Assembly (NCBI RefSeq): GCF_003710105.1
Contig: NZ_CP033325.1
Coordinates: 2,790,001 to 2,854,000, forward strand
DNA: 64,000 nucleotides
Direction: 5' to 3'
Source of the DNA: Georgenia faecalis
GTDB lineage: Bacteria; Actinomycetota; Actinomycetes; Actinomycetales; Actinomycetaceae
Positions 1 to 64,000 of the stretch are shown here, one piece after another; the stretch's first letter is position 1; every line of letters begins with the position of its first letter. A program made the position numbers and the translations under genes. The notes under the pieces were generated by a model. It was not told where the DNA came from and made no database searches. It saw only the letters and a program-made list of their open reading frames with translations.

Positions 1-1506
1 CCCCTCGCGAGTGCCCGGGACACCCCCGAGCACCAGGCCGTGCTCGAGGGCTGGCTGCGCTCCTACGACGCCGGGGAGCTCTTCGACGATGCCGGCCGCC
101 TCCGCGAGGACATCGCCGCCCTGGCGCCCGAGGGTGAGCTGCGGATGAGCGCCACGCCGTACGCCAACGGCGGGCTCCTCCTCAAGGACCTCCGCCTGCC
201 CGACTTCCGCGAGTTCGGGGTCCAGGTGCGCGTCCCCGGGGAGACCATCAAGGAGCCCACCCGCGTGCTGGGCGAGTGGCTGCGCGAGGTGGTGCGGCGC
301 AACCCCACGAACTTCCGCCTCTTCGCGCCCGACGAGTTCGCCTCCAACCGCCTGCAGGCGGTCTTCGACGTCACCGGGAAGCAGTGGGACGCGGAGTACG
401 TCGACCCGTCGGTGGACCAGAACCTCGTGCGCGCCGGGCGCGTCATGGAGATGCTCTCGGAGCACCAGTGCCAGGGATGGCTCGAGGGGTACCTCCTCAC
501 CGGCCGGCACGGGCTGTTCACCTCCTACGAGGCGTTCATCCACATCGTCGACTCGATGTTCAACCAGCACGCCAAGTGGCTCGACGCCACCAACGACATC
601 GCCTGGCGGCGCCCCGTCGCCTCCCTCAACTACCTCCTCAGCTCGCACGTGTGGCGCCAGGACCACAACGGCTTCTCCCACCAGGACCCCGGTTTCATCG
701 ACGTCGTCGTCAACAAGAAGGCGAACGTCATCCGGGTCTACCTGCCGCCGGACGCCAACACCCTGCTCGCCACCTACGACCACTGCCTGCGCTCGCGCCA
801 GTACGTCAACGTCGTCGTGGCCGGCAAGCAGCCCAACCCCGTCTACCTCACCGTCGACGAGGCGGTCGCGCACTGCACCCGCGGGCTGGGCATCTGGGAG
901 TGGGCCGGCAGCGAGGTGGAGGGCAGCGAGCCCGACGTCGTCCTCGCCTGCGCCGGCGACATCCCCACGATGGAGACGCTCGCCGCGGCCGACCTGCTGC
1001 GCCGGCACGTCCCGGGCCTCAAGGTCCGCGTCATCAACGTCGTCGACCTCATGCGCCTGCAGGACGCCCGCGAGCACCCCCACGGGCTCACCGACGCCGA
1101 GTTCGACCTCACCTTCACCACGGACAAGCCGGTGATCTTCGCCTACCACGGCTACCCCTGGCTCATCCACCGCCTCACCTACCGCCGCCACGGGCACTCG
1201 AACATCCATGTGCGAGGGTTCAAGGAGGAGGGCACGACGACGACGCCGTTCGACATGGTCATGCTCAACGACCTCGACCGGTTCCACCTCGTCATGGACG
1301 TCATCGACCGGGTGCCGTCCCTGAAGTCCCGCTACGCGGGGCTGCACCAGCGCATGTCGGACAAGCGTCTGGAGGCGCGGGAGTACACCCGGCAGTACGG
1401 CGTCGACCTGCCGGAGGTCGCCGACTGGGTCTGGCCCGACGCCGGGCAGACGGCCACGGAGGCCGCCGGACCCATGCGGGACAGCACCGGCGGGGACAAC
1501 GAGTAG
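1..1506 (+). CDS. xfp: Phosphoketolase (Xfp), C-terminal part, 5' truncated by window edge
   Basis: The reading frame is open from base 1 and encodes 501 residues, about the last 60% of an ~800-residue thiamine-diphosphate phosphoketolase, so the true start lies outside the window. The sequence matches the family's middle and C-terminal (transketolase-like) domains, for example the [19 protein letters not shown] segment before the C-terminal domain. The enzyme cleaves xylulose-5-P and/or fructose-6-P with phosphate to acetyl phosphate plus an aldose phosphate. Pta and ackA follow directly and would use the acetyl phosphate, which supports the call. Substrate preference cannot be read from the sequence. 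Confidence 0.95.
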
Positions 1507-1521
1507 CACCGCAGCACCGCA

Positions 1522-1569
1522 GCACGCACGCACGCACGCACGCACGCAACGCACGCAACGCACGCACGC
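1522..1569. repeat. (ACGC)n-type microsatellite in the xfp-pta spacer
   Basis: The 82-bp spacer begins with two copies of a GCACCGCA-like unit and continues into six uninterrupted GCAC/ACGC tetranucleotides, then further imperfect copies broken by single extra A residues. Such short repeats can change length by slippage. Any effect would be on spacing or mRNA between xfp and pta, because no reading frame crosses it. Confidence 0.8.
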
Positions 1570-1588
1570 CAACACCAGGGAGAGCACA

Positions 1589-3676
1589 GTGGCCCGGAGC
1601 ATCTACATCGCCTCACCGGAGGGGTACACGGGCAAGTCGACGATCGCGCTGGGCCTCGTCGACCTCGTCGTGCGGCGCGTCCAGCGGGTCGGCATCTTCC
1701 GGCCGGTCGTCCACGGCAGCGACCAGCCCGACAACGTGCTCGAGCTCCTGCTCTCCCACGACGGCGTCGACATGGACTACGCCGACGCCGTCGGGGTGAC
1801 CTACGAGGAGGTCCACGCCGACGAGGACGCCGCCCTGAGCCGGATCGTCGAGCGCTACCGCGAGGTCGAGCACGCCTGCGACGTCGTCGTCATCGTCGGC
1901 TCGGACTACACCGACGTCGCCGGGCCGGCCGAGCTCGCGTTCAACGCCCGCGTCGCCGCCAACCTGGGCTCCCCCGTGCTGCTCGTCGTCAAGGCGCTCG
2001 ACCGCACGGGCGAGGAGGTCCGCCAGGTGGTCGACCTCGCGTCGGCGGAGATCCGCGCCAACCACGCCTCGGTCGTGGCGGTGGCGGTCAACCGGTGCCC
2101 GGAGGAGGCCGCCGACGACGTCCGCGCCCACCTCGCCGACGTCACCGTGCCCGTGTGGCTCTTCCCGGAGATCCCCCTGCTCTCCGCCCCCACCGTCGCC
2201 GAGCTCATGGCCTCCGTCGACGGCACGCTCTTCGCCGGGGACGAGGCGCTCCTCATCCGCGAGGCGGAGCACGTCCTCGTCTGCGGGATGAACACCGACC
2301 ACATCCTCGAGCGGCTGCGCGACGGGCAGGTCGCCATCGCGGCCGGCGACCGGTCCGAGGTGCTCCTCGCCCTCATGAGCGCCCACGCCTCGGAGAACTT
2401 CCCCTCGCTGGCCGCGGTCGTCCTCAACGGCGGCTACCTGCCCAGCCCCCAGGTGCGCACCCTGGTGGAGGGCCTGGGCCAGTCCCTGCCCATCATCACC
2501 ACCGCCCACGACACCTACGAGACCGCGCGGATCGCGTCGACCACCCGGGGCCTCATCTCCCAGGGCACGCAGCGCAAGCGGGACCTGGCGCTGAGCGCGT
2601 TCGAGCAGAACGCGGACCCTGAGGCCGTCCTCGCCACCCTCGACGTGCCCCGCAGCCCCGTGGTGACGCCGCTGATGTTCGAGTCCGAGCTGCTCGAGCG
2701 GGCCCGGGGCGACCGCAAGCACATCGTCCTGCCCGAGGGCACCGACGACCGCATCCTGCGCGCGGCGAGCACGCTGCTCTCCCGCGGCGTCGCCGACCTC
2801 ACCCTGCTCGGCAACGAGGCCGCCGTGCGCGGCCGCGCCCGGGAGCTGGGCCTCGACATCGATGCGGCCCCGGTCATCGACACCCGCACGAGCGAGCTGC
2901 TCGAGGAGTTCGCCGAGGAGTACACCCGCCTGCGCCAGCACAAGGGGATGACGGTGGACCGGGCGCTCGAGGTGCTCCCGAGCGTGTCGTACTTCGGCAC
3001 GATGATGGTCCACCTCGGCATGGCCGACGGCATGGTCTCCGGCGCCCAGCACACGACGGCGCACACCATCAAGCCCTCCTTCGAGATCATCAAGACCCGC
3101 CCGGGGACGTCGATCGTCTCCTCGGTGTTCTTCATGTGCCTCGCCGACCGGGTGCTCGTCTACGGCGACTGCGCCGTCAACCCCGACCCCACCGCCGAGC
3201 AGCTCGCCGACATCGCCATCTCCTCCGCCGAGACGGCCGCGCAGTTCGGCGTCGACCCCCGCGTGGCGATGCTCTCCTACTCCACGGGGGCGTCCGGGAC
3301 GGGCGCCGACGTCGACAAGGTGCGCACGGCCACGGGCCTGGTCCGCGAGCGCCGGCCCGACCTGTTCGTCGAGGGCCCGATCCAGTACGACGCCGCCGTC
3401 GACGCCTCCGTCGCGCGCACGAAGATGCCCGAGTCCGAGGTGGCGGGCCGGGCGACCGTCTTCATCTTCCCGGACCTCAACACCGGCAACAACACCTACA
3501 AGGCCGTGCAGCGCTCCGCCGGGGCGGTCGCGGTCGGGCCGGTCCTGCAGGGCCTCAACAAGCCCGTCAACGACCTGTCCCGGGGAGCGCTGGTCCAGGA
3601 CATCGTCAACACCGTCGCCATCACCGCCGTCCAGGCGCAAGGAGCGGGCACGCCCGCGAAGGAGCCCATCGCATGA
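1589..3676 (+). CDS. pta: Phosphate acetyltransferase (long form with N-terminal P-loop domain)
   Basis: This 695-residue protein interconverts acetyl-CoA and acetyl phosphate. The start is GTG, preceded by a GGGAG ribosome-binding site. The N-terminus has a P-loop-like stretch (SPEGYTGKST, residues 9-18) of the DRTGG/BioD-like regulatory domain. The last ~320 residues are the catalytic PTA domain, with the conserved block around SYFGTMMVHLGMADGMVSGA. The length fits the long Pta class of actinobacteria and enterics. The stop overlaps the ackA start by four bases (ATGA), so the two are translationally coupled. Confidence 0.96.
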   Translation: MARSIYIASPEGYTGKSTIALGLVDLVVRRVQRVGIFRPVVHGSDQPDNVLELLLSHDGVDMDYADAVGVTYEEVHADEDAALSRIVERYREVEHACDVVVIVGSDYTDVAGPAELAFNARVAANLGSPVLLVVKALDRTGEEVRQVVDLASAEIRANHASVVAVAVNRCPEEAADDVRAHLADVTVPVWLFPEIPLLSAPTVAELMASVDGTLFAGDEALLIREAEHVLVCGMNTDHILERLRDGQVAIAAGDRSEVLLALMSAHASENFPSLAAVVLNGGYLPSPQVRTLVEGLGQSLPIITTAHDTYETARIASTTRGLISQGTQRKRDLALSAFEQNADPEAVLATLDVPRSPVVTPLMFESELLERARGDRKHIVLPEGTDDRILRAASTLLSRGVADLTLLGNEAAVRGRARELGLDIDAAPVIDTRTSELLEEFAEEYTRLRQHKGMTVDRALEVLPSVSYFGTMMVHLGMADGMVSGAQHTTAHTIKPSFEIIKTRPGTSIVSSVFFMCLADRVLVYGDCAVNPDPTAEQLADIAISSAETAAQFGVDPRVAMLSYSTGASGTGADVDKVRTATGLVRERRPDLFVEGPIQYDAAVDASVARTKMPESEVAGRATVFIFPDLNTGNNTYKAVQRSAGAVAVGPVLQGLNKPVNDLSRGALVQDIVNTVAITAVQAQGAGTPAKEPIA

Positions 3677-4860
3677 CCGCGACCGTCCTCGTCATCAACT
3701 CCGGCTCGTCGTCGATCAAGTACCAGCTGGTCGACCCCGAGGGGGGCGAGGCGCTCGCCTCGGGCCTCGTCGAGCGGATCGGGGAGGAGCGCGGCCGTCT
3801 GCGGCACACCTCGGCCGCGGGCGTCGTCGAGCACATGGACCCGATCCCCGACCACGGCGCCGGCCTGCGCATGATCCTCGACCTCTTCGCCACGGTCGGC
3901 CCGCGCCTCGACGAGGCCGGGGTCGTCGCCGTCGGGCACCGCGTCGTCCAGGGCGGGGCGTACTTCGGCGGCCCGGCCGTCGCCGACGACCGCGTCATCG
4001 AGGTCATCGAGCGCCTGTCCCCGCTCGCCCCGCTCCACAACCCGGCGAACCTCCGCGGGATCCTGGTGGCCCGCGAGCTGCTCCCCGGCGTCCCGCACAT
4101 CGCGGTCTTCGACACCGCGTTCTTCCGCTCCCTGCCGGAGCGGGCGGCGACGTACGCGCTCGACCGGGAGGTCGCCCGCAAGTACCGCGTCCGCCGCTAC
4201 GGCGCCCACGGCACCTCCCACCAGTACGTCGCGCGGATGGCCGCGCAGCTCCTCGGGCGGCCGATGGCCGAGCTCCGCCAGGTCGTGCTCCACCTCGGCA
4301 ACGGCGCCTCGGCCTCCGCCGTCGACCGCGGGCGCGCGGTCGACACGTCGATGGGGATGACGCCGCTGGAGGGCCTGGTCATGGGCACGCGGACGGGCGA
4401 CATCGACCCGGCCGTGATGTTCCACCTCCACCGCATCGGGGGCATGTCGGTCGACGAGATCGACGACCTCGTCAACCGTCGCTCCGGCCTCAAGGGCCTG
4501 GCCGGGGTCAACGACCTGCGCGAGATCCACACCCTCGTCGCGGCGGGCGACCGGGACGCCCGCCTCGCGCTCGACGTCTACGTCCACCGGCTGCGCAAGT
4601 ACATCGGTGCCTACGCCGCCATCCTCGGCGGGCTCGACGTCCTCACGTTCACCGCCGGCGTCGGCGAGAACGACGACATCGTCCGCGCCGAGGCGCTCGC
4701 CGGGCTGGAGTTTCTCGGCATCGAGCTCGACCCGGCGCGCAACGCCGGGCGCAAGAAGGAGGCCACGGTCATCTCCACGGACTCCTCGCGGGTCGCCGTG
4801 CTCGTCGTCCCGACGAACGAGGAGCTGGAGATCGCCCGCCAGGCGGTGTCGCTGCTCTAG
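3673..4860 (+). CDS. ackA: Acetate kinase
   Basis: A 395-residue ASKHA-fold kinase that makes acetate and ATP from acetyl phosphate and ADP. The N-terminal phosphate-binding signature VINSGSSSIKY is at residues 6-16, and FDTAFF, GAHGTSH and the TFTAGVGEN block follow in family order. It starts with ATG inside the pta stop codon (4-bp overlap). With xfp and pta it forms an apparent operon for substrate-level ATP formation. Confidence 0.97.
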   Translation: MTATVLVINSGSSSIKYQLVDPEGGEALASGLVERIGEERGRLRHTSAAGVVEHMDPIPDHGAGLRMILDLFATVGPRLDEAGVVAVGHRVVQGGAYFGGPAVADDRVIEVIERLSPLAPLHNPANLRGILVARELLPGVPHIAVFDTAFFRSLPERAATYALDREVARKYRVRRYGAHGTSHQYVARMAAQLLGRPMAELRQVVLHLGNGASASAVDRGRAVDTSMGMTPLEGLVMGTRTGDIDPAVMFHLHRIGGMSVDEIDDLVNRRSGLKGLAGVNDLREIHTLVAAGDRDARLALDVYVHRLRKYIGAYAAILGGLDVLTFTAGVGENDDIVRAEALAGLEFLGIELDPARNAGRKKEATVISTDSSRVAVLVVPTNEELEIARQAVSLL

Positions 4861-4881
4861 GGGCGGCGCAGGACCCCGGGC

Positions 4882-4894
4882 CCCGCGGTGCGGG
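4882..4894. terminator. Weak hairpin between convergent ackA and aspA
   Basis: CCCGC-GGT-GCGGG forms a 5-bp GC stem in the 45-bp gap between the two converging genes. There is no T-tract. It is the only clear hairpin there and could terminate in either direction. Confidence 0.3.
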
Positions 4895-4905
4895 CGGGTG
4901 CGGAC

Positions 4906-6378
4906 TCAGTCCGACCCGTCCGGCCCGCCGACGGCGAGCTCCGGGTCCTCGCCGTACAGCGGGCCGCGGTACCGGGGCCGCAGGAGGTTCTCCACAGAGA
5001 GCAGGTCGTCGAGCTGGGCTTCGGTGAGGAGGCCCCTCTCGAGGACCACCTCCCGCACGCTGCGCCCGCTGCGTGCACACTCGCGGCCCACGAGGTCGCC
5101 GTTGTGGTGGCCGATGATGGGGTTGAGGTACGTCACCAGCCCGATCGAGCGCATGACGTAGGCCCGGCACACCTCCTCGTTCGCGCGCACCCCGGTGATG
5201 CACAGGTCCCGGAGCGTCACGCAGGCGCGGGTGAGGAGCGAGACCGACTCGAAGAGCGCCTGGGCGATGACCGGCTCCATGACGTTGAGCTGGAGCTGCC
5301 CGGCCTCCGCGGCCATGGAGACCGTGACGTCGTTGCCGATGACCTTGAAGCAGACCTGGTTGACGACCTCGGGGATCACCGGGTTGACCTTCGCCGGCAT
5401 GATCGAGGACCCGGCCTGCAGCTCGGGCAGGGAGATCTCCCCCAGCCCGGCCCGGGGTCCCGAGGACAGCAGGCGCAGGTCGTTGCAGATCTTGCCGAGC
5501 TTGACCGCCACCCGCTTGACCGCGGTGTGCATGGACACGTACGCCCCGGCGTCGGACGTCGCCTCGATGAGGTCGTCCGCGGGGACCACGGGCAGGCCGG
5601 TCACCTCCGCCAGCCGGGCCACCGCCCGCTCGGCGTAGCCCTGCGGCGCGTTGAGCCCCGTGCCGATCGCGGTGGCGCCGAGGTTGACCTCGAGGAGGAG
5701 GTGCTGGCTGCGCTCGAGGTGGCGGATCTCCTCGGTGAGGAGCGCGGCGAAGGCGGCGAACTCCTGGCCGAGCGTCATGGGCACGGCGTCCTGGAGCTGG
5801 GTGCGGCCCATCTTGAGCACGTGGGCGAACTCCTCGCCCTTGGCCGCCAGCGCGTCGACGAGCGTGCCCACGACGCCCTTGAGGTCCTCGACGACGCCGT
5901 ACACCGCCAGGCGCAGCGCCGTCGGGAAGGCGTCGTTGGTGGACTGCGAGCGGTTGACGTGGTCGTTGGGGTTGACGACGTCGTAGCGCCCCTTGGGCAG
6001 GCCCAGGCGCTCGAGGGCGAGGTTGGCGATGACCTCGTTGGCGTTCATGTTCACCGACGTGCCGGCCCCGCCCTGGAACAGGTCGACGGGGAACTGGTCG
6101 AGGCACCGGCCGCCCGCGAGGACGTCGTCGCACGCGGCGACGACGGCGTCGGCCACCTCGGCGGGCACCGTGCGCAGGTCACGGTTGGCGAGGGCGGACG
6201 CCTTCTTCACGGCGACGATGGCCCGCACGAGCGCCGGGACGTCGCTCACCGCCTGGTGCGAGAGGCGGAAGTTCTCGGCCGCGCGCAGCGTGTGGATGCC
6301 GTAGTACGCCTCGGCCGGCACCTCCCGGCGGCCGAGGAGGTCCTCCTCGGTGCGGGTGGTGCCGGCCTGGGGCGTCAT
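4906..6378 (-). CDS. aspA: Aspartate ammonia-lyase
   Basis: A 490-residue member of the fumarase/aspartase superfamily that deaminates L-aspartate to fumarate. It begins with the family N-terminus ([30 protein letters not shown]) and carries the signature loop [15 protein letters not shown]. The YGIHTLRA form near the start resembles aspartases, whereas the neighbouring FumC has YGAQTQRA. It lies 16 bp downstream of fumC, so the two lyases are probably co-transcribed. Confidence 0.92.
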
Positions 6379-6394
6379 CGCGGTCGCGGGCCCG

Positions 6395-7801
6395 TCATCG
6401 CGGTGGCTGACCCGTCATCGACATGACGTCGAGGGCGGCGTCGAGCTGGTCGGGGGTGACCTCGCCGCGCTCGACGTAGCCGAGGTCCTCGACCGCGGCC
6501 CGGATCGTCAGGCCGTGGAGCACGGCGTGCTTGGCGATCTTCGCCGCCGCCTCGTAGCCGATGACCCGGTTGAGCGGGGTGACGATCGAGGGCGAGGACT
6601 CGGCGAGCTCGCGGCACCGGTCGACGTTCGCGGTGATCCCGTCCACGCACCGCGTCGCCAGCGCCCGGGAGGCGTTGGCGAGCAGCGTCATCGACTCGAG
6701 GACGTTGCGGGCGAGGACCGGGAGCATGACGTTGAGCTCGAACGCGCCCGACGCCCCGGCGAAGGTGATGGTCTGGTCGTTGCCGATGACCTGGGCGCAC
6801 ACCATGAGCGTGGCCTCAGGGATCACCGGGTTGACCTTGCCCGGCATGATCGACGAGCCCGGCTGGAGGTCGGGCAGGGCGATCTCGCCGAGGCCGGTGC
6901 GCGGGCCGGAGCCCATCCACCGCAGGTCGTTGCAGATCTTCACCAGCGAGACGGCGACGGTGCGCAGCGCACCGGAGACCTCCACGAGGCTGTCCTGCGC
7001 GCCCTGCGCCTCGAAGTGGTTCTCCGCCTCGGTGAGGGGCAGGCCGGTGTGCTCCGCCACCAGCTCGATGACGCGACGGGAGAAGCCGGGCGGGGTGTTG
7101 ATCCCCGTCCCGACGGCGGTCCCGCCCAGCGGGAGGGCGGCGAGCCGGGGCAGGGCCGCGCGGACGCGGTCGATCCCCAGGCGCACCTGCGCGGCGTAGC
7201 CGCCGAACTCCTGCCCCAGGGTCACCGGGGTCGCGTCCATGAGGTGGGTGCGGCCCGCCTTGACGACGTCGGCCAGCTCCTCGGCCTTCGCCTCCAGGGA
7301 CGTGGCGAGCACGTCCAGCGCCGGCAGCACCTCCTCGATGACCGCCTGCGTCGCGGCGATGTGGATCGAGGAGGGGAACACGTCGTTCGAGGACTGCGAG
7401 GCGTTGACGTGGTCGTTGGGGTGCACGGGCCGCCCGAGCAGCGTCCCGGCGAGCGCGGCGACCACCTCGTTGGTGTTCATGTTCGAGGAGGTGCCCGACC
7501 CCGTCTGGAAGACGTCGACGGGGAAGTGGGCGTCGTGCTCGCCGCTGACGACCTGCTCGGCGGCGGCAGCGATCGCCCCGGCGAGCTCGGCGTCGAGGAC
7601 ACCGAGCTCGGCGTTGGCGAGCGCCGCCGCGCGCTTCACGTGGGCCAGGGCGGCGATGTGGTGCCGGGACAGGCCCGTGCCCGAGATGGCGAAGTTCTCC
7701 ACCGCGCGCTGGGTCTGGGCCCCGTAGAGCGCGTCCCGCGGGACGCGGACCTCCCCCATCGTGTCGTGCTCGATCCGGAAGGCGCCGGCGTCGTCGTCCA
7801 T
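6395..7801 (-). CDS. fumC: Class II fumarate hydratase
   Basis: A 468-residue, iron-independent fumarase interconverting fumarate and malate in the TCA cycle. It has the [13 protein letters not shown]-terminal block and the catalytic loop [15 protein letters not shown]. The ATG at 7801 is chosen because GAGGA lies 5 bases upstream. An in-frame GTG at 7813 would give four more residues but has no ribosome-binding site. It is paired with aspA downstream and ptsH 24 bp upstream. Confidence 0.94.
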
Positions 7802-7825
7802 GGGCTTCCTCACTGGCGTCGTGGC

Positions 7826-8095
7826 CTACTTGGCGTCGAGGTCCTGGGCGAGCAGGTCGGCGAGGTCGTCGAGGACCTTCTCCGCCCCCTCGCCCTCGGC
7901 GGTGAGGGTGACCTCGTCGCCGAACTTCGCGCCCAGGGTCATGATGCCGAGGATGCTCGCGGCGTTGACGGGGTCGCCGCCGGCCTTGCTGATCTGGACG
8001 GGGATCCCGGCCTCGGTGGCGGCCTTGACGAAGGTCGCGGCGGGGCGGGCGTGCAGCCCGACCTTGGAGCCGATGGTGGCGGTGCGCTGTGCCAT
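7826..8095 (-). CDS. ptsH: Phosphocarrier protein HPr
   Basis: This 89-residue protein is the histidine phosphocarrier of the PEP:sugar phosphotransferase system. The active His15 lies in GLHARPA (residues 13-19). The Ser47 region (NAASILGIM) matches the site that HPr kinase phosphorylates in Gram-positives. No enzyme I or enzyme II gene is in the window, so ptsH is separated from its partners and sits between guaB3 and fumC. Confidence 0.95.
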   Translation of the reverse strand: MAQRTATIGSKVGLHARPAATFVKAATEAGIPVQISKAGGDPVNAASILGIMTLGAKFGDEVTLTAEGEGAEKVLDDLADLLAQDLDAK

Positions 8096-8131
8096 GGGGA
8101 CGTTCTCCTTGGGTGTGCCGGTGGTGCGGGG

Positions 8132-9256
8132 TCAGAAGGGACGGTACGGGGAGACGACGACCTCGACCCGCTGGAACTCCTTGAGGTCGGAGTAGCCGGT
8201 GGTCGCCATCGCGCGCCGCAGGGCGCCGACGAGGTTGAGCGTGCCGTCCGCCTGGCGGCTGGGGCCGTGGAGGATCTCCTGCAGCGAGCCGACGGTGCCG
8301 ACGCGGACGCGCTCGCCGCGGGGCAGCTCTGGGTGGTGGGCCTCGGAGCCCCAGTGCCACCCGCGGCCGGGGGCCTCGGTGGCCCGGGCCAGGGCCGAGC
8401 CGAGCATGACGGCGTCCGCGCCGCAGGCCACGGCCTTGACGAGGTCGCCGGAGCGCCCCACGCCGCCGTCGGCGATGACGTGGACGTAGCGCCCGCCCGA
8501 CTCGTCGAGGTAGTCCCGGCGGGCCGCGGCGACGTCGGCGACGGCGGTGGCCATCGGCGAGTGGATGCCGAGCGAGACGCGGGTGGTGTGCGCCGCGCCG
8601 CCGCCGAAGCCCACGAGGACGCCGGCCGCGCCGGTACGCATGAGGTGCAGGGCAGCCGTGTAGGTCGCTGCGCCGCCGACGACGACGGGCACGTCGAGCT
8701 CGTAGATGAACCGCTTGAGGTTGAGCGGCTCCGCGGTGGAGGAGACGTGCTCGGCGGAGACGGTGGTCCCGCGGATGACGAAGAGGTCGACCCCCGCCTC
8801 GACGACGGTGCGCCAGTGCTGCTGGGTGCTCTGCGGGGAGAGCTTGCCGGCCACCGTGACGCCGCCGTCGCGGATCTCCTTGAGGCGGGCCGTGATGAGC
8901 TCGGGCTGGATCGGGGCGGCGTAGATCTCCTGCATCCGGGCCGTCGCCCGCGCGTCGTCGAGCTCGGCGATCTCCTCGAGGATCGCCGTGGGGTCCTCGT
9001 ACCGCGTCCACAGCCCCTCGAGGTCGAGGACGCCGATGCCGCCCAGCTGGCCGAGGAGCACGGCGGTGGCCGGGCTCATCACCGAGTCCATCGGCGCGGC
9101 GAGGACCGGCACGTCGACGTAGTACGCGTCGATCTGCCACCCCACCGAGACGTCCTCGGGGTCGCGGGTACGCCGCGACGGCACGACGGCTATGTCGTCG
9201 AAGGAGTAGGCCCGCCGGCCCTGCTTGCCCCGGCCGATCTCCATCTCGTTGCTCAC
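8132..9256 (-). CDS. guaB3: GuaB3 family IMP dehydrogenase-related protein
   Basis: A 374-residue (beta/alpha)8 protein of the IMPDH/GMPR superfamily. The N-terminus is YSFDDIAVVPSRRT, followed by LAAPMDSVMSP. There is no CBS pair. The loop that carries the catalytic Cys in true IMPDH reads FGGGAAHTTR, so that Cys is replaced. This agrees with the GuaB3 clade of actinobacteria, whose physiological reaction I cannot infer from sequence. A canonical guaB is at 16548-18056. Confidence 0.88.
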   Translation of the reverse strand: MSNEMEIGRGKQGRRAYSFDDIAVVPSRRTRDPEDVSVGWQIDAYYVDVPVLAAPMDSVMSPATAVLLGQLGGIGVLDLEGLWTRYEDPTAILEEIAELDDARATARMQEIYAAPIQPELITARLKEIRDGGVTVAGKLSPQSTQQHWRTVVEAGVDLFVIRGTTVSAEHVSSTAEPLNLKRFIYELDVPVVVGGAATYTAALHLMRTGAAGVLVGFGGGAAHTTRVSLGIHSPMATAVADVAAARRDYLDESGGRYVHVIADGGVGRSGDLVKAVACGADAVMLGSALARATEAPGRGWHWGSEAHHPELPRGERVRVGTVGSLQEILHGPSRQADGTLNLVGALRRAMATTGYSDLKEFQRVEVVVSPYRPF

Positions 9257-9335
9257 CCGAGCAGGTTACCGGTGCCCGGCGATGTCAGTGGTCGCTGGCA
9301 CCGTGCGACGCACCACGACGAAGGAGGTGGCCACG

Positions 9336-10073
9336 ATGAGCGGGTGGCCTGCAGGACCGTTCCTCGGCTTCGACACCGAGACCACCGGGGTCGACGTCAC
9401 GACGGACCGGATCATCACCGCGGCCCTGGTGGAGCGGGACGCCGGGGGCACCCGCACCCGCACGTGGCTGCTCGACCCGGGGGTGGAGATCCCCGCCGGC
9501 GCCACCGCCGTCCACGGCATCACCACCGAGCGCGCGCGCGCCGAGGGCATGGACGCGGCGCTCGCCCTGTCCCAGATCGCCGAGGAGCTCGCCCACGCCT
9601 GCGGCCGCGGGGTGCCCGTCGTCGCCTACAACGCGGCGTACGACCTGGCCATCCTCGAGCACGAGCTGGTCCGCCACGGCCTGCCCACGCTGGCGGACCG
9701 GCTCGGCCGCGAGTGCATGCCGGTCATCGACCCGCTCGTGCTCGACCGGGGACTGGACCGCTACCGCCGCGGCAAGCGCACCCTCGCCCACCTGTGCGCG
9801 CACTACCGCGTGCCCGAGCAGGAGGACCTGCACACGGCCGAGGTCGACGTCGTCGCCACCCTCGACGTGCTCGCCGCCCTCACCACGCGATTCCCGCGGC
9901 TCGGCGAGGCGTCGTTGGCGGACGTCCACCGCTGGCAGGTCGCCCGCCACCGGGACTGGGCGGCGAGCTTCAACGCCTGGCGCACCGCACAGGGGTACGC
10001 CGGCCCGGGCGCGAACCCGGGCTGGCCGATGCCCGTGGCCGTCCCGGACGCAGCGGCAGCTGAGCGCGTGTAG
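9336..10073 (+). CDS. DnaQ-like 3'-5' exonuclease domain protein
   Basis: A 245-residue DEDD-family exonuclease resembling the DNA polymerase III epsilon subunit. Motif I is GFDTETTG near the N-terminus and motif III includes HTAEVDVVAT. The ATG at 9336 follows AGGAGG by 5 bases and is preferred over in-frame upstream codons. It is divergent from guaB3 across 79 bp. A proofreading or general DNA-repair nuclease is likely. No polymerase domain is present. Confidence 0.85.
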   Translation: MSGWPAGPFLGFDTETTGVDVTTDRIITAALVERDAGGTRTRTWLLDPGVEIPAGATAVHGITTERARAEGMDAALALSQIAEELAHACGRGVPVVAYNAAYDLAILEHELVRHGLPTLADRLGRECMPVIDPLVLDRGLDRYRRGKRTLAHLCAHYRVPEQEDLHTAEVDVVATLDVLAALTTRFPRLGEASLADVHRWQVARHRDWAASFNAWRTAQGYAGPGANPGWPMPVAVPDAAAAERV

Positions 10074-10094
10074 CCCTCGCGTCGGCGACGGGGG

Positions 10095-11624
10095 CTACCG
10101 GCCGCTCCGGGCGACCACCGGTTGCCCCGCCGACGGCAGGTCCGCGCTGGAGACGACGACGCGCCGCTCGCCGGCCGATGTGGCGACGAACGCGAACGTC
10201 GCGTCGCTGACGTCGAAGTCGAGGCGGACGACCGCCGTCGCCCCGTCGTCGTCACGGCCCGTCCACACGAGACGGCCCCGGTGGCCGTCGAGCTCGGCCG
10301 CGAATTCCCCCCGGAACGCGGGCTGCGTGGCTCGCACCCGCAGGGCTGCCAGCTGCACCTGCACGACGGCCCGGCGCAGCTCCCGCTCGACCCCGGCGGC
10401 GCTGAAGTAGTGCCGGTTGACGTCCCTGCCCACCCCGGTGCGGTCGAGCAGGTCCATGTCGTTCCCCGCCGCGAGCAGACCGACGTAGTAGACCTGCGGG
10501 ATGCCGGGGACCATGAGCTGGATGAGTCGGGCGAGCAGGTACCGCCGGTCATCGCGACCCAGGGCGTCGTAGAACGTGCAGTTCACCTGGTAGAGGTCGA
10601 GATTGGCGGCGGCGGCTCCGGTCGCCGCCCGGCTCGTGCCACCGCTCGCCTCATGGATCGCCTCGACGAGGGCGTCGATCTGCTCCTCGGCGAGCAGGCC
10701 GGGCTCCCCTGGCCGCAGGGCACTCGGACCCACGTCGATGATGCCGATGCCGTCGTGGGTGTCGAGGACCGTCAACGCGTTCGTGGGCCGGAGCTCGAGC
10801 CACCGCCGCAGCGGGAGGAGGTCCCGGGCGTGCAGGGCGTGCAGTACCAACGGGGGGAGCGCGAAGTCGTAGACGTAGTCGACCGTTCGCGCGATCTCGA
10901 TCTGCTGCTGGTAGTGCCCGTGGACCTCCAGGAGCACGGTGGCACCTCGGGCACGCGCGAGCGCGAGGATGCGGTCGGTGTGGGCGCGCGTGGAGGCCGT
11001 CATGAAGCAGTCCGTCCCGGCCTCTTTGCCGGTGTAACCCACGGCATCCAGCCGCAGCATCGTCACACCGGCCCCGACGAGCGTATCGATGACCGAGCCG
11101 AGGTACTCCCACGCCTCCTCGCTTCGCAGGTCGATGTCGACCTGCTCGGGAGCAAAGGTCGTCCAGACGAGCCGCTGCTCGCCGCCGAGGGTCATGGCGG
11201 TGAAGGGAAGGCCGGGGCGCGGCCGGTAGATGCGTGCGAGATCCGCCTCGGTCGCGCCCTCGGGGAACACCGACGTCAGCGTGAGGAACATCGGCGCCCA
11301 TGGCGAGGCGGCGCCCCGCTCCTGGACGTCGCGGAACTGGGCCGAGCGCGAGGATGCATGGTTGACGATGACGTCACTCATGACCACCCGGTCGGCGCTG
11401 AGCGCGCGCACGTCCTCCCAGGTCCCGAGACGAGGGTCGACGACCGTGTGGTCCTCCGGGTCGAACCCCGCGTCGACGCCGTCGAAGGGGCGGTAGTAGG
11501 GAAGAACGTGCACGCCGTCGAAGGCACCGGCGAACGGCCCGTCGAGCAGCTCACGCAGACCACGGAAGGTCCCCCCGAGGCGGTCCGCGTAGGCGATCAG
11601 CTGGGGGCCGGCAGGTGTGTTCAC
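10095..11624 (-). CDS. Sucrose phosphorylase (GH13_18)
   Basis: A 509-residue cytoplasmic enzyme predicted to convert sucrose plus phosphate to alpha-glucose-1-phosphate and fructose. It follows bifidobacterial sucrose phosphorylase closely from LIAYADRLGG through the YRPRPGLPF and QVDID blocks. The nucleophile is Asp193 (RLDAVGY), the acid/base Glu233 (LEVHGHY) and the stabiliser Asp291 (DTHDGIG). The GTG at 11624 is preceded by GAAGGA; the longer frame upstream is noncoding overlap. It is the last gene of the ABC-importer operon. A related GH13_18 specificity (sucrose-6-phosphate or glucosylglycerate phosphorylase) is possible, but the similarity favours sucrose. Confidence 0.9.
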   Translation of the reverse strand: MNTPAGPQLIAYADRLGGTFRGLRELLDGPFAGAFDGVHVLPYYRPFDGVDAGFDPEDHTVVDPRLGTWEDVRALSADRVVMSDVIVNHASSRSAQFRDVQERGAASPWAPMFLTLTSVFPEGATEADLARIYRPRPGLPFTAMTLGGEQRLVWTTFAPEQVDIDLRSEEAWEYLGSVIDTLVGAGVTMLRLDAVGYTGKEAGTDCFMTASTRAHTDRILALARARGATVLLEVHGHYQQQIEIARTVDYVYDFALPPLVLHALHARDLLPLRRWLELRPTNALTVLDTHDGIGIIDVGPSALRPGEPGLLAEEQIDALVEAIHEASGGTSRAATGAAAANLDLYQVNCTFYDALGRDDRRYLLARLIQLMVPGIPQVYYVGLLAAGNDMDLLDRTGVGRDVNRHYFSAAGVERELRRAVVQVQLAALRVRATQPAFRGEFAAELDGHRGRLVWTGRDDDGATAVVRLDFDVSDATFAFVATSAGERRVVVSSADLPSAGQPVVARSGR

Positions 11625-11634
11625 GAGACGTCCT

Positions 11635-12033
11635 TCAGTCGGTGGGCGCAGCACCCATCGGAGCCTCTTCGGCGATGAGCAGGAGGCGGCGGCGCCAGGC
11701 CAGCCGCGCGGCGCGCGCGTCCCTGGACAGCGGCGCCCCGGGGGCCATGAAGTCGACCGCATGGTTCCCGCCGGGCCACACGTGCAGCTCCGCGGTGCCT
11801 GCGGAGCGCCACAGCAGGTCTGCGTACGCCACGCACTCGTCCCGGAACGCCTCGACCGACCCGACGTCGACGAACGCCGGCGGCAGCCCGCTCAGGTCGG
11901 TCGCGCGCGCCGGGGCGGCGTAGATCGGCACGTCCAGCCCCCCGGCGCCGACGCCGGAGTAGGCGCTCCGCGCCATCTCGGCGAGGGCGAGCTCGATCGC
12001 GGGGTCGAGGGGTGGGTGCCCAGGTGCCGTCAC
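11635..12033 (-). pseudogene. Alpha/beta hydrolase C-terminal fragment (esterase remnant)
   Basis: This 132-residue frame matches only the C-terminal third of acetyl-esterase-like alpha/beta hydrolases (~300 residues). DLSGLPPAFVDVGSVEAFRDE would hold the acidic residue and PGGNHAVDF the catalytic His. The HGGG oxyanion motif and the GDSAGG nucleophile elbow are absent, because upstream sequence is permease coding. The frame is nevertheless open, starts with GTG overlapping the permease stop (GTGA), and ends 10 bp before the phosphorylase start. It is most likely a decayed esterase whose end was fused behind the permease. It could still be translated, but not as a working hydrolase. Confidence 0.75.
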
Positions 12034-12854
12034 CCCTTCACCGCGCCCTGCATCAGCGCCGAGACGAAGTGCCGCTGGAAGGCGAGGAAGACCAGCAGCG
12101 TCGGGGTGAGGATGAGCAGGGACCCGGCGCACAGCAAGGGTATGTCGGTGCCCCACTGCCCCTGGAAGGCGCCGAGCGCCCCGGCCATCGTGCGTCGGGT
12201 GGGATCGTCCACGAGCACCACGGCGAGGAGGAACTGGTTCCACGTCCACAGGAACATGAGGATCGCCAACGAGGACAGGGCCGGCATGGACAGCGGCAGG
12301 TGGATCCGCAGGAAGAGCTGCGTCGTGCTCGCCCCATCGATGCGGGCGGCCTCGGAGAGCTCCTCGGGCATGTTGATGAAGTGCGCCCGCATCCACATGA
12401 CGGCGAACGGCATGAAGAGGCCGAGCAACGGCAGGATGATCGCCCACCGGGTGTTGAGCAGGCCGATGTCGCGCATCTGGTAGTACAGCGGCACGACGAT
12501 GGCCTCGAAGGGCAGCGTGAGCCCGAGGAGGAAGACGAGGAAGATCCACCGGCTGCCCGGCGGTCGCAGGTGCCCGAGGGCGAAGCCCGCCAGCGTGCTG
12601 ATCAGCAGGGCCAGGGGCACGACCCCCACCTCGATGAGGACGCTCGAGACGAGGAGCTGGCGCATGTTCGCGGCCTGGAACGCCGTGACGAAGTTCGACC
12701 ACTGCGGTTCGTCGGGCCACTCCAGCCCGGCCGGGTACGTCCCGGTCGGGTGCAGCGCGGTGACGAACAGCGTCACGAACGGCACGAGCGTGATGACCAT
12801 CAGGCTCACGAGGATGGCGCGGCCGAGCCACACCTCACGTGCGGCGGTCTTCAC
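12030..12854 (-). CDS. ABC sugar transporter permease, MalG type
   Basis: A 274-residue inner-membrane protein with about six hydrophobic segments. The cytoplasmic EAA loop, EAARIDGASTTQLFLRIHLP, docks the ATPase. The GTG start overlaps the upstream permease stop by four bases. It is one of two permeases of a carbohydrate uptake (CUT1) importer whose binding protein is encoded at 13822-15207. No ATPase is encoded here, so a shared MsiK-like ATPase elsewhere is probable. Confidence 0.93.
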   Translation of the reverse strand: MKTAAREVWLGRAILVSLMVITLVPFVTLFVTALHPTGTYPAGLEWPDEPQWSNFVTAFQAANMRQLLVSSVLIEVGVVPLALLISTLAGFALGHLRPPGSRWIFLVFLLGLTLPFEAIVVPLYYQMRDIGLLNTRWAIILPLLGLFMPFAVMWMRAHFINMPEELSEAARIDGASTTQLFLRIHLPLSMPALSSLAILMFLWTWNQFLLAVVLVDDPTRRTMAGALGAFQGQWGTDIPLLCAGSLLILTPTLLVFLAFQRHFVSALMQGAVKG

Positions 12855-13816
12855 TGCTCCCTGCCTCGGATGACGCGCTGGAGCGGGATGACCACGATGA
12901 GCACGAGCGCCATGAGTGCCACTGCCAGGGCGGAGGCCTGGCCGACTTCCCGCTGGAAGAACGCGAGGTAGTAGATCTCCAGGCCGGGGACCATGGTGCT
13001 GTTGCCGGGACCACCCTGGGTGGAGATGTAGATGATGTCGAAGCTGGCCAGTGCGGCGATCACCGTGACGGTCAGGCAGACCGCGAGCTCCTGGCGCAGG
13101 CTCGGCAGGGTCACCGACCAGAACTCCCGGATCGGCCCGGCGCCGTCGAGGCGCGCGGCCTCGTACAGGGCCGGGTCGATCTTCGACATGCCGGCCAGCA
13201 GCAGGACGAGGCACAGTCCCAGGGAGACCCAGGCACCGATGACGCCGACGCCGGAGAGCGCCGTGCTGAAGTCACCGAGCCAGGCGCGGGTGATCGAGCC
13301 GAGGCCGATGAGACGCAGGAACTGGTTGACCACGCCGTCGCTCGCCATGATCCAGGTCCACATGATGCCGGCCGCGACGAGCGGGATCACCTGCGGCAGG
13401 AACAGCACGGTGCGACCGACGACCGCCAGGCGACTGGTGGCGAACTTGCGGATGATCGCCGCGGCGACCAGGCCCAGCGTCACCGGCACGAAGCTGAAGT
13501 AGACGATGAGCTGGAGGGCATTGAGGATCGGCCCGAACATCTCCGGGTCCTGCAGGAGCCGGACGTAGTTGGCGGCGCCCACCCACGTGGACTCGGTGAC
13601 GCCGTTCCACTCGTACAGCGAGTACTGCACCGTGATGATGAGCGGGCGGAGCACGAACGCCCCGTAGAAGAAGGCGGCGGGCAGCACGAGGGCAAGGGCC
13701 GCCGCGGAGCGCCGGTGCCGTGCGAGGGAGCCCCTGCGCCGGCCCGGGCGCGCGGGCGAGAGGCCCGCCCGCGCGCCCGCTTCCGGGGGGCGACCGGAGA
13801 GGGTGAGGTCCGGCAT
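12851..13816 (-). CDS. ABC sugar transporter permease, MalF type
   Basis: A 321-residue membrane permease. A basic N-terminal tail precedes the first segment (AAALALVLPAAFFYGAFVL), and the EAA loop is EAARLDGAGPIREFWSVTLP. The ATG at 13816 lies 5 bp after the binding-protein stop and is preferred over a longer in-frame extension that overlaps that gene. It pairs with the MalG-type permease downstream. Confidence 0.93.
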   Translation of the reverse strand: MPDLTLSGRPPEAGARAGLSPARPGRRRGSLARHRRSAAALALVLPAAFFYGAFVLRPLIITVQYSLYEWNGVTESTWVGAANYVRLLQDPEMFGPILNALQLIVYFSFVPVTLGLVAAAIIRKFATSRLAVVGRTVLFLPQVIPLVAAGIMWTWIMASDGVVNQFLRLIGLGSITRAWLGDFSTALSGVGVIGAWVSLGLCLVLLLAGMSKIDPALYEAARLDGAGPIREFWSVTLPSLRQELAVCLTVTVIAALASFDIIYISTQGGPGNSTMVPGLEIYYLAFFQREVGQASALAVALMALVLIVVIPLQRVIRGREQ

Positions 13817-13821
13817 CGAGC

Positions 13822-15207
13822 TCAGCCGATCTCGCTCTCGTACTCCGCCTGCACGGCGGGCAGCAGCTCGGCAGCCTCGATCTCTCCGGCGACGAGCTTC
13901 TGCAGGTTCGGCGTCCACCCCCGGGCGTAGATCCCGCCCGTGGCGTTGGCAATGAAGTCCATCGCGCCGTTGTCCTCACCGATGGTCACACCCGCGGCGA
14001 GGGTCTGTGCCGTCACCGACTCCTCGTCGACCTCCGGCATGAAGGCATCGACGGGGCCCATGGGGTGCGAGCCACCGATCTCGACGGCCATGGTGCGCGC
14101 GGCCTCGTCGGTCGCCACCCAGTTGAGGAACTCTGCGGCGCAGTCCGCGTTCGCGGCGCCAGCACCGATGCCGTAGGTGAGCGGGGCGGACATCGCCCCG
14201 ACCTGGCCGCCCTCCTCGACCGGCGGCATGAGGAAGAACCCGACGTTCCCGGGCATCTGGGTGTCGAACGTGCCCGACTCCCAGTCCCCGTTGAACATGA
14301 GGAGGTTCTCGCCCCCGAGGAAGCGGGCCATCGACTGGGAGTAGTCAAGAGAGTTGATGTCGTCGGCGAAGTAGCCGGCGTCGATCCAGCGCTCGAGGTG
14401 CTCGACCGCCTGGAGGTTGCTCGACGTGTCGATCGTGGCGCCCTCCTCCTGGTACACCCAGCCGTTGATCTCCGCCGGCTCGCCGTAGGAGGCCATGAGC
14501 CCCTGCAGGGGGAACGCGAGACCGCCCGTGGCGCCGCCGTTGAACTGCGCGCTCGGGGTGATGCCGGCGTCCAGCGCCGCCTGGAGGTATCCGTCGAGCG
14601 CGTCGAGGGTGGCGGGGGGCTCGGTCATACCGATCTGGGCGGCGAGCTCCTTGTTGTAGAACACGCCGGTCATCGAGAAGTTCAGGCCCATGGCATACAG
14701 GGGTCCGGACCCGCGCCGGCCGTTCTCGTCCACGCGCATCTGCTCGAGCTGCGAGGAGGGCCACTCGTCCCAGCCGAAGGCCTCGGCGTAGGGGTCGAGG
14801 TCGAGCAGGAGGCCGTCGGAGGCGAGCTCGCTCATCTGCGGCAGGCGCATGAGGTCGGGAGGGTCGTCGGCGAGGACGCGGGGAGCATTCTGCGTGAGCA
14901 CCGCGAACTGGTCCTCGCGGATGTCGAAGGTGACGTTCGGGTGCTGCTCGGTGAACGCGTCGGTGAGCTCACGGAAGATCGGGAAGCCCGTCTCGACGTA
15001 GGCGTCGACGACGACGTCGTCGGTCCCGCAACTGGGGGCCTCGCCTGACGCGGCCCCCGACGCGGTCGCCCCGCCGGCGCCGGACGGCTCGTCAGTGGCA
15101 CTCTCGCCCGGGGCGGAGCAGGCCGACAGCGCGAGCAGCCCGGTCAGGCTGAGCGTGGCGGCGGTGGAGCGCGAGCGACGCCGGGTGGTCTGGAGGTTGC
15201 GAGACAC
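13822..15207 (-). CDS. Extracellular sugar-binding lipoprotein of ABC importer
   Basis: A 461-residue substrate-binding protein. The signal peptide ends in the lipobox LSAC (residues 27-30), so Cys30 is the predicted lipidated residue. A Ser/Gly/Ala-rich linker and a family-1 solute-binding fold follow (for example DLMRLPQMSELASDG and NGDWESGTF). The start is GTG with GGGAG upstream. It is the first gene of the sugar operon. Sucrose or a related glucoside is the inferred ligand from the phosphorylase in the same operon. Confidence 0.92.
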   Translation of the reverse strand: MSRNLQTTRRRSRSTAATLSLTGLLALSACSAPGESATDEPSGAGGATASGAASGEAPSCGTDDVVVDAYVETGFPIFRELTDAFTEQHPNVTFDIREDQFAVLTQNAPRVLADDPPDLMRLPQMSELASDGLLLDLDPYAEAFGWDEWPSSQLEQMRVDENGRRGSGPLYAMGLNFSMTGVFYNKELAAQIGMTEPPATLDALDGYLQAALDAGITPSAQFNGGATGGLAFPLQGLMASYGEPAEINGWVYQEEGATIDTSSNLQAVEHLERWIDAGYFADDINSLDYSQSMARFLGGENLLMFNGDWESGTFDTQMPGNVGFFLMPPVEEGGQVGAMSAPLTYGIGAGAANADCAAEFLNWVATDEAARTMAVEIGGSHPMGPVDAFMPEVDEESVTAQTLAAGVTIGEDNGAMDFIANATGGIYARGWTPNLQKLVAGEIEAAELLPAVQAEYESEIG

Positions 15208-15251
15208 CGTTATCTCCCTTCAGAGGGGCGAACACGCGGGGGGGCGGTCCG

Positions 15252-15267
15252 GCTAAATCGAGTTAGC
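15252..15267. promoter_or_regulatory. LacI-family operator-like palindrome
   Basis: GCTAAATCGAGTTAGC is a 16-bp inverted repeat with seven of eight positions paired and a central CG, the usual LacI/GalR operator architecture. It lies just downstream of the predicted -10 of the binding-protein gene, in the gap shared with the divergent lacI-type gene. Binding there would block the sugar operon. Confidence 0.75.
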
Positions 15268-15273
15268 AGGGTC

Positions 15274-15302
15274 AATATGGCCGCGGCGGTGGCACATGTC
15301 AA
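15274..15302 (-). promoter_or_regulatory. Promoter of the sugar importer/phosphorylase operon
   Basis: On the minus strand a perfect TTGACA (15297-15302) is followed by a 17-bp spacer and CATATT (15274-15279). The predicted start site falls next to the palindrome at 15252-15267. The positions fit a sigma-70-type promoter repressed by steric blockage. Confidence 0.65.
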
Positions 15303-15354
15303 GGCCTCGAGGGCGCGGGGACGGCCACTACGATCGGACGACGAGAGGAGCACC

Positions 15355-16419
15355 ATGGCCAGCAGACGCGTGACGCTCGCGGACGTCGCGCGTCACGCGG
15401 GCGTCTCGTCCTCGACCGCCTCCCTCGTCCTCAGCGGGCGAGGTCGCGAGCTGCGCATCTCCGAGGCCGTCCACGCGCGTGTGCGCGAGGCAGCCGAGAC
15501 CCTCGGCTACCGGCGCAACACGATCTCGGTGGGGCTGCGCAAGGGCTCCACGAACACCATCGGCTTCGTCTCCGACACGGTCGCCTCCTCGCAGCTCGCC
15601 GGCGACATGATCAAGGGGGCGCTGGCTGCGGCCCGCGAGAGCGGCTTCATGCTGTTCATGAGCGAGACCGGGGGTGGTGCGGTGCAGGAGCGCAAGGCGG
15701 TCGAGGCGATGCTCGACCACCGCGTGGACGGCCTGGTGCTCGCGTCGATGTTCACCCGGCGGCGCGAGGAGATCCCCGGGGAGCTCGACCACATCCCCAC
15801 GGTGCTGGTCAACGCACTCGCGCCCGAGGGGCGGCGCTTCCCGACCGTCGTGCCCGACGAGCGCGCCGCGGGCCGCGCGGCGGTCGAGACGCTCCTCAAC
15901 GCCGGGCACCGGGAGATCCACCTCATCGGGGCCGGCCCGCGCCTGGAGGACGCGCCGGCAGCCTCGGAGGCCGGCCACCTGCGCCTCACCGGGATGCTCG
16001 AGGTGATGGCCGATGCCGGCATCGTCCCCGCCTCGGGGCACCCCTACCGCTCGTGGAACCCTTCGCACGGGTGGGAGGCGGTCCACGATCTGCTCGAGCA
16101 GGGCACCGTGCCGGGCGCTCTCGTGTGCTTCAACGACCGCCTCGCCCTCGGCGCCTACCAGGCCCTGCAGGAAGCCGGACTGCGGATCCCCGAGGACACG
16201 TCGGTGGTGTCGTTCGACGACTCCCCCCTGGCAGGGTGGCTGCGTCCCGCGCTCACCAGCCTCGCCATCCCGCACCGCACCCTCGGCCGCATGGCGGTAG
16301 ACATGCTCGTCTCCTCGCTCCAGGACGCCGACCGGCACCCGCTGGTGCCACAGGTCCTGCGGATCGGCATGCCCGTGCGTACCCGCGGATCGATCGCCGA
16401 CCGGACCGCGCGCCCCTGA
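15355..16419 (+). CDS. LacI-family transcriptional regulator
   Basis: A 354-residue repressor with an N-terminal helix-turn-helix (VTLADVARHAGVSSSTASLV, residues 6-25) and hinge, then a periplasmic-binding-protein-like sensor domain ending with SFDDSPLAGWLRPALTSLAI. The ATG at 15355 follows GAGAGGAG. It is divergent from the sugar operon, and a matching operator lies in the gap, so local repression relieved by a sugar ligand is the likely role. Confidence 0.92.
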   Translation: MASRRVTLADVARHAGVSSSTASLVLSGRGRELRISEAVHARVREAAETLGYRRNTISVGLRKGSTNTIGFVSDTVASSQLAGDMIKGALAAARESGFMLFMSETGGGAVQERKAVEAMLDHRVDGLVLASMFTRRREEIPGELDHIPTVLVNALAPEGRRFPTVVPDERAAGRAAVETLLNAGHREIHLIGAGPRLEDAPAASEAGHLRLTGMLEVMADAGIVPASGHPYRSWNPSHGWEAVHDLLEQGTVPGALVCFNDRLALGAYQALQEAGLRIPEDTSVVSFDDSPLAGWLRPALTSLAIPHRTLGRMAVDMLVSSLQDADRHPLVPQVLRIGMPVRTRGSIADRTARP

Positions 16420-16484
16420 CGCGGCGCGTCGCACACCTCATACCGCCCCGCGGGGCACCAACCAGTCGCGTTCTCGGACGTCGA

Positions 16485-16512
16485 CCGCCGCCGCGGGTGA
16501 CGGGGGCGGCGG
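16485..16512. terminator. Hairpin between convergent lacI-type gene and guaB
   Basis: CCGCCGCC and GGCGGCGG form an 8-bp stem with a 12-base loop in the 128-bp gap between two converging genes. A further GCCCCGCGGGGC palindrome lies at 16445-16456. No T-tract is present. A bidirectional terminator is plausible. Confidence 0.4.
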
Positions 16513-16547
16513 CCCACTCCGCTACCCGTCGCCGCGCGGGAATGCGC

Positions 16548-19050
<2,503 letters not shown>

Positions 19051-19173
19051 CGCTCCTCCTCGATCGTTGCCCGGCGATTCTGCCCCGTCCAGCGGCCCGG
19101 AGCATTCCCGGCCACGCCAAAGGTGTCGACGAACCGCCAGTGGATCGATAGATGAATCGGTAGCGCAAGGGGC

Positions 19174-19203
19174 TTGAATAACTTGTGCATCGCTTGGTAC
19201 GTT
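19174..19203 (+). promoter_or_regulatory. Candidate whiB promoter
   Basis: TTGAAT (19174-19179), an 18-bp spacer and TACGTT (19198-19203) lie about 70 bp before the whiB start, in an AT-richer patch of the 221-bp divergent gap. The -10 match is imperfect. Confidence 0.4.
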
Positions 19204-19271
19204 CAGCACAGCGCAGACGAGAGCGACCTCGTCGGCACGCGGACCATTCGACGCACTGAAGGAGCGATGAC

Positions 19272-19562
19272 ATGGCGGAGCTCTCCCGGCTTCCCGGCCC
19301 CGTGATGGACCTGTGGGAGTGGCAGTACGAGGGTTCGTGCCGTGAGGCCGACCCGGACCTGTTCTTCCACCCCGAGGGCGAGCGCGGCGGCACGCGCCGC
19401 CGCCGGGCCGAGGCGGCCAAGGCCATCTGCGCCACCTGCCCCGTCATCCAGCAGTGCCGCGAGCACGCCCTCACCGTCCGCGAGCCCTACGGCGTCTGGG
19501 GCGGGCTGTCCGAGGACGAGCGCCAGGACATCCTCGCCGGCAGCGCCCGCCGCGCCATCTGA
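19272..19562 (+). CDS. whiB3: WhiB-family redox regulator, WhiB3/WhiD type
   Basis: A 96-residue iron-sulfur transcription factor. The four cluster-binding cysteines are Cys23, Cys53, Cys56 and Cys62 (C...CxxC...C), followed by the GVWGG turn at residues 74-78. The LPGP...W.WQ start and FFHPEGERG block resemble mycobacterial WhiB3 and streptomycete WhiD more than other WhiB classes. ATG at 19272 follows GGAG by 8 bases. It works by contacting the primary sigma factor in known members. Confidence 0.88.
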   Translation: MAELSRLPGPVMDLWEWQYEGSCREADPDLFFHPEGERGGTRRRRAEAAKAICATCPVIQQCREHALTVREPYGVWGGLSEDERQDILAGSARRAI

Positions 19563-19575
19563 CGACGCTCCACGA

Positions 19576-19609
19576 CGAAAGCCCCCGGCCACGCGGCCGG
19601 GGGCTTTCG
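19576..19609 (+). terminator. Strong terminator after whiB
   Basis: CGAAAGCCCCCGGCC, an ACGC loop and its exact complement form a perfect 15-bp stem ending in CTTTCG, 13 bp after the whiB stop. It is symmetrical and could also stop transcription from the groES side. Confidence 0.88.
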
Positions 19610-19703
19610 CGTGCCCACGCGGCGCCCGGCTGCTCGGGCGCCCCGGTCCGGCGACGCCCTGAGCCCGCCGACGCCCGGGGTACGACGAGGTGCCCGGGTA
19701 CGA

Positions 19704-19739
19704 CGACGCCCCCCGGCCCGTGCGGGCCAGGGGGCGTCG
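19704..19739 (-). terminator. Terminator after groES
   Basis: CGACGCCCCC plus GGCCC pair with GGGCC plus GGGGGCGTCG around a GTGC loop, giving a 16-position stem with one C/A mismatch. It is 30 bp beyond the groES stop on the minus strand, consistent with groES being a single-gene transcript. Confidence 0.75.
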
Positions 19740-19769
19740 ATCAGCGCGAGCGCGCGGTGGAGAGAGCTG

Positions 19770-20066
19770 TCACTTCTCCACGACGGCGAGGACGTCGCGC
19801 GCGGAGAGGATGAGGTACTCCTCGCCGGCGTACTTCACCTCGGTGCCGCCGTACTTGCTGTAGATGACGACGTCGCCGACGGAGACGTCGAGCGGGACGC
19901 GGTTGCCGTTGTCGTCGACCCGGCCGGGGCCGGTCGCGATGACCGTGCCCTCCTGGGGCTTCTCCTGGGCGGTGTCCGGGATGACGAGACCAGACGCCGT
20001 GGTCTGCTCGGCCTCGAGCGTCTGCACGACGATGCGGTCCTCGAGGGGCTTGATGGAGACCGACAC
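19770..20066 (-). CDS. groES: Co-chaperonin GroES
   Basis: A 98-residue Hsp10 lid protein with the family start [15 protein letters not shown], mobile-loop region TTASGLVIP and end DVLAVVEK. The GTG at 20066 has GGGGAGG upstream. A sigma-70-type promoter overlapped by a CIRCE operator lies upstream, so HrcA repression and heat induction are expected. groEL is not adjacent: a terminator and whiB follow, so groES is monocistronic here. Confidence 0.96.
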
Positions 20067-20203
20067 TGCGGACCTCCCCTTCGCATGAGTGTGGAACGGA
20101 ACGTGGTCAGGTACGCCGCAGCCCGCCACCCCGATCGCCGTCGCGGGGATCGACCGAGCAGCCGTGCTGCAGCAGTCACAGCCCGGGGGCTGTGCCGTTC
20201 CTT

Positions 20204-20232
20204 AATCTATGGCCGGGTTAGCACTCGGTCAA
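20204..20232 (-). promoter_or_regulatory. groES promoter overlapping CIRCE
   Basis: On the minus strand TTGACC (20227-20232), a 17-bp spacer and TAGATT (20204-20209) form a good vegetative promoter. The -35 box and spacer overlap the CIRCE element, as in HrcA-repressed chaperone genes. Confidence 0.75.
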
Positions 20233-20244
20233 GGCGAGTGCCAA
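20218..20244. promoter_or_regulatory. CIRCE operator (HrcA binding site)
   Basis: TTAGCACTC-N9-GAGTGCCAA matches the CIRCE consensus TTAGCACTC-N9-GAGTGCTAA with a single change (C for T in the right arm). It sits between groES and the divergent methyltransferase gene, whose start is 37 bp away, so HrcA might affect both. Confidence 0.9.
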
Positions 20245-20281
20245 CGTGTGGCGCCGCGCCCGCCGGTGGGAGGATCGACGC

Positions 20282-21481
20282 ATGGACCCCACCGGGCTGA
20301 CCAAGCTCCTCTCCCCCCAGGGGTGGGCGCTCCTCGCCCAGCTCCCCCCGTACGAGGAGGAGCACGCGCTGCGGATCTCCACGGGGCTGCGCGAGCGCGG
20401 CGTCGACCCCGACCTGGTGGCCGCGGCCATGACCCAGAGCCGGCTGCGCGCCCGCGCCCGCGGCAAGTTCGGCACCTTCGCCGACGGCATGATCTTCACC
20501 GCCGCCGGGCTGGAGCAGGCCACCCGCTTCGTCGTCGCCGCCCACCACGCGCGGCGTTACGCCGCGGCGGGCGTCGCCCGGGTCGCCGACCTCGGGTGCG
20601 GCATCGGTGGTGATGCCATGGCCCTCAGCGCACTCGGCGTCCCCGTCCTCGCCGTCGAGCAGGACGAGGCGACGGCCGCCGTCGCCACGGTCAACCTGCG
20701 CCACTTCCCCACCGCCACGGTGCGTCACGGCGACGCTCTCGAGCTGGACCTCGCCACCGAGGGCATCGACGGCCTGTTCGCCGACCCCGCCCGGCGCACC
20801 CGCCGGGGCAACCGGGTCTTCGACCCGCGCGCGTACAGCCCACCGCTCGAGCGGGTCCTCGCGCTGCGCGAGCAGGTGCCCGCCCTGGGCATCAAGGTCG
20901 CCCCGGGCATCCCCCACTCCGCCCTGCCCACCGAGGCCCGCGCGCAGTGGGTGAGCGTCGACGGGGACGTCGTCGAGGCCGGCCTCTGGTTCGGCCCGCT
21001 CGCCGGCGAAGGGCCCGGCCGCAGCGCGCTCGTCCTGCACGGGGAGGAGTCCGACGTCCTCGACGAGCCCATGTCCGGGGCGGACGCGCCGGTCCGCCAC
21101 GCCCCCGTGCGCCCGCTCGCGGCCTACCTCTACGAGCCCGACGGCGCCGTCATCCGGGCCGGCCTCGTCGCGCGCCTCGCGGAGGACCTCGACGCCGGCC
21201 TGGTGAGCGAGTCGATCGCCTACCTCACCGCGCCCACGCTGCGCCGCACCCCGTTCGCCACCCCCTACCGCGTGCTCGACTCCTTCGACTTCTCCCTCAA
21301 GCGGCTGCGCACCTACCTGCGCGACCGGGACGTGGGGACCGTCACGGTGAAGAAGCGGGGGACCGCCGTCGAGCCCGGGCAGATCATCCGCCAGCTGGCG
21401 CTCAAGGGCGCCGGCCGCGCGACGATCGTCCTCACCCGCCTGGCGGGGCAGCAGAGCGTCCTCGTCGTCGAACGCGCCTGA
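20282..21481 (+). CDS. Class I SAM-dependent methyltransferase with THUMP-like domain
   Basis: A 399-residue protein. A helical N-terminal part is followed by the SAM-binding motif VADLGCGIGGDAMALS (residues 101-116), then a DPARRT segment at the catalytic position, and a C-terminal THUMP-like region ending with FSLKRLRTYLRDRDVGTVTV and KKRGT. RNA is the likely substrate by analogy with THUMP-like methyltransferases; the exact target is unknown. The promoter region is shared with groES. Confidence 0.82.
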   Translation: MDPTGLTKLLSPQGWALLAQLPPYEEEHALRISTGLRERGVDPDLVAAAMTQSRLRARARGKFGTFADGMIFTAAGLEQATRFVVAAHHARRYAAAGVARVADLGCGIGGDAMALSALGVPVLAVEQDEATAAVATVNLRHFPTATVRHGDALELDLATEGIDGLFADPARRTRRGNRVFDPRAYSPPLERVLALREQVPALGIKVAPGIPHSALPTEARAQWVSVDGDVVEAGLWFGPLAGEGPGRSALVLHGEESDVLDEPMSGADAPVRHAPVRPLAAYLYEPDGAVIRAGLVARLAEDLDAGLVSESIAYLTAPTLRRTPFATPYRVLDSFDFSLKRLRTYLRDRDVGTVTVKKRGTAVEPGQIIRQLALKGAGRATIVLTRLAGQQSVLVVERA

Positions 21482-21522
21482 CCACGGTGCGCCCACGGCT
21501 GCGGGCGGGGCAGGATGGGCGC

Positions 21523-22659
21523 ATGAGGATCCCCTTCGCCGCCTCCGAGCGCTCGAGCGTCGGCATCGAGTGGGAGCTCGCGCTCGTGGACGCCGACTCC
21601 GGGGACCTGCGGCAGGTGGCCGAGACCGTCCTGGAGAACGTCCGCCCGGCCGGCGCGCCCAGCCACCCGAACATCCACGCGGAGCTGCTGCAGAACACCA
21701 TTGAGGTGGTCTCCGGGGCGCGGCGCACGGTGGGCGAGGCCGGCCGGGACCTCGAGCGCACCATCGAGGACCTGCGCGCGGTGACCGAGCCCCTGCGGGT
21801 CGAGCTCATGTGCGCGGGGACCCACCCGTTCGCCCGGCCCGCCTACCAGCGGGTGACGAACAAGGAGCGCTACGCCAAGCTCATCGACCGCACCCAGTGG
21901 TGGGGGCGGCAGATGGTCATCTACGGCATCCACGTCCACGTGGGCATCGAGGACCGGGACAAGGTCCTGCCCATCCTCCGCGCGGTGCTCACCTACTTCG
22001 CCCACCTGCAGTCGCTCGCCGCGTCCTCCCCGTACTGGGCGGGCAACGACACGGGCTACGCCTCCAACCGGGCGCTGCTCTTCCAGCAGCTGCCCACCGC
22101 CGGGCTCCCCCAGGTCTTCGACGAGTGGTCCGAGCTGGAGGAGTTCACCCGCGGCATGACCCACACCGGGGTCATCGACGCCTTCGACGAGGTGCGCTGG
22201 GACGTGCGGCCGGCCCCTCGGCTGGGGACCATCGAGCTGCGGGTCTTCGACGGCGCCTCGAACCTCACCGAGGTGCTCGCCCTGGCCGCCCTGGCGCACT
22301 GCCTCGTCGAGTACTTCTCGAGCATGCTCGACCGCGGCGAGGAGCTGCCGGCGATGCCGCGCTGGTTCCTCGTGGAGAACAAGTGGCGCTCGGCCCGGTA
22401 CGGCATGGACGCCATCGTCATCCTCGACGCCGCCGGCAACGAGCAGCTGGTCACCGACTCCATCGTCGAGCTCCTCGACCTCCTCACGCCGGTGGCCGAC
22501 CGGCTCGGTTGCCTGGCCGAGCTCGACGGCGTGCGGACCATCCTCCGCAAGGGCGCCTCCTACCAGCGCCAGCGTGCGGTCGCCCGCCGCCACGACGGCG
22601 ACCTCGACGCCGTCGTCGCGGCCCTCGTCGCGGAGATGCGCGCCGGCCGTCCCCTCTGA
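21523..22659 (+). CDS. Carboxylate-amine ligase / glutamate-cysteine ligase, YbdK (GCS2) type
   Basis: A 378-residue ATP-grasp-like ligase of the GCS2 family: SSVGIEWELALVD near the start, the NTIEVVSG strand, YGIHVHVGIEDRD and the ELRVFDG block. Family members join glutamate to cysteine or another amine. Actinobacteria often lack glutathione, so the product could be gamma-glutamylcysteine (for example for ergothioneine-related chemistry) or something else. It follows the methyltransferase by 41 bp on the same strand. Confidence 0.85.
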   Translation: MRIPFAASERSSVGIEWELALVDADSGDLRQVAETVLENVRPAGAPSHPNIHAELLQNTIEVVSGARRTVGEAGRDLERTIEDLRAVTEPLRVELMCAGTHPFARPAYQRVTNKERYAKLIDRTQWWGRQMVIYGIHVHVGIEDRDKVLPILRAVLTYFAHLQSLAASSPYWAGNDTGYASNRALLFQQLPTAGLPQVFDEWSELEEFTRGMTHTGVIDAFDEVRWDVRPAPRLGTIELRVFDGASNLTEVLALAALAHCLVEYFSSMLDRGEELPAMPRWFLVENKWRSARYGMDAIVILDAAGNEQLVTDSIVELLDLLTPVADRLGCLAELDGVRTILRKGASYQRQRAVARRHDGDLDAVVAALVAEMRAGRPL

Positions 22660-22677
22660 CGCCCCAGGGGAGCCGCC

Positions 22678-24054
22678 CTAGGGGAGCGCGCCGGCCTCCT
22701 CGAGCGCGGCGACGGCGAGCACGACGTTCGCGCTCGACCACGTGAGCGGCGCCACCGCGGCCGGCGACCCGTCCGCGAGGACCTTCTCGGGGATCGCGCC
22801 TGAGGACGTGCGGTGCTCGGCGAGCCAGTCGAGCCAGTCGGTCGCCTCCTCGACGTGCCCGGTGCTCGCCGCGGTGAGGGCGTACAGGCTGGTCTGCGGC
22901 GTCCAGGAGATCCCGTCGGGCTTCCACCCCGCGCCCGGCGCCAGCCCACCGGCCGGCCGGGCCATCTCCCCCGCCGAGGCGAGCCAGGCCGCCTCCGCCC
23001 CGGCGAGCGGTTCGGTGACGAAGGGCGGCAGGAGCATGGCGGTCGCGGCGTCGCGCCCGTCCCGGCCCCTCAGCGTGTTCCCCAGGGTCGACTCCGAGTA
23101 CCGGGTGTACCCGCGGGGCCCGAAGGCCTCCTCCACGGCGGTACGGACCTGCGCGGCCCGGGCGGACAGGCTCGCCGCGCGGTGGGACTCCCCCGCGTCG
23201 GCGTAGAGCCGGGCGGCGGCCTCGAGGCCGGCGAGCATGGGCGCGGCGGTGCCGAGCGTCACCTGGTCCTCGGCGACCTCCCAGTAGTCCGGGGAGGCGG
23301 GCGGCAGGTGCGGGGGGCGCGCGGTGAGGGCGAGGATGCGGTCGGCGGTCCGGTCGAGCAGGGGCCGCAGCTCGGCCAGCGCCGTGGCGCGGGCGTCGCC
23401 GTCGAGCGCGTCGAGCACGGCACCGCTGGCCCACAGGACCCAGCCCAGCCCGTCGAGCTGGGTCCCGCGTTCGTCCGGCGGGCCGGAGGCGTCCGGGAGG
23501 TAGCGCGCCTCGAAGAGGCCGTCCTCCTCCTGGACCTCCTCGAGGAAGGCAAGCACCGCCAGGGCGTCCTCGCCGTGCCCCGTGCGCGCCAGGGCCACGG
23601 CGACGAACGCCGAGTCGCGGGGCCAGACGTAGCGCCAGCGACCGGTCCACCCGGCCACCGCCGCGCCGGGCAGGCCGGGCTCGGCCCCGGCCGTGAACGT
23701 GGCGCCCGTGAGCGTGCGGATGTCGAGGAGGGCGCCCGTGACGAGGTCCTCGTAGGCGGTGCCGGCTCCCGGCACGGTGCCCTCGGCGAGCCAGGCCCGC
23801 TGCTCGGCGGCGATCGCCAGGGCCCGCGGGTCGTCGTCCTCGGCCAGCACCCGCGAGTCCGGCTGGTACTGCGCCGCGCTGCCCGCCGGGAGGTGGCCCA
23901 CCGTGCCGTCGGGCCGCACGTGCACGCCGTCGAGGTAGAGGTCGATCTGGGCGTCGCGCGGCTCGGTCACCCGCAGGTGCGCCGACCACGTGACCGTGGA
24001 CAGGTAGAGGACGACGATGGTCGTCCACGCGGTGCGACGCTCCCAGCCGTCCAT
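22678..24054 (-). CDS. GH15-like glycoside hydrolase (glucoamylase-related), membrane-tethered or secreted
   Basis: A 458-residue (alpha/alpha)6-toroid protein. A hydrophobic segment (TAWTTIVVLYLSTVTW) near the N-terminus suggests export or anchoring. RWRYVWPRDSAF corresponds to the GH15 substrate loop, and IPEKVLADGSP...PLTWSSA corresponds to the conserved C-terminal catalytic Glu region. An alpha-glucosidic substrate such as maltodextrin or trehalose is inferred, not shown. It is 8 bp downstream of tsaD, so it is an accessory addition to the tsa operon. The ATG start at 24054 is the best available, with a weak ribosome-binding site. Confidence 0.72.
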   Translation of the reverse strand: MDGWERRTAWTTIVVLYLSTVTWSAHLRVTEPRDAQIDLYLDGVHVRPDGTVGHLPAGSAAQYQPDSRVLAEDDDPRALAIAAEQRAWLAEGTVPGAGTAYEDLVTGALLDIRTLTGATFTAGAEPGLPGAAVAGWTGRWRYVWPRDSAFVAVALARTGHGEDALAVLAFLEEVQEEDGLFEARYLPDASGPPDERGTQLDGLGWVLWASGAVLDALDGDARATALAELRPLLDRTADRILALTARPPHLPPASPDYWEVAEDQVTLGTAAPMLAGLEAAARLYADAGESHRAASLSARAAQVRTAVEEAFGPRGYTRYSESTLGNTLRGRDGRDAATAMLLPPFVTEPLAGAEAAWLASAGEMARPAGGLAPGAGWKPDGISWTPQTSLYALTAASTGHVEEATDWLDWLAEHRTSSGAIPEKVLADGSPAAVAPLTWSSANVVLAVAALEEAGALP

Positions 24055-24062
24055 CGCCGGCC

Positions 24063-25106
24063 TCAGGCGCGGATCGTCTCGAGCGGCATGCCCGAGTCGG
24101 TCGCCAGGCCGAGCGCGGACGGGGCGACGCCGGAGCGCAGCATCGCCGAGCCGAGGGCGGCGATCATCGCACCGTTGTCCGTGCAGTACCGGATCGGGGG
24201 GATGCGCACCTGGATCCCTTGCCGGCTCCCCCGTTCGGCGGCGAGCTCGCGCAGCCGCGAGTTCGCCGAGAAGCCGCCCCCGATGACGAGCGTCGAGCAC
24301 CCGGCGTACTGGCAGGCCGCGAGCGCCTTGCTCACCAGGACGTCCGCGACCGCCTCGGAGAAGGAGGCCGCGACGTCGGCCACCGGGACCTCGCCGCCGG
24401 CGTCCTCGATGCCCTCGACGTAGCGCGCGACGGCGGTCTTGAGGCCGGAGAAGGAGAAGTCGTACGGGTGGCGGGCGACGTCCTTGCCACGGGAGAGGCC
24501 GCGTGGGAAGCGGATCGCCGTGCGGTCCCCCCGCTGGGAGAGCCGGTCGACGTGCGGTCCCCCGGGGTACGGCAGGCCGAGGAGGCGGCCGACCTTGTCG
24601 AAGGCCTCCCCCGCGGCGTCGTCGAGGGTCTGGCCGAGCTCGACGACGTCCGTGGCGATGTCCCGCACGTCGAGGAGGGAGGTGTGGCCGCCGGAGACGA
24701 CCAGCCCGATGAAACGCTCGGGGAACGGCCCGGAGACGAGCTCGTCGACGGCGATGTGCCCGATGACGTGGTTGACGCCGTACAGCGGCCGCCCGAGTGC
24801 CAGGGCGAGGGCCTTGGCCGCGGCGGCCCCCACCGTGAGGGAGCCGACCAGCCCGGGGCCCGCGGTGACGGCGACCGCGTCGACGTCGGCGAGGGCGACG
24901 CCCGCCCGGGCGAGGGCGGCGTCGAGGGTGGGGACGAACGCCTCGAGGTGGGCGCGGCTGGCGACCTCGGGGACGATGCCCCCGAAGCGGGCGTGCTCGT
25001 CCATCGAGGACGCGGTGACGTCGGCGAGGAGCTCGCGACCGCGGACGAGGGCCACGCCGGTCTCGTCGCAGCTCGACTCGATGCCGAGGACCAGGGGTTC
25101 ACTCAC
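24063..25106 (-). CDS. tsaD: tRNA t6A synthesis threonylcarbamoyltransferase TsaD
   Basis: A 347-residue ASKHA-fold metalloenzyme that transfers threonylcarbamoyl to A37 of ANN-decoding tRNAs. [10 protein letters not shown] is at the N-terminus, the metal-binding HxxxH is in NHVIGHIAV, and [11 protein letters not shown] plus the C-terminal [11 protein letters not shown] are present. The GTG start is at 25106. It works with TsaB (25662-26336) and TsaE (27229-27744) in the same strand run. Confidence 0.97.
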
Positions 25107-25167
25107 GCCCGCCAGGGTAGTCCGGCTCGGCACCCCCTCGGAGCACCCTGGTGGCGCCGGGTGCGCC

Positions 25168-25665
25168 TCAGACCGCCTCCGCGCCCACCGGTCCGGGCGG
25201 ACGCGTGAGCTCGAGGGCCATGACGACGGCGTCCTCGCCCTCGGGCGCGTAGTAGCCCCGGCGCACCCCGATCGACGCGAATCCGGCCCGGGCGTAGAGC
25301 CGCTGCGCACCGGCGTCGCCGGCCCGCACCTCGAGGAACACCCGCCGGCAGCCCGCGGCGCGCGCGCGGGCGAGCAGGTCCGCCAGGAGGAGCGCCCCGA
25401 TGCCACGGCGCCGGTGCTCGGGGGCGACCCCCACCGTCATGACGGAGGCCTCGTCGGCGAGGGCGAGACCCGCGTAGCCGAGGACGGTCCCGGCGTCGTC
25501 GACCGCGGCGACGTAGTACCGGTCGGGCGCCGCGAGCTCCTCGCGGTACATGCCGCGCGACCACGCGCCCCGGCCGAAGAGGATCGGCTCGAGCTCCATG
25601 ACGCGGTCGAGGTCGCCGTGGTCCAGGGCGCGCAGGCGCACCTCGCCCGCGGCGCCGGCGCTCAC
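25168..25665 (-). CDS. rimI: Ribosomal protein S18 alanine N-acetyltransferase
   Basis: A 165-residue GNAT acetyltransferase. The acetyl-CoA loop is [15 protein letters not shown], and [17 protein letters not shown] is the typical end motif. RimI acetylates the S18 N-terminus and is classically encoded between tsaB and tsaD, as here. Its GTG start overlaps the tsaB stop by four bases. Confidence 0.92.
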
Positions 25666-26336
25666 GTCGCCCGCTTGCGCCCGGCCGCCGGCGTGACGTC
25701 GGGGCGGCGCAGGTAGAGCGGCTCGGTGCCCAGCTCGGCCCCCCTGGCGACCCGCGCCGTCGCCAGCCGCGCGAGGACGGCAGGGTCGACCTCCCCCGGC
25801 ACCCCCGCGGTGGCGGGCAGCGCGTCGGGGTACAGGACGGTCCCCCGGCCCGCGAGCACGACGTCGCCGGCCGTCGCGGGCGAGGCGGCGACCTGCGCCG
25901 CAGGCGCCACCTCGAAGCCGTCCAGCCGCTCGACGTCGTCGGGGCCGGCCGCCCGGTAGCGCGCCCAGTAGACCTCGCGGCGCCGGGCGTCGGTGGCGAC
26001 GAGGACCTCCCGGTCCGGAGCAGCGTCGAGCACCTGGCGGGCGAGGACGTCGAGGCTGGGCACGCCGTGGACCGGCACCCCGAGGGCGCGGGCGAGGGTC
26101 CGGGCGGTGACGAGGCCGACGCGAAGCCCGGTGAAGGGCGCCGGCCCGGTGCCCACCGCGAGCGCGTCGAGGTCCCCGGGGGCCAGGCCGGCCTCGCTGA
26201 GGACCGCCTCGATCATGGGGCTGAGGGTCTCGGCGTGGCGCCGCTCGTCCGCGCTCGCCGCGCGCGCGAGGACCTCGCGGCCGGAGGTGAGGGCGACGGC
26301 GCTGCCCGCCGAGGTGTCGATGCACAGGATCCGCAC
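25662..26336 (-). CDS. tsaB: TsaB, scaffold of the t6A synthesis complex
   Basis: A 224-residue inactive TsaD paralogue. It begins VRILCIDTSAGSAVAL and contains GTGPAPFTGLRVGL, the TsaB signature. It dimerises with TsaD and binds TsaE in known bacteria. The GTG start at 26336 is 19 bp after the stop of the membrane protein gene upstream, and it overlaps rimI. Confidence 0.95.
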   Translation of the reverse strand: MRILCIDTSAGSAVALTSGREVLARAASADERRHAETLSPMIEAVLSEAGLAPGDLDALAVGTGPAPFTGLRVGLVTARTLARALGVPVHGVPSLDVLARQVLDAAPDREVLVATDARRREVYWARYRAAGPDDVERLDGFEVAPAAQVAASPATAGDVVLAGRGTVLYPDALPATAGVPGEVDPAVLARLATARVARGAELGTEPLYLRRPDVTPAAGRKRAT

Positions 26337-26355
26337 GCCCCCAGCGTAGGCGCAG

Positions 26356-27189
26356 CTAGGGACCGGTCCGGTCGTCGACCGCAGCGCGCACGTCCGCCTC
26401 GATCCGCGAGTCGGCCCGCCGGTGCTGGCGCACAAGCAGCACCGCGACGAGCGCCCCGAGGAGCAGGACGACCGCGGCCGCGACGAGCGCCGGGCTCAGG
26501 CCGTCCGCGGCCTGGTCCGGCAGCTCCCCGCCCACGGCGGCGTCGGGGTCCTCGTCGGCGGCGGCGTACTGCTCGGCGAGCACGGACTGGAAAACCTCGG
26601 CGGGCACCGCCCCCACGAGGAGGTCCCGGGCGCCGCTGGTGAGGGGCCACACCTCGCCGTCGGCCGCGGAGAACCACCCGTCGACCGCGGGATCGAAGAT
26701 CATCGGCAGGGCGGTGGAGAGGGTCGCGAGGACGTCGGCGAGCTCGGTGTCCTCGTCCAGCCCCGCCAGGCTCAGCTCGCCGTCGGCCCCCTCCCGGTGC
26801 GCCCGGACGGTCCCCACGGTCTCCACGCTGCCCTCCCCCACGAGCGTGAGGGTGGCCAGCCACTCCTCGCCGGGCACGCTCACCGGGTCGAGGTCGGAGC
26901 CGTCGAGGAAGTTCTCGGACCAACGGTGCACCGCCCGGGGCGGCCCGACCACCACCCGGTCGCGCGCCTCGGCGGGCACGTCGAGGACGTCGGTGTCGCG
27001 CACGTGCTCGGGGGCCTCACCGGCGAACCAGGCGCTGACGTCGTCCGGCAGCGTGGCGACGGGCGTCGCGGCGCCCACCGGCTCCAGCACCGCGGCTCGC
27101 GCCGGCACCGCGCCCGCGTCCGGCACCGCGGCCTCGGACGTCGGGGCAAGCAGGAGCAGCGCCGTCACGGCGACGAGCACCAGCCGCAT
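26356..27189 (-). CDS. Predicted exported membrane-anchored protein of unknown function
   Basis: A 277-residue protein I do not recognise. A signal-like segment (MRLVLVAVTALLLLAP) is followed by an acidic extracellular part of about 210 residues, one transmembrane helix (PALVAAAVVLLLGALVAVLL) and a short basic-to-acidic cytoplasmic tail. No catalytic motif or cysteine pattern is visible. It is inserted between tsaE and tsaB, on the same strand, so it is probably co-transcribed with the t6A genes without an obvious link to them. Confidence 0.7.
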   Translation of the reverse strand: MRLVLVAVTALLLLAPTSEAAVPDAGAVPARAAVLEPVGAATPVATLPDDVSAWFAGEAPEHVRDTDVLDVPAEARDRVVVGPPRAVHRWSENFLDGSDLDPVSVPGEEWLATLTLVGEGSVETVGTVRAHREGADGELSLAGLDEDTELADVLATLSTALPMIFDPAVDGWFSAADGEVWPLTSGARDLLVGAVPAEVFQSVLAEQYAAADEDPDAAVGGELPDQAADGLSPALVAAAVVLLLGALVAVLLVRQHRRADSRIEADVRAAVDDRTGP

Positions 27190-27228
27190 GTCCCTCCCTC
27201 CGCCGGGCACCGCACCGGCACCGAGGTC

Positions 27229-27744
27229 TCAGCCTACGGACGTGGCGAGCACCGCGGGCAGGTTCACCCCTGCCCAGCGCCGCCCCACCGCCCGCAGGAC
27301 AGCCCGCCGCGTCCCGACGTCGGCGACCTCGCCGTCGGCCAGCCCCCCGCGGGGCCGGCGCAGCTCGAGCTCGAGGCGGTCCTGGGCGAGGCCCTCGACG
27401 AGCCCGGCGCCCCACTCGACGACCGTGACGGAGTCCTCGAGCGAGGTGTCGAGGTCGAGCGCGTCGACCTCGTCCAGCGAGCCCAGCCGGTAGGCGTCGA
27501 CGTGGACGAGTGCCGGGCCGTCGGCGAGCGGCGGGTGCGTGCGGGCGATGATGAACGTCGGCGACGCCACCTGCCCCCGTACCCCCAGCGCCGCGCCCAG
27601 GCCCTGGGTCAGCGTGGTCTTGCCGGCGCCGAGGTCCCCGGTGAGGACGAGCAGGTCCCCCGCGCGGAGCACCCCCGCCAGTCGCGCGCCGAGCGCGCGA
27701 GTGGCCTCGGCGTCCGGCAGGTCGGTCTCCCACGTCTCATCCAT
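27229..27744 (-). CDS. tsaE: TsaE, ATPase of the t6A synthesis complex
   Basis: A 171-residue P-loop protein. Walker A is TGDLGAGKTT (residues 35-44), followed by ASPTFIIAR and VHVDAYRL. The VVEWGAGL segment is a family signature. It regenerates the TsaBD complex by ATP hydrolysis. Its start overlaps the end of alr by 8 bp, so it is part of the alr transcription unit. Confidence 0.96.
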   Translation of the reverse strand: MDETWETDLPDAEATRALGARLAGVLRAGDLLVLTGDLGAGKTTLTQGLGAALGVRGQVASPTFIIARTHPPLADGPALVHVDAYRLGSLDEVDALDLDTSLEDSVTVVEWGAGLVEGLAQDRLELELRRPRGGLADGEVADVGTRRAVLRAVGRRWAGVNLPAVLATSVG

Positions 27745-28888
27745 CGGCGTCCTCCCTCACGTTGACGTGCACCCGGGGGACGCGGTCCCCGAGCCGGCTG
27801 ACGATCTCGTAGCTGATGGTGCCGGCGGCGTCCGCCCAGTCCTGCGCGGTCGGCGCACCGTCCGTGCCGTCCCCGAACAGGACGGCCGTGGTCCCGGCGG
27901 CGACGTCGGAGCCGGGGCCGAGGTCGACGACCACCTGATCCATGCACACCCGGCCAGCCACCCGCACCCGGCGGCCGCCGAGCAGCACGGGGCCGCGGTT
28001 GCTCGCGTGCCGCGGGATCCCGTCGCCGTAGCCCACGGGCAGCACGGCGAGGCGGGTGGCGGCGTCGGTGACGTAGGTGTGCCCGTAGGAGACGGGCGTG
28101 GCGGTGTCGACGTCCTTGACGAGGATGGCGTCGGCCTCGAGCCGCATGGCCGGGCGCAGCCCCAGGGTGGCGGCGTCGGCGAGGTCGGGGATTGGGGACA
28201 GGCCGTAGAGCGCCAGGCCCGGGCGGACGAGGTCGAGGTGCGTGGCGGGGGCGGTGAAGATCGCGGACGACGCCGCGAGGTGGCGCAGCCGGGGCGCGAG
28301 GCCGGCGCCCTCGACGGCGCGCACGGCGTCGTGGAACCTCGCCAGCTGCACGCCGGTGGTGCCCTCGTCGGGCTCGTCGGCCCGGGCGAGGTGGGACCAG
28401 ACGCCGACGACGTCGACGACGCCCTCGGCGACGAGCGCCGCGGCGGCGCGCGCGAGCGCCGGCAGGTCCGCGGGCGTCACCCCGCCGCGGGACATTCCGG
28501 TGTCCACCTTGAGGTGCACGCGGGCGGGCGTGCCCGTGCGCCGGGCCGCCTCGGCGAGCTCGGCGAGCGCCCACGGGGCCGAGACGGACACGTCCAGGCC
28601 CGCCTCGACCGCCTCGCCGAGCGGTGCCCCGGGGCTGTAGAGCCAGGTGAGCAGCGGGGCCTGGACGCCCGCCGCCCGCAGGGCCAGCGCCTCGCCGAGC
28701 TGGGCGACCCCGAGCCAGGTCGCCCCGGCCGCGAGCGCGGTGCGGGCGACGGGGACGAGCCCGTGCCCGTAGGCGTCGGCCTTGACGACGGCCATGACGT
28801 CGGCGGCGGGGGCCACCTCGCGCAGGCGGGTGACGTTGTGCCGGATGGCCGCGTGGTCGATGACGGCGCGGGCGGGGTGGTAGGTCAC
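27737..28888 (-). CDS. alr: Alanine racemase
   Basis: A 383-residue PLP enzyme making D-alanine for peptidoglycan. The PLP lysine is Lys36 in AVVKADAYGHG. The second catalytic region VSYGHTYVT and VLPVGYGDGIPR are present, so both active-site halves look intact. The GTG start at 28888 overlaps the nnrD stop (GTGA). Confidence 0.96.
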   Translation of the reverse strand: MTYHPARAVIDHAAIRHNVTRLREVAPAADVMAVVKADAYGHGLVPVARTALAAGATWLGVAQLGEALALRAAGVQAPLLTWLYSPGAPLGEAVEAGLDVSVSAPWALAELAEAARRTGTPARVHLKVDTGMSRGGVTPADLPALARAAAALVAEGVVDVVGVWSHLARADEPDEGTTGVQLARFHDAVRAVEGAGLAPRLRHLAASSAIFTAPATHLDLVRPGLALYGLSPIPDLADAATLGLRPAMRLEADAILVKDVDTATPVSYGHTYVTDAATRLAVLPVGYGDGIPRHASNRGPVLLGGRRVRVAGRVCMDQVVVDLGPGSDVAAGTTAVLFGDGTDGAPTAQDWADAAGTISYEIVSRLGDRVPRVHVNVREDADG

Positions 28889-30435
28889 GGTTCTCCCTCG
28901 ATGAGCTCGCGCACCACGCCCGGCACGGCGCGGGCCACGTCCGTGGCCCCCGCGGGCCCGCCGCCGCTGGCGCGGACCCCGGCGCGGCCGTGGACGAGCG
29001 CGGCGGTGGCGCCGAGGCGGGCGAGCAGGTCGCCCCCGCGCCGGGTGTCGGACCGCAGCTCGGCCGCGCACCCGGCGAGCAGGGCCCCGGTGATGCCGGT
29101 GAGGACGTCCCCGCTGCCGGCGGTGGCGAGCCACGGCGTGCCGTCGGCCTGGGCGTGGACCGGCCCGTGGGGACCGGCGACGAGCGTGGTCGCGCCCTTG
29201 AGGAGCACGGTGGCGCCGGTGGCGTCGACAGCGGCGCGCAGGTGACGCAGAGGTTCGGCCTCGACCTGCGCGCGGTCGACGTCATGGCCGCGCGAGCGCA
29301 GGAGCGCCGCCAGCTCCCCGGCGTGCGGGGTGAGCAGGGTGGTGGCGGGCAGGCGCTCGGGCAGGAGGGCGAGGGCCCCGGCGTCGGCGACGACGGGCAG
29401 GTCCTCGGCGAGCGCCTGGGCGAGGGCCTCGCGCACCGCGGCGGCACGGTCCGCGGCGGCGGGGTCGATCCCGGAGCCGAGCGCCCAGGCCTGGACCCGG
29501 CCGGGTCCGGGGACCGTCTCGGGGTGGCGGGCGGTGATGAGGGCGGCCGGCTCGGGCGGACCGAGGTAGCGCAGCATGCCCACCCCGGCGCCGAGCGCCC
29601 CGCTCGTGGCGAGCACGGCGGCGCCGGGGTAGCGCGCCGAGCCGGCGACCAGGCCGAGGACACCGCGGGTGTACTTGTGGTCCGCGGCGCCGGGCACCGG
29701 CCACAGGTCGGCCGCGTCGGCGGCGGTGAGCCGCGCGGCCGTCTCCGGCGCGCCGGCGGCGAGGGCGGCGTCGAGACCGAGGTCGACGACCTCGATGCGG
29801 CCCGCGAGGGCCGCGGCCGGCGGGAGGAGGAGCCCCGGCTTGGGGGCGCTCATCGTCACGGTGACGTGCGCGGGCAGGACCGGCCCCGGCAGGGCGCCGT
29901 CGTCGACGCCGATGCCCGAGGGGACGTCGACGGCGACGACGAGGGGCTCGTCGGGGCTGGCGAGCCGCTCGTCGTCCAGCGCCCGCACGGCGCCGGCGAG
30001 CGGCTCGCGGAGGCCGCCGGCGGCCCCGATACCGGTGAGGGCGTCGACCCAGACGCCGGCCCGCCGCGCGAGCGTGAGGAGGGCGAGGACGTCGAGCTCC
30101 GCCCCGGACCGCAGGGGGTGGACCTCGACGCCGGCGGACCGCGCGGTGGCGAGCGCCCGCTCGTGCACGGTGCCGGCGCACAGGGCGGCGAGGACGACGA
30201 GCCCGCGCCGGGCGAGGCGGGCGCCGGCGTAGAGGGCGTCGCCGCCGTTGTTGCCGCCGCCGACGAGGAGGAGGACGACGCTGCCGGGGCGGCGGGCGCC
30301 CAGCGCTCTCAGCTCGCGCAGGACGGTCGTGGCGAGCGCCCCGGCGGCCTGCACCATGAGGGCGTCGGCCGGGGTGGCGGCGAGGACGGGCTCCTCGGCC
30401 GCCTGGATCGCCGCGGCCGGGTACGCGCGGATCAT
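28885..30435 (-). CDS. nnrD: Bifunctional NAD(P)HX epimerase / ADP-dependent NAD(P)HX dehydratase
   Basis: A 516-residue two-domain repair enzyme. The N-terminal ~215 residues are the YjeF_N epimerase ([16 protein letters not shown]), and the rest is the ribokinase-like dehydratase ([26 protein letters not shown]). Together they restore hydrated NAD(P)H to its active form. It overlaps acpS by 4 bp and alr by 4 bp. Confidence 0.95.
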
Positions 30436-30788
30436 GCCGGCCCCTCGGCGACGACGACGGCGGAGGCGATGCCCGCGTCGTGGGAGAGCGAGAGGTGCCA
30501 GCGCACCACCCCGAGCTCGGCGGCCCGGGCGGCGACCGAGGCACGCACGGCGACCACCGGGGCCTGGCCCGGGGTCCGCTCGATGGTGCAGTCCTGCCAG
30601 GACATCCCCCCGGGCGCCCCGAGCGCCTTGGCGATCGCCTCCTTGGCCGCGAACCGCGCCGCCAGCGACGCCGGCGGGAGGTCCCGCTCGGCCGGGGTGA
30701 AGAGCTTCTCCGCCAGGCGCGGGGCGCGCTCGAGGGTGGCGAGGAAGCGCGCGACGTCGACGACGTCGATCCCGACCCCGATGATCAT
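30432..30788 (-). CDS. acpS: Holo-[acyl-carrier-protein] synthase
   Basis: A 118-residue enzyme that transfers 4'-phosphopantetheine from CoA to ACP. The conserved metal/CoA motifs are [10 protein letters not shown] at the N-terminus and [13 protein letters not shown]. The ATG at 30788 is preferred over an upstream in-frame ATG at 30818 because it gives the standard AcpS N-terminus. It overlaps nnrD (ATGA) and starts 4 bp after the glmS stop. Confidence 0.95.
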
Positions 30789-30792
30789 CGGC

Positions 30793-32649
30793 TCACTCGA
30801 CCGTGACGGACTTGGCAAGGTTGCGGGGCTGGTCGACGTCCAGGCCCTTGGCGGTCGCGAGCTCGCACGCGAAGATCTGCAGCGGCACGACGGCGACGAG
30901 CGGCGTCATCAGCGTGGGCGTCGCGGGGATGCGGATGATGACGTCGGCGTACGGCTCGACGTCGGTGTCCCCCTCCTCGGCGATGACGATGGTGTGCGCA
31001 CCGCGGGCCCGGACCTCCTGGATGTTGGAGACCACCTTGGCGTGCAGGGTGGGGCGCCGCGGCGTGGGCACGACGATGATCACCGGCTGGCCGGTGTCGA
31101 TGAGGGCGATCGGGCCGTGCTTGAGCTCGCCGGCGGCGAACCCCTCGGCATGGATGTAGGCGAGCTCCTTGAGCTTGAGCGCCCCCTCGAGGGCGACCGG
31201 GTAGCCGACGTGGCGCCCGAGGAAGAGCACGGAGGTGACGTCCCGCATGGACCGCGCGATGTCCCGGACCTCCTCCTCGCGGGCGAGGACCTGCTCGATC
31301 TTCTCGGGGAGCCTGGCGAGCTCGGTGAGGTAGCCGGCGACCTCGTCGAGGTACTTCGTCCCGCGGAGCTGGGAGAGGTAGAGGCCGAGGAGGTAGGTCG
31401 CGGTGATCTGGGCGAGGAAGGCCTTGGTCGAGGCGACGGCCACCTCGGGCCCGGCGTGCGTGTAGAGCACGGCGTCGGACTCACGGGCGATCGTCGACCC
31501 GTAGGTGTTGACCACCGCGAGGACCTTCGAGCCCTGCTCCCGGGCGTGCCGGACCGCCATGATCGTGTCCATGGTCTCCCCCGACTGGGAGATGGCCACG
31601 ACGAGGGTCTTCTCGTTGACGACCGGGTCGCGGTAGCGGAACTCGTGGGCGAGCTCGACCTCGACGGGGATGCGGACCCAGTGCTCGACGGCGTACTTCG
31701 CCACGTGCCCGGCGTACGCGGCCGTCCCGCAGGCGACGACGATGATCTTGTCGATGCGCCGCAGGATCGCCTCGTCGATGCGCAGCTCGTCGAGCTGGAG
31801 GTTGCCCTGCTCGTCGGTGCGGCCCAGGAGGGTGTCCGCGACCGCCTTGGGCTGGTCGTGGATCTCCTTGTCCATGAACGTGGGGTAGCCGCCCTTGACG
31901 GCGGCGCTCGCGTCCCACGTCACGGTGAACGGGCGCGGCTCGACCGGCGTGCCGTCGAACCGCGTCACCCGGACGGAGTCGGCGGTGACCGTGACGACCT
32001 CGTCCTGGCCCAGCTCGAGCGCGGAGGAGGTGTGCGAGACGAACGCCGCGACGTCGGAGCCGAGGAAGTTCTCCCCCTCGCCGAGGCCGACGACGAGCGG
32101 GGAGTTGCGGCGTGCGGCGACGACCGTCCCCGGCGCGGCGGCGTGCACCGCGAGGAGGGTGAACGCCCCCTCGAGCATCGCCGCGACCTCGCGCATGGCT
32201 GCGGTGAGGTCGCCGGTGCGCTCATGGGCGGCGGCGAGGAGGTGGGCGACCACCTCGGTGTCGGTCTGGGAGGTGAACGGCACGCCGGCCTCCGCGAGCG
32301 GCCGGCGCAGCGCGGCGTAGTTCTCGATGATCCCGTTGTGGATGACGGCGAGGCGGCCGTCGGTGGAGGTGTGGGGGTGCGCGTTGGTGTCGGTCGGGGC
32401 GCCGTGCGTGGCCCACCGGGTGTGCCCGATGGCCGCCGTCGCCGGGGGCAGCGGCGCCGCCTCGAGCGCCCCCAGCAGGTTGGCCAGCTTGCCGGCACGC
32501 TTGCGCACGACGAGCCCCTCGCCGGTGACCAGTGCCACACCCGCGGAGTCGTACCCCCGGTACTCGAGGCGGGCGAGGCCCTCCAGGACGACCTCCAGGG
32601 GGCGGGCGGACGGCGAGGCCGGCCCGACGTAACCGACGATTCCGCACAT
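30793..32649 (-). CDS. glmS: Glutamine-fructose-6-phosphate aminotransferase
   Basis: A 618-residue enzyme producing glucosamine-6-phosphate, the first step to UDP-GlcNAc. The N-terminal glutaminase has its nucleophile Cys2 (MCGIVGYVG). Two SIS sugar-isomerase domains follow (SQSGETMDT and the end [13 protein letters not shown]). GlmM, the next enzyme of the pathway, is encoded at 34388-35737. Confidence 0.97.
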
Positions 32650-32746
32650 GCGCCCGAGGGTAACGCGGTCCGGCCCGGCGCCCGTACCCGGCTCTCCGCG
32701 CCGCACGCCGGCGGGGGCAGGCCCGCGGGTGCGCCAGACTTGCGCA

Positions 32747-33700
32747 GTGACCTCGCCCGGCGGCTCTCCGCCCTCACCCTTCGTCGAGTTCGACCGCGAG
32801 TCGTGGAGCCGGCTGTCGGCGTCCACCCCGCTACCGCTCACCGACGCGGACGTGCGCCGCCTGCGCGGCCTGGGCGACCCCGTGGACCTCGCCGAGGTCG
32901 ACACCGTCTACCGGCCCCTGTCCCGGCTGCTCGGCCTCTACGTCGACGCCGCGCGTCGGCTCGACGCGTCCACCGCGACGTTCCTCGGCGGGCCCGTGGC
33001 GCGCACGCCCTACGTCATCGGGGTCGCGGGCTCGGTCGCCGTCGGCAAGTCGACGACGTCGCGGGTGCTGCGCGAGCTCATGCGCCGCTGGCCGGGCACC
33101 CCGAACGTCGAGCTGGTCACCACCGACGGCTTCCTGCACCCCAACGCCGAGCTCGAGCGGCGCGGGATCCTCGACCGCAAGGGCTTCCCCGAGTCCTACG
33201 ACCAGCGGGCCCTGCTGCGCTTCCTCGCGGCGGTCAAGGCCGGCGTGGCCGAGGTGAGCGCCCCGGTCTACGACCACCTCACCTACGACATCGTCCCGGG
33301 GGCGTCGGTGCCGGTGCGCAACCCCGACGTCCTCATCGTCGAGGGCCTCAACGTGCTCCAGCCGGCGCGGACGACAGCGGACGGGTCCCCCAGCCTCGCC
33401 GTGAGCGACTTCTTCGACTTCTCCCTCTACGTCGACGCCCGGACGTCGGACGTGCGGCGCTGGTACGTCGAGCGCTTCCTCTCGCTGCGCCGAACGGCCT
33501 TCGCGGAGCCGCAGTCGTACTTCCACCGCTACGCGAGCCTCGACGACGACGCGGCGGTCGCCAAGGCGACGTCGATCTGGGCGACGATCAACGAACCGAA
33601 CCTCGTGCAGAACATCCTGCCCACCCGGGGCCGGGCGACGCTGGTGCTCACCAAGGCGGGCGACCACCGCATGCACCGCATGCGGCTGCGCAAGGTCTGA
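32747..33700 (+). CDS. coaA: Type I pantothenate kinase
   Basis: A 317-residue P-loop kinase phosphorylating pantothenate at the start of CoA synthesis. The P-loop is [12 protein letters not shown] (residues 92-103), followed by TTDGFLHPN and the [11 protein letters not shown] segment. The GTG at 32747 is inferred from the N-terminal family start. It is divergent from glmS across 97 bp. Confidence 0.96.
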
Positions 33701-33704
33701 CGGC

Positions 33705-34391
33705 TCAGGCGCCGGCGGGGGGACCCTCCGGGGCGCCGCCCTCGACGGCGGGGCCGTCGACCGCGGCACCGTCGTCCGCGCGGCCCATCCGCCGGGACAC
33801 CCGCTTGAGGACGGCGTCGACGACGAACCCGAGCAGGACGCCGCCGAGCACCCCCACCGCGACCGCGACGAGCGGGTGCTCGTGGAGGAACACCCCGGCG
33901 CCCATGCCGAGCAGCGTGGAGTAGCCGCCCCAGATCACCGCGGCGATGGCGGCGATGACGATGAACCGGCGCCGGGGGTAGGCGACGGCCCCCGCGGTCA
34001 TGTTGACGGCCACGCGGCCGACCGGGACGAACCGCGCGGAGAGGATGAACACCGTGCCCCGGGTCGCCAGCGCGCGGCTCGCCCATGCCAGGGCCCCCTG
34101 GCCCCGGTCGCCCTGGAACATCCGCAACCGGTGGATGGGGACCTTGGTGCCCACCCCGAACGCGATGAGGTCCCCGCTGAACGCGCCGGCCGCGGCCGCC
34201 GCGATGAGCAGCCAGAGGCTCGGGCCCTCCCCGGTGATGGCGAGGACGGCGACCGCGATGACGACGGACTCGCTCGGCACCGGCGGGAAGAACCCGTCGA
34301 TGGTGGCGAGCACGAAGACCGCGAGGAGGATCCAGGGCGAGCCGGCGAGGCCGAGGACGGACTCCTCGACCGCCGCCATGAGCTCGGTCAC
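33705..34391 (-). CDS. DedA-family membrane protein
   Basis: A 228-residue VTT/SNARE-associated-domain protein with several hydrophobic segments, the [11 protein letters not shown] loop and the FGVGTKV...[16 protein letters not shown] block typical of DedA. Family members are proposed to help lipid-carrier recycling or membrane homeostasis. The GTG start overlaps the glmM stop by four bases. Its stop is 4 bp from the convergent coaA stop. Confidence 0.92.
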
Positions 34392-35737
34392 AACGCCAGC
34401 CGGTCCTTCACCACGCCCGCAAGCCGACGGGCGACGTCGTCGGCCTGGTCCTGGGAGGCCGCCTCGACCATGACGCGCACGAGCGGCTCGGTGCCCGAGG
34501 GACGCAGGAGCACGCGGCCGGTCTCCCCGAGCTCGCGCTCGGCCCCGGCCACCGCGTCGAGGAGGGCCTCGTCGGAGGCGGTGCGGGACTTGTCGACGCC
34601 GGGGACGTTGACGAGCACCTGCGGCAGCCGGTGCACGACGGAGGCGAGGTCCGCCAGCGGCCGCCCGGTGCGCACCACCTGCGCGCCGATGAGCAGCGCG
34701 CTGAGCAGCCCGTCACCGGTGGAGGCGTGCGCCGAGTTGATGATGTGCCCGGACTGCTCCCCGCCCAGGGTGTGCCCGCCGGCGCGCATCGCCTCGAGGA
34801 CGTACCGGTCACCGACGGCCGTCTGGACGGTGGCGATGCCGGCGTCGCGCATGGCGAGCAGGAGACCGAGGTTGCTCATGACGGTGACGACGAGGGTGTC
34901 GTTGGCGAGCGTGCCCTCCTCCTTCATCGCCACGGCGAGCAGGCCCATGATCTGGTCGCCGTCGACGAGCGCACCCGTGTGGTCCACCGCCAGGCAGCGG
35001 TCGGCGTCGCCGTCGAAGGCGACGCCCAGGTCCGCGCCCGAGGCGACGGTGACCGCCTGGAGCTGCTCCGGGTGCGTGGAGCCGCAGGCGTCGTTGATGT
35101 TGCGCCCGTCGGGGGAGGCGTTGATGACGACGACGTCGGCCCCCGCCTCGCGCAGCGCCAGCGGCCCGACCGCGCTGGCGGCGCCGTTGGCGCAGTCGAC
35201 GGCGATCCGCAGGCCGGCGAGGTCGACGCCGACGGCGGAGACGAGGTGGTCGACGTAGGCGCGGTCGGCGGCCCGGGCGTCCTCGCCGATGGAGCCGACC
35301 TGGGCACCGACGGGGCGCTCCCACTGGGCGCCGAGCCGCGCCTCGATGGCGTCCTCGACGGCGTCGTCGAGCTTGCGGCCGCCGCGCGCGAAGAACTTGA
35401 TGCCGTTGTCCGGCATGGGGTTGTGCGAGGCGGAGATGACGACGCCGAGGTCGACGTCCATGCTCGACGTGAGGTATGCGACGCCGGGCGTGGGCAGCAC
35501 GCCGACCTGGATGACGTCGACGCCGGCACTGGCCAGGCCCGCGGCGATGGCCGAGCCGAGGAACTCCCCCGACAGCCGGGTGTCCCGACCGATGACCGCC
35601 CGCGGGCGGTGGCCGTCGAACTGGCCAGAGGTCGCGAGCACGTGGGCGGCGGCAGCGCCGAGGTCGAGGGCGAGCTCCGCGCTCACGTCCCGGTTGGCCA
35701 GCCCACGGACCCCGTCGGTCCCGAACAGTCGCGGCAT
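34388..35737 (-). CDS. glmM: Phosphoglucosamine mutase
   Basis: A 449-residue hexose-phosphate mutase converting GlcN-6-P to GlcN-1-P. The N-terminus is [11 protein letters not shown]. The phosphorylated Ser104 is in ISASHNP, and the metal-binding loop AFDGDADRC is present. The ATG at 35737 has AGGAG upstream. It follows rplM-rpsI in the common actinobacterial order, but a terminator separates them. Confidence 0.97.
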
Positions 35738-35883
35738 CAGCTCTCCTTGTCTTCGAACGACCCCGCCGGCCGCACTGGGGACCATCGTGGCACGCTCGCG
35801 CACGTGCGGGGACGCGCGGCCGGTGAGGGGGATGTGCGGATCCGGTGCGGAGCCGACGCGGCCCGGGACCCCGCCCCGGTACG

Positions 35884-35923
35884 CGAACGGCCCCGCCGGG
35901 CGAGTGCCTGGCGGGGCCGTTCG
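35884..35923 (-). terminator. Terminator after rpsI
   Basis: CGAACGGCCCCGCC and its exact complement GGCGGGGCCGTTCG make a perfect 14-bp stem with a 12-base loop, 13 bp after the rpsI stop on the minus strand. Confidence 0.88.
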
Positions 35924-35936
35924 GAAGCAGCGCGGG

Positions 35937-36428
35937 TCAGCGCTTGGAGTACTGGGGGGCCTTGCGGGCCTTCTTGAGTCCGGCCTTCTTGCTCTCCACG
36001 ACGCGGGCGTCGCGGGTGAGGAAGCCGGCCTTCTTCAGCGCGGGGCGGTTCGACTCGGTGTCGATCGCGTTGAGCGCCCGGGCCACACCGAGGCGCAGCG
36101 CGCCGGCCTGGCCGGAGATCCCACCGCCGTCGATACGCGCGACCACGTCGAAGCGGCCCTCGATGTCCAGGAGGGCGAACGGGGCGTTGACGAGCTGCTG
36201 GTGCAGCTTGTTGGGGAAGTAGTCCTCGAGCGTGCGCCCGTTGACCTTCCACTGCCCGGTTCCGGGGACGAGGCGGACGCGGGCAACCGCTTCCTTGCGG
36301 CGCCCGATGGCCTGGCCCGGAGCGGTGATGCTCTGGCCCAGACCGGCTGCGGGGGCAGCACTCTCGCTGGTGTAGCTGCTGGGGACGGACTCGTCGTCCA
36401 GCTCGATCTCGGCAGTGGTCTCAGCCAC
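35937..36428 (-). CDS. rpsI: Ribosomal protein S9
   Basis: A 163-residue small-subunit protein. The core starts at [15 protein letters not shown] and ends with the tRNA-contacting tail [11 protein letters not shown]. About 50 N-terminal residues (acidic, Ser-rich) extend the ~130-residue bacterial core, as in many actinobacteria. The GTG start has AGGAG upstream. It is co-transcribed with rplM 50 bp upstream. Confidence 0.96.
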
Positions 36429-36478
36429 AGTTCTCCTCGTGTCCTGTTGAGAGGGCACCCGCACCGCAGAGGCGGTGG

Positions 36479-36922
36479 TTACTGGGCGACCTGGGTGATC
36501 TCGAACGTCTGCGGCTTCTGAGCGGAGTGCGGGTGCTCAGGACCGGCGTAGACCTTCAGCTTGCGGAGCTGGGCGCGGCCCAGCGTGGTCTTGGGGACCA
36601 TGCCCCGGACTGCCTTCTCGACCGCGCGAGCCGGGTGCTTGGCGAGGAGCTGGGCGTAGTTGGTCGCCTTGAGACCACCCGGGAAGCCGGAGTGGTGGTA
36701 GGCGATCTTGTCCTCGCGCTTGCTGCCGGTGAGGGCGACCTTCTCGGCATTGATGACGACGACGAAGTCACCGTTGTCCACGTGCGATGCGAACGTCGCC
36801 TTGTGCTTCCCACGGAGCAGGGTCGCGACCTGGGTCGCCAGTCGGCCGAGGACGACGTCGGTGGCGTCGATGACGTACCAGTTCTTCTCGACGTCGCCGG
36901 GCTTCGGTGTGTACGTGCGCAC
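36479..36922 (-). CDS. rplM: Ribosomal protein L13
   Basis: A 147-residue large-subunit protein of normal length, with VVLGRLAT and [14 protein letters not shown] near the N-terminus and [13 protein letters not shown] near the end. The GTG start is set by the [16 protein letters not shown]-terminus typical of actinobacteria. It is the first gene of the rplM-rpsI unit. The 273-bp gap to the divergent DUF5709 gene should hold its promoter, but no convincing boxes were seen. Confidence 0.97.
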
Positions 36923-37195
36923 GGGCGTAGCCTTCGTTTCTTCTGCGTATCTAGCGGGCGGCAGCGCGAGCCGCTGCCCATGGTCAGGTGGTGCTCGCTT
37001 GAGCTCATCCGCCGCTCGTCCGGCGAGTGGGAGGCACCGGGAGCGCATGGGGATGCCAGGCGACATCAAAGGGTACGCCGGGGCGGCGCCGCGGTCAAAA
37101 CTGGTGGGAGCGACGCGGGTCTCCGCACGGTCCGGGGACCGGCCCGCGCACCGGCCCGTCGTGCGAGCACCGGCGGTCGATGGCAGCCTGAGCCT

Positions 37196-37729
37196 ATGAG
37201 TGAGAACGACATGTCGGTCGAGCCCGACACCTCGGAAGCGGCCGCGTCCATGGACACCACGGCAGACACCTCGGCCACCCGGCAGGACCCCTCCCTCGCG
37301 GGTGAGGGGGACACCGACCAGCTGCAGAAGGAGGAGATGCTCGTCGAGCGCGGGGTCGACGACCTCGCGGACGAGGGCGTCTCCCCGCCCGAGCGGGACC
37401 CCCTGCGGGGCCTCAACCTCACGCCCCGGGAGCAGGTCGAGGGGGACACCCTCGCCGAGCGGCTCGAGCAGGAGCAGCCCGAGGTGTGGGAGGAGGCCGG
37501 CGACCAGCCCCTCCCCGACCGCCAGCCCGACCGCGCGGGGCGCCTCGAGGCGCTCCCCGACGACGACGACCCCACGGACACCGTGGGCGAGGCGCAGTCG
37601 TCCTGGGCGGCGGACGTCGGCGTCGCCGGCGGCGCCGCGACCGCCGAGGAGGCGGCCATGCACATCGTCGACGAGGACGAGGCCCCCGGGCTCACCGGCC
37701 TGGTCGACGAGGGCGGCACGCCCGGCTGA
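37196..37729 (+). CDS. DUF5709-domain protein
   Basis: A 177-residue, strongly acidic protein without signal or membrane segments. The middle part ([20 protein letters not shown] and [20 protein letters not shown]) matches the actinobacterial DUF5709 family. Its function is unknown. Composition suggests a largely disordered protein. It is transcribed opposite to the neighbouring rplM and truA. Confidence 0.75.
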
Positions 37730-37803
37730 CCGCCGACCGGTTCGCGCCTTCGGCGTCCGCCCCCATCCACGTCCGCCCCTTCGGCGTACGTCCGCACCAC
37801 GTC

Positions 37804-37872
37804 CGCCCCCTCCCTCGTGATCCTGCCGCGTGCAGGAGCCGGTGTCGCTACCGGTCCGCGAGGCAGGGGGCG
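37804..37872. terminator. Three-way-junction structured element between DUF5709 gene and truA
   Basis: In the gap between the converging genes, the outer arms 37804-37817 and 37859-37872 pair over 14 positions with one C/C mismatch. They enclose two further hairpins: CCTGC/GCAGG (37822-37836) and CCGGT/ACCGG (37839-37854). The whole folds as a 69-base cloverleaf-like junction. A bidirectional terminator is the simplest reading. It lacks tRNA landmarks such as an acceptor CCA or TTC loop. Confidence 0.6.
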
Positions 37873-37883
37873 TTCGTGCGTGC

Positions 37884-38789
37884 TCAGCCGGTCGCCGGAG
37901 GCGTCGGCAGCGTCCGCACGGCGCGGGCCTCCAGGGCCCGCGCCGCCAGGTGCACGTCGTCGGGGTAGCCGACCTCCTCGAGGGTGAGGCCGCGGGCCGG
38001 GGCGACGGTGACGGCCGGGTCCCGCCGACCGGCCGCGAGCACCTCCCGCGGCCACTCCACACCCCGGCGGCCCTCCCCCACGGCCAGGTGCGCCCCGACG
38101 AGGGCCCGCACCATGGAGTGGCAGAACGCGTCGGCGCGCACCGTCGCCACGACGAGGCCGGCGTCGGGCTCGCCCTCGCCCGCTCGTCGCCAGTGGAGGT
38201 CGAGCAGCGTGCGGATCGTCGTGGCGCCCTCGCGTGGCTTGCAGTACGCCGCGAAGTCGTGCTCCCCGAGCAGCCAAGCGCCCGCGGCGGCCATGGCGGC
38301 GACGTCGAGCGGGCGGGGGTGCCACAGGACGTGCGCCCGGGCCAACGGGTCGCGGCGCCGCGGCTCGTCGGCGATCCGGTAGGCGTAGCGGCGCCAGACC
38401 GCGCTGAACCGCGCGTCGAACCCGGGCGGCGCCACGCGCACCCCCGTGACGACGACGTCGCTCGCCCCGGCGCGGCCCAGCACCCCCGTGAGGCGCGTCA
38501 GCAGCGCCTCCTCGGGGCGGTGGGCGGACCGCCCGGGCACCGCCTCCCAGGCGGAGAGCGGGACGTCGACATGGGCCACCTGGCCGCGAGCGTGGACGCC
38601 GGCGTCGGTCCGGCCGGCCACGGTGAGCCGGGCCGGCACGGGCAGCCGCAGGACGGTCGTCAGCGCCTCCTCGAGGACGCCCTGGACCGTGCGCAGGCCA
38701 GGCTGCGCCGCCCAGCCGGCGAACGCCGCGCCGTCGTAGGCGAGGTCCAGGCGGACCCGCACGAGGTCGGTGGTCCCGGCGTCCGTCAC
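37884..38789 (-). CDS. truA: tRNA pseudouridine(38-40) synthase
   Basis: A 301-residue pseudouridine synthase modifying the anticodon stem-loop. Catalytic Asp62 lies in [13 protein letters not shown], and VRRYAYRI-like (WRRYAYRI) and [11 protein letters not shown] are present. The GTG start at 38789 gives the usual TruA N-terminus. In many actinobacteria truA follows rplQ directly; here two genes intervene. Confidence 0.95.
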
Positions 38790-38831
38790 GGAGCCGAGGC
38801 TACCGCCGCCGCCCGCCGCTAGGCTCCGGGA

Positions 38832-39593
38832 GTGACCTCCGGCCCCACCACCCTCGCCGTCGACTGCGGCGGCGGCGGGCTCAAGGCCTCCGTCCTCGAC
38901 GCGGCCGGCACCATGCACGCCCAGCCGGTGCGGGCGCGCACGCCCTACCCGCTGCCGCCGGACCGCCTCGTCGCCGCCGTCGCCTCCCTCGCCGACCAGC
39001 TCCCCCCGGCCGACCGCGTCACCGTCGGCATGCCGGGCATGCTGCGGCACGGCGTCGTCGTCGCGACGCCGCACTACGTCACCCGCGCGGGCCCGCGCAC
39101 CCGGGTCCTGCCCGAGCTCGTCGAGGCGTGGGCGGGCTTCGACATGCGGGGCGCCCTCGAGCAGGGCCTCGGGATGCCGGCGCTCGTCCTCAACGACGCC
39201 GAGGTCCACGGCGCCGGCGTGGTGGCCGGCGCGGGCCTGGAGATGGTCCTCACCCTGGGCACCGGCCTGGGCAACGCGGTCTTCGACGGCGGGGTGCTCG
39301 CGCCCCACGCCGAGCTGAGCCAGGCGACCGTGCGCTGGGGCCTCACCTACGACGACTACATCGGCGAGCACGAGCGGCTACGCCTCGGGGACGCCATGTG
39401 GTCGCGCCGAGCCCGCCGCGTCGTGGAGGCCCTGCGGCCCATGTACCTGTGGGACCGCCTCTACCTCGGCGGCGGCAACTCGCGCCGGATCAGCCCGCAG
39501 GTCTCCACCCGCCTCGGCGATGACGTCGTCATCGTCCCCAACAGCGCGGGGATCGTCGGCGGAGTGCGCGCGTGGGAGCTGGCGGCGCGCTAG
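38832..39593 (+). CDS. ROK-family protein, polyphosphate-glucokinase-like
   Basis: A 253-residue ASKHA-fold sugar kinase. The N-terminal phosphate loop is [24 protein letters not shown] carries the catalytic Asp position, and [21 protein letters not shown] follows. The ROK zinc motif (CxCGxxGC) is absent, as in polyphosphate/ATP glucokinases of actinobacteria. A glucose phosphorylating role is inferred. GTG start. Its stop overlaps the convergent hydrolase stop through a shared CTAG palindrome. Confidence 0.75.
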
Positions 39594-40297
39594 CGCACCT
39601 CGGCGACGAGCTCGAGGACCTGCCGCGTGAACGCCACCGGCCGGACCAGCGAGACGAGGTGGGTGGCCCCCGGGACGACGACGAGCCGGCCCCGGGCGCA
39701 CGCCGCCAGCAGGGTCCGCTCCTCGAGCCGGAAGTGGTCCCACCGCCCGTTGACGAGCCGCACGGGCACGTCCCCCAGTGCGCGGAGGTCGGCGACGGGA
39801 TCGAGCCCGCCGACGTCGGCGAGCACGGCGTCCATCACCCCCACCGCCATCCCGCCGACCGCGAGGTCGTCGAGCGCCTGCGCCGGCAGCACCCGGCGGG
39901 CGAGCGCGTCGTTGAGCCCCGCGCCGCGGTCCGGCAGCCGTTCGATGAGGGAGGCCAGCGCGCGGTAGCCCGCGAGGCCGGGCCCGCGGGGACGGGTGGA
40001 GCAGGCGGCGGCGAGGACGGCGGCGGGCCGGCGCGCGGTGGAGGCGGCCCAGTGCAGGGCGAGGTAGCCACCCAGGGACACCCCGACGACGACCACCGGT
40101 CCGCCGGCCGACGAGGCGGCCTCGTCCAGCGTGGCGAGGGCACCGGCGACGGTGAACGCCTCCCCGCGGCGGGCGCCGTGACCCGGCAGGTCGGGGGCCA
40201 GTGCGGGCACCGCGGCCCGGTCCAGCGCGGCGAGCTGGGCGCGCCACATCGAGGCGGACGCCCGCACCCCGTGGACGAGGAGGACGGTCGGGTTCAC
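39590..40297 (-). CDS. Alpha/beta hydrolase
   Basis: A 235-residue complete hydrolase. The nucleophile elbow is GVSLGGY, the acid lies in NGRWDHFR, and the His is in PGATHLVS. LLVHGVRASASMW provides the oxyanion region. The substrate is unknown; a carboxylesterase or lactonase-like activity is possible. It lies downstream of rplQ behind a terminator. Confidence 0.85.
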   Translation of the reverse strand: MNPTVLLVHGVRASASMWRAQLAALDRAAVPALAPDLPGHGARRGEAFTVAGALATLDEAASSAGGPVVVVGVSLGGYLALHWAASTARRPAAVLAAACSTRPRGPGLAGYRALASLIERLPDRGAGLNDALARRVLPAQALDDLAVGGMAVGVMDAVLADVGGLDPVADLRALGDVPVRLVNGRWDHFRLEERTLLAACARGRLVVVPGATHLVSLVRPVAFTRQVLELVAEVR

Positions 40298-40351
40298 GTC
40301 ACCAGGCTAGAGGCGCACCGGTGGTCCGCACCGTTGCGCCCGGGTGCACGA

Positions 40352-40383
40352 CAGCGCCGGGCACCCGAAGGTGCCCGGCGCTG
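40352..40383 (-). terminator. Terminator after rplQ
   Basis: CAGCGCCGGGCACC, a CGAA tetraloop and the exact complement form a 14-bp stem 12 bp after the rplQ stop. It ends the alpha-operon transcript. Confidence 0.88.
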
Positions 40384-40395
40384 CACGCGATGGGG

Positions 40396-41025
40396 TCAGC
40401 GACGCCCGGCGTCGGGACTGTCCGGCGTGGCCGCACCCGCGTCGAGGGCGGCCTCGTCGGCGGCAGCGGCGGAGGACTCCGTCGCCGCGGCCTGAGCCTG
40501 CTGGGCCTCGTCGGCGCCCGCGGCCGTCTCGTCCGTCTCGGACTCCTCCGGGGAGGCCTCCGTGGCGGGCGTGGCCTTGGCCGGGTTGGCCGTGACCGAG
40601 CTGGCCTTGCGCGCCGCGCGCTTGGTCGAGGCGTCAGCCTCGCGGACGACGGCCTGCTTGGCGCTCACGGGCTCGAGGACGAGCTCGATGACCGCCATGG
40701 GGGCGTTGTCGCCCTTGCGCGGGCCGATCTTCGTGATGCGGGTGTAGCCGCCCTGGCGCTCGGCCATCGTCGGCGCGATCTCCGCGAAGAGCTCGTGGAC
40801 GACGCGCTTGTCCTTGACCGTGGCGAGCGCCCGACGGCGCGAGCTGAGGTCGCCGCGCTTGCCGAGGGTGATGAGCCGCTCAGCGAGGGGCTGCAGCCGC
40901 TTGGCGCGGGTCTCCGTGGTGGTGATCCGGCGGTGGTCCAGCAGGGCCGTCGCCAGGTTCGCCAGCATGAGCCGCTCGTGCGCGGGACTGCCACCGAGGC
41001 GGGGACCCTTCGGGGGTGTAGGCAT
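40396..41025 (-). CDS. rplQ: Ribosomal protein L17 with Ala/Glu-rich C-terminal extension
   Basis: A 209-residue protein. The L17 core ([20 protein letters not shown] to [10 protein letters not shown]) spans the first ~120 residues. The remaining ~90 residues are low-complexity, rich in Ala, Glu, Asp and Ser. Similar tails occur in actinobacterial L17, and their role is unknown. It is the last gene of the alpha operon. Confidence 0.95.
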
Positions 41026-41061
41026 GGTGTCTCCTGTGTTGATTCGTCGCCGGTGGTGGCG

Positions 41062-42084
41062 TCAGTCGCGCTGCTCGTCGCTGAACTCGAGGTCGCCCTC
41101 GTAGGCCTCGTCCTCGTCGTCCGCCACGAGCGAGAGGTCGAAGTCCGCGGGGCTGTCCTTGAGGCTCAGACCCAGACCGGCCAGCTTCTCGCGGATCTCG
41201 CCGATCGACTTCGCACCGAAGTTGCGGATGTCGAGCAGGTCCGCCTCGCTCCGCGCCACGAGCTCCCCGACCGTGTGGATGCCCTCGCGCTTGAGGCAGT
41301 TGTACGAGCGCGACAGCAGGCCGAGGTCCTCGATGGGCAGGGCCAGGTCCGCCGCGAGGGCGGCGTCCGTCGGCGAGGGGCCGATCTCGATGCCCTCGGC
41401 CTCGGTGTTGAGCTCCCGGGCGAGCCCGAACAGCTCGACGAGCGTCTTGCCGGCCGACGCGATGGCGTCACGCGGCGCGATGGAGCGCTTCGTCTCGACG
41501 TCGACGATGAGGCGGTCGAAGTCGGTGCGCTGCTCGACACGGGTCGCCTCGACCTTGTAGGTCACCTTGAGCACCGGCGAGTAGATCGAGTCGACGGGGA
41601 CCCGGCCGATCTCGGAGTCGAAGCTCTTGTTCTGGGCCGCGGAGACGTAGCCGCGCCCGCGCTCGACGGTGAGCTCGACCTCGAGCTTGCCCTTGGCGTT
41701 GATCGTGGCGATGTGGAGGTCGGGGTTGTGCACCTCGACGCCCGCGGGCGGGGTGATGTCCGCGGCGGTGACCGTGCCGGGGCCCTGCTTGCGCAGGTAC
41801 ATGACGACGGGCTCGTCGTGCTCCGAGGAGACGACGATGTTCTTGATGTTGAGGATGATCTCGGTGACATCCTCCTTCACACCCGGAACGGTGGTGAACT
41901 CGTGGAGGACCCCGTCGATGCGGATGCTCGTCACCGCTGCCCCCGGGATGGAGGAGAGCAGCGTGCGGCGCAGGGAGTTGCCGAGCGTGTAGCCGAAGCC
42001 GGGCTCCAGGGGCTCGATGACGAATCGCGAGCGGTAGTCGGAGACGACCTCTTCGGTCAGCGTGGGGCGCTGGGCGATGAGCAC
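41062..42084 (-). CDS. rpoA: RNA polymerase alpha subunit
   Basis: A 340-residue subunit. The N-terminal assembly domain starts [20 protein letters not shown] and contains [20 protein letters not shown]. The C-terminal domain ([17 protein letters not shown]-like segment to the [10 protein letters not shown] helix) contacts UP elements and activators. It is between rpsK and rplQ. A 112-bp gap with a strong hairpin precedes it. Confidence 0.98.
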
Positions 42085-42133
42085 GGTGGTGTTCCTTTCA
42101 GCAGGCGTCCGCTATATGACGCCAAGCAGGGGT

Positions 42134-42163
42134 CCCCGCCGGCCATCGGTCCGGCCGGCGGGG
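42134..42163 (-). terminator. Hairpin between rpsK and rpoA
   Basis: CCCCGCCGGCC and GGCCGGCGGGG form an 11-bp stem with an 8-base loop, 34 bp after the rpsK stop. On the minus strand a TATAGC sequence follows between the hairpin and the rpoA ribosome-binding site. It is probably an attenuator or partial terminator that sets the rpoA level, or an mRNA-stability element. Confidence 0.55.
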
Positions 42164-42196
42164 TCGTTCACGCCCGCCGGAGCGGGCGATCGAGCA

Positions 42197-42604
42197 TCAG
42201 ACGCGGCGGCGCTTGGGGGGGCGGCAGCCGTTGTGGGCCTGGGGCGTGACGTCGGAGATCGAGCCGACCTCGAGGCCGGTGGCCTGGAGCGAGCGGATCG
42301 CGGTCTCACGGCCGGAGCCGGGGCCCTTGACGAACACGTCGACCTTCTTCATGCCGTGCTCCTGGGCGCGGCGGGCAGCGGCCTCGGCGGCGAGCTGCGC
42401 GGCGAAGGGCGTCGACTTGCGGGAGCCCTTGAAGCCGACCTGGCCGGAGGAGGCCCAGGCGATGACGGCGCCGCTCGGGTCCGTGATGGACACGATCGTG
42501 TTGTTGAAGGTGCTCTTGATGTAGGCGTGACCGTGGGAGACGTTCTTGCGCTCCTTGCGGCGCGGCTTGCGCGCGGCGGTCGCCGTACGGGACTTGGGGG
42601 GCAT
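42197..42604 (-). CDS. rpsK: Ribosomal protein S11
   Basis: A 135-residue small-subunit platform protein, with [19 protein letters not shown] near the start and CRPPKRRRV at the end. ATG at 42604. rpsD, which sits between rpsK and rpoA in some bacteria, is absent. Confidence 0.97.
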
Positions 42605-42671
42605 GTGGGGGTTCTCTCCTGGATGAGGTGCTCGGACCGGCCCGCGCGTGCGCACGGGGTCGGACTACTGC

Positions 42672-43046
42672 TTAGCGGGCCTTCTTCTTGCCGGCCACGG
42701 TGCGCTTGGGACCCTTGCGGGTACGCGCGTTGGTCTTCGTGCGCTGTCCACGGACCGGGAGGCCACGACGGTGGCGCAGGCCCTGGTAGGAGCCGATCTC
42801 CACCTTGCGGCGGATGTCGGCGGCGACCTCACGGCGCAGGTCACCCTCGACCTTGTAGTTCGCGTCGATGTAGTCGCGCAGGGCGACGAGGTCCGTGTCG
42901 GACATGTCCTTGACGCGCAGGTCGGGGCTGATGCCCGTCGCCTCGAGCGTCGCCTTCGCGCGGGTGCGTCCCACGCCGTAGACATAAGTGAGCGCAACCT
43001 CTAGCCGCTTGTCGCGGGGGAGGTCGACGCCGGCAAGTCGTGCCAA
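42672..43046 (-). CDS. rpsM: Ribosomal protein S13
   Basis: A 124-residue protein with the normal [20 protein letters not shown] start, [15 protein letters not shown] and the basic C-terminal tail. The initiator is TTG, with AGGAG 8 bases upstream; no ATG or GTG fits the family N-terminus. Confidence 0.97.
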
Positions 43047-43065
43047 CTCAGGTGCTCCTCATACT

Positions 43066-43121
43066 GGTCGGAGGTCTTCCACACCGTCCTCCCGCCGGCT
43101 GGCGGGCCCCGGCCTCCGACC
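43066..43121. other. Nested inverted repeat between rpmJ and rpsM
   Basis: GGTCGGAGG (43066-43074) pairs with CCTCCGACC (43113-43121). Inside, CCCGCC-GGCT-GGCGGG forms another hairpin (43091-43106). It occupies most of the 149-bp spacer before rpsM and may act as attenuator or processing site. Confidence 0.5.
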
Positions 43122-43195
43122 GGGGGTGGTCGACCCGGTCCCCCGGGTCGCTGACGATGTGCTGGTGGCGGTTGCCCGCCGCCGTCAGGGGTGGA

Positions 43196-43309
43196 TCAGC
43201 CCTGACGCTGCTTGTGCCGCAGGTTGGTGCAGATGACCATGACCCGGCCGTGACGCCGAATCACCTTGCAGTTGTCGCAGATCTTCTTGACGCTCGGCTT
43301 GACCTTCAT
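43196..43309 (-). CDS. rpmJ: Ribosomal protein L36
   Basis: A 37-residue protein with the zinc-ribbon ligands Cys11, Cys14, Cys27 and His32, so this is the zinc-binding (C+) form. It starts [14 protein letters not shown] at an ATG, between infA and rpsM. Confidence 0.96.
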
Positions 43310-43381
43310 GTCGTTCCTCCGCCGCCGCGCACGACGCACCCCTCGGGCGCTCCTGCGACGGCGATTTGTCGAGTCCGGTGA

Positions 43382-43603
43382 TTACTTGTAGCGGTAGACG
43401 ATACGACCCCGGGTGAGGTCGTACGGGCTCAGCTCGACGACCACCCGGTCCTCGGGCAGGATCCGGATGTAGTGCTGCCGCATCTTGCCGGAGATGTGGG
43501 CGAGCACCTTGTGACCGTTGCTCAGCTCAACGCGGAACATCGCGTTGGGCAGTGCCTCGACCACGGTGCCCTCGATCTCGATGACGCCGTCCTTCTTCGC
43601 CAT
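43382..43603 (-). CDS. infA: Translation initiation factor IF-1
   Basis: A 73-residue OB-fold protein of standard length ([20 protein letters not shown] to RGRIVYRYK). AGCGGAGG lies before the ATG. It normally follows map; here 13.4 kb separate the two, so infA needs its own promoter or readthrough. A TTGACC hexamer is present upstream on the minus strand, but no matching -10 was convincing. Confidence 0.97.
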
Positions 43604-43794
43604 ATCCTCCGCTAACTCTTCCCTCGTGCGCGCCGCGTCGTTCCCGGTCCGCTCGCTGTGATGACGCCGCGCGCCGGTCAACGGTGCAGCCCCCACCTCG
43701 GGCAGGGGCCAGTGCCGTGGCACGCGGGTCCAGCGACAAAGCATACGCCATGGCCCGCGGGGCGTGCACCGTGACCGGTCGGGCATACGTCACA

Positions 43795-43826
43795 CGCGTG
43801 GGGGAGCCCAGGGACTCCCCCACGCG
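43795..43826. terminator. Perfect 12-bp hairpin upstream of infA
   Basis: CGCGTGGGGGAG and CTCCCCCACGCG are exact complements around an 8-base loop. Its GGGGGAG/CTCCCCC core recurs in the hairpins at 44255-44303. It may be a terminator, or a leader structure if infA transcription starts upstream of it. Confidence 0.55.
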
Positions 43827-43869
43827 CCGGCCCCTGCAGCTGGCGTCCGCCCTGCGGCGAGCACGCCTA

Positions 43870-43887
43870 CGTCGATCACAAACGCGG
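43870..43887. repeat. 18-bp direct repeat, copy 1
   Basis: CGTCGATCACAAACGCGG occurs here and, identical, at 44344-44361, 474 bp apart and in the same orientation. Both lie in the noncoding region between infA and the surface-protein gene. Confidence 0.85.
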
Positions 43888-44236
43888 CGTGCGCGCACCG
43901 ACGGCTCCTGCGGGACCGCCCGTCACCAGCAGACCGGGCGGGGCCGCACCGGTGGACGGGGTGTTCTGGGGTGACCACGCCGGGGGTTCCCCCACCGGCG
44001 GCCAGCGGCCACGCGGGCCCGCGGGGACGGCCCCCGGCGGGCGGGGGTGTCGCGGACGGTGCTGGGCGCATGGGGGGACTCCTCGAGGTCGACCCCAGCA
44101 CACCACCGACGCGCCGGTCCGCGCGTCCCCTCGGCGGTGGGCCACCGGTTGATCATCGTGGGGCCGCGGGGTGACACCGGGGTGAGCGCGGCGCTCGGGC
44201 GCGCGGCGCGCGGGGCGTAGGCGACGTACGCGGTCA

Positions 44237-44303
44237 CCGCACGACCGTGCGGGTCCCCCGCACAACCGTGCGGGGGAGCCGCATGACTGCGACTCCCCCG
44301 CAC
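44237..44303. terminator. Tandem and mutually exclusive hairpins
   Basis: CCGCAC-GACC-GTGCGG (44237-44252) is followed by CCCCCGCAC-AACC-GTGCGGGGG (44255-44276). The right arm of the second, extended to GTGCGGGGGAG (44268-44278), can instead pair perfectly with CTCCCCCGCAC (44293-44303). The middle arm therefore has two competing partners, like an attenuator. On the minus strand it lies about 180 bp after the surface-protein stop. Confidence 0.55.
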
Positions 44304-44343
44304 CAGCGACGCCCTGGCGCCCTCCCCGGACACCGTCGCACCG

Positions 44344-44361
44344 CGTCGATCACAAACGCGG
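44344..44361. repeat. 18-bp direct repeat, copy 2
   Basis: This copy is identical to 43870-43887. The two copies frame the alternative-hairpin region. No integrase or other mobile gene lies between them. Confidence 0.85.
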
Positions 44362-44483
44362 TACCGGGCGCGCTGCCCCTTCCTCCAAGACAGACCGGGC
44401 GGGCACTGTCACGGAAGACGGGTGGATCTGGTTGCCCTGCCGGGCCCGGGGGTGCGGGGCGTTCCCCGCCCCCCGGGCCACGG

Positions 44484-47400
44484 TCAGGACGTGTGGGACC
44501 GCCGGCGGCCCCGGGCGGCGACCGCCCCGGCGAGGGCGAGCAGCAGCCCGATGGCGGCGAGGCCGCCGATGTCGGCCCCGGTGGGCGGGATCGCCGGCGT
44601 GCGCGGCGGCACGGTGGGCGGCGCCTCCCGGGGCGGGGTCCGGTGGGTCGTCGTGCAGTCGCCCACACACTCCGGGTCCCCGTCGCCGGTGACGACGTTG
44701 ACGAGGGTGGCCGACCAGGCGTCGTCGTCGACCTCGACCTGGTAGGTCAGGGTGGCGGTCCCGGAGAACGTGCCCACCTGCCACACCAGCTCGTCACCGA
44801 CGAGGGCCGCCGTGCCCACGCTCACCGTGATGTCACCGGTGAGGTCGGCGTCGTCGAGGACGTCGGACAGGTCGTCCACCACCCGCACGCCGGTCGGCGT
44901 GCCCTGGGCCTGGAGGGTGACGGTGTAGGTGATGACGTCACCGGGGCGAACCGTCGAACCGGACGCCGGGTCGGACGACTTGCTGATCGTCCAGGACGGG
45001 GGCTCGACGCAGTCGCGGCCGGTGGTGTCCTCGCCCTCGACGGTCAGGGTGGCCGAGTTGAGGAACCCGCCGCCGTCGGTGCCGTCCTCGCCGGTGCACT
45101 GCCCCGCCGGGGTGCCGGGCACGCCCGGCGCCACCGTGGCGACGACCGTCACCGCGTAGGTGTGGGTGGCGCCGCCCGCGATCTCCCGGTCCTGGGCCAG
45201 CACGGCGGTGTCACCCGCCGCGAGGTCCCACGTGCCGGAGACGTCGGTGCCCTCGAGCTCCCACCGCGCCGACGTGGGCGTGATGCCCTGGCCGTACTCG
45301 AGGGTGTCGGTGAGGTCGTAGGTGGTGCCGACGTTCGTCGTGCTGTCGACCACCACGTCGTACGTCACGGTCCACGACCCGTCGTCGTTCTGCGTCGCTC
45401 CCGTGGCGGTCTTGTCGATCTCCAGGGCCGGCTCGGGGATCTCCACACAGGCGTCGTCGTCGTAGTCGTCGTTGCCCGAGGTGAGGGTCGCCCCGTTGAA
45501 CAGACCGCTCCCCGGCGTGCCGCCGTCGGGGACGCAGGGGCGGTCGACCGGGTCGACGCCCGGGGTGAGCGAGAGGTTCACGAGGACCTCGTAGGTGTGC
45601 GTCGCCCCTGCGGGCAGCGCCTCACCGGTGACGATCACCGGCTGCGTGTCCCCGTCCCACTCCTCGTACGTCGTCCCGTCGCGGGAGATCGTCGCGGAGT
45701 TGATGACCACGCCCTCGGCGAACCCGAGGTCGTCGGACAGGTCGTAGGCGAGGTCGTGGGTGTCGCTGGGGTTGTCCACGACGATCGTGTACGCCACGTC
45801 CCACGTCCCGTCGGGGTTGGCCACCAGGTCGCCCTCGCGCTTGTCCACGGTCGGGGCCGCGGGCTCCTCGCAGGCGCGGTCGGTGGTGTCCTCGCCGCCG
45901 ACGGTGATCGTGGCGGCGTTGAGGAAGCCGCCACCGGAGGTGCCGTCCTCGCCGGAGCAGACGCCCGGCTCGGTGCCGATCACACCGGTCTCGACCTCCG
46001 CGACCACCGTCACCGTGTAGGTGTGGGTGGCGTTGCCGGTGATCGCCCGGTCCTCGGCGAGCACAGCCGTGTCACCGGCCGCGAGGTCCCACTCGCCGGA
46101 GGCGTCGGTGCCCTCGAGCTCCCACTCCGCCGACGTGGGCGTGAGGCCCTCCCCGTACTCCAGGGTGTCGGACAGGTCGTAGAACCCTCCGACCGCGGTC
46201 GTGCTGCGCACGATGATCTCGTACGTCACCGTCCAGGAGCCGTCGGCATTCTGGCGGACCCCCGTCGCGACCTTGTCGAGGTCGAGGTCGGGCTCGGTGA
46301 GCGGGTGGCAGGCGTCGTCGTCGTAGCTGTCGTTGCCCGAGACCAGGGTCGCGGCGTTGAACAGCCCGCTGCCCTCACCGTCCTCGGGCTCGCAGTCGCG
46401 GTCCTCGTCATCGATCGCCTGGCTGAGCGAGAGGTTGACGAGCACGTCGTAGACGTGGGTCGTGCCGCGCGGCAGCGCCACGCCGGTGGCGATCACCGGC
46501 TGCGTGTCCCCGTCCCACTCCTCGTACGTCGTCCCGTCGCGGGAGATCGTCGCGGAGTTGATGACCACGCCCTCGGCGAACCCGAGGTCGTCGGACAGGT
46601 CGTAGGCGAGGTCGTGGGTGTCGCTGGGGTTGTCGACGTGGATGGTGTACGTCGCGTCCCACGTCCCGTCCTCGTTCGCCTCGAGGGTGCCCTCGCGCTT
46701 CTCGACCGTGGGAGCCGCCGGCTCCGCGCAGTCACGCACGACGACCTCGCTCTCGTCGACGGTGAGGGTGGCGGCGTTGAGGAACCCGCCGCCCGCCGTG
46801 CCGTCCTCGCCCGAGCACTGGCCCGGCGTCGACCCGACGGTCCCGGTCGCCACCTCGGCGATCACGATGACGGTGTACGTGTGCGTCGTCCGGGCCGGGA
46901 GCGTGACGTCGGTGGCGAGGACGGCGGTGAGGTTGCCGGGCAGGTCCCACTCGCCGGCGTCCGCGGTGCCGTCACGTTCCCACCTCGCCGACGTCGGGGT
47001 GAGCCCCGCGCCGAACTCCAGGGTGTCGGTCAGGTCGTAGCTCGCGCTCAGCGCCGGGTTGTCGTTGGTCACGGTGACGTCGTAGGTGACCGTCCACGAC
47101 CCGTCGGCGTTCTGGTGCGCGCCGAGCGCGGTCTTGTCGACCTCGAGCTCGGGGTCGGGGATCGGGACGCACGCCTCGGCGGACTGCTCGTCGTTGCCCG
47201 AGACGATGGTGACCTCGTTGAACAGGCCCTGACCCGCGTTGCTCCCGTTGACGCCGCAGGCGCGGTCGTCCTCGTCGATGTCCGTGGTGAGGGAGATCGT
47301 CACGGTCACCGTGTACGTGTGCGTCGCTCCGGCCGGCAGCGCCACGCCCGTGGCGATGGTGGTCTCGTCGACGCCGTCCCAGTCGGGGAACGTCGTCCCG

Positions 47401-50400
47401 TCGCGGGACACCGTCGCCGACTCGATGGCGACGCCCTCGGCGAACCCGAGCTCGTCGGAGATGTCGTAGGTGAGGTCCCGGGTGTCGCTCGGGTTGTCCA
47501 CGACGAGCCGGTACGTCACCGTCCAGGTGTCGTCGTCGTTGTCGACGAGCTCACCGGCCTCCTTGTCGACGGTCGGGGCCACCGGCTCGAGGCAGTCGCG
47601 ATCGGTGAGGGTCTGGGTGTTGGCGGTGAGGGTGGCGAGGTTGAGGAAGCCACCGGGAGTCGTGCTGCCCTCGTCCGGGCACTGCCCGGGCTCGGTCCCG
47701 ATGACGCCGGTCCCTACCTCCGCAATGACCGTCACCGCGTAGGTGTGGGTCGCGCCGGCCGCGATGGCGCGGCCGGTGGCGAGCACCGTGGTGTTCCCGG
47801 CGGTGAGGTCCCACTCACCGGAGACGTCGGTGCCCTCGAGCTCCCACTCCGCCGAGGTCGGGGTGATGCCCGCCCCGTACTCGAGGGTGTCGGAGAGGTT
47901 GTACTCGCCCGCGAAGGTCTCCGGGTTGGTCACCACGACGTCGTAGGTCACGGTCCACGACCCGTCGGCGTTCTGGTCCGCGCCCGTGGCCACCTTGTCG
48001 AGGGTGAACTCACCGGGCACGCACACCCTGACCGTCGTGGAGTCGGTCGGGTCCTCCCCGGTGGTGACGTCCACCGTGGCGGTGTTGGTGAACGGGGTGC
48101 ACGTCCCGCCGACCCCCTGGTGGGTGTTCTGGTAGGTGAAGGTGGTCGGCGTGCCCGCGGCGTTCCAGGTGGCCTGCCCGAGCAGCTCGGGCTCGTCGAG
48201 GTCGACCTTGTCGTCGTAGACGTCGACGGTGCGGTCGGTCTCGTCGTCGAGGGTGAACGTGACGTCGACCTCGGCCTCGGTGGACTGGTCGGTGCCGTCG
48301 GCGTCGGTCCACGCGACCGTCGCCGTGTTGGTGCCGGTGGTCGCCGGGGCGGAGGTGAACGTGCAGGAGTAGTCGAGCGTCACGGTCTCACCCGCGGCGA
48401 GCTCGACGTCCGTGCCGCCGGAGACGGTGCACGTGGCACCGCCGCCGACGTCGACGGCGTCCGTGATGTCGACGGTGAGGGTGCCGAAGTCGTTGGGGTT
48501 CGTCACGGTGATCTCACCGGCGAGCTCCCAGCCGGAGTCCTCGGTGTCCCCGGGGATGGCCTCGACCACGTAGTCGTAGGTCGCGGTCCCGTCCGGGTTG
48601 ACGGTGACGTCGGTGTCCTCCACCGACTTGTCGATGTCCCAGAAGTAGGTCCGGTCGAAGGTCGCCTCGGCGGTCTTCGTGGCGGTGACGGGTGCCTGCT
48701 GGCAGACCGTCACCTCCTCCGTGGCCTCCTGGTCGGTCTCGGCGATCCACGCGGTGTTGGTGAAGTCCACGCACTCGCCGGGCACGCCCTCGAGGGTGAG
48801 GGAGTACTCGAACTCCGTCGGGGTGCCGTCCTCGTTCCACTCGGCGGTGCCCAGCGTCACCGGGCTCGCCGGGTTCGTCTTGTCGTCGACGACGGTGATG
48901 GTCTCGTTGATCGGCGTCTGCGACCAGCCGTCGCTCGTCACGTCGGCCGTGCCGACGGCCGAGCTCGTGGGCGTGGGGACGTCGCCGTCCCAGGTGACGG
49001 TCGCCGTGTTCGTCCCCTCGTAGTCCGGCTGCGAGGTGAACGTGCAGGTGTACTCGAAGGTCACCGTGGCACCCGCGGCGATGACGGCGTCCTGGCCGCC
49101 CTCGACGGTGCAGGTGGCCCCGCCGCCCACGTCGACGGAGTCGACGACGTCGGCGGTGATGGCCAGCCACGCGTTGGGGTTGGTCACGGTGATCTCACCG
49201 GTCATCGCCCACTCGGAGTCGGTGAACTCCAGCGGGGTCGCCGTGACCGTGTAGTCGAACGTCGCGGTGCCGTCGGGTCCGATGGTCACCGAGGTCTCGT
49301 CCGCCTCCTTGTCGATCTCCCACAGGTACGTGCGGTCGAAGCTCGTGACGACGTTCTTCGCCACGGTGAGGTCGAGCCCGGTGCAGACCTCGACGGTCTC
49401 GGTGCTCTCCTCATCGACCGCGAGGACACCGATCCCGCCGGCGCCGCGGGAGACGTCGGTGTCGGTGATGCGCGCGGTGTTCTGGTAGGTCTCGCACTGC
49501 CCCGGCACGCCCGGCCAGGTGAGGTCGTAGGTGAAGGTCACGGGGCCGTCGTCCGCCTGGACGCGGTTGCCCACCTGGGTGCCGTCGTCGTAGTCGGTGA
49601 GGTCGAACTCGGAGTCGGTGACGATCACCTCGAAGTCCGTCACGTTGATCTCGGCGCTGGCGAAGGCGAACGCCGCGGTGCCCTGGGCGGAGCCAGCGGT
49701 CCCGGGGAACGTCGTCGCGTTCCACGTAGCCGTCGCGGTGTTGGTGCCGGAGGCGGCAGGCGTCGGCACGGAGCAGTTGTAGGCGAGCGTGAGGCTCGCG
49801 TTGGCCGCCACGGTGACGTTGGTGCCCCCGGCGACCGTGCACGTCCCGTTGGGCAGGCTGTCGGTGACGTTGACCCCGGTGAAGTCCACGTCGTTGGGGT
49901 TGCTCACGACGATGCTGCCGCGCACCCCGTAGCCGGAGTCGATCGGCCCGCTCGGCGTCACGGTGACGTCGTAGGTGAAGGTGGCGTCCTCCCCGGCGGG
50001 GATCTCCTGGCGGTCGGGCTGGCGGACCAGCTTCTCGATCTCCCAGTCGTAGTCACGGTCGAAGTACGTCGCCGCGGTCTTCGTCACCGTGAGCTCGTCG
50101 TAGTCGGGCGGGACCTCGGCGTTGCGGACCGTGCAGGTGACGATCACCTGCGCTCCGACGTCGACGGTGAAGCCGGTGGTGCCGGCGTTCGTCACGGGAA
50201 GGGACGCACCGGTGTCCGTCGTGCACCGGGCGTTGAACCCGCCCTGCTGGGCGAGGGTGTAGCCCGCGTTCACCGTCTCGTTGACGGTGACCGGGGTCGC
50301 GAACGTGCCGGCCGGGTGCGCGACGTCGAAGTTGACCGCGCTCGTGGTGTCGGTCGTCACCGAGGTCGGGGTGACACCGGCGGTCGGCGTGGTGAAGGTC

Positions 50401-51932
50401 CACCCGGGACCACCGGGGACGATGGTCCCGGCGAGGGTGCGGACCTCCTTGACGACGCTCAGGGTCCCCGCGCAGTTCTGCGAGGCGATCTCCTCCAGCG
50501 TCTCGGCCAGGTCGGCGAAGTTGGTGCGGTAGTAGTCCTGGTTCTCGACGGGACCGGAGATCAGCGACATGCGGTTCGCCGCTGCCGGGGTGCCGGCGGC
50601 GTTGCCGATCCCGACGACGATCACCTGGGACCCGGTCTCCTTGACGGCGTTCGCCGAGTGGATGGCCTCCTCGACCTCGGTGATGGAGGCCTCGCTGCCG
50701 GAGCCGCGCGCGTCCCGGTGGTAGGTCGGCTCGCCGTCGGTGAGGAAGAGCACGACGTCGTGCTCGACACCGCTCTCGACGACCTGGTGGAACGCGCGGT
50801 CCCAGTTCGTCCCGCCCTGCCGCTCGGTCGGGGCCCCGGTCAGCGAGTTGATCTTGGCGGTGACCACCGACGCGGTGCCAGCGGTGGCAACCGAGGTCAG
50901 CGGGAGCGTCGTGTTGTTCACCCCGGCCGCCGGAGCCGCCGTCGCGAACGTGTAGACACCCACCCGCGAGGGCGTGCCGGTGAGCTCGTCGACGAAGTCG
51001 ACCGCTGCGGCCTTGTACTGGTTGAGGAGTGCCGCGGAGTCCGTGACGGAGTTCGACAGGTCCATGACGAGGGCGAGGTCGATCCCACAGACGGGCGGGG
51101 CGACGTTGTTGGCTCGGACGTCGGGCCATGTCCGCACGCCGCCCGGCCGGGTCTGCTCCGCCGGTCGCGGGAGGGTCACGGTGCGGGCGGCGGCGGAGCC
51201 CGTGCGCACGATGGCGCCGGTGTTGTAACGGAAGAAGTCGGTGGGGTCGTCCCAGAAGACCGGGACGCGCCACCCGCCCGGCGCGGCGGTCTCGACGGCG
51301 TAGAAGTAGTTGTTACCCGTGGCGAGGGACACCTCGACGCCGCACAGGCCGGTGCCGTCAGTGGTACAGGTGCCGACGGACGTGCCACCGCTGACCGTGT
51401 TCACGCTGCCGACCCGGAAGAACTCGAACGAGGCGCCCGCCAGGGGCGCGACCGTCGTGCTCGTGCTACCCGTGCCGGTGCGGTCCCCGCCCTTGCGGAC
51501 GAGCAGGTGCGCCTCGTTGGTCCCGGGCTCGCCCGGGGGCACCTGCAGCACGCTGACGTCCCCGGCGGCCGCGGCCTCCTCGGCCGGCGGGGCGCGCTCC
51601 TCGACGGGCGGCGCGGCGGGCTCCTCGGCCGCGGGCACGTCGGCGGGCGGTGCCGCCGGCTCGTCCGCGGGCGGCGCAGCCGGCTCGTCGGCGGGCGGCG
51701 CGGCCGTCTCGTCCCCGTCGGTCGCCGTCTCGCCCACGGCGGTGTCCTCGACGACCGACTCCAGCGTCGGCTCGGAGGTGACGGCGTCCTCGACGGCGGT
51801 CTCCGGTGGTGGCTCGCCCACGGCGAGCGCACTGGTGCCCGAGGTCACCAGGGTGAGGCTGAGGAGCCCGGCGAACAGGGCTCGAGCGCCGCGACGGGGG
51901 CGGATGGAACGGGGTGTGGCGGCACGGCGCAT
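44484..51932 (-). CDS. Giant secreted VWA-domain repeat protein with sortase-like anchor
   Basis: A 2482-residue surface protein. The signal peptide ends near residue 38 (SALA). A Pro/Ala/Glu repeat linker (~77-120, APPADEP units) is followed by a prealbumin/Cna-like region (~130-245) and a VWA domain (~282-460) whose MIDAS is DLSNS near residue 290. Three beta-modules marked by DRxYxWxIxK occur at ~621, 863 and 1091. Then four A modules (xDKxATGxxQNxDGSWTVTY; ~1309, 1596, 1883, 2170) alternate with three B modules (NPSDTxDLxYDxSDxLGFAEGV), and a DUF11-like domain lies at ~2311-2420. The C-terminus has IPPTG (2448-2452), a hydrophobic helix and RGRRR, an LPXTG-like sorting signal. ATG with GGGAG upstream. 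Adhesion or matrix binding is inferred; no enzyme domain is seen. Confidence 0.9.
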   Translation of the reverse strand: MRRAATPRSIRPRRGARALFAGLLSLTLVTSGTSALAVGEPPPETAVEDAVTSEPTLESVVEDTAVGETATDGDETAAPPADEPAAPPADEPAAPPADVPAAEEPAAPPVEERAPPAEEAAAAGDVSVLQVPPGEPGTNEAHLLVRKGGDRTGTGSTSTTVAPLAGASFEFFRVGSVNTVSGGTSVGTCTTDGTGLCGVEVSLATGNNYFYAVETAAPGGWRVPVFWDDPTDFFRYNTGAIVRTGSAAARTVTLPRPAEQTRPGGVRTWPDVRANNVAPPVCGIDLALVMDLSNSVTDSAALLNQYKAAAVDFVDELTGTPSRVGVYTFATAAPAAGVNNTTLPLTSVATAGTASVVTAKINSLTGAPTERQGGTNWDRAFHQVVESGVEHDVVLFLTDGEPTYHRDARGSGSEASITEVEEAIHSANAVKETGSQVIVVGIGNAAGTPAAANRMSLISGPVENQDYYRTNFADLAETLEEIASQNCAGTLSVVKEVRTLAGTIVPGGPGWTFTTPTAGVTPTSVTTDTTSAVNFDVAHPAGTFATPVTVNETVNAGYTLAQQGGFNARCTTDTGASLPVTNAGTTGFTVDVGAQVIVTCTVRNAEVPPDYDELTVTKTAATYFDRDYDWEIEKLVRQPDRQEIPAGEDATFTYDVTVTPSGPIDSGYGVRGSIVVSNPNDVDFTGVNVTDSLPNGTCTVAGGTNVTVAANASLTLAYNCSVPTPAASGTNTATATWNATTFPGTAGSAQGTAAFAFASAEINVTDFEVIVTDSEFDLTDYDDGTQVGNRVQADDGPVTFTYDLTWPGVPGQCETYQNTARITDTDVSRGAGGIGVLAVDEESTETVEVCTGLDLTVAKNVVTSFDRTYLWEIDKEADETSVTIGPDGTATFDYTVTATPLEFTDSEWAMTGEITVTNPNAWLAITADVVDSVDVGGGATCTVEGGQDAVIAAGATVTFEYTCTFTSQPDYEGTNTATVTWDGDVPTPTSSAVGTADVTSDGWSQTPINETITVVDDKTNPASPVTLGTAEWNEDGTPTEFEYSLTLEGVPGECVDFTNTAWIAETDQEATEEVTVCQQAPVTATKTAEATFDRTYFWDIDKSVEDTDVTVNPDGTATYDYVVEAIPGDTEDSGWELAGEITVTNPNDFGTLTVDITDAVDVGGGATCTVSGGTDVELAAGETVTLDYSCTFTSAPATTGTNTATVAWTDADGTDQSTEAEVDVTFTLDDETDRTVDVYDDKVDLDEPELLGQATWNAAGTPTTFTYQNTHQGVGGTCTPFTNTATVDVTTGEDPTDSTTVRVCVPGEFTLDKVATGADQNADGSWTVTYDVVVTNPETFAGEYNLSDTLEYGAGITPTSAEWELEGTDVSGEWDLTAGNTTVLATGRAIAAGATHTYAVTVIAEVGTGVIGTEPGQCPDEGSTTPGGFLNLATLTANTQTLTDRDCLEPVAPTVDKEAGELVDNDDDTWTVTYRLVVDNPSDTRDLTYDISDELGFAEGVAIESATVSRDGTTFPDWDGVDETTIATGVALPAGATHTYTVTVTISLTTDIDEDDRACGVNGSNAGQGLFNEVTIVSGNDEQSAEACVPIPDPELEVDKTALGAHQNADGSWTVTYDVTVTNDNPALSASYDLTDTLEFGAGLTPTSARWERDGTADAGEWDLPGNLTAVLATDVTLPARTTHTYTVIVIAEVATGTVGSTPGQCSGEDGTAGGGFLNAATLTVDESEVVVRDCAEPAAPTVEKREGTLEANEDGTWDATYTIHVDNPSDTHDLAYDLSDDLGFAEGVVINSATISRDGTTYEEWDGDTQPVIATGVALPRGTTHVYDVLVNLSLSQAIDDEDRDCEPEDGEGSGLFNAATLVSGNDSYDDDACHPLTEPDLDLDKVATGVRQNADGSWTVTYEIIVRSTTAVGGFYDLSDTLEYGEGLTPTSAEWELEGTDASGEWDLAAGDTAVLAEDRAITGNATHTYTVTVVAEVETGVIGTEPGVCSGEDGTSGGGFLNAATITVGGEDTTDRACEEPAAPTVDKREGDLVANPDGTWDVAYTIVVDNPSDTHDLAYDLSDDLGFAEGVVINSATISRDGTTYEEWDGDTQPVIVTGEALPAGATHTYEVLVNLSLTPGVDPVDRPCVPDGGTPGSGLFNGATLTSGNDDYDDDACVEIPEPALEIDKTATGATQNDDGSWTVTYDVVVDSTTNVGTTYDLTDTLEYGQGITPTSARWELEGTDVSGTWDLAAGDTAVLAQDREIAGGATHTYAVTVVATVAPGVPGTPAGQCTGEDGTDGGGFLNSATLTVEGEDTTGRDCVEPPSWTISKSSDPASGSTVRPGDVITYTVTLQAQGTPTGVRVVDDLSDVLDDADLTGDITVSVGTAALVGDELVWQVGTFSGTATLTYQVEVDDDAWSATLVNVVTGDGDPECVGDCTTTHRTPPREAPPTVPPRTPAIPPTGADIGGLAAIGLLLALAGAVAARGRRRSHTS
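45632..45776. repeat. 145-bp perfect direct repeat, copy 1
   Basis: This stretch is identical, base for base, to 46490-46634 (offset 858 bp). It encodes the core of the third B module (from TYEEWDG back to NPSDTHD). Flanking module sequence differs at many sites. Confidence 0.92.
46490..46634. repeat. 145-bp perfect direct repeat, copy 2
   Basis: This copy encodes the corresponding core of the second B module. The synonymous positions are also identical to copy 1, while the first B module (around 47340-47490) differs. Confidence 0.92.
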
Positions 51933-52024
51933 GACAGAACTCCCTTGTGATCAGCGGGCAACTGTCAGCACACACCGCATGCCGGATGACGGGCATAAGG
52001 AACGGAGGCTGATGACCGGCTGAT

Positions 52025-52036
52025 TCACCAGGGTGA
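52025..52036. promoter_or_regulatory. Small inverted repeat upstream of the giant protein gene
   Basis: TCACC-AG-GGTGA lies 93 bp before the start of the surface-protein gene, in the 194-bp gap after the second regulator gene. It is a possible regulator-binding site. The match to any known operator is not established. Confidence 0.3.
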
Positions 52037-52126
52037 TGCGGGGGTGAGGGGGCTGGCCGGGGTCACCGCGGTCCCGCACGCCCCGGGTGGCGCACGGCGG
52101 GCGGGAGCGCCGCGTGGCGCCCGGGT

Positions 52127-54583
52127 TCAGCGGTCGCCGGAGCGGTCGTCCAGGAGGCCGAGCTCGCGCGCCCGGGCGACGGCGGCGGCCCGGGTGGCCA
52201 CCCCGAGCTTGCGGTAGATGCGCTGGACGTGGGTCTTCACGGTGCTCTCGGAGAGGTAGAGGCTGCGTGCGACCTGGGCCAGGGACCGGGGGCCGGCCAG
52301 GTGCTCGAGCACCCGCCGCTCCGCGGCGCTGAGCTGGCTGGCGCGGAGCGGCTCGGGGTACGGCGAGGAGGCGGACGCGAGCCGCGGCGCGTCGAGGAAG
52401 CGCTGCACCGCCGGGTGGCCCGCGGCGATGGCGTCGAGGTCGCCGCGCGGCACCGAGAGGAACGGCAGGAGGACCCCGACGTCGGCGGCGAGCGCCACCG
52501 CGGTGCTCAGCGACGCGAGGGCGCGCTCCTCGTCCCCCGTACGCCAGGCGGCGCACGCCCGGATCACGAGGAGCTCGAGGGACGCGCACGGGGCGAGCCC
52601 GGCGTCGCCGTCCGCGCGCTGGGTGAGGCGGAGCGCCTCGTCGTAGGCCCCGACGTAGAAGGCGTGCCGCGCCCGGTTGGGCACGAGGCCCGGGATCGGC
52701 GCGAGCAGCGCCGCGCAGCGGTCGTACTCGCCGGCGACGAGGTGGAGGTCGCAGCGCAGCGACGTCGCCGCCCGGACGACGAGCCCCAGCTCGGCGCTCC
52801 CCGGGTCGAGGGTGACGGACAGGCTCGCGACCTCCGGGAGCCCGCCCGCCGGGTCGCCACGGTGGAGCGCGCCGTGCGCGACGACCAGGCGCGCCGCAGC
52901 CACGAGCGGGGCGAGGGGGGACCGCGCGGGCACCCGCAGCACCTCCGCCGCGTCGTCGAGGCGGAGGGTGGCGATCGTCGCCTCGACGAGGGGCCGCGCC
53001 GCCAGCTCCAGGTCGCGCACCTCCCCGGTGGCCTCGGCCGCGGCGCGGAGCCAGCCCTCGGCGTCGCCGAGGTGGCCGAGCAGCGCCAGCGCGACCGCGG
53101 CGCCGGTCGCCGCCTCACGGTAGGCGCCACCGTCGGCCCCGGCCCGGCGGGCGGCGGTGGCGAACCCGTACGCCGCCCCGACGACGTCCCCCGCGTACAG
53201 CTGGTCCAGGCTCCACTCGACGAGCAGCTCCGGCACGGCGCCGCGGACCTCGTCGTCGACCGGTGCCTCGTCGACGGGTTGCCGGGCCAGGTGGCTGCGG
53301 GGAACCGACGCCGCGCCGCTCCGCCGCGACAACCGCTCGGTCATGCTGGGAGCGCGGCCGGACCAGCCCCCGGGCGTGAGCCGGCCGGACCGCAGCACGT
53401 GCTCCGCGCGCGCCGCAGTGTGGACGTCGAGGATGTGCTCACGGGCGAGGACGAGCCGCGCGCTGCTCGCCACGACGTCGTCCGGCATCCGTGCGACGAC
53501 GTCCCGCAGCCGGGGAGCGTGCTCCCGGAGCAGCTCGGCCCAGTGGTCCTCCACGAGCCCGATCGCGATCGGCCACGCGCCGGCCTTGGCCGCGTGCTCG
53601 AGGGCGACGATCACCGGGCCGTCGCCGGCGCTGAGCGCGTGGAGGAGGCGGAACCGCGCGGGGTCCTCGCGCTCGAGCACGTGCGCCGCGGCGGCGCGGA
53701 TCGGGGGTGCCATCGCATAGGTCGGCCCCGGCCCGACGGCGGTGACGAGGTTGGCCTCGACGAGGTCGTCGAACAGCCCGTCCCGGGCGGGCTCACCGGC
53801 GAGGCGCCGGATGTCCTCGCGGGTGAACGTCCCTGGGACGGCGAGCGCCGTCGCCAGCCGGAAGTAGGGGGCGAAATCGGCGTCGTGGAGAACCGCGCCG
53901 ACGTAGTGCTCCACCGGCGGCAGCTCGATGTCGAGGGAGCCGTCGGGGCGGCGGGCGGAGTCGAGGACGACGGCCCGGACCAACGCCGGCCAGCCGATGA
54001 GATCGGCGCGCAGGGCACTGGCCTCGGGCGGGGTCAGCGGCAGGCCGAGCCGGCCGGCGAACGCCCGCGTCTCGGCGTCGTCGAGGGAGAGGTCCCGCAC
54101 GCGCAGGACGCCGGCGTCCACCGTGGCCGGCCCGAGCCGCTCGATGGGACGGTGCGCGCGCGTGGTGACGACGAGGTGGAAGAGCTCGTGGTCCTGGACG
54201 AGGCCTACCAGCTCGTCGTCGACGGCGGTGTCGTGGACGTGGTGCAGGCCGTCGATGACCAGGACGAGACGCCGGTCCAGGCGGCGCAGGACGGCCCGGA
54301 GGGAGCCCGTCGTCGGCACCGTCTCCGCGAGGGCGATCCCGTCCTCGACCCACGTGTCGTGCACCGCGGTCCACAGGTCCGCGGCCGACACCGGCCCCTC
54401 GGGCACCGTGAGCCAGGACCGGGTGACCCCGGACATCTCGGGCGAGGCGAGCCAGCTGGCCGCGACGCTCGTCTTGCCGTACCCCCGGGGCGCCCGGAGG
54501 ACCACCAGCGGGGGCAGGCGTCGGCCCATCGCGGCGGCCGCGCGCGTCGGCGCGAACGCCCGGGGGATGCGCGGGATGGGCAT
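52127..54583 (-). CDS. Large LuxR-family ATPase regulator (MalT/LAL type), second of pair
   Basis: An 818-residue regulator of STAND-ATPase architecture. Walker A is APRGYGKTS (~31-39), Walker B is LVLVIDGLHHV (~106-116), and a long helical repeat middle follows. The C-terminal LuxR HTH is LSAAERRVLEHLAG...STVKTHVQRIYRKLGV (~755-812). No receiver domain is present. It starts 6 bp after the stop of a similar gene and is followed by the giant surface-protein gene on the same strand. Control of that gene is inferred from position. Confidence 0.88.
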   Translation of the reverse strand: MPIPRIPRAFAPTRAAAAMGRRLPPLVVLRAPRGYGKTSVAASWLASPEMSGVTRSWLTVPEGPVSAADLWTAVHDTWVEDGIALAETVPTTGSLRAVLRRLDRRLVLVIDGLHHVHDTAVDDELVGLVQDHELFHLVVTTRAHRPIERLGPATVDAGVLRVRDLSLDDAETRAFAGRLGLPLTPPEASALRADLIGWPALVRAVVLDSARRPDGSLDIELPPVEHYVGAVLHDADFAPYFRLATALAVPGTFTREDIRRLAGEPARDGLFDDLVEANLVTAVGPGPTYAMAPPIRAAAAHVLEREDPARFRLLHALSAGDGPVIVALEHAAKAGAWPIAIGLVEDHWAELLREHAPRLRDVVARMPDDVVASSARLVLAREHILDVHTAARAEHVLRSGRLTPGGWSGRAPSMTERLSRRSGAASVPRSHLARQPVDEAPVDDEVRGAVPELLVEWSLDQLYAGDVVGAAYGFATAARRAGADGGAYREAATGAAVALALLGHLGDAEGWLRAAAEATGEVRDLELAARPLVEATIATLRLDDAAEVLRVPARSPLAPLVAAARLVVAHGALHRGDPAGGLPEVASLSVTLDPGSAELGLVVRAATSLRCDLHLVAGEYDRCAALLAPIPGLVPNRARHAFYVGAYDEALRLTQRADGDAGLAPCASLELLVIRACAAWRTGDEERALASLSTAVALAADVGVLLPFLSVPRGDLDAIAAGHPAVQRFLDAPRLASASSPYPEPLRASQLSAAERRVLEHLAGPRSLAQVARSLYLSESTVKTHVQRIYRKLGVATRAAAVARARELGLLDDRSGDR

Positions 54584-54589
54584 GAGCGG

Positions 54590-57052
54590 TCAGTCCCCGC
54601 GCCGGCTCGCTCCACGGACCGGCCAGTGGGCACTGATCCGCAGGGCTTCCTGCCGGCTCGACGCGCCGAGCTTGTGGTACACGCGGCGCAGGTGGGTCTT
54701 CACGGTGTTCGGGGAGATCCCGAGCTGCTCGGCTATGCCCGCCGGGCCGGCATGGTCGCGCAGGGCGACGAGCACCTCGGCCTCCCGGTCGGACAGGTCC
54801 GCGGGCGCCGGGGGCACCGGTGCGTCCTCGAGCGGTCGGGCCGGGGCCCTCCCGTCCGCGGGGCGGAGGGCACGCGCCGAGGGCACACCGGCCGCGAGCG
54901 ACTCGAACACCTCCGTGGGCAGGAGGTGGAGCGCGCGGCGCAGGCCGGTCTCCTGCGCCGTGCGCACGGCCTGGGCGAACGCCCGGCGGGCTGCCGCCGG
55001 CTCGCCGAGCTGGTCCAGCGCCCAGGCGATGTGGACCTCGCACGCGAAGTGGGCCCGGCGGGTGGCCGGCGTCGCCAGGACGGCCTCCGCCACACGGATG
55101 GCATCCCGCCAGCGTCCCTGCGCGAGCAGGAGCTGGGCGCGCGTCGTGGCCGAGACCGCCGTGTCGGGGAGGTCGTCGAGGACGTCGGCGGCCGCACCGC
55201 TCATCCCGGACAGCAGGAGCAGCTCGGCGAGCGTCGTGGCGAGCGTGGCCTCGGTGATCCCGCCGGGGTCGGTGTGCCGCAGCGCCGCGCGGAGGGCGCC
55301 GATGCTGCGGGCGCGCTCCTCCTCGGACCCGCTCACGGTCGCCAGGTGCGCCCGGGCGAACACCGACATGGCCCACAGGTCGTCCCGGCGCCGCAGCTCC
55401 CGGATCCGGGCCACCGCCGCCGCGGCGTCGGGCAGGACCCCGTCGACGCAGGCGATGGCGTAGCCGATCCGGGCGCTCGCCTGGATGAGGCCGACCAGGC
55501 CGTCGCGCGACGGCCCCTGGAGCACGTCGGCGAGCTCGGGGTCCCTCGCCCAGCCCAGGGCGTGCTCCACGTCGCCGAGGATGGCCCGGGTCATGAGCAT
55601 CCCCACCGTCCCCATGAGCCGGGCAGCGAGGTCCTCGTGCTCGATGCCGTGCTCGCGCACCCGCCCGAAGGCGTACAGGGCGGTGTCGTTGTCGCCGGCG
55701 AGCACCGCGCTCACCGCCCACTGGAACAGCACCATGACGTGGTCGCCCGTGCCCCCCTCGGCCGAGCGCAGGCGCGCGGTGAGGTCGAGGAACGCCGGGT
55801 CGGAGGGCAGCCACACGCCGGGGTTCCGGCCGGGTCGCCGCATGCCGCGGGGCAGCTCGTCGCGGACGACCGCCAGCCGGGAGTCCGCCCGCACGAGGGC
55901 GTCCGGGATGGCGCGGGCCGCCTCGACAAGGGCGTCCTGGTGGTGCGTGACCAGCGTGGCCCAGTCCTCCTCGACGACCGCCAGCGCGACCTCCCACTCC
56001 CCCGCGAGGCACGCGTGCCGCAGGACGCCGGCCGGGCCCTCCTCCTGGGCGGCCGACGCCATGAGCGCGCGGTGCACCTCCGGCACGACCTCGGGACGGG
56101 TCTCACCGAGGATGCGGACCAGTGCCTCCCGGATGGCGCGCGGGTAGGAGTACCGCACGGCGACGCCGCGGTGCGCCCGGGTGAGCAGTCCGGCGGCCCG
56201 GAGGTTGCGCAGGTGCGTGCCCACGGCGGCGCCGGGGACGATCGCCCGGGCCGTGGCCTCGCTGAACTCCTCGGGCACGGCCGTCCGCAGGAGGAAGTCG
56301 CGCAGGCCGTCGGAGGTCATGTCCTGGAGCAGCCCGAAGAGGTAGTCGTCGACGAGCCCGGTGTCGACGACGGTGTCCGAGCCGTTCATCGCCGCCGCCT
56401 CGATGCACGCCCGGACGGCGGCGGGCCAGCCCCCCAGGTCGTCGGCGATCCGGTGCGCGTGCTCCGCCGAGACGGTGAGCCCCCGGCGGCGGGCGAGGGC
56501 CTGGACGAGGTCGCCGGTGAGGGCGAGGTCCGTGGGGCGCACGACGGCGGTGTCGACCGAGAGGGCCCCCGTGGTCTCGATGTCACGGACGGCGCGGGTG
56601 ACGACGACGAGCTCGAGCCGGTCGTTGCGCCGCACGAGCTCGACGAGGTCCTCGTCGATCGCCGGAGCGCCCTCGAGCCGGCCCGCCTCGTGGAAGTCGT
56701 CGAGGACGAGGACGAGCGGGCGGCGGTGGAGGGTGAGCGCCCGGCGGACCACCGCACGGTCGTCCACGCCGGGCCCGGTCTCCACGCCCTCCTCCTCGAG
56801 GACCGCGCGCAGCAGGCGCCAGAATCCCGCGCCCACCCGCTCCTCGAGACCGAGGCGGACGTAGCGCACCGGCGGACCCTCCGCGCGCGAGGCGATCCAC
56901 CGCACGACGGCGGTGGTCTTGCCGTAGCCGCGGGGGGCGCGGACGACCGTCAGGGGCGCGCGGCGCTCGAGCGCCTCCGTGACCTTGGCACCGATCTGCG
57001 CGTCACGGCTGGCGCGTGGCAGCACGTCGCCCCGGCCCCCGACCTGCCCCAT
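54590..57052 (-). CDS. Large LuxR-family ATPase regulator (MalT/LAL type), first of pair
   Basis: An 820-residue paralogue of the next gene, with the same plan: Walker A is APRGYGKTT, Walker B is LVLVLDDFHEAG, the middle is helical repeats, and the LuxR HTH is LSDREAEVLVALRD...NTVKTHLRRVYHKLGA. The ATG at 57052 lies 7 bp after the map stop. Its ribosome-binding site is weak, so coupling to map is likely. Divergence between the two regulators is large, so they may respond to different inducers. Confidence 0.88.
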   Translation of the reverse strand: MGQVGGRGDVLPRASRDAQIGAKVTEALERRAPLTVVRAPRGYGKTTAVVRWIASRAEGPPVRYVRLGLEERVGAGFWRLLRAVLEEEGVETGPGVDDRAVVRRALTLHRRPLVLVLDDFHEAGRLEGAPAIDEDLVELVRRNDRLELVVVTRAVRDIETTGALSVDTAVVRPTDLALTGDLVQALARRRGLTVSAEHAHRIADDLGGWPAAVRACIEAAAMNGSDTVVDTGLVDDYLFGLLQDMTSDGLRDFLLRTAVPEEFSEATARAIVPGAAVGTHLRNLRAAGLLTRAHRGVAVRYSYPRAIREALVRILGETRPEVVPEVHRALMASAAQEEGPAGVLRHACLAGEWEVALAVVEEDWATLVTHHQDALVEAARAIPDALVRADSRLAVVRDELPRGMRRPGRNPGVWLPSDPAFLDLTARLRSAEGGTGDHVMVLFQWAVSAVLAGDNDTALYAFGRVREHGIEHEDLAARLMGTVGMLMTRAILGDVEHALGWARDPELADVLQGPSRDGLVGLIQASARIGYAIACVDGVLPDAAAAVARIRELRRRDDLWAMSVFARAHLATVSGSEEERARSIGALRAALRHTDPGGITEATLATTLAELLLLSGMSGAAADVLDDLPDTAVSATTRAQLLLAQGRWRDAIRVAEAVLATPATRRAHFACEVHIAWALDQLGEPAAARRAFAQAVRTAQETGLRRALHLLPTEVFESLAAGVPSARALRPADGRAPARPLEDAPVPPAPADLSDREAEVLVALRDHAGPAGIAEQLGISPNTVKTHLRRVYHKLGASSRQEALRISAHWPVRGASRRGD

Positions 57053-57059
57053 CTCGGCA

Positions 57060-57893
57060 TCATGGCAGAGGCGCGACCCGCACGCCGCGGTTCGCGAGCT
57101 GTTCTTCGCCGCCGTCCGCCGCGGTGAGCACCCACACGCCGCCGTCGGTGAGAGCGACGGTGTGCTCGGCGTGGGCCGCACGGGAGCCGTCCGTGGTGAC
57201 GACGGTCCACTCGTCGGCGAGCACCCGGGTGTGCCGCTCGCCCCGGGTGATCATCGGCTCGACGGCGAGGCACAGGCCCGGGCGCAGCTTGAGGCCGCGC
57301 TCACCCGTGCGGTAGTTGAGGACGTCCGGCGGCTGGTGCATGGCGGTGCCGATCCCGTGGCCGACGTACTCCTCGACGATGGCGTGCCGCACGCCGTGCT
57401 CCCGCTCGCAGCGCTCCACGGCCTCCTCGACGGCGTCGCCCACCACGCCGAGGCGCTCCCCCGTGGCCAGCGCCGCGACCGCGTCCCACAACGCCTCCTC
57501 GGTGACCTGCGCCAGCAGCTGGTCGCCGGGGTCCGCGGGGTCGAGCACCACCGTGAAGGCGGCGTCCCCGTGCCAGCCGTCGACGACGGCGCCGCAGTCG
57601 AAGGAGACGACGTCGCCCGGCGCCAGGGTGCGGGCCCCGGGGATGCCGTGGACCACCTCGTCGTTGACGGAGATGCACACGTGCGCGGGGTAGCCGTGGT
57701 AGCCGAGGAAGTTCGACCGGGCCCCCGCGCGGCGCAGGACCTCGGCGGCGACGCCGTCGAGGTCGGCGGTGGTGACCCCGACCGCGACGGCGGCGCGCAG
57801 GGCCGCGTGGATGTCGGCGACGACGAGGCCCGCGCGGCGCATGGCGCGGATCTGGTCGGCCGTCTTGTACTCGACGCGCTCACGTCCGAACAT
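57060..57893 (-). CDS. map: Type I methionine aminopeptidase
   Basis: A 277-residue dimetal peptidase removing the initiator Met. Metal ligands are Asp99 (VSFDCGA) and Asp110 (HGDAAF), then the His in VGHGIGTAMHQ and the Glu in VEPMI. It follows adk by 42 bp in the usual ribosomal-operon order. In relatives infA normally comes next; here the LuxR pair does. Confidence 0.96.
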   Translation of the reverse strand: MFGRERVEYKTADQIRAMRRAGLVVADIHAALRAAVAVGVTTADLDGVAAEVLRRAGARSNFLGYHGYPAHVCISVNDEVVHGIPGARTLAPGDVVSFDCGAVVDGWHGDAAFTVVLDPADPGDQLLAQVTEEALWDAVAALATGERLGVVGDAVEEAVERCEREHGVRHAIVEEYVGHGIGTAMHQPPDVLNYRTGERGLKLRPGLCLAVEPMITRGERHTRVLADEWTVVTTDGSRAAHAEHTVALTDGGVWVLTAADGGEEQLANRGVRVAPLP

Positions 57894-57935
57894 GCGACTC
57901 TCCCTCGGTCGTGGGGCGGCGGAGGCCGCCGGTCC

Positions 57936-58514
57936 TCAGACGAGCAGGGGCTGCAGGGCCCCGACGATCCGCTCGGTGACCTCGTCGACCTCGCCGATCC
58001 CGTCGACCTGCACGAGCAGGTCCCGCTCGGCGTACAGGCTGGTCAGCGGCTCCGTCTGCTCGCGGTAGACCTCGAGCCGGCGCCGGATGACGACGTCGGT
58101 GTCGTCGGCACGGCCCTGCTCCCGGGCGCGCCCGAGGAGGCGGGCGATGACGACGTCGGCGGCCGCGGTGATCTCCACGACGGCGTCGAGGCGCCGTCCC
58201 TGCTCGTCGAGCATCGCGTCGAGCTCACGGACCTGCTCGGCCGTGCGGGGGTAGCCGTCGAGGAGGAACCCCTGCTCGGTGTCCGGCTCCGCGAGCCGCG
58301 CGCGCACCATCGCGTTGGTCACCTCGTCGGGCACGTACTCCCCCGCGTCCATGTACCGCTGCGCCCGGCGGCCGAGCTCGGTCGCGTCGGCGACGTTCGC
58401 GCGGAAGATGTCACCCGTGGAGATGGCCGGGACGCCCAGGCAGTCGCTGAGGCGCGCGGCCTGGGTGCCCTTGCCGGCTCCGGGGGGGCCGAGGAGGACG
58501 AGACGTGCGGTCAT
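57936..58514 (-). CDS. adk: Adenylate kinase
   Basis: A 192-residue enzyme interconverting ATP, AMP and 2 ADP. The P-loop is GPPGAGKGTQ (residues 9-18), with FLLDGYPRT. The LID is short, as is usual in actinobacteria. ATG overlaps the secY stop by four bases. Confidence 0.97.
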   Translation of the reverse strand: MTARLVLLGPPGAGKGTQAARLSDCLGVPAISTGDIFRANVADATELGRRAQRYMDAGEYVPDEVTNAMVRARLAEPDTEQGFLLDGYPRTAEQVRELDAMLDEQGRRLDAVVEITAAADVVIARLLGRAREQGRADDTDVVIRRRLEVYREQTEPLTSLYAERDLLVQVDGIGEVDEVTERIVGALQPLLV

Positions 58515-59815
58515 CGGAGGAAGCCTTCGTAGTGACGCTGCTGCAGCTGGGAGTCGATCTCCTTGACGGTCTGCAGACCGACACCGACGACGATGAGGAT
58601 CGAGGTGCCACCCAGCGCGTAGCTCGTCGTGTCCGCCAGCCCGAGGGCCGCGAAGACGATGACCGGGATGAGGGCCACGCCGGCGAGGTAGAGCGCACCG
58701 GCCGAGGTGATCCGGGAGATGACGTACTGCAGGTACTCCGCCGTGGGGCGCCCGGCGCGGATGCCGGGGATGAAGCCGCCGTAGCGCTTCATGTTGTCCG
58801 CGACGTCGTCGGGGTTGAACGTGATCGACGTGTAGAAGTACGCGAAGAAGATGATGAGGAGCGTGTAGACCGCCATGTACAGCGGCGCGCTCGGGGAGAC
58901 GAGGTTGACGCTGATCCACTGCACCCACGGCGAGGTGATGTCGCCGAACTGGGCGAACAGCCCCGGTAGTGCGAGCAGCGAGGACGCGAAGATCACCGGG
59001 ATGACGCCGGCCATGTTGATCTTGATGGGGATGTAGGTGCTCGACCCCCCGTACATCCGCCGGCCCACCATCCGCTTGGCGTACTGGACGGGGATGCGGC
59101 GCTGGGACTGCTCGACGAGGACGACGAGCAGCGTGACGAGGAGGAGGAGCGCGATGATCACCGTGAAGTTCGCGATGCCGTTGTCGCCGCCGGCGACGGA
59201 CCACAGGGCGGCCGGGAAGCCGGAGGCGATCGACGTGAAGATGAGCAGCGACATGCCGTTGCCGACGCCGCGCTCGGTGATGAGCTCGCCGAGCCACATG
59301 ACGAGGCCGGTACCGGCCGTCATGGTGACGATCATGAGGACGATCGTCATGACCGAGTCCTCGGGGATGAGCGGCACGTTGCACCCGGGGAACAGGTTGC
59401 CCGAGCGCGCCATGGTGATGACGGTCGTCGACTGCAGGACCGCGAGGCCGATCGTCAGGTAGCGCGTGTACTGCGTGAGCTTCGACTGTCCGGCCTGCCC
59501 CTCCTTCTGGAGGGCCTCGAAACGGGGGATGACCACCCGGAGGAGCTGGACGATGATGCTCGCCGTGATGTACGGCATGATGCCGAGCGCGAAGATCGAC
59601 AGCTGGAGCAGGGCTCCGCCGCTGAAGAGGTTGACCAGGCCGATGAGGTCGTTGCTGCCGCCAGCCTGGGCCACGCACTGCTGGACGTTGGGGTAGGACA
59701 CCCCCGGCGTCGGGATGAAGGACCCCAGGCGGAAGACCGCCATGATCCCCAGCGTGAAGAGCAGCTTGCGCCGCAGGTCCGGCGTACGGAACGCCCGGGC
59801 GAATGCGCTGAGCAA
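58511..59815 (-). CDS. secY: Preprotein translocase subunit SecY
   Basis: A 434-residue, ten-helix channel protein of the Sec system, starting MLSAFARAFRTPDLRRKLLF. The initiator is TTG, with AGGAGG 4 bases upstream. An intergenic hairpin precedes it, so its level may be set separately from the upstream ribosomal proteins. It exports proteins such as the surface protein encoded downstream. Confidence 0.97.
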   Translation of the reverse strand: MLSAFARAFRTPDLRRKLLFTLGIMAVFRLGSFIPTPGVSYPNVQQCVAQAGGSNDLIGLVNLFSGGALLQLSIFALGIMPYITASIIVQLLRVVIPRFEALQKEGQAGQSKLTQYTRYLTIGLAVLQSTTVITMARSGNLFPGCNVPLIPEDSVMTIVLMIVTMTAGTGLVMWLGELITERGVGNGMSLLIFTSIASGFPAALWSVAGGDNGIANFTVIIALLLLVTLLVVLVEQSQRRIPVQYAKRMVGRRMYGGSSTYIPIKINMAGVIPVIFASSLLALPGLFAQFGDITSPWVQWISVNLVSPSAPLYMAVYTLLIIFFAYFYTSITFNPDDVADNMKRYGGFIPGIRAGRPTAEYLQYVISRITSAGALYLAGVALIPVIVFAALGLADTTSYALGGTSILIVVGVGLQTVKEIDSQLQQRHYEGFLR

Positions 59816-59922
59816 TCTTCCTCCTGCTACCTCGTGCCAACCGCCGGCAAGCCGGGGGCCGCTGGTCGTCGTCGGCCGGAGTGAACCCTACCGGGTCGCG
59901 GCGGCCTGCCGGTGCGGTGCTC

Positions 59923-59949
59923 GTGCCCGTCCGCCGCGCGGACGGGCAC
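59923..59949 (-). terminator. Hairpin between rplO and secY
   Basis: GTGCCCGTCCG and CGGACGGGCAC form an exact 11-bp stem with a 5-base loop, about 50 bp after the rplO stop in the 184-bp gap. Probably an attenuator, because the operon continues. Confidence 0.6.
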
Positions 59950-59999
59950 AGACGCGAACGCGGGCGGCCCGGGAACCGGACCACCCGCGGGCGCTCATG

Positions 60000-60479
60000 T
60001 CACGGCTGGGCGAGCGAGCCGCCTGCAGCCTCGATCTTCTGCTGGGCCGAACCGGACCAGGCGTCGACCTGGACGTCGACCTTCACGCTGATCTCTCCCG
60101 TGCCGAGCACCTTGACGGGCCGGCCGGAACGCACCGCACCCTTGGCCACGAGGTCGGCGACCGTCACGGTGCCGCCCTCGGGGAAGAGCGCGCCGAGCCG
60201 GTCCAGGTTGACGACCTGGTACTCGGTGCGGAAGGGGTTGGTGAACCCGCGGAGCTTGGGCAGCCGCATGTGCAGCGGCATCTGCCCACCCTCGAAGGCG
60301 CCGGGAACCTGGTACCGGGCCTTGGTGCCCTTGGTGCCACGACCCGCCGTCTTACCCTTGGAGCCCTCACCGCGGCCGACGCGGGTCTTCGCGGTCCGCG
60401 AGCCGGGCGCGGGACGCAGGTGGTGGACCTTGAGGGTCCGCGGGGCCTGCGTGCCCTCGGTGTTATCGGTGTCAGCCAT
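60000..60479 (-). CDS. rplO: Ribosomal protein L15
   Basis: A 159-residue protein with the L15 glycine/basic region ([17 protein letters not shown]) and VKVLGTGE near the end. I chose ATG at 60479, 10 bases from GAGGAGG. A GTG at 60485, overlapping the rpmD stop, is an alternative two residues longer. Confidence 0.95.
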
Positions 60480-60481
60480 GC

Positions 60482-60664
60482 TCACTCGACCTCCTCGACG
60501 GTGACGAGGTGCGCCACCGTGGTGATCATGCCGCGGACCTCGGGACGGTCCTCACGCACGACGGAACCGCCGATGCGCTTGAGGCCGAGCGTCCGCAGGG
60601 TCTCACGCTGGTTGTGCGTGCCGCCGATGGCGGACTTGGTCTGGGTGACCTTGAGCTGTGCCAT
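60482..60664 (-). CDS. rpmD: Ribosomal protein L30
   Basis: A 60-residue protein of standard length, beginning [18 protein letters not shown] shares one base with the rpsE stop (TGATG). A GTG one codon upstream is possible. Confidence 0.96.
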
Positions 60665-61347
60665 CACGCACCCACCTTCTGGGCCGAGCCGCCGCCGGCG
60701 GCCTCCTCGCGTGCCTTCGCCTCGCCCGCCGCGCGGTTGCGCAGCATGGTCGCCGGGGCGACCCGCTCGAGCGGGAGCCCACGACGAGCCGCGACGGCCT
60801 CCGGCTCCTCGAGCCCGCGGAGCGCCGCAACCGTGGCGTGCACGATGTTGATGGCGTTCTCGGACCCGAGCGACTTCGAGAGGATGTCGTGGATGCCGGC
60901 GCAGTCGAGGACGGCGCGCACCGGTCCACCGGCGATGACGCCGGTACCGGGGGACGCGGGGCGCAGGAACACCACGCCTGCCGCGGCCTCGCCGGTCACC
61001 GCGTGCGGGATCGTCTTCTGGATCATCGGGACGCGGAAGAAGTTCTTCTTGGCCTCCTCGGTCCCCTTGGCGATCGCCGCGGGCACCTCCTTGGCCTTGC
61101 CGTAGCCGACGCCCACCGTCCCGTTGCCGTCACCGACGACGACGAGCGCGGTGAAGCTGAAGCGGCGTCCGCCCTTGACGACCTTGGAGACGCGGTTGAT
61201 CGTCACGACGCGCTCGATGTAGGCGCTCTTCTCCTCGGCGCCCCGGCGACCATCGTTACGACGACCGCCGCGCTCACCCGATCCACTGTTCCCGGCGTTG
61301 CCGGTACCGGAACCGGAGCCGGTCCTGCTTCGCTGCGGTGCAGCCAT
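60664..61347 (-). CDS. rpsE: Ribosomal protein S5
   Basis: A 227-residue protein. A Gly/Ser/Arg-rich N-terminal extension (~35 residues) precedes the core ([21 protein letters not shown]) with its KAKEVPAAI segment. The long basic C-terminus is typical of actinobacteria. Confidence 0.96.
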
Positions 61348-61381
61348 CAGATGTTCCTTTGCTCTCGTACGTAAACGCTGG

Positions 61382-61753
61382 TCACAGGGTCAGACCACCC
61401 TCGCGGGCGCCGTCGGCGACCGCCGCGACCCGTCCGTGGTACTTGTTGCCGCCGCGGTCGAACACCGCGAGCTCGATGCCGGCAGCCTTGGCCCGCTCGG
61501 CCACGAGCTCGCCGACGACGCGCGCCTTGTCCACCTTGGAGCCGTCGTTCGCCCGCAGGTCGGCCTCGAGGGTCGAGGCCGAGGCCAGGGTGCGCCCGCT
61601 CGTGTCGTCCACGAGCTGGGCGACCATGTGCCGCGAGGAACGGGTGACGACCAGGCGGGGACGCAGGGCCGTGCCGCTGACCTTCTTGCGCACGCGCAGG
61701 TGACGGCGCGCCCGCTGAACCGACTTGCCCTTGCCCTTGATCGAGATAGCCAT
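61382..61753 (-). CDS. rplR: Ribosomal protein L18
   Basis: A 123-residue 5S-rRNA-binding protein, with [13 protein letters not shown] and the [20 protein letters not shown] end. ATG at 61753 gives the standard N-terminus. A GTG at 61759 overlaps the rplF stop and is an alternative. Confidence 0.96.
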
Positions 61754-61755
61754 GG

Positions 61756-62295
61756 TCACTTACCAGCCTTTCCGACCTTGCGGCGGACCTGCTCGCCGGC
61801 GTAACGCACGCCCTTGCCCTTGTACGGCTCGGGCTTGCGGAGCTTGCGGATGTTTGCCGCGACCTCACCGACGAGCTGCTTGTCGATCCCGGAGACCGTG
61901 AGCTTCGTGGGGGTCTCGACAGTCAGCGTGATGCCCTCGGGCGGGCTGACGGAGACGGGGTGGGAGAAGCCGAGCGCGAGCTCGACATCCGAGCCCTTGG
62001 CCGCGGCGCGGTAACCCGTGCCGACGATCTCGAGCTTCTTCTCGTAGCCCTGCGTCACACCAGTGACGAGGTTCGCGAGCAGGGTGCGGGTCAGACCGTG
62101 GAGCGAGCGCGAGACGCGCTCGTCGTCGGGGCGTGCCACGACGAGCTCGCCCTCGTCACCTCGGGTGACTGTGATGGGCGCGGCCACGGTGTGGCTCAGG
62201 GTTCCCTTGGGGCCCTTGACCGTCACCACGGCGCCGTCGATCGTGACGTCGACGCCAGCGGGGACCGGGACGGGGACCTTACCGATACGGGACAT
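61756..62295 (-). CDS. rplF: Ribosomal protein L6
   Basis: A 179-residue protein, [20 protein letters not shown] at the start and the signature [12 protein letters not shown] near the end. Normal length and position. Confidence 0.97.
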
Positions 62296-62318
62296 GGTCT
62301 ACTCCTCTCGTTTCCCGG

Positions 62319-62717
62319 TCACCAGACGTAGGCGAGAACTTCTCCGCCTACGCCCTTGCTCTTCGCCTCGCGGTCCGTCAGGAGGCCGGAGGAGGTGGAC
62401 AGGATGGCCACCCCGAGGCCGCCGAGAACCTTGGGCAGGTTGGTGGACTTCGCGTACACGCGCAGTCCCGGCTTCGACACGCGGCGCACGCCGGCGAGCG
62501 AACGCTCGCGGTGCGGACCGAACTTCAGGTTCAGCGTGAGGTACTTGCCCACGGGGGCGTCCTCGACGGTCCAGCCGCTGATGTAGCCCTCGGTCGTGAG
62601 GATCTCGGCGATGTTCGCCTTGAGCTTCGAGTACGGCATGGTCACCGTCTCGTGGTACGCCGAGTTGGCGTTGCGCAGACGCGTGAGCATGTCTGCGATG
62701 GGGTCGGTCATTGTCAT
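62319..62717 (-). CDS. rpsH: Ribosomal protein S8
   Basis: A 132-residue protein beginning [16 protein letters not shown] and ending GEVLAYVW, with the [13 protein letters not shown] signature. The ATG at 62717 matches the actinobacterial start; ATG at 62711 is two codons in. Confidence 0.97.
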
Positions 62718-62776
62718 CGGGCCTCGGCCCTTCCTCGTCGCGGTTTCCTCAACTCAGGGACCTGCGACGTAGTCGT

Positions 62777-62962
62777 TTACCAGCTGGACTTGGTCACACC
62801 GGGGAGCTGACCCGCGAGGGCCATCTCCCGCAGGCAGATCCGGCAGAGCCCGAACTTGCGGTACACCGAGTGCGGGCGCCCGCACCGCTGGCAGCGCGTG
62901 TAGGCGCGCACGCCGAACTTCGGCTTGCGGTTCGCCTTCTGGATGAGCGCAGTCTTCGCCAC
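62777..62962 (-). CDS. rpsZ: Ribosomal protein S14, zinc-binding type (S14Z)
   Basis: A 61-residue S14 with zinc ligands Cys24, Cys27, Cys40 and Cys43 (CxxC-12-CxxC). This is the short C+ form used in actinobacterial spc operons; many actinobacteria also carry a zinc-free S14 elsewhere. Confidence 0.97.
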
Positions 62963-62963
62963 G

Positions 62964-63536
62964 TCAGTTCTCCTTGAAAGGGAAGCCCAGGCGCTTGAGC
63001 AGCGAGCGCCCCTCTTCGTCGGTGGTGGCCGTGGTGACGACCGTGATGTCCATGCCCCGGACCCGGTCGATGTTGTCCTGGTTGATCTCGTGGAACATCG
63101 ACTGCTCGTTGAGGCCGAAGGTGTAGTTCCCGTGGCCGTCGAACTGCTTGGGCGAGAGGCCGCGGAAGTCGCGGATACGCGGCAGCGCGAGGGAGAGGAC
63201 CCGGTCGAGGAACTCCCACATGCGGTCCCCGCGCAGCGTCACGTGCGCGCCGATCGGCTGACCCTCACGGAGCTTGAACTGCGCGATGGACTTGCGGGCC
63301 TTGGTGACGACGGGGCGCTGGCCCGTGATCGTCATGAGGTCGCGCACGGCGCCCTCGATGAGCTTGGAGTCGCGCGCGGCGTCCCCCACACCCATGTTGA
63401 CGACGATCTTCGTCAGGCCGGCGACCTGGTTGACGTTGGCGTGGCCGAACTCCTCGCGCAGCCCCGTGAGGATCTCCTCGCGGTAACGCTGCTTGAGTCG
63501 GGGAGCCGGCGCCTGGGTGGCGGTGTTCTCGCTCAT
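62964..63536 (-). CDS. rplE: Ribosomal protein L5
   Basis: A 190-residue 5S-rRNA-binding protein. [14 protein letters not shown] and [20 protein letters not shown] are the conserved blocks, with [10 protein letters not shown] later. It starts 2 bp after the rplX stop. Confidence 0.97.
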
Positions 63537-63538
63537 GC

Positions 63539-63880
63539 TCAGATGTCCTTACCGGAGCGCTTGGCGACGCGGACCCGCACGGTGCGGCTCCGGCCGTCGC
63601 GCTCAACCGTCTCGGTGCGCATTCCCACCCGGGTGCCCTTCTTGGTCCCGGGGTCGACCACCATCACGTTGCTCACGTGGATGGGGGCCTCGACGGTCTC
63701 GATGCCGCCGGTCTTGGCGCCACGGCCCGACTGGCCCACCTTGGTGTGCTTCTTGACGCGCTGGACGCCCTCGACGATGAGGCGGTCGCGGTCGGTGTCG
63801 ACCTCGAGGACACGCCCCTGCTGGCCCTTGTCACGGCCTGCGATGACGACGACGAGGTCGCCCTTCTTGATCCTTGCCAC
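63539..63880 (-). CDS. rplX: Ribosomal protein L24
   Basis: A 113-residue protein with the KOW motif ([20 protein letters not shown]) at the start. The GTG at 63880 lies one base after the rplN stop and matches the family N-terminus. Confidence 0.96.
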
Positions 63881-63881
63881 G

Positions 63882-64000
63882 TCAGAGCACCTCCGGTGCC
63901 AGAGAGACGATCCGCATGAACCGCTTGTCACGCAGCTCCCGGCCCACGGGGCCGAAGATGCGCGTGCCACGGGGCTCGCCGTCGCCCTTGAGGATGACAG
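63882..64000 (-). CDS. rplN: Ribosomal protein L14, C-terminal end only
   Basis: The last ~38 codons are visible and read [20 protein letters not shown], then [18 protein letters not shown] and a TGA. This is the standard L14 C-terminus. The start is beyond the window edge. Confidence 0.95.

Follow-up and report, generated by a model that had tools for sequence, protein, structure and literature searches.

A conserved tandem pair of divergent LAL-type STAND regulators as a candidate two-protein control unit for neighbouring cell-surface genes

Two adjacent genes on the minus strand of the window (the whole 64,000-nt stretch of DNA analysed here, bases 2790001-2854000 of the genome's single 3.43-Mb contig) both encode LAL/MalT-type STAND regulators, about 30% identical to each other and here called B (upstream) and A (downstream). 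The two genes are conserved as a pair in other genomes and share descent, they are linked to surface genes, and their products differ in their ATPase motifs. We consider the chances about even that A and B constitute one co-expressed two-protein STAND regulatory unit controlling nearby cell-surface genes; the likelihoods attached to this reading and to its rivals overlap and are not exclusive.

A preliminary description of this locus had reported two LAL/STAND open reading frames of about 820 residues, each with an APRGYGKT P-loop and a LuxR HTH and lying 6 nt apart, and the coordinates (B stop at 54590, A start at 54583), motifs and Pfam matches all agree with it (Table 1). The C-terminal GerE/LuxR HTH (PF00196) scored 43.5 bits in A and 49.9 bits in B over a cut-off of 23.5. 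The AAA_22 match was weak, at 22.3 and 21.4 bits for A and B under the Pfam cut-off of 27, TPR matches were found only under cut-off, and no SARP match was found in either protein in Pfam. Predicted models of A and B show helix pairs at low confidence (mean pLDDT 58.5 and 53.7, respectively), and, built from two-row alignments, they are too poor for a fold search. B matched the MalT structure chain 8bob_C over residues 110-387 (E 3.7e-11). Since A and B scored far under the MalT equivalog cut-off (79.1 and 94.5 bits, against 537 bits for NCBIfam NF003420), both are classed as LALs and not as MalT.

The start of B at 57052 agrees with that in genomes G040 and G100, where the ATG comes 7 nt past the stop of the gene that we take to be map (methionine aminopeptidase), as it does here (57060 to 57052); an alternative GTG start at 57181 would overlap map. 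The gene on the far side of the locus is presumably infA. When the whole genome was searched with A, the sole other long match was B, and the remaining five matches covered the C-terminal HTH region. An antisense open frame of 1632 codons spans both regulators (window 52229-57127, plus strand); such a frame is expected from codon bias in a region of 76-78% GC, and it was not taken as a gene.

Table 1. Features of the regulator locus, with positions numbered from the first base of the window
Feature	Position	Strand	Basis or remark
map, methionine aminopeptidase	57060..57893	(-)	7 nt upstream of B; name presumed
Gene B, upstream partner, 820 aa	54590..57052	(-)	P-loop, Walker B VLDDFH, helical middle, LuxR HTH
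B P-loop APRGYGKT, residues 39-46	56915..56938	(-)	sequence
B LuxR/GerE HTH, residues 753-805	54638..54796	(-)	Pfam
Gene A, downstream partner, 818 aa	52127..54583	(-)	P-loop intact, Walker B VIDGLH without second acid, LuxR HTH
A P-loop APRGYGKT, residues 31-38	54470..54493	(-)	sequence
A LuxR/GerE HTH, residues 750-803	52175..52336	(-)	Pfam
Four heptamers CTCACCC, ATCACCC, ATCAGCC, ATCAGCC	52007..52048	(-)	steps of 11, 13 and 11 nt; candidate operator, PhoP-box-like
Surface protein, 2482 aa, candidate target	44484..51932	(-)	VWA, isopeptide-forming fimbrial domain and DUF7927 over cut-offs
infA	43385..43597	(-)	far side of the pair-plus-cargo interval; 99% to G021 reference; name presumed

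The B-then-A tandem was found in 16 of 200 sampled genomes of the window's family, distributed over genera g1, g7, g8 and g22 and always adjacent. In these genomes A scored >150 bits and B >460 bits, against best scores elsewhere of 58 (A) and 92 (B), and none of the 200 genomes had only one strong orthologue, with up to five candidates scored in each. All 16 pairs, the window's included, have a start codon for A between -4 and +6 nt from the B stop. In a sample of the order, the B profile matched at E 1e-30 in 24 of 297 genomes, all within three families. Tandem pairs were present in 17 of 24 genomes of a second family (two of them in G436), the remainder being G406, with a single gene, and six genomes with none or weak matches. 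The total is therefore 34 pairs in 33 genomes, which, being samples and related, give presence and not a number of origins.

G294, G393, G382, G406 and G034 have single LALs next to map, the last with a different, SpaA-type surface protein after the LAL, and G385 has one extra lone copy of B. The preliminary description had asked whether other genomes keep the pair together, and it had proposed that frequent occurrence of either gene alone beside the same surface protein would speak against it. The two genes are indeed kept together rather than apart in 33 genomes of two families, the exceptions being these single LALs and the G385 copy; lone genes thus exist, and they are infrequent.

Descent was examined in a tree of 90 rows, built by a quick method with SH-aLRT support only and with a warning from the program about long branches. 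The 34 pairs and seven single-class rows split from 15 other LALs with a support of 96. All 34 A rows fell on one side of a branch (support 93), and the 34 B rows formed one group, except that the extra G385 copy was nested inside it. The single genes G294, G393, G382b and G382a lie outside both clades, while G406 branches off at the base of the B clade (80) and G034, on a very long branch, at that of the A clade (94); long branches make the placement of these single genes unsure. The pair is old, and it may have arisen by tandem duplication of a LAL already beside map. The A and B distance matrices correlate with an r of 0.88 (maximum 0.21 in 2000 permutations), a correlation that co-inheritance alone would also produce.

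BLASTP aligned A and B with 241 of 823 positions identical (29%, E 8e-42). From N- to C-terminus, identity was 35% in the NBD, 25% and 24% in the two regions that follow, 20% in the TPR-like region and 34% in the HTH. The two proteins had been said to share a plan and to differ widely in the middle sensor region; the shared plan stands, and the divergence is not concentrated in that region. The TPR-like region shows no special divergence between the two proteins, because orthologues vary there too (33% for A-A and 42% for B-B, against 40% and 50% in the NBD and 56% for both in the HTH). It is possible that A and B recognize different ligands.

The regional comparison also bears on the alternative that A and B are two independent LALs, placed in an operon for co-expression only and each with its own ligand, homo-oligomer and promoters, which we regard as possible but on the unlikely side. 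The HTH identity between A and B (34% in the window, 37% on average) compares with 56% inside each clade, so the two may read different sites. Furthermore, GK[ST] is kept in the P-loop of 30 of 34 A rows, sister lineages have single LALs of the clade, and the source on the LALs GdmRI and GdmRII treats them as independent and reports a cascade in one strain (PMC6784220, excerpts). Nevertheless, a joint role is favoured over two unrelated regulators, mainly because none of the sampled first-family genomes has one gene of the pair by itself and because the B-A order and tight spacing have been kept despite very diverged sequences.

The order on the minus strand of the window is map, 7 nt, B, 6 nt, A, 194 nt, the 2482-aa surface protein and then infA. 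In the stretches fetched, 28 of the 34 pairs have map upstream and 27 have infA downstream; in G100 and G064 an island separates A from infA, which lies about 33 kb and 27 kb downstream, respectively. The cargo between map and infA varies, comprising nothing, an exopolysaccharide-priming transferase, SipW-type modules or a VWA protein, and the window's cargo is the VWA surface protein alone. In five near-complete g8 genomes A is followed by a glycosyltransferase, a secreted protein and a flippase, with the priming transferase 10-18 kb off. A second surface protein and SipW-type genes follow the VWA protein in G100, G007 and G064, the cargo of G118 and G139 is a SpaA-type protein with SipW-type genes, and the priming transferase sits just upstream of B in G006, G021, G093, G106, G132, G211, G258, G375, G462 and G473. 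No gene was called, or little room was left, between A and infA in G051, G075, G125 and several second-family genomes. Reference surface and exopolysaccharide genes were unmatched in the stretch read, with partial annotation, of G051, G075, G125, G297, G310 and G385.

Across 34 genomes (the 33 with a pair, plus G406), the PF02397 priming transferase was present in 1-3 copies in 31, and in 21 it lay no more than 20 kb from the LAL locus, against 0.59 expected under random placement; the lineages are related, so the independent events are fewer than 21. The window's genome has a single PF02397 match, 2.65 Mb from the pair. Of the two pairs in G436, one (G436b) lies away from map and is directly followed by a SpaA-type and a SpaH/EbpB-type pilus protein, and the other (G436a) adjoins the priming transferase. 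Of the preliminary suggestion of two-input control, or hetero-oligomerization, at one target, one part is borne out, namely that A and B behave as a unit (tandem in 33 genomes, tightly spaced, with mirrored distances); the surface protein is no constant target, as the neighbours vary.

Similar neighbourhoods were also seen around LALs outside the clade. In G015, tandem LALs of 859 and 880 aa lie upstream of a SpaH/EbpB-type pilin and a class C sortase (contig C4, L156:6875-12105, 1063-3653), an arrangement of like kind with a second origin. In genus g21, a LAL is divergent to a large surface-type gene (L150 of G105, L151 of G050, L152 of G092 and L149 of G117); the LALs of G105, outside the clade, adjoin a pilin, a SpaA-type adhesin and a class C sortase (Pfam/NCBIfam), and the loci of G050, G092 and G117 were read as open frames only.

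The surface protein of the window carries, in addition to the domains in Table 1, a DUF11 match under cut-off and a C-terminal IPPTG-like sorting signal read by eye. A VWA protein 56-58% identical to it was found downstream of the pair only in the near-complete g8 genomes (5/5), 16-25 kb away. This single protein was rejected as a general target, since most pairs lack it. The proposal that VWA proteins generally follow LALs was also set aside, as a LAL was present in the stretch read at 3 of 17 VWA-protein loci outside the pair locus versus 0 of 18 control stretches, which is too weak (an eighteenth stretch, L168, lacked a VWA match and is not counted among the 17). The window's genome also encodes a second VWA paralogue (G000:C1:404085-405470, 44% identical), with no LAL in the stretches read.

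The heptamers upstream of the surface gene form two 11-nt-spaced pairs, 75-116 nt before its ATG. Upstream of the VWA gene, a related site is present in G007, G064, G040 and G083 and, in degenerate form, in G100, and the divergent priming-transferase promoter has two further sites in G007, G040, G064 and G083 and one in G100. The pattern TCANCCN5TCANCC precedes the transferase in G211, G258, G375, G462, G362, G426 and G228, and is also located before a second, distant transferase in G093 and before the surface gene of G436b; near the locus it was not found in G118, at G093's own pair or in G406. Two more copies lie in the window, at 44169-44185 (-), between the surface gene and infA, and at 132-148 (-). 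Control stretches totalling 355,316 bp, all taken from first-family genomes and several of them from small-genome genera, had no copy of the pattern. In ten whole genomes it occurs 3-25 times each, mostly elsewhere, with 121 copies in total versus 12 for a reversed-pattern control that differs in base context. Scans for sigma-70 promoters and terminators gave no result.

PhoP boxes are described as 11-nt repeats of GTTCACC type (PMC4415409 and PMC6784220, excerpts). Their period fits that of the repeat, and the heptamer NTCANCC overlaps with GTTCACC, differing from it in the window ahead of TCA. The number of whole-genome copies together with the likeness to PhoP boxes led us to reject the repeat as an established LAL operator and to treat it as a candidate operator. 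The repeat is a promoter feature common to much of the cargo, and PhoP is no less likely than the LALs to bind it.

These observations raise the alternative that the neighbourhood is incidental, with the map-infA interval serving as an insertion site for surface genes under PhoP or another OmpR-type regulator while the LAL pair controls something else. The repeats before surface and exopolysaccharide genes do have 7+4-nt units like those of PhoP boxes (GTTCACC; GTTCACCCGCC), most copies of their pattern in the ten genomes lie elsewhere, and some pairs have no reference cargo alongside. We nonetheless judge this explanation somewhat improbable: the PF02397 linkage is far over chance and appears in several arrangements, the relocated G436 pairs again adjoin surface or exopolysaccharide genes, and pilus genes are likewise flanked by LALs of G015 and G105 that fall outside the clade.

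The ATPase motifs differ between the two proteins. All 34 B rows have GK[ST] in the P-loop, and GKA replaces it in A of G228, G297, G310 and G385, which form one clade. The Walker-B columns of the alignment were read by eye, on the basis of STAND motifs that we take to contain two acids. The second acid is kept in 26 of 34 B rows and in 3 of 34 A rows (Fisher 1.6e-8, kinship ignored), and in the window B has DD and A has DG. It is also kept in 2 of 7 single-class rows and in 12 of 15 other LALs. Absence of the acid from 5 of 7 single-class rows means that A need not have lost it through partnership; the position is labile across the clade, with B the more tightly held. The weaker ATPase motifs of A are compatible with, but no proof of, hetero-oligomerization.

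Of the 34 genomes, the three that lack a PF02397 match (G297, G310 and G385) all belong to the GKA clade, and the 30 genomes outside that clade each have one. A tie between loss of exopolysaccharide priming and decay of A was retained as a lead only, the four GKA genomes being one clade; it is weakened further by the window's genome, where the single PF02397 frame is only 290 aa and yet A is intact.

That A is an ATP-impaired modulator, capping or braking B oligomers in a role like that of MalY on MalT with an unlike fold, appears unlikely. In its favour, the second Walker-B acid is missing from 31 of 34 A rows, four A rows have GKA, A is more diverged than B in 550 of 561 genome pairs, and there is a precedent in MalY, which blocks one MalT oligomerization face (PMC10427625, excerpts); against it, an HTH conserved at 56% and a P-loop that mostly keeps GK[ST] would be needless for a mere cap, and the four GKA rows possibly reflect one event.

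If A and B do act as one two-protein unit, the pair in the window's lineage is probably read together with map, given the 7-nt gap, and the spacing of B and A suggests translational coupling. Their activity would then probably be set after translation. By family likeness to MalT, B would be the canonical switch, closed when bound to ADP and passing to an open, ATP-bound state when its TPR-like sensor meets the signal. A would be the faster-evolving partner, less dependent on ATP chemistry, and would bring a second sensor and a second HTH of different specificity; it might join the B ring, bind beside it or limit it. Joint control could be exerted as a mixed oligomer or by co-binding of one promoter, and the predicted targets are exopolysaccharide priming in the wider group and the VWA surface protein in the window.

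A more specific version of the two-protein unit is a heteromeric STAND activator in which B is the ATP-gated switch and A, partly degenerate, adds a sensor and DNA specificity, housed in a ribosomal-protein gene cluster and re-used for whichever surface module arrives; we regard this version as unlikely. A heteromeric LAL pair of this kind resembles the paired NLRs of immunity, and, if true, it would be their bacterial transcriptional counterpart. With 33 natural-variant genomes, clear orthology, single-gene relatives and a gradient of ATPase-motif loss, the pair makes it possible to test whether STAND regulators can act as mixed assemblies, and it offers candidate regulators of exopolysaccharide, of pili and of further surface proteins in these actinobacterial families. 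To our knowledge, the ligands and mode of assembly of most LALs are still open. No description of the A/B pair was found in the titles and abstract starts of open-licence literature, a scope that left out most subscription papers.

Comparison with known systems begins with MalT of E. coli, which has the same order of P-loop NTPase core, helical-repeat middle and LuxR HTH (domain names from PMC10427625, excerpts). MalT is one self-oligomerizing regulator, whereas here there are two proteins, and no maltose genes were seen beside the pair. ADP holds MalT inactive, ligand and ATP drive it into oligomers seen as open rings, and oligomerization stabilizes the C-terminal domains for DNA binding (PMC10427625, excerpts). 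The best-known role of LALs is the activation of antibiotic clusters (PMC7105598, excerpts). SCO0877 and SCO7173 of Streptomyces coelicolor are pleiotropic LALs linked to PHO-regulon expression, which they lower, according to the authors probably via phoRP (PMC3282765, excerpts); unlike A and B, their locus numbers are far apart. The operators of PimR-type SARP-LAL regulators resemble the repeat described here in having heptamers, 4-nt spacers and an 11-nt period, but their heptamer is CGGCAAG, and it was with the PimR SARP domain that binding was studied in the cited work (PMC5930380, excerpts). Finally, GdmRI and GdmRII (gel14 and gel17) of the geldanamycin cluster differ from A and B in regulating an antibiotic pathway, in having other genes between them in the cited table and in having neither surface genes nor a map-infA location, but they provide an example of two LALs, 26% identical and at one locus, that are both required for one pathway (PMC6784220, excerpts).
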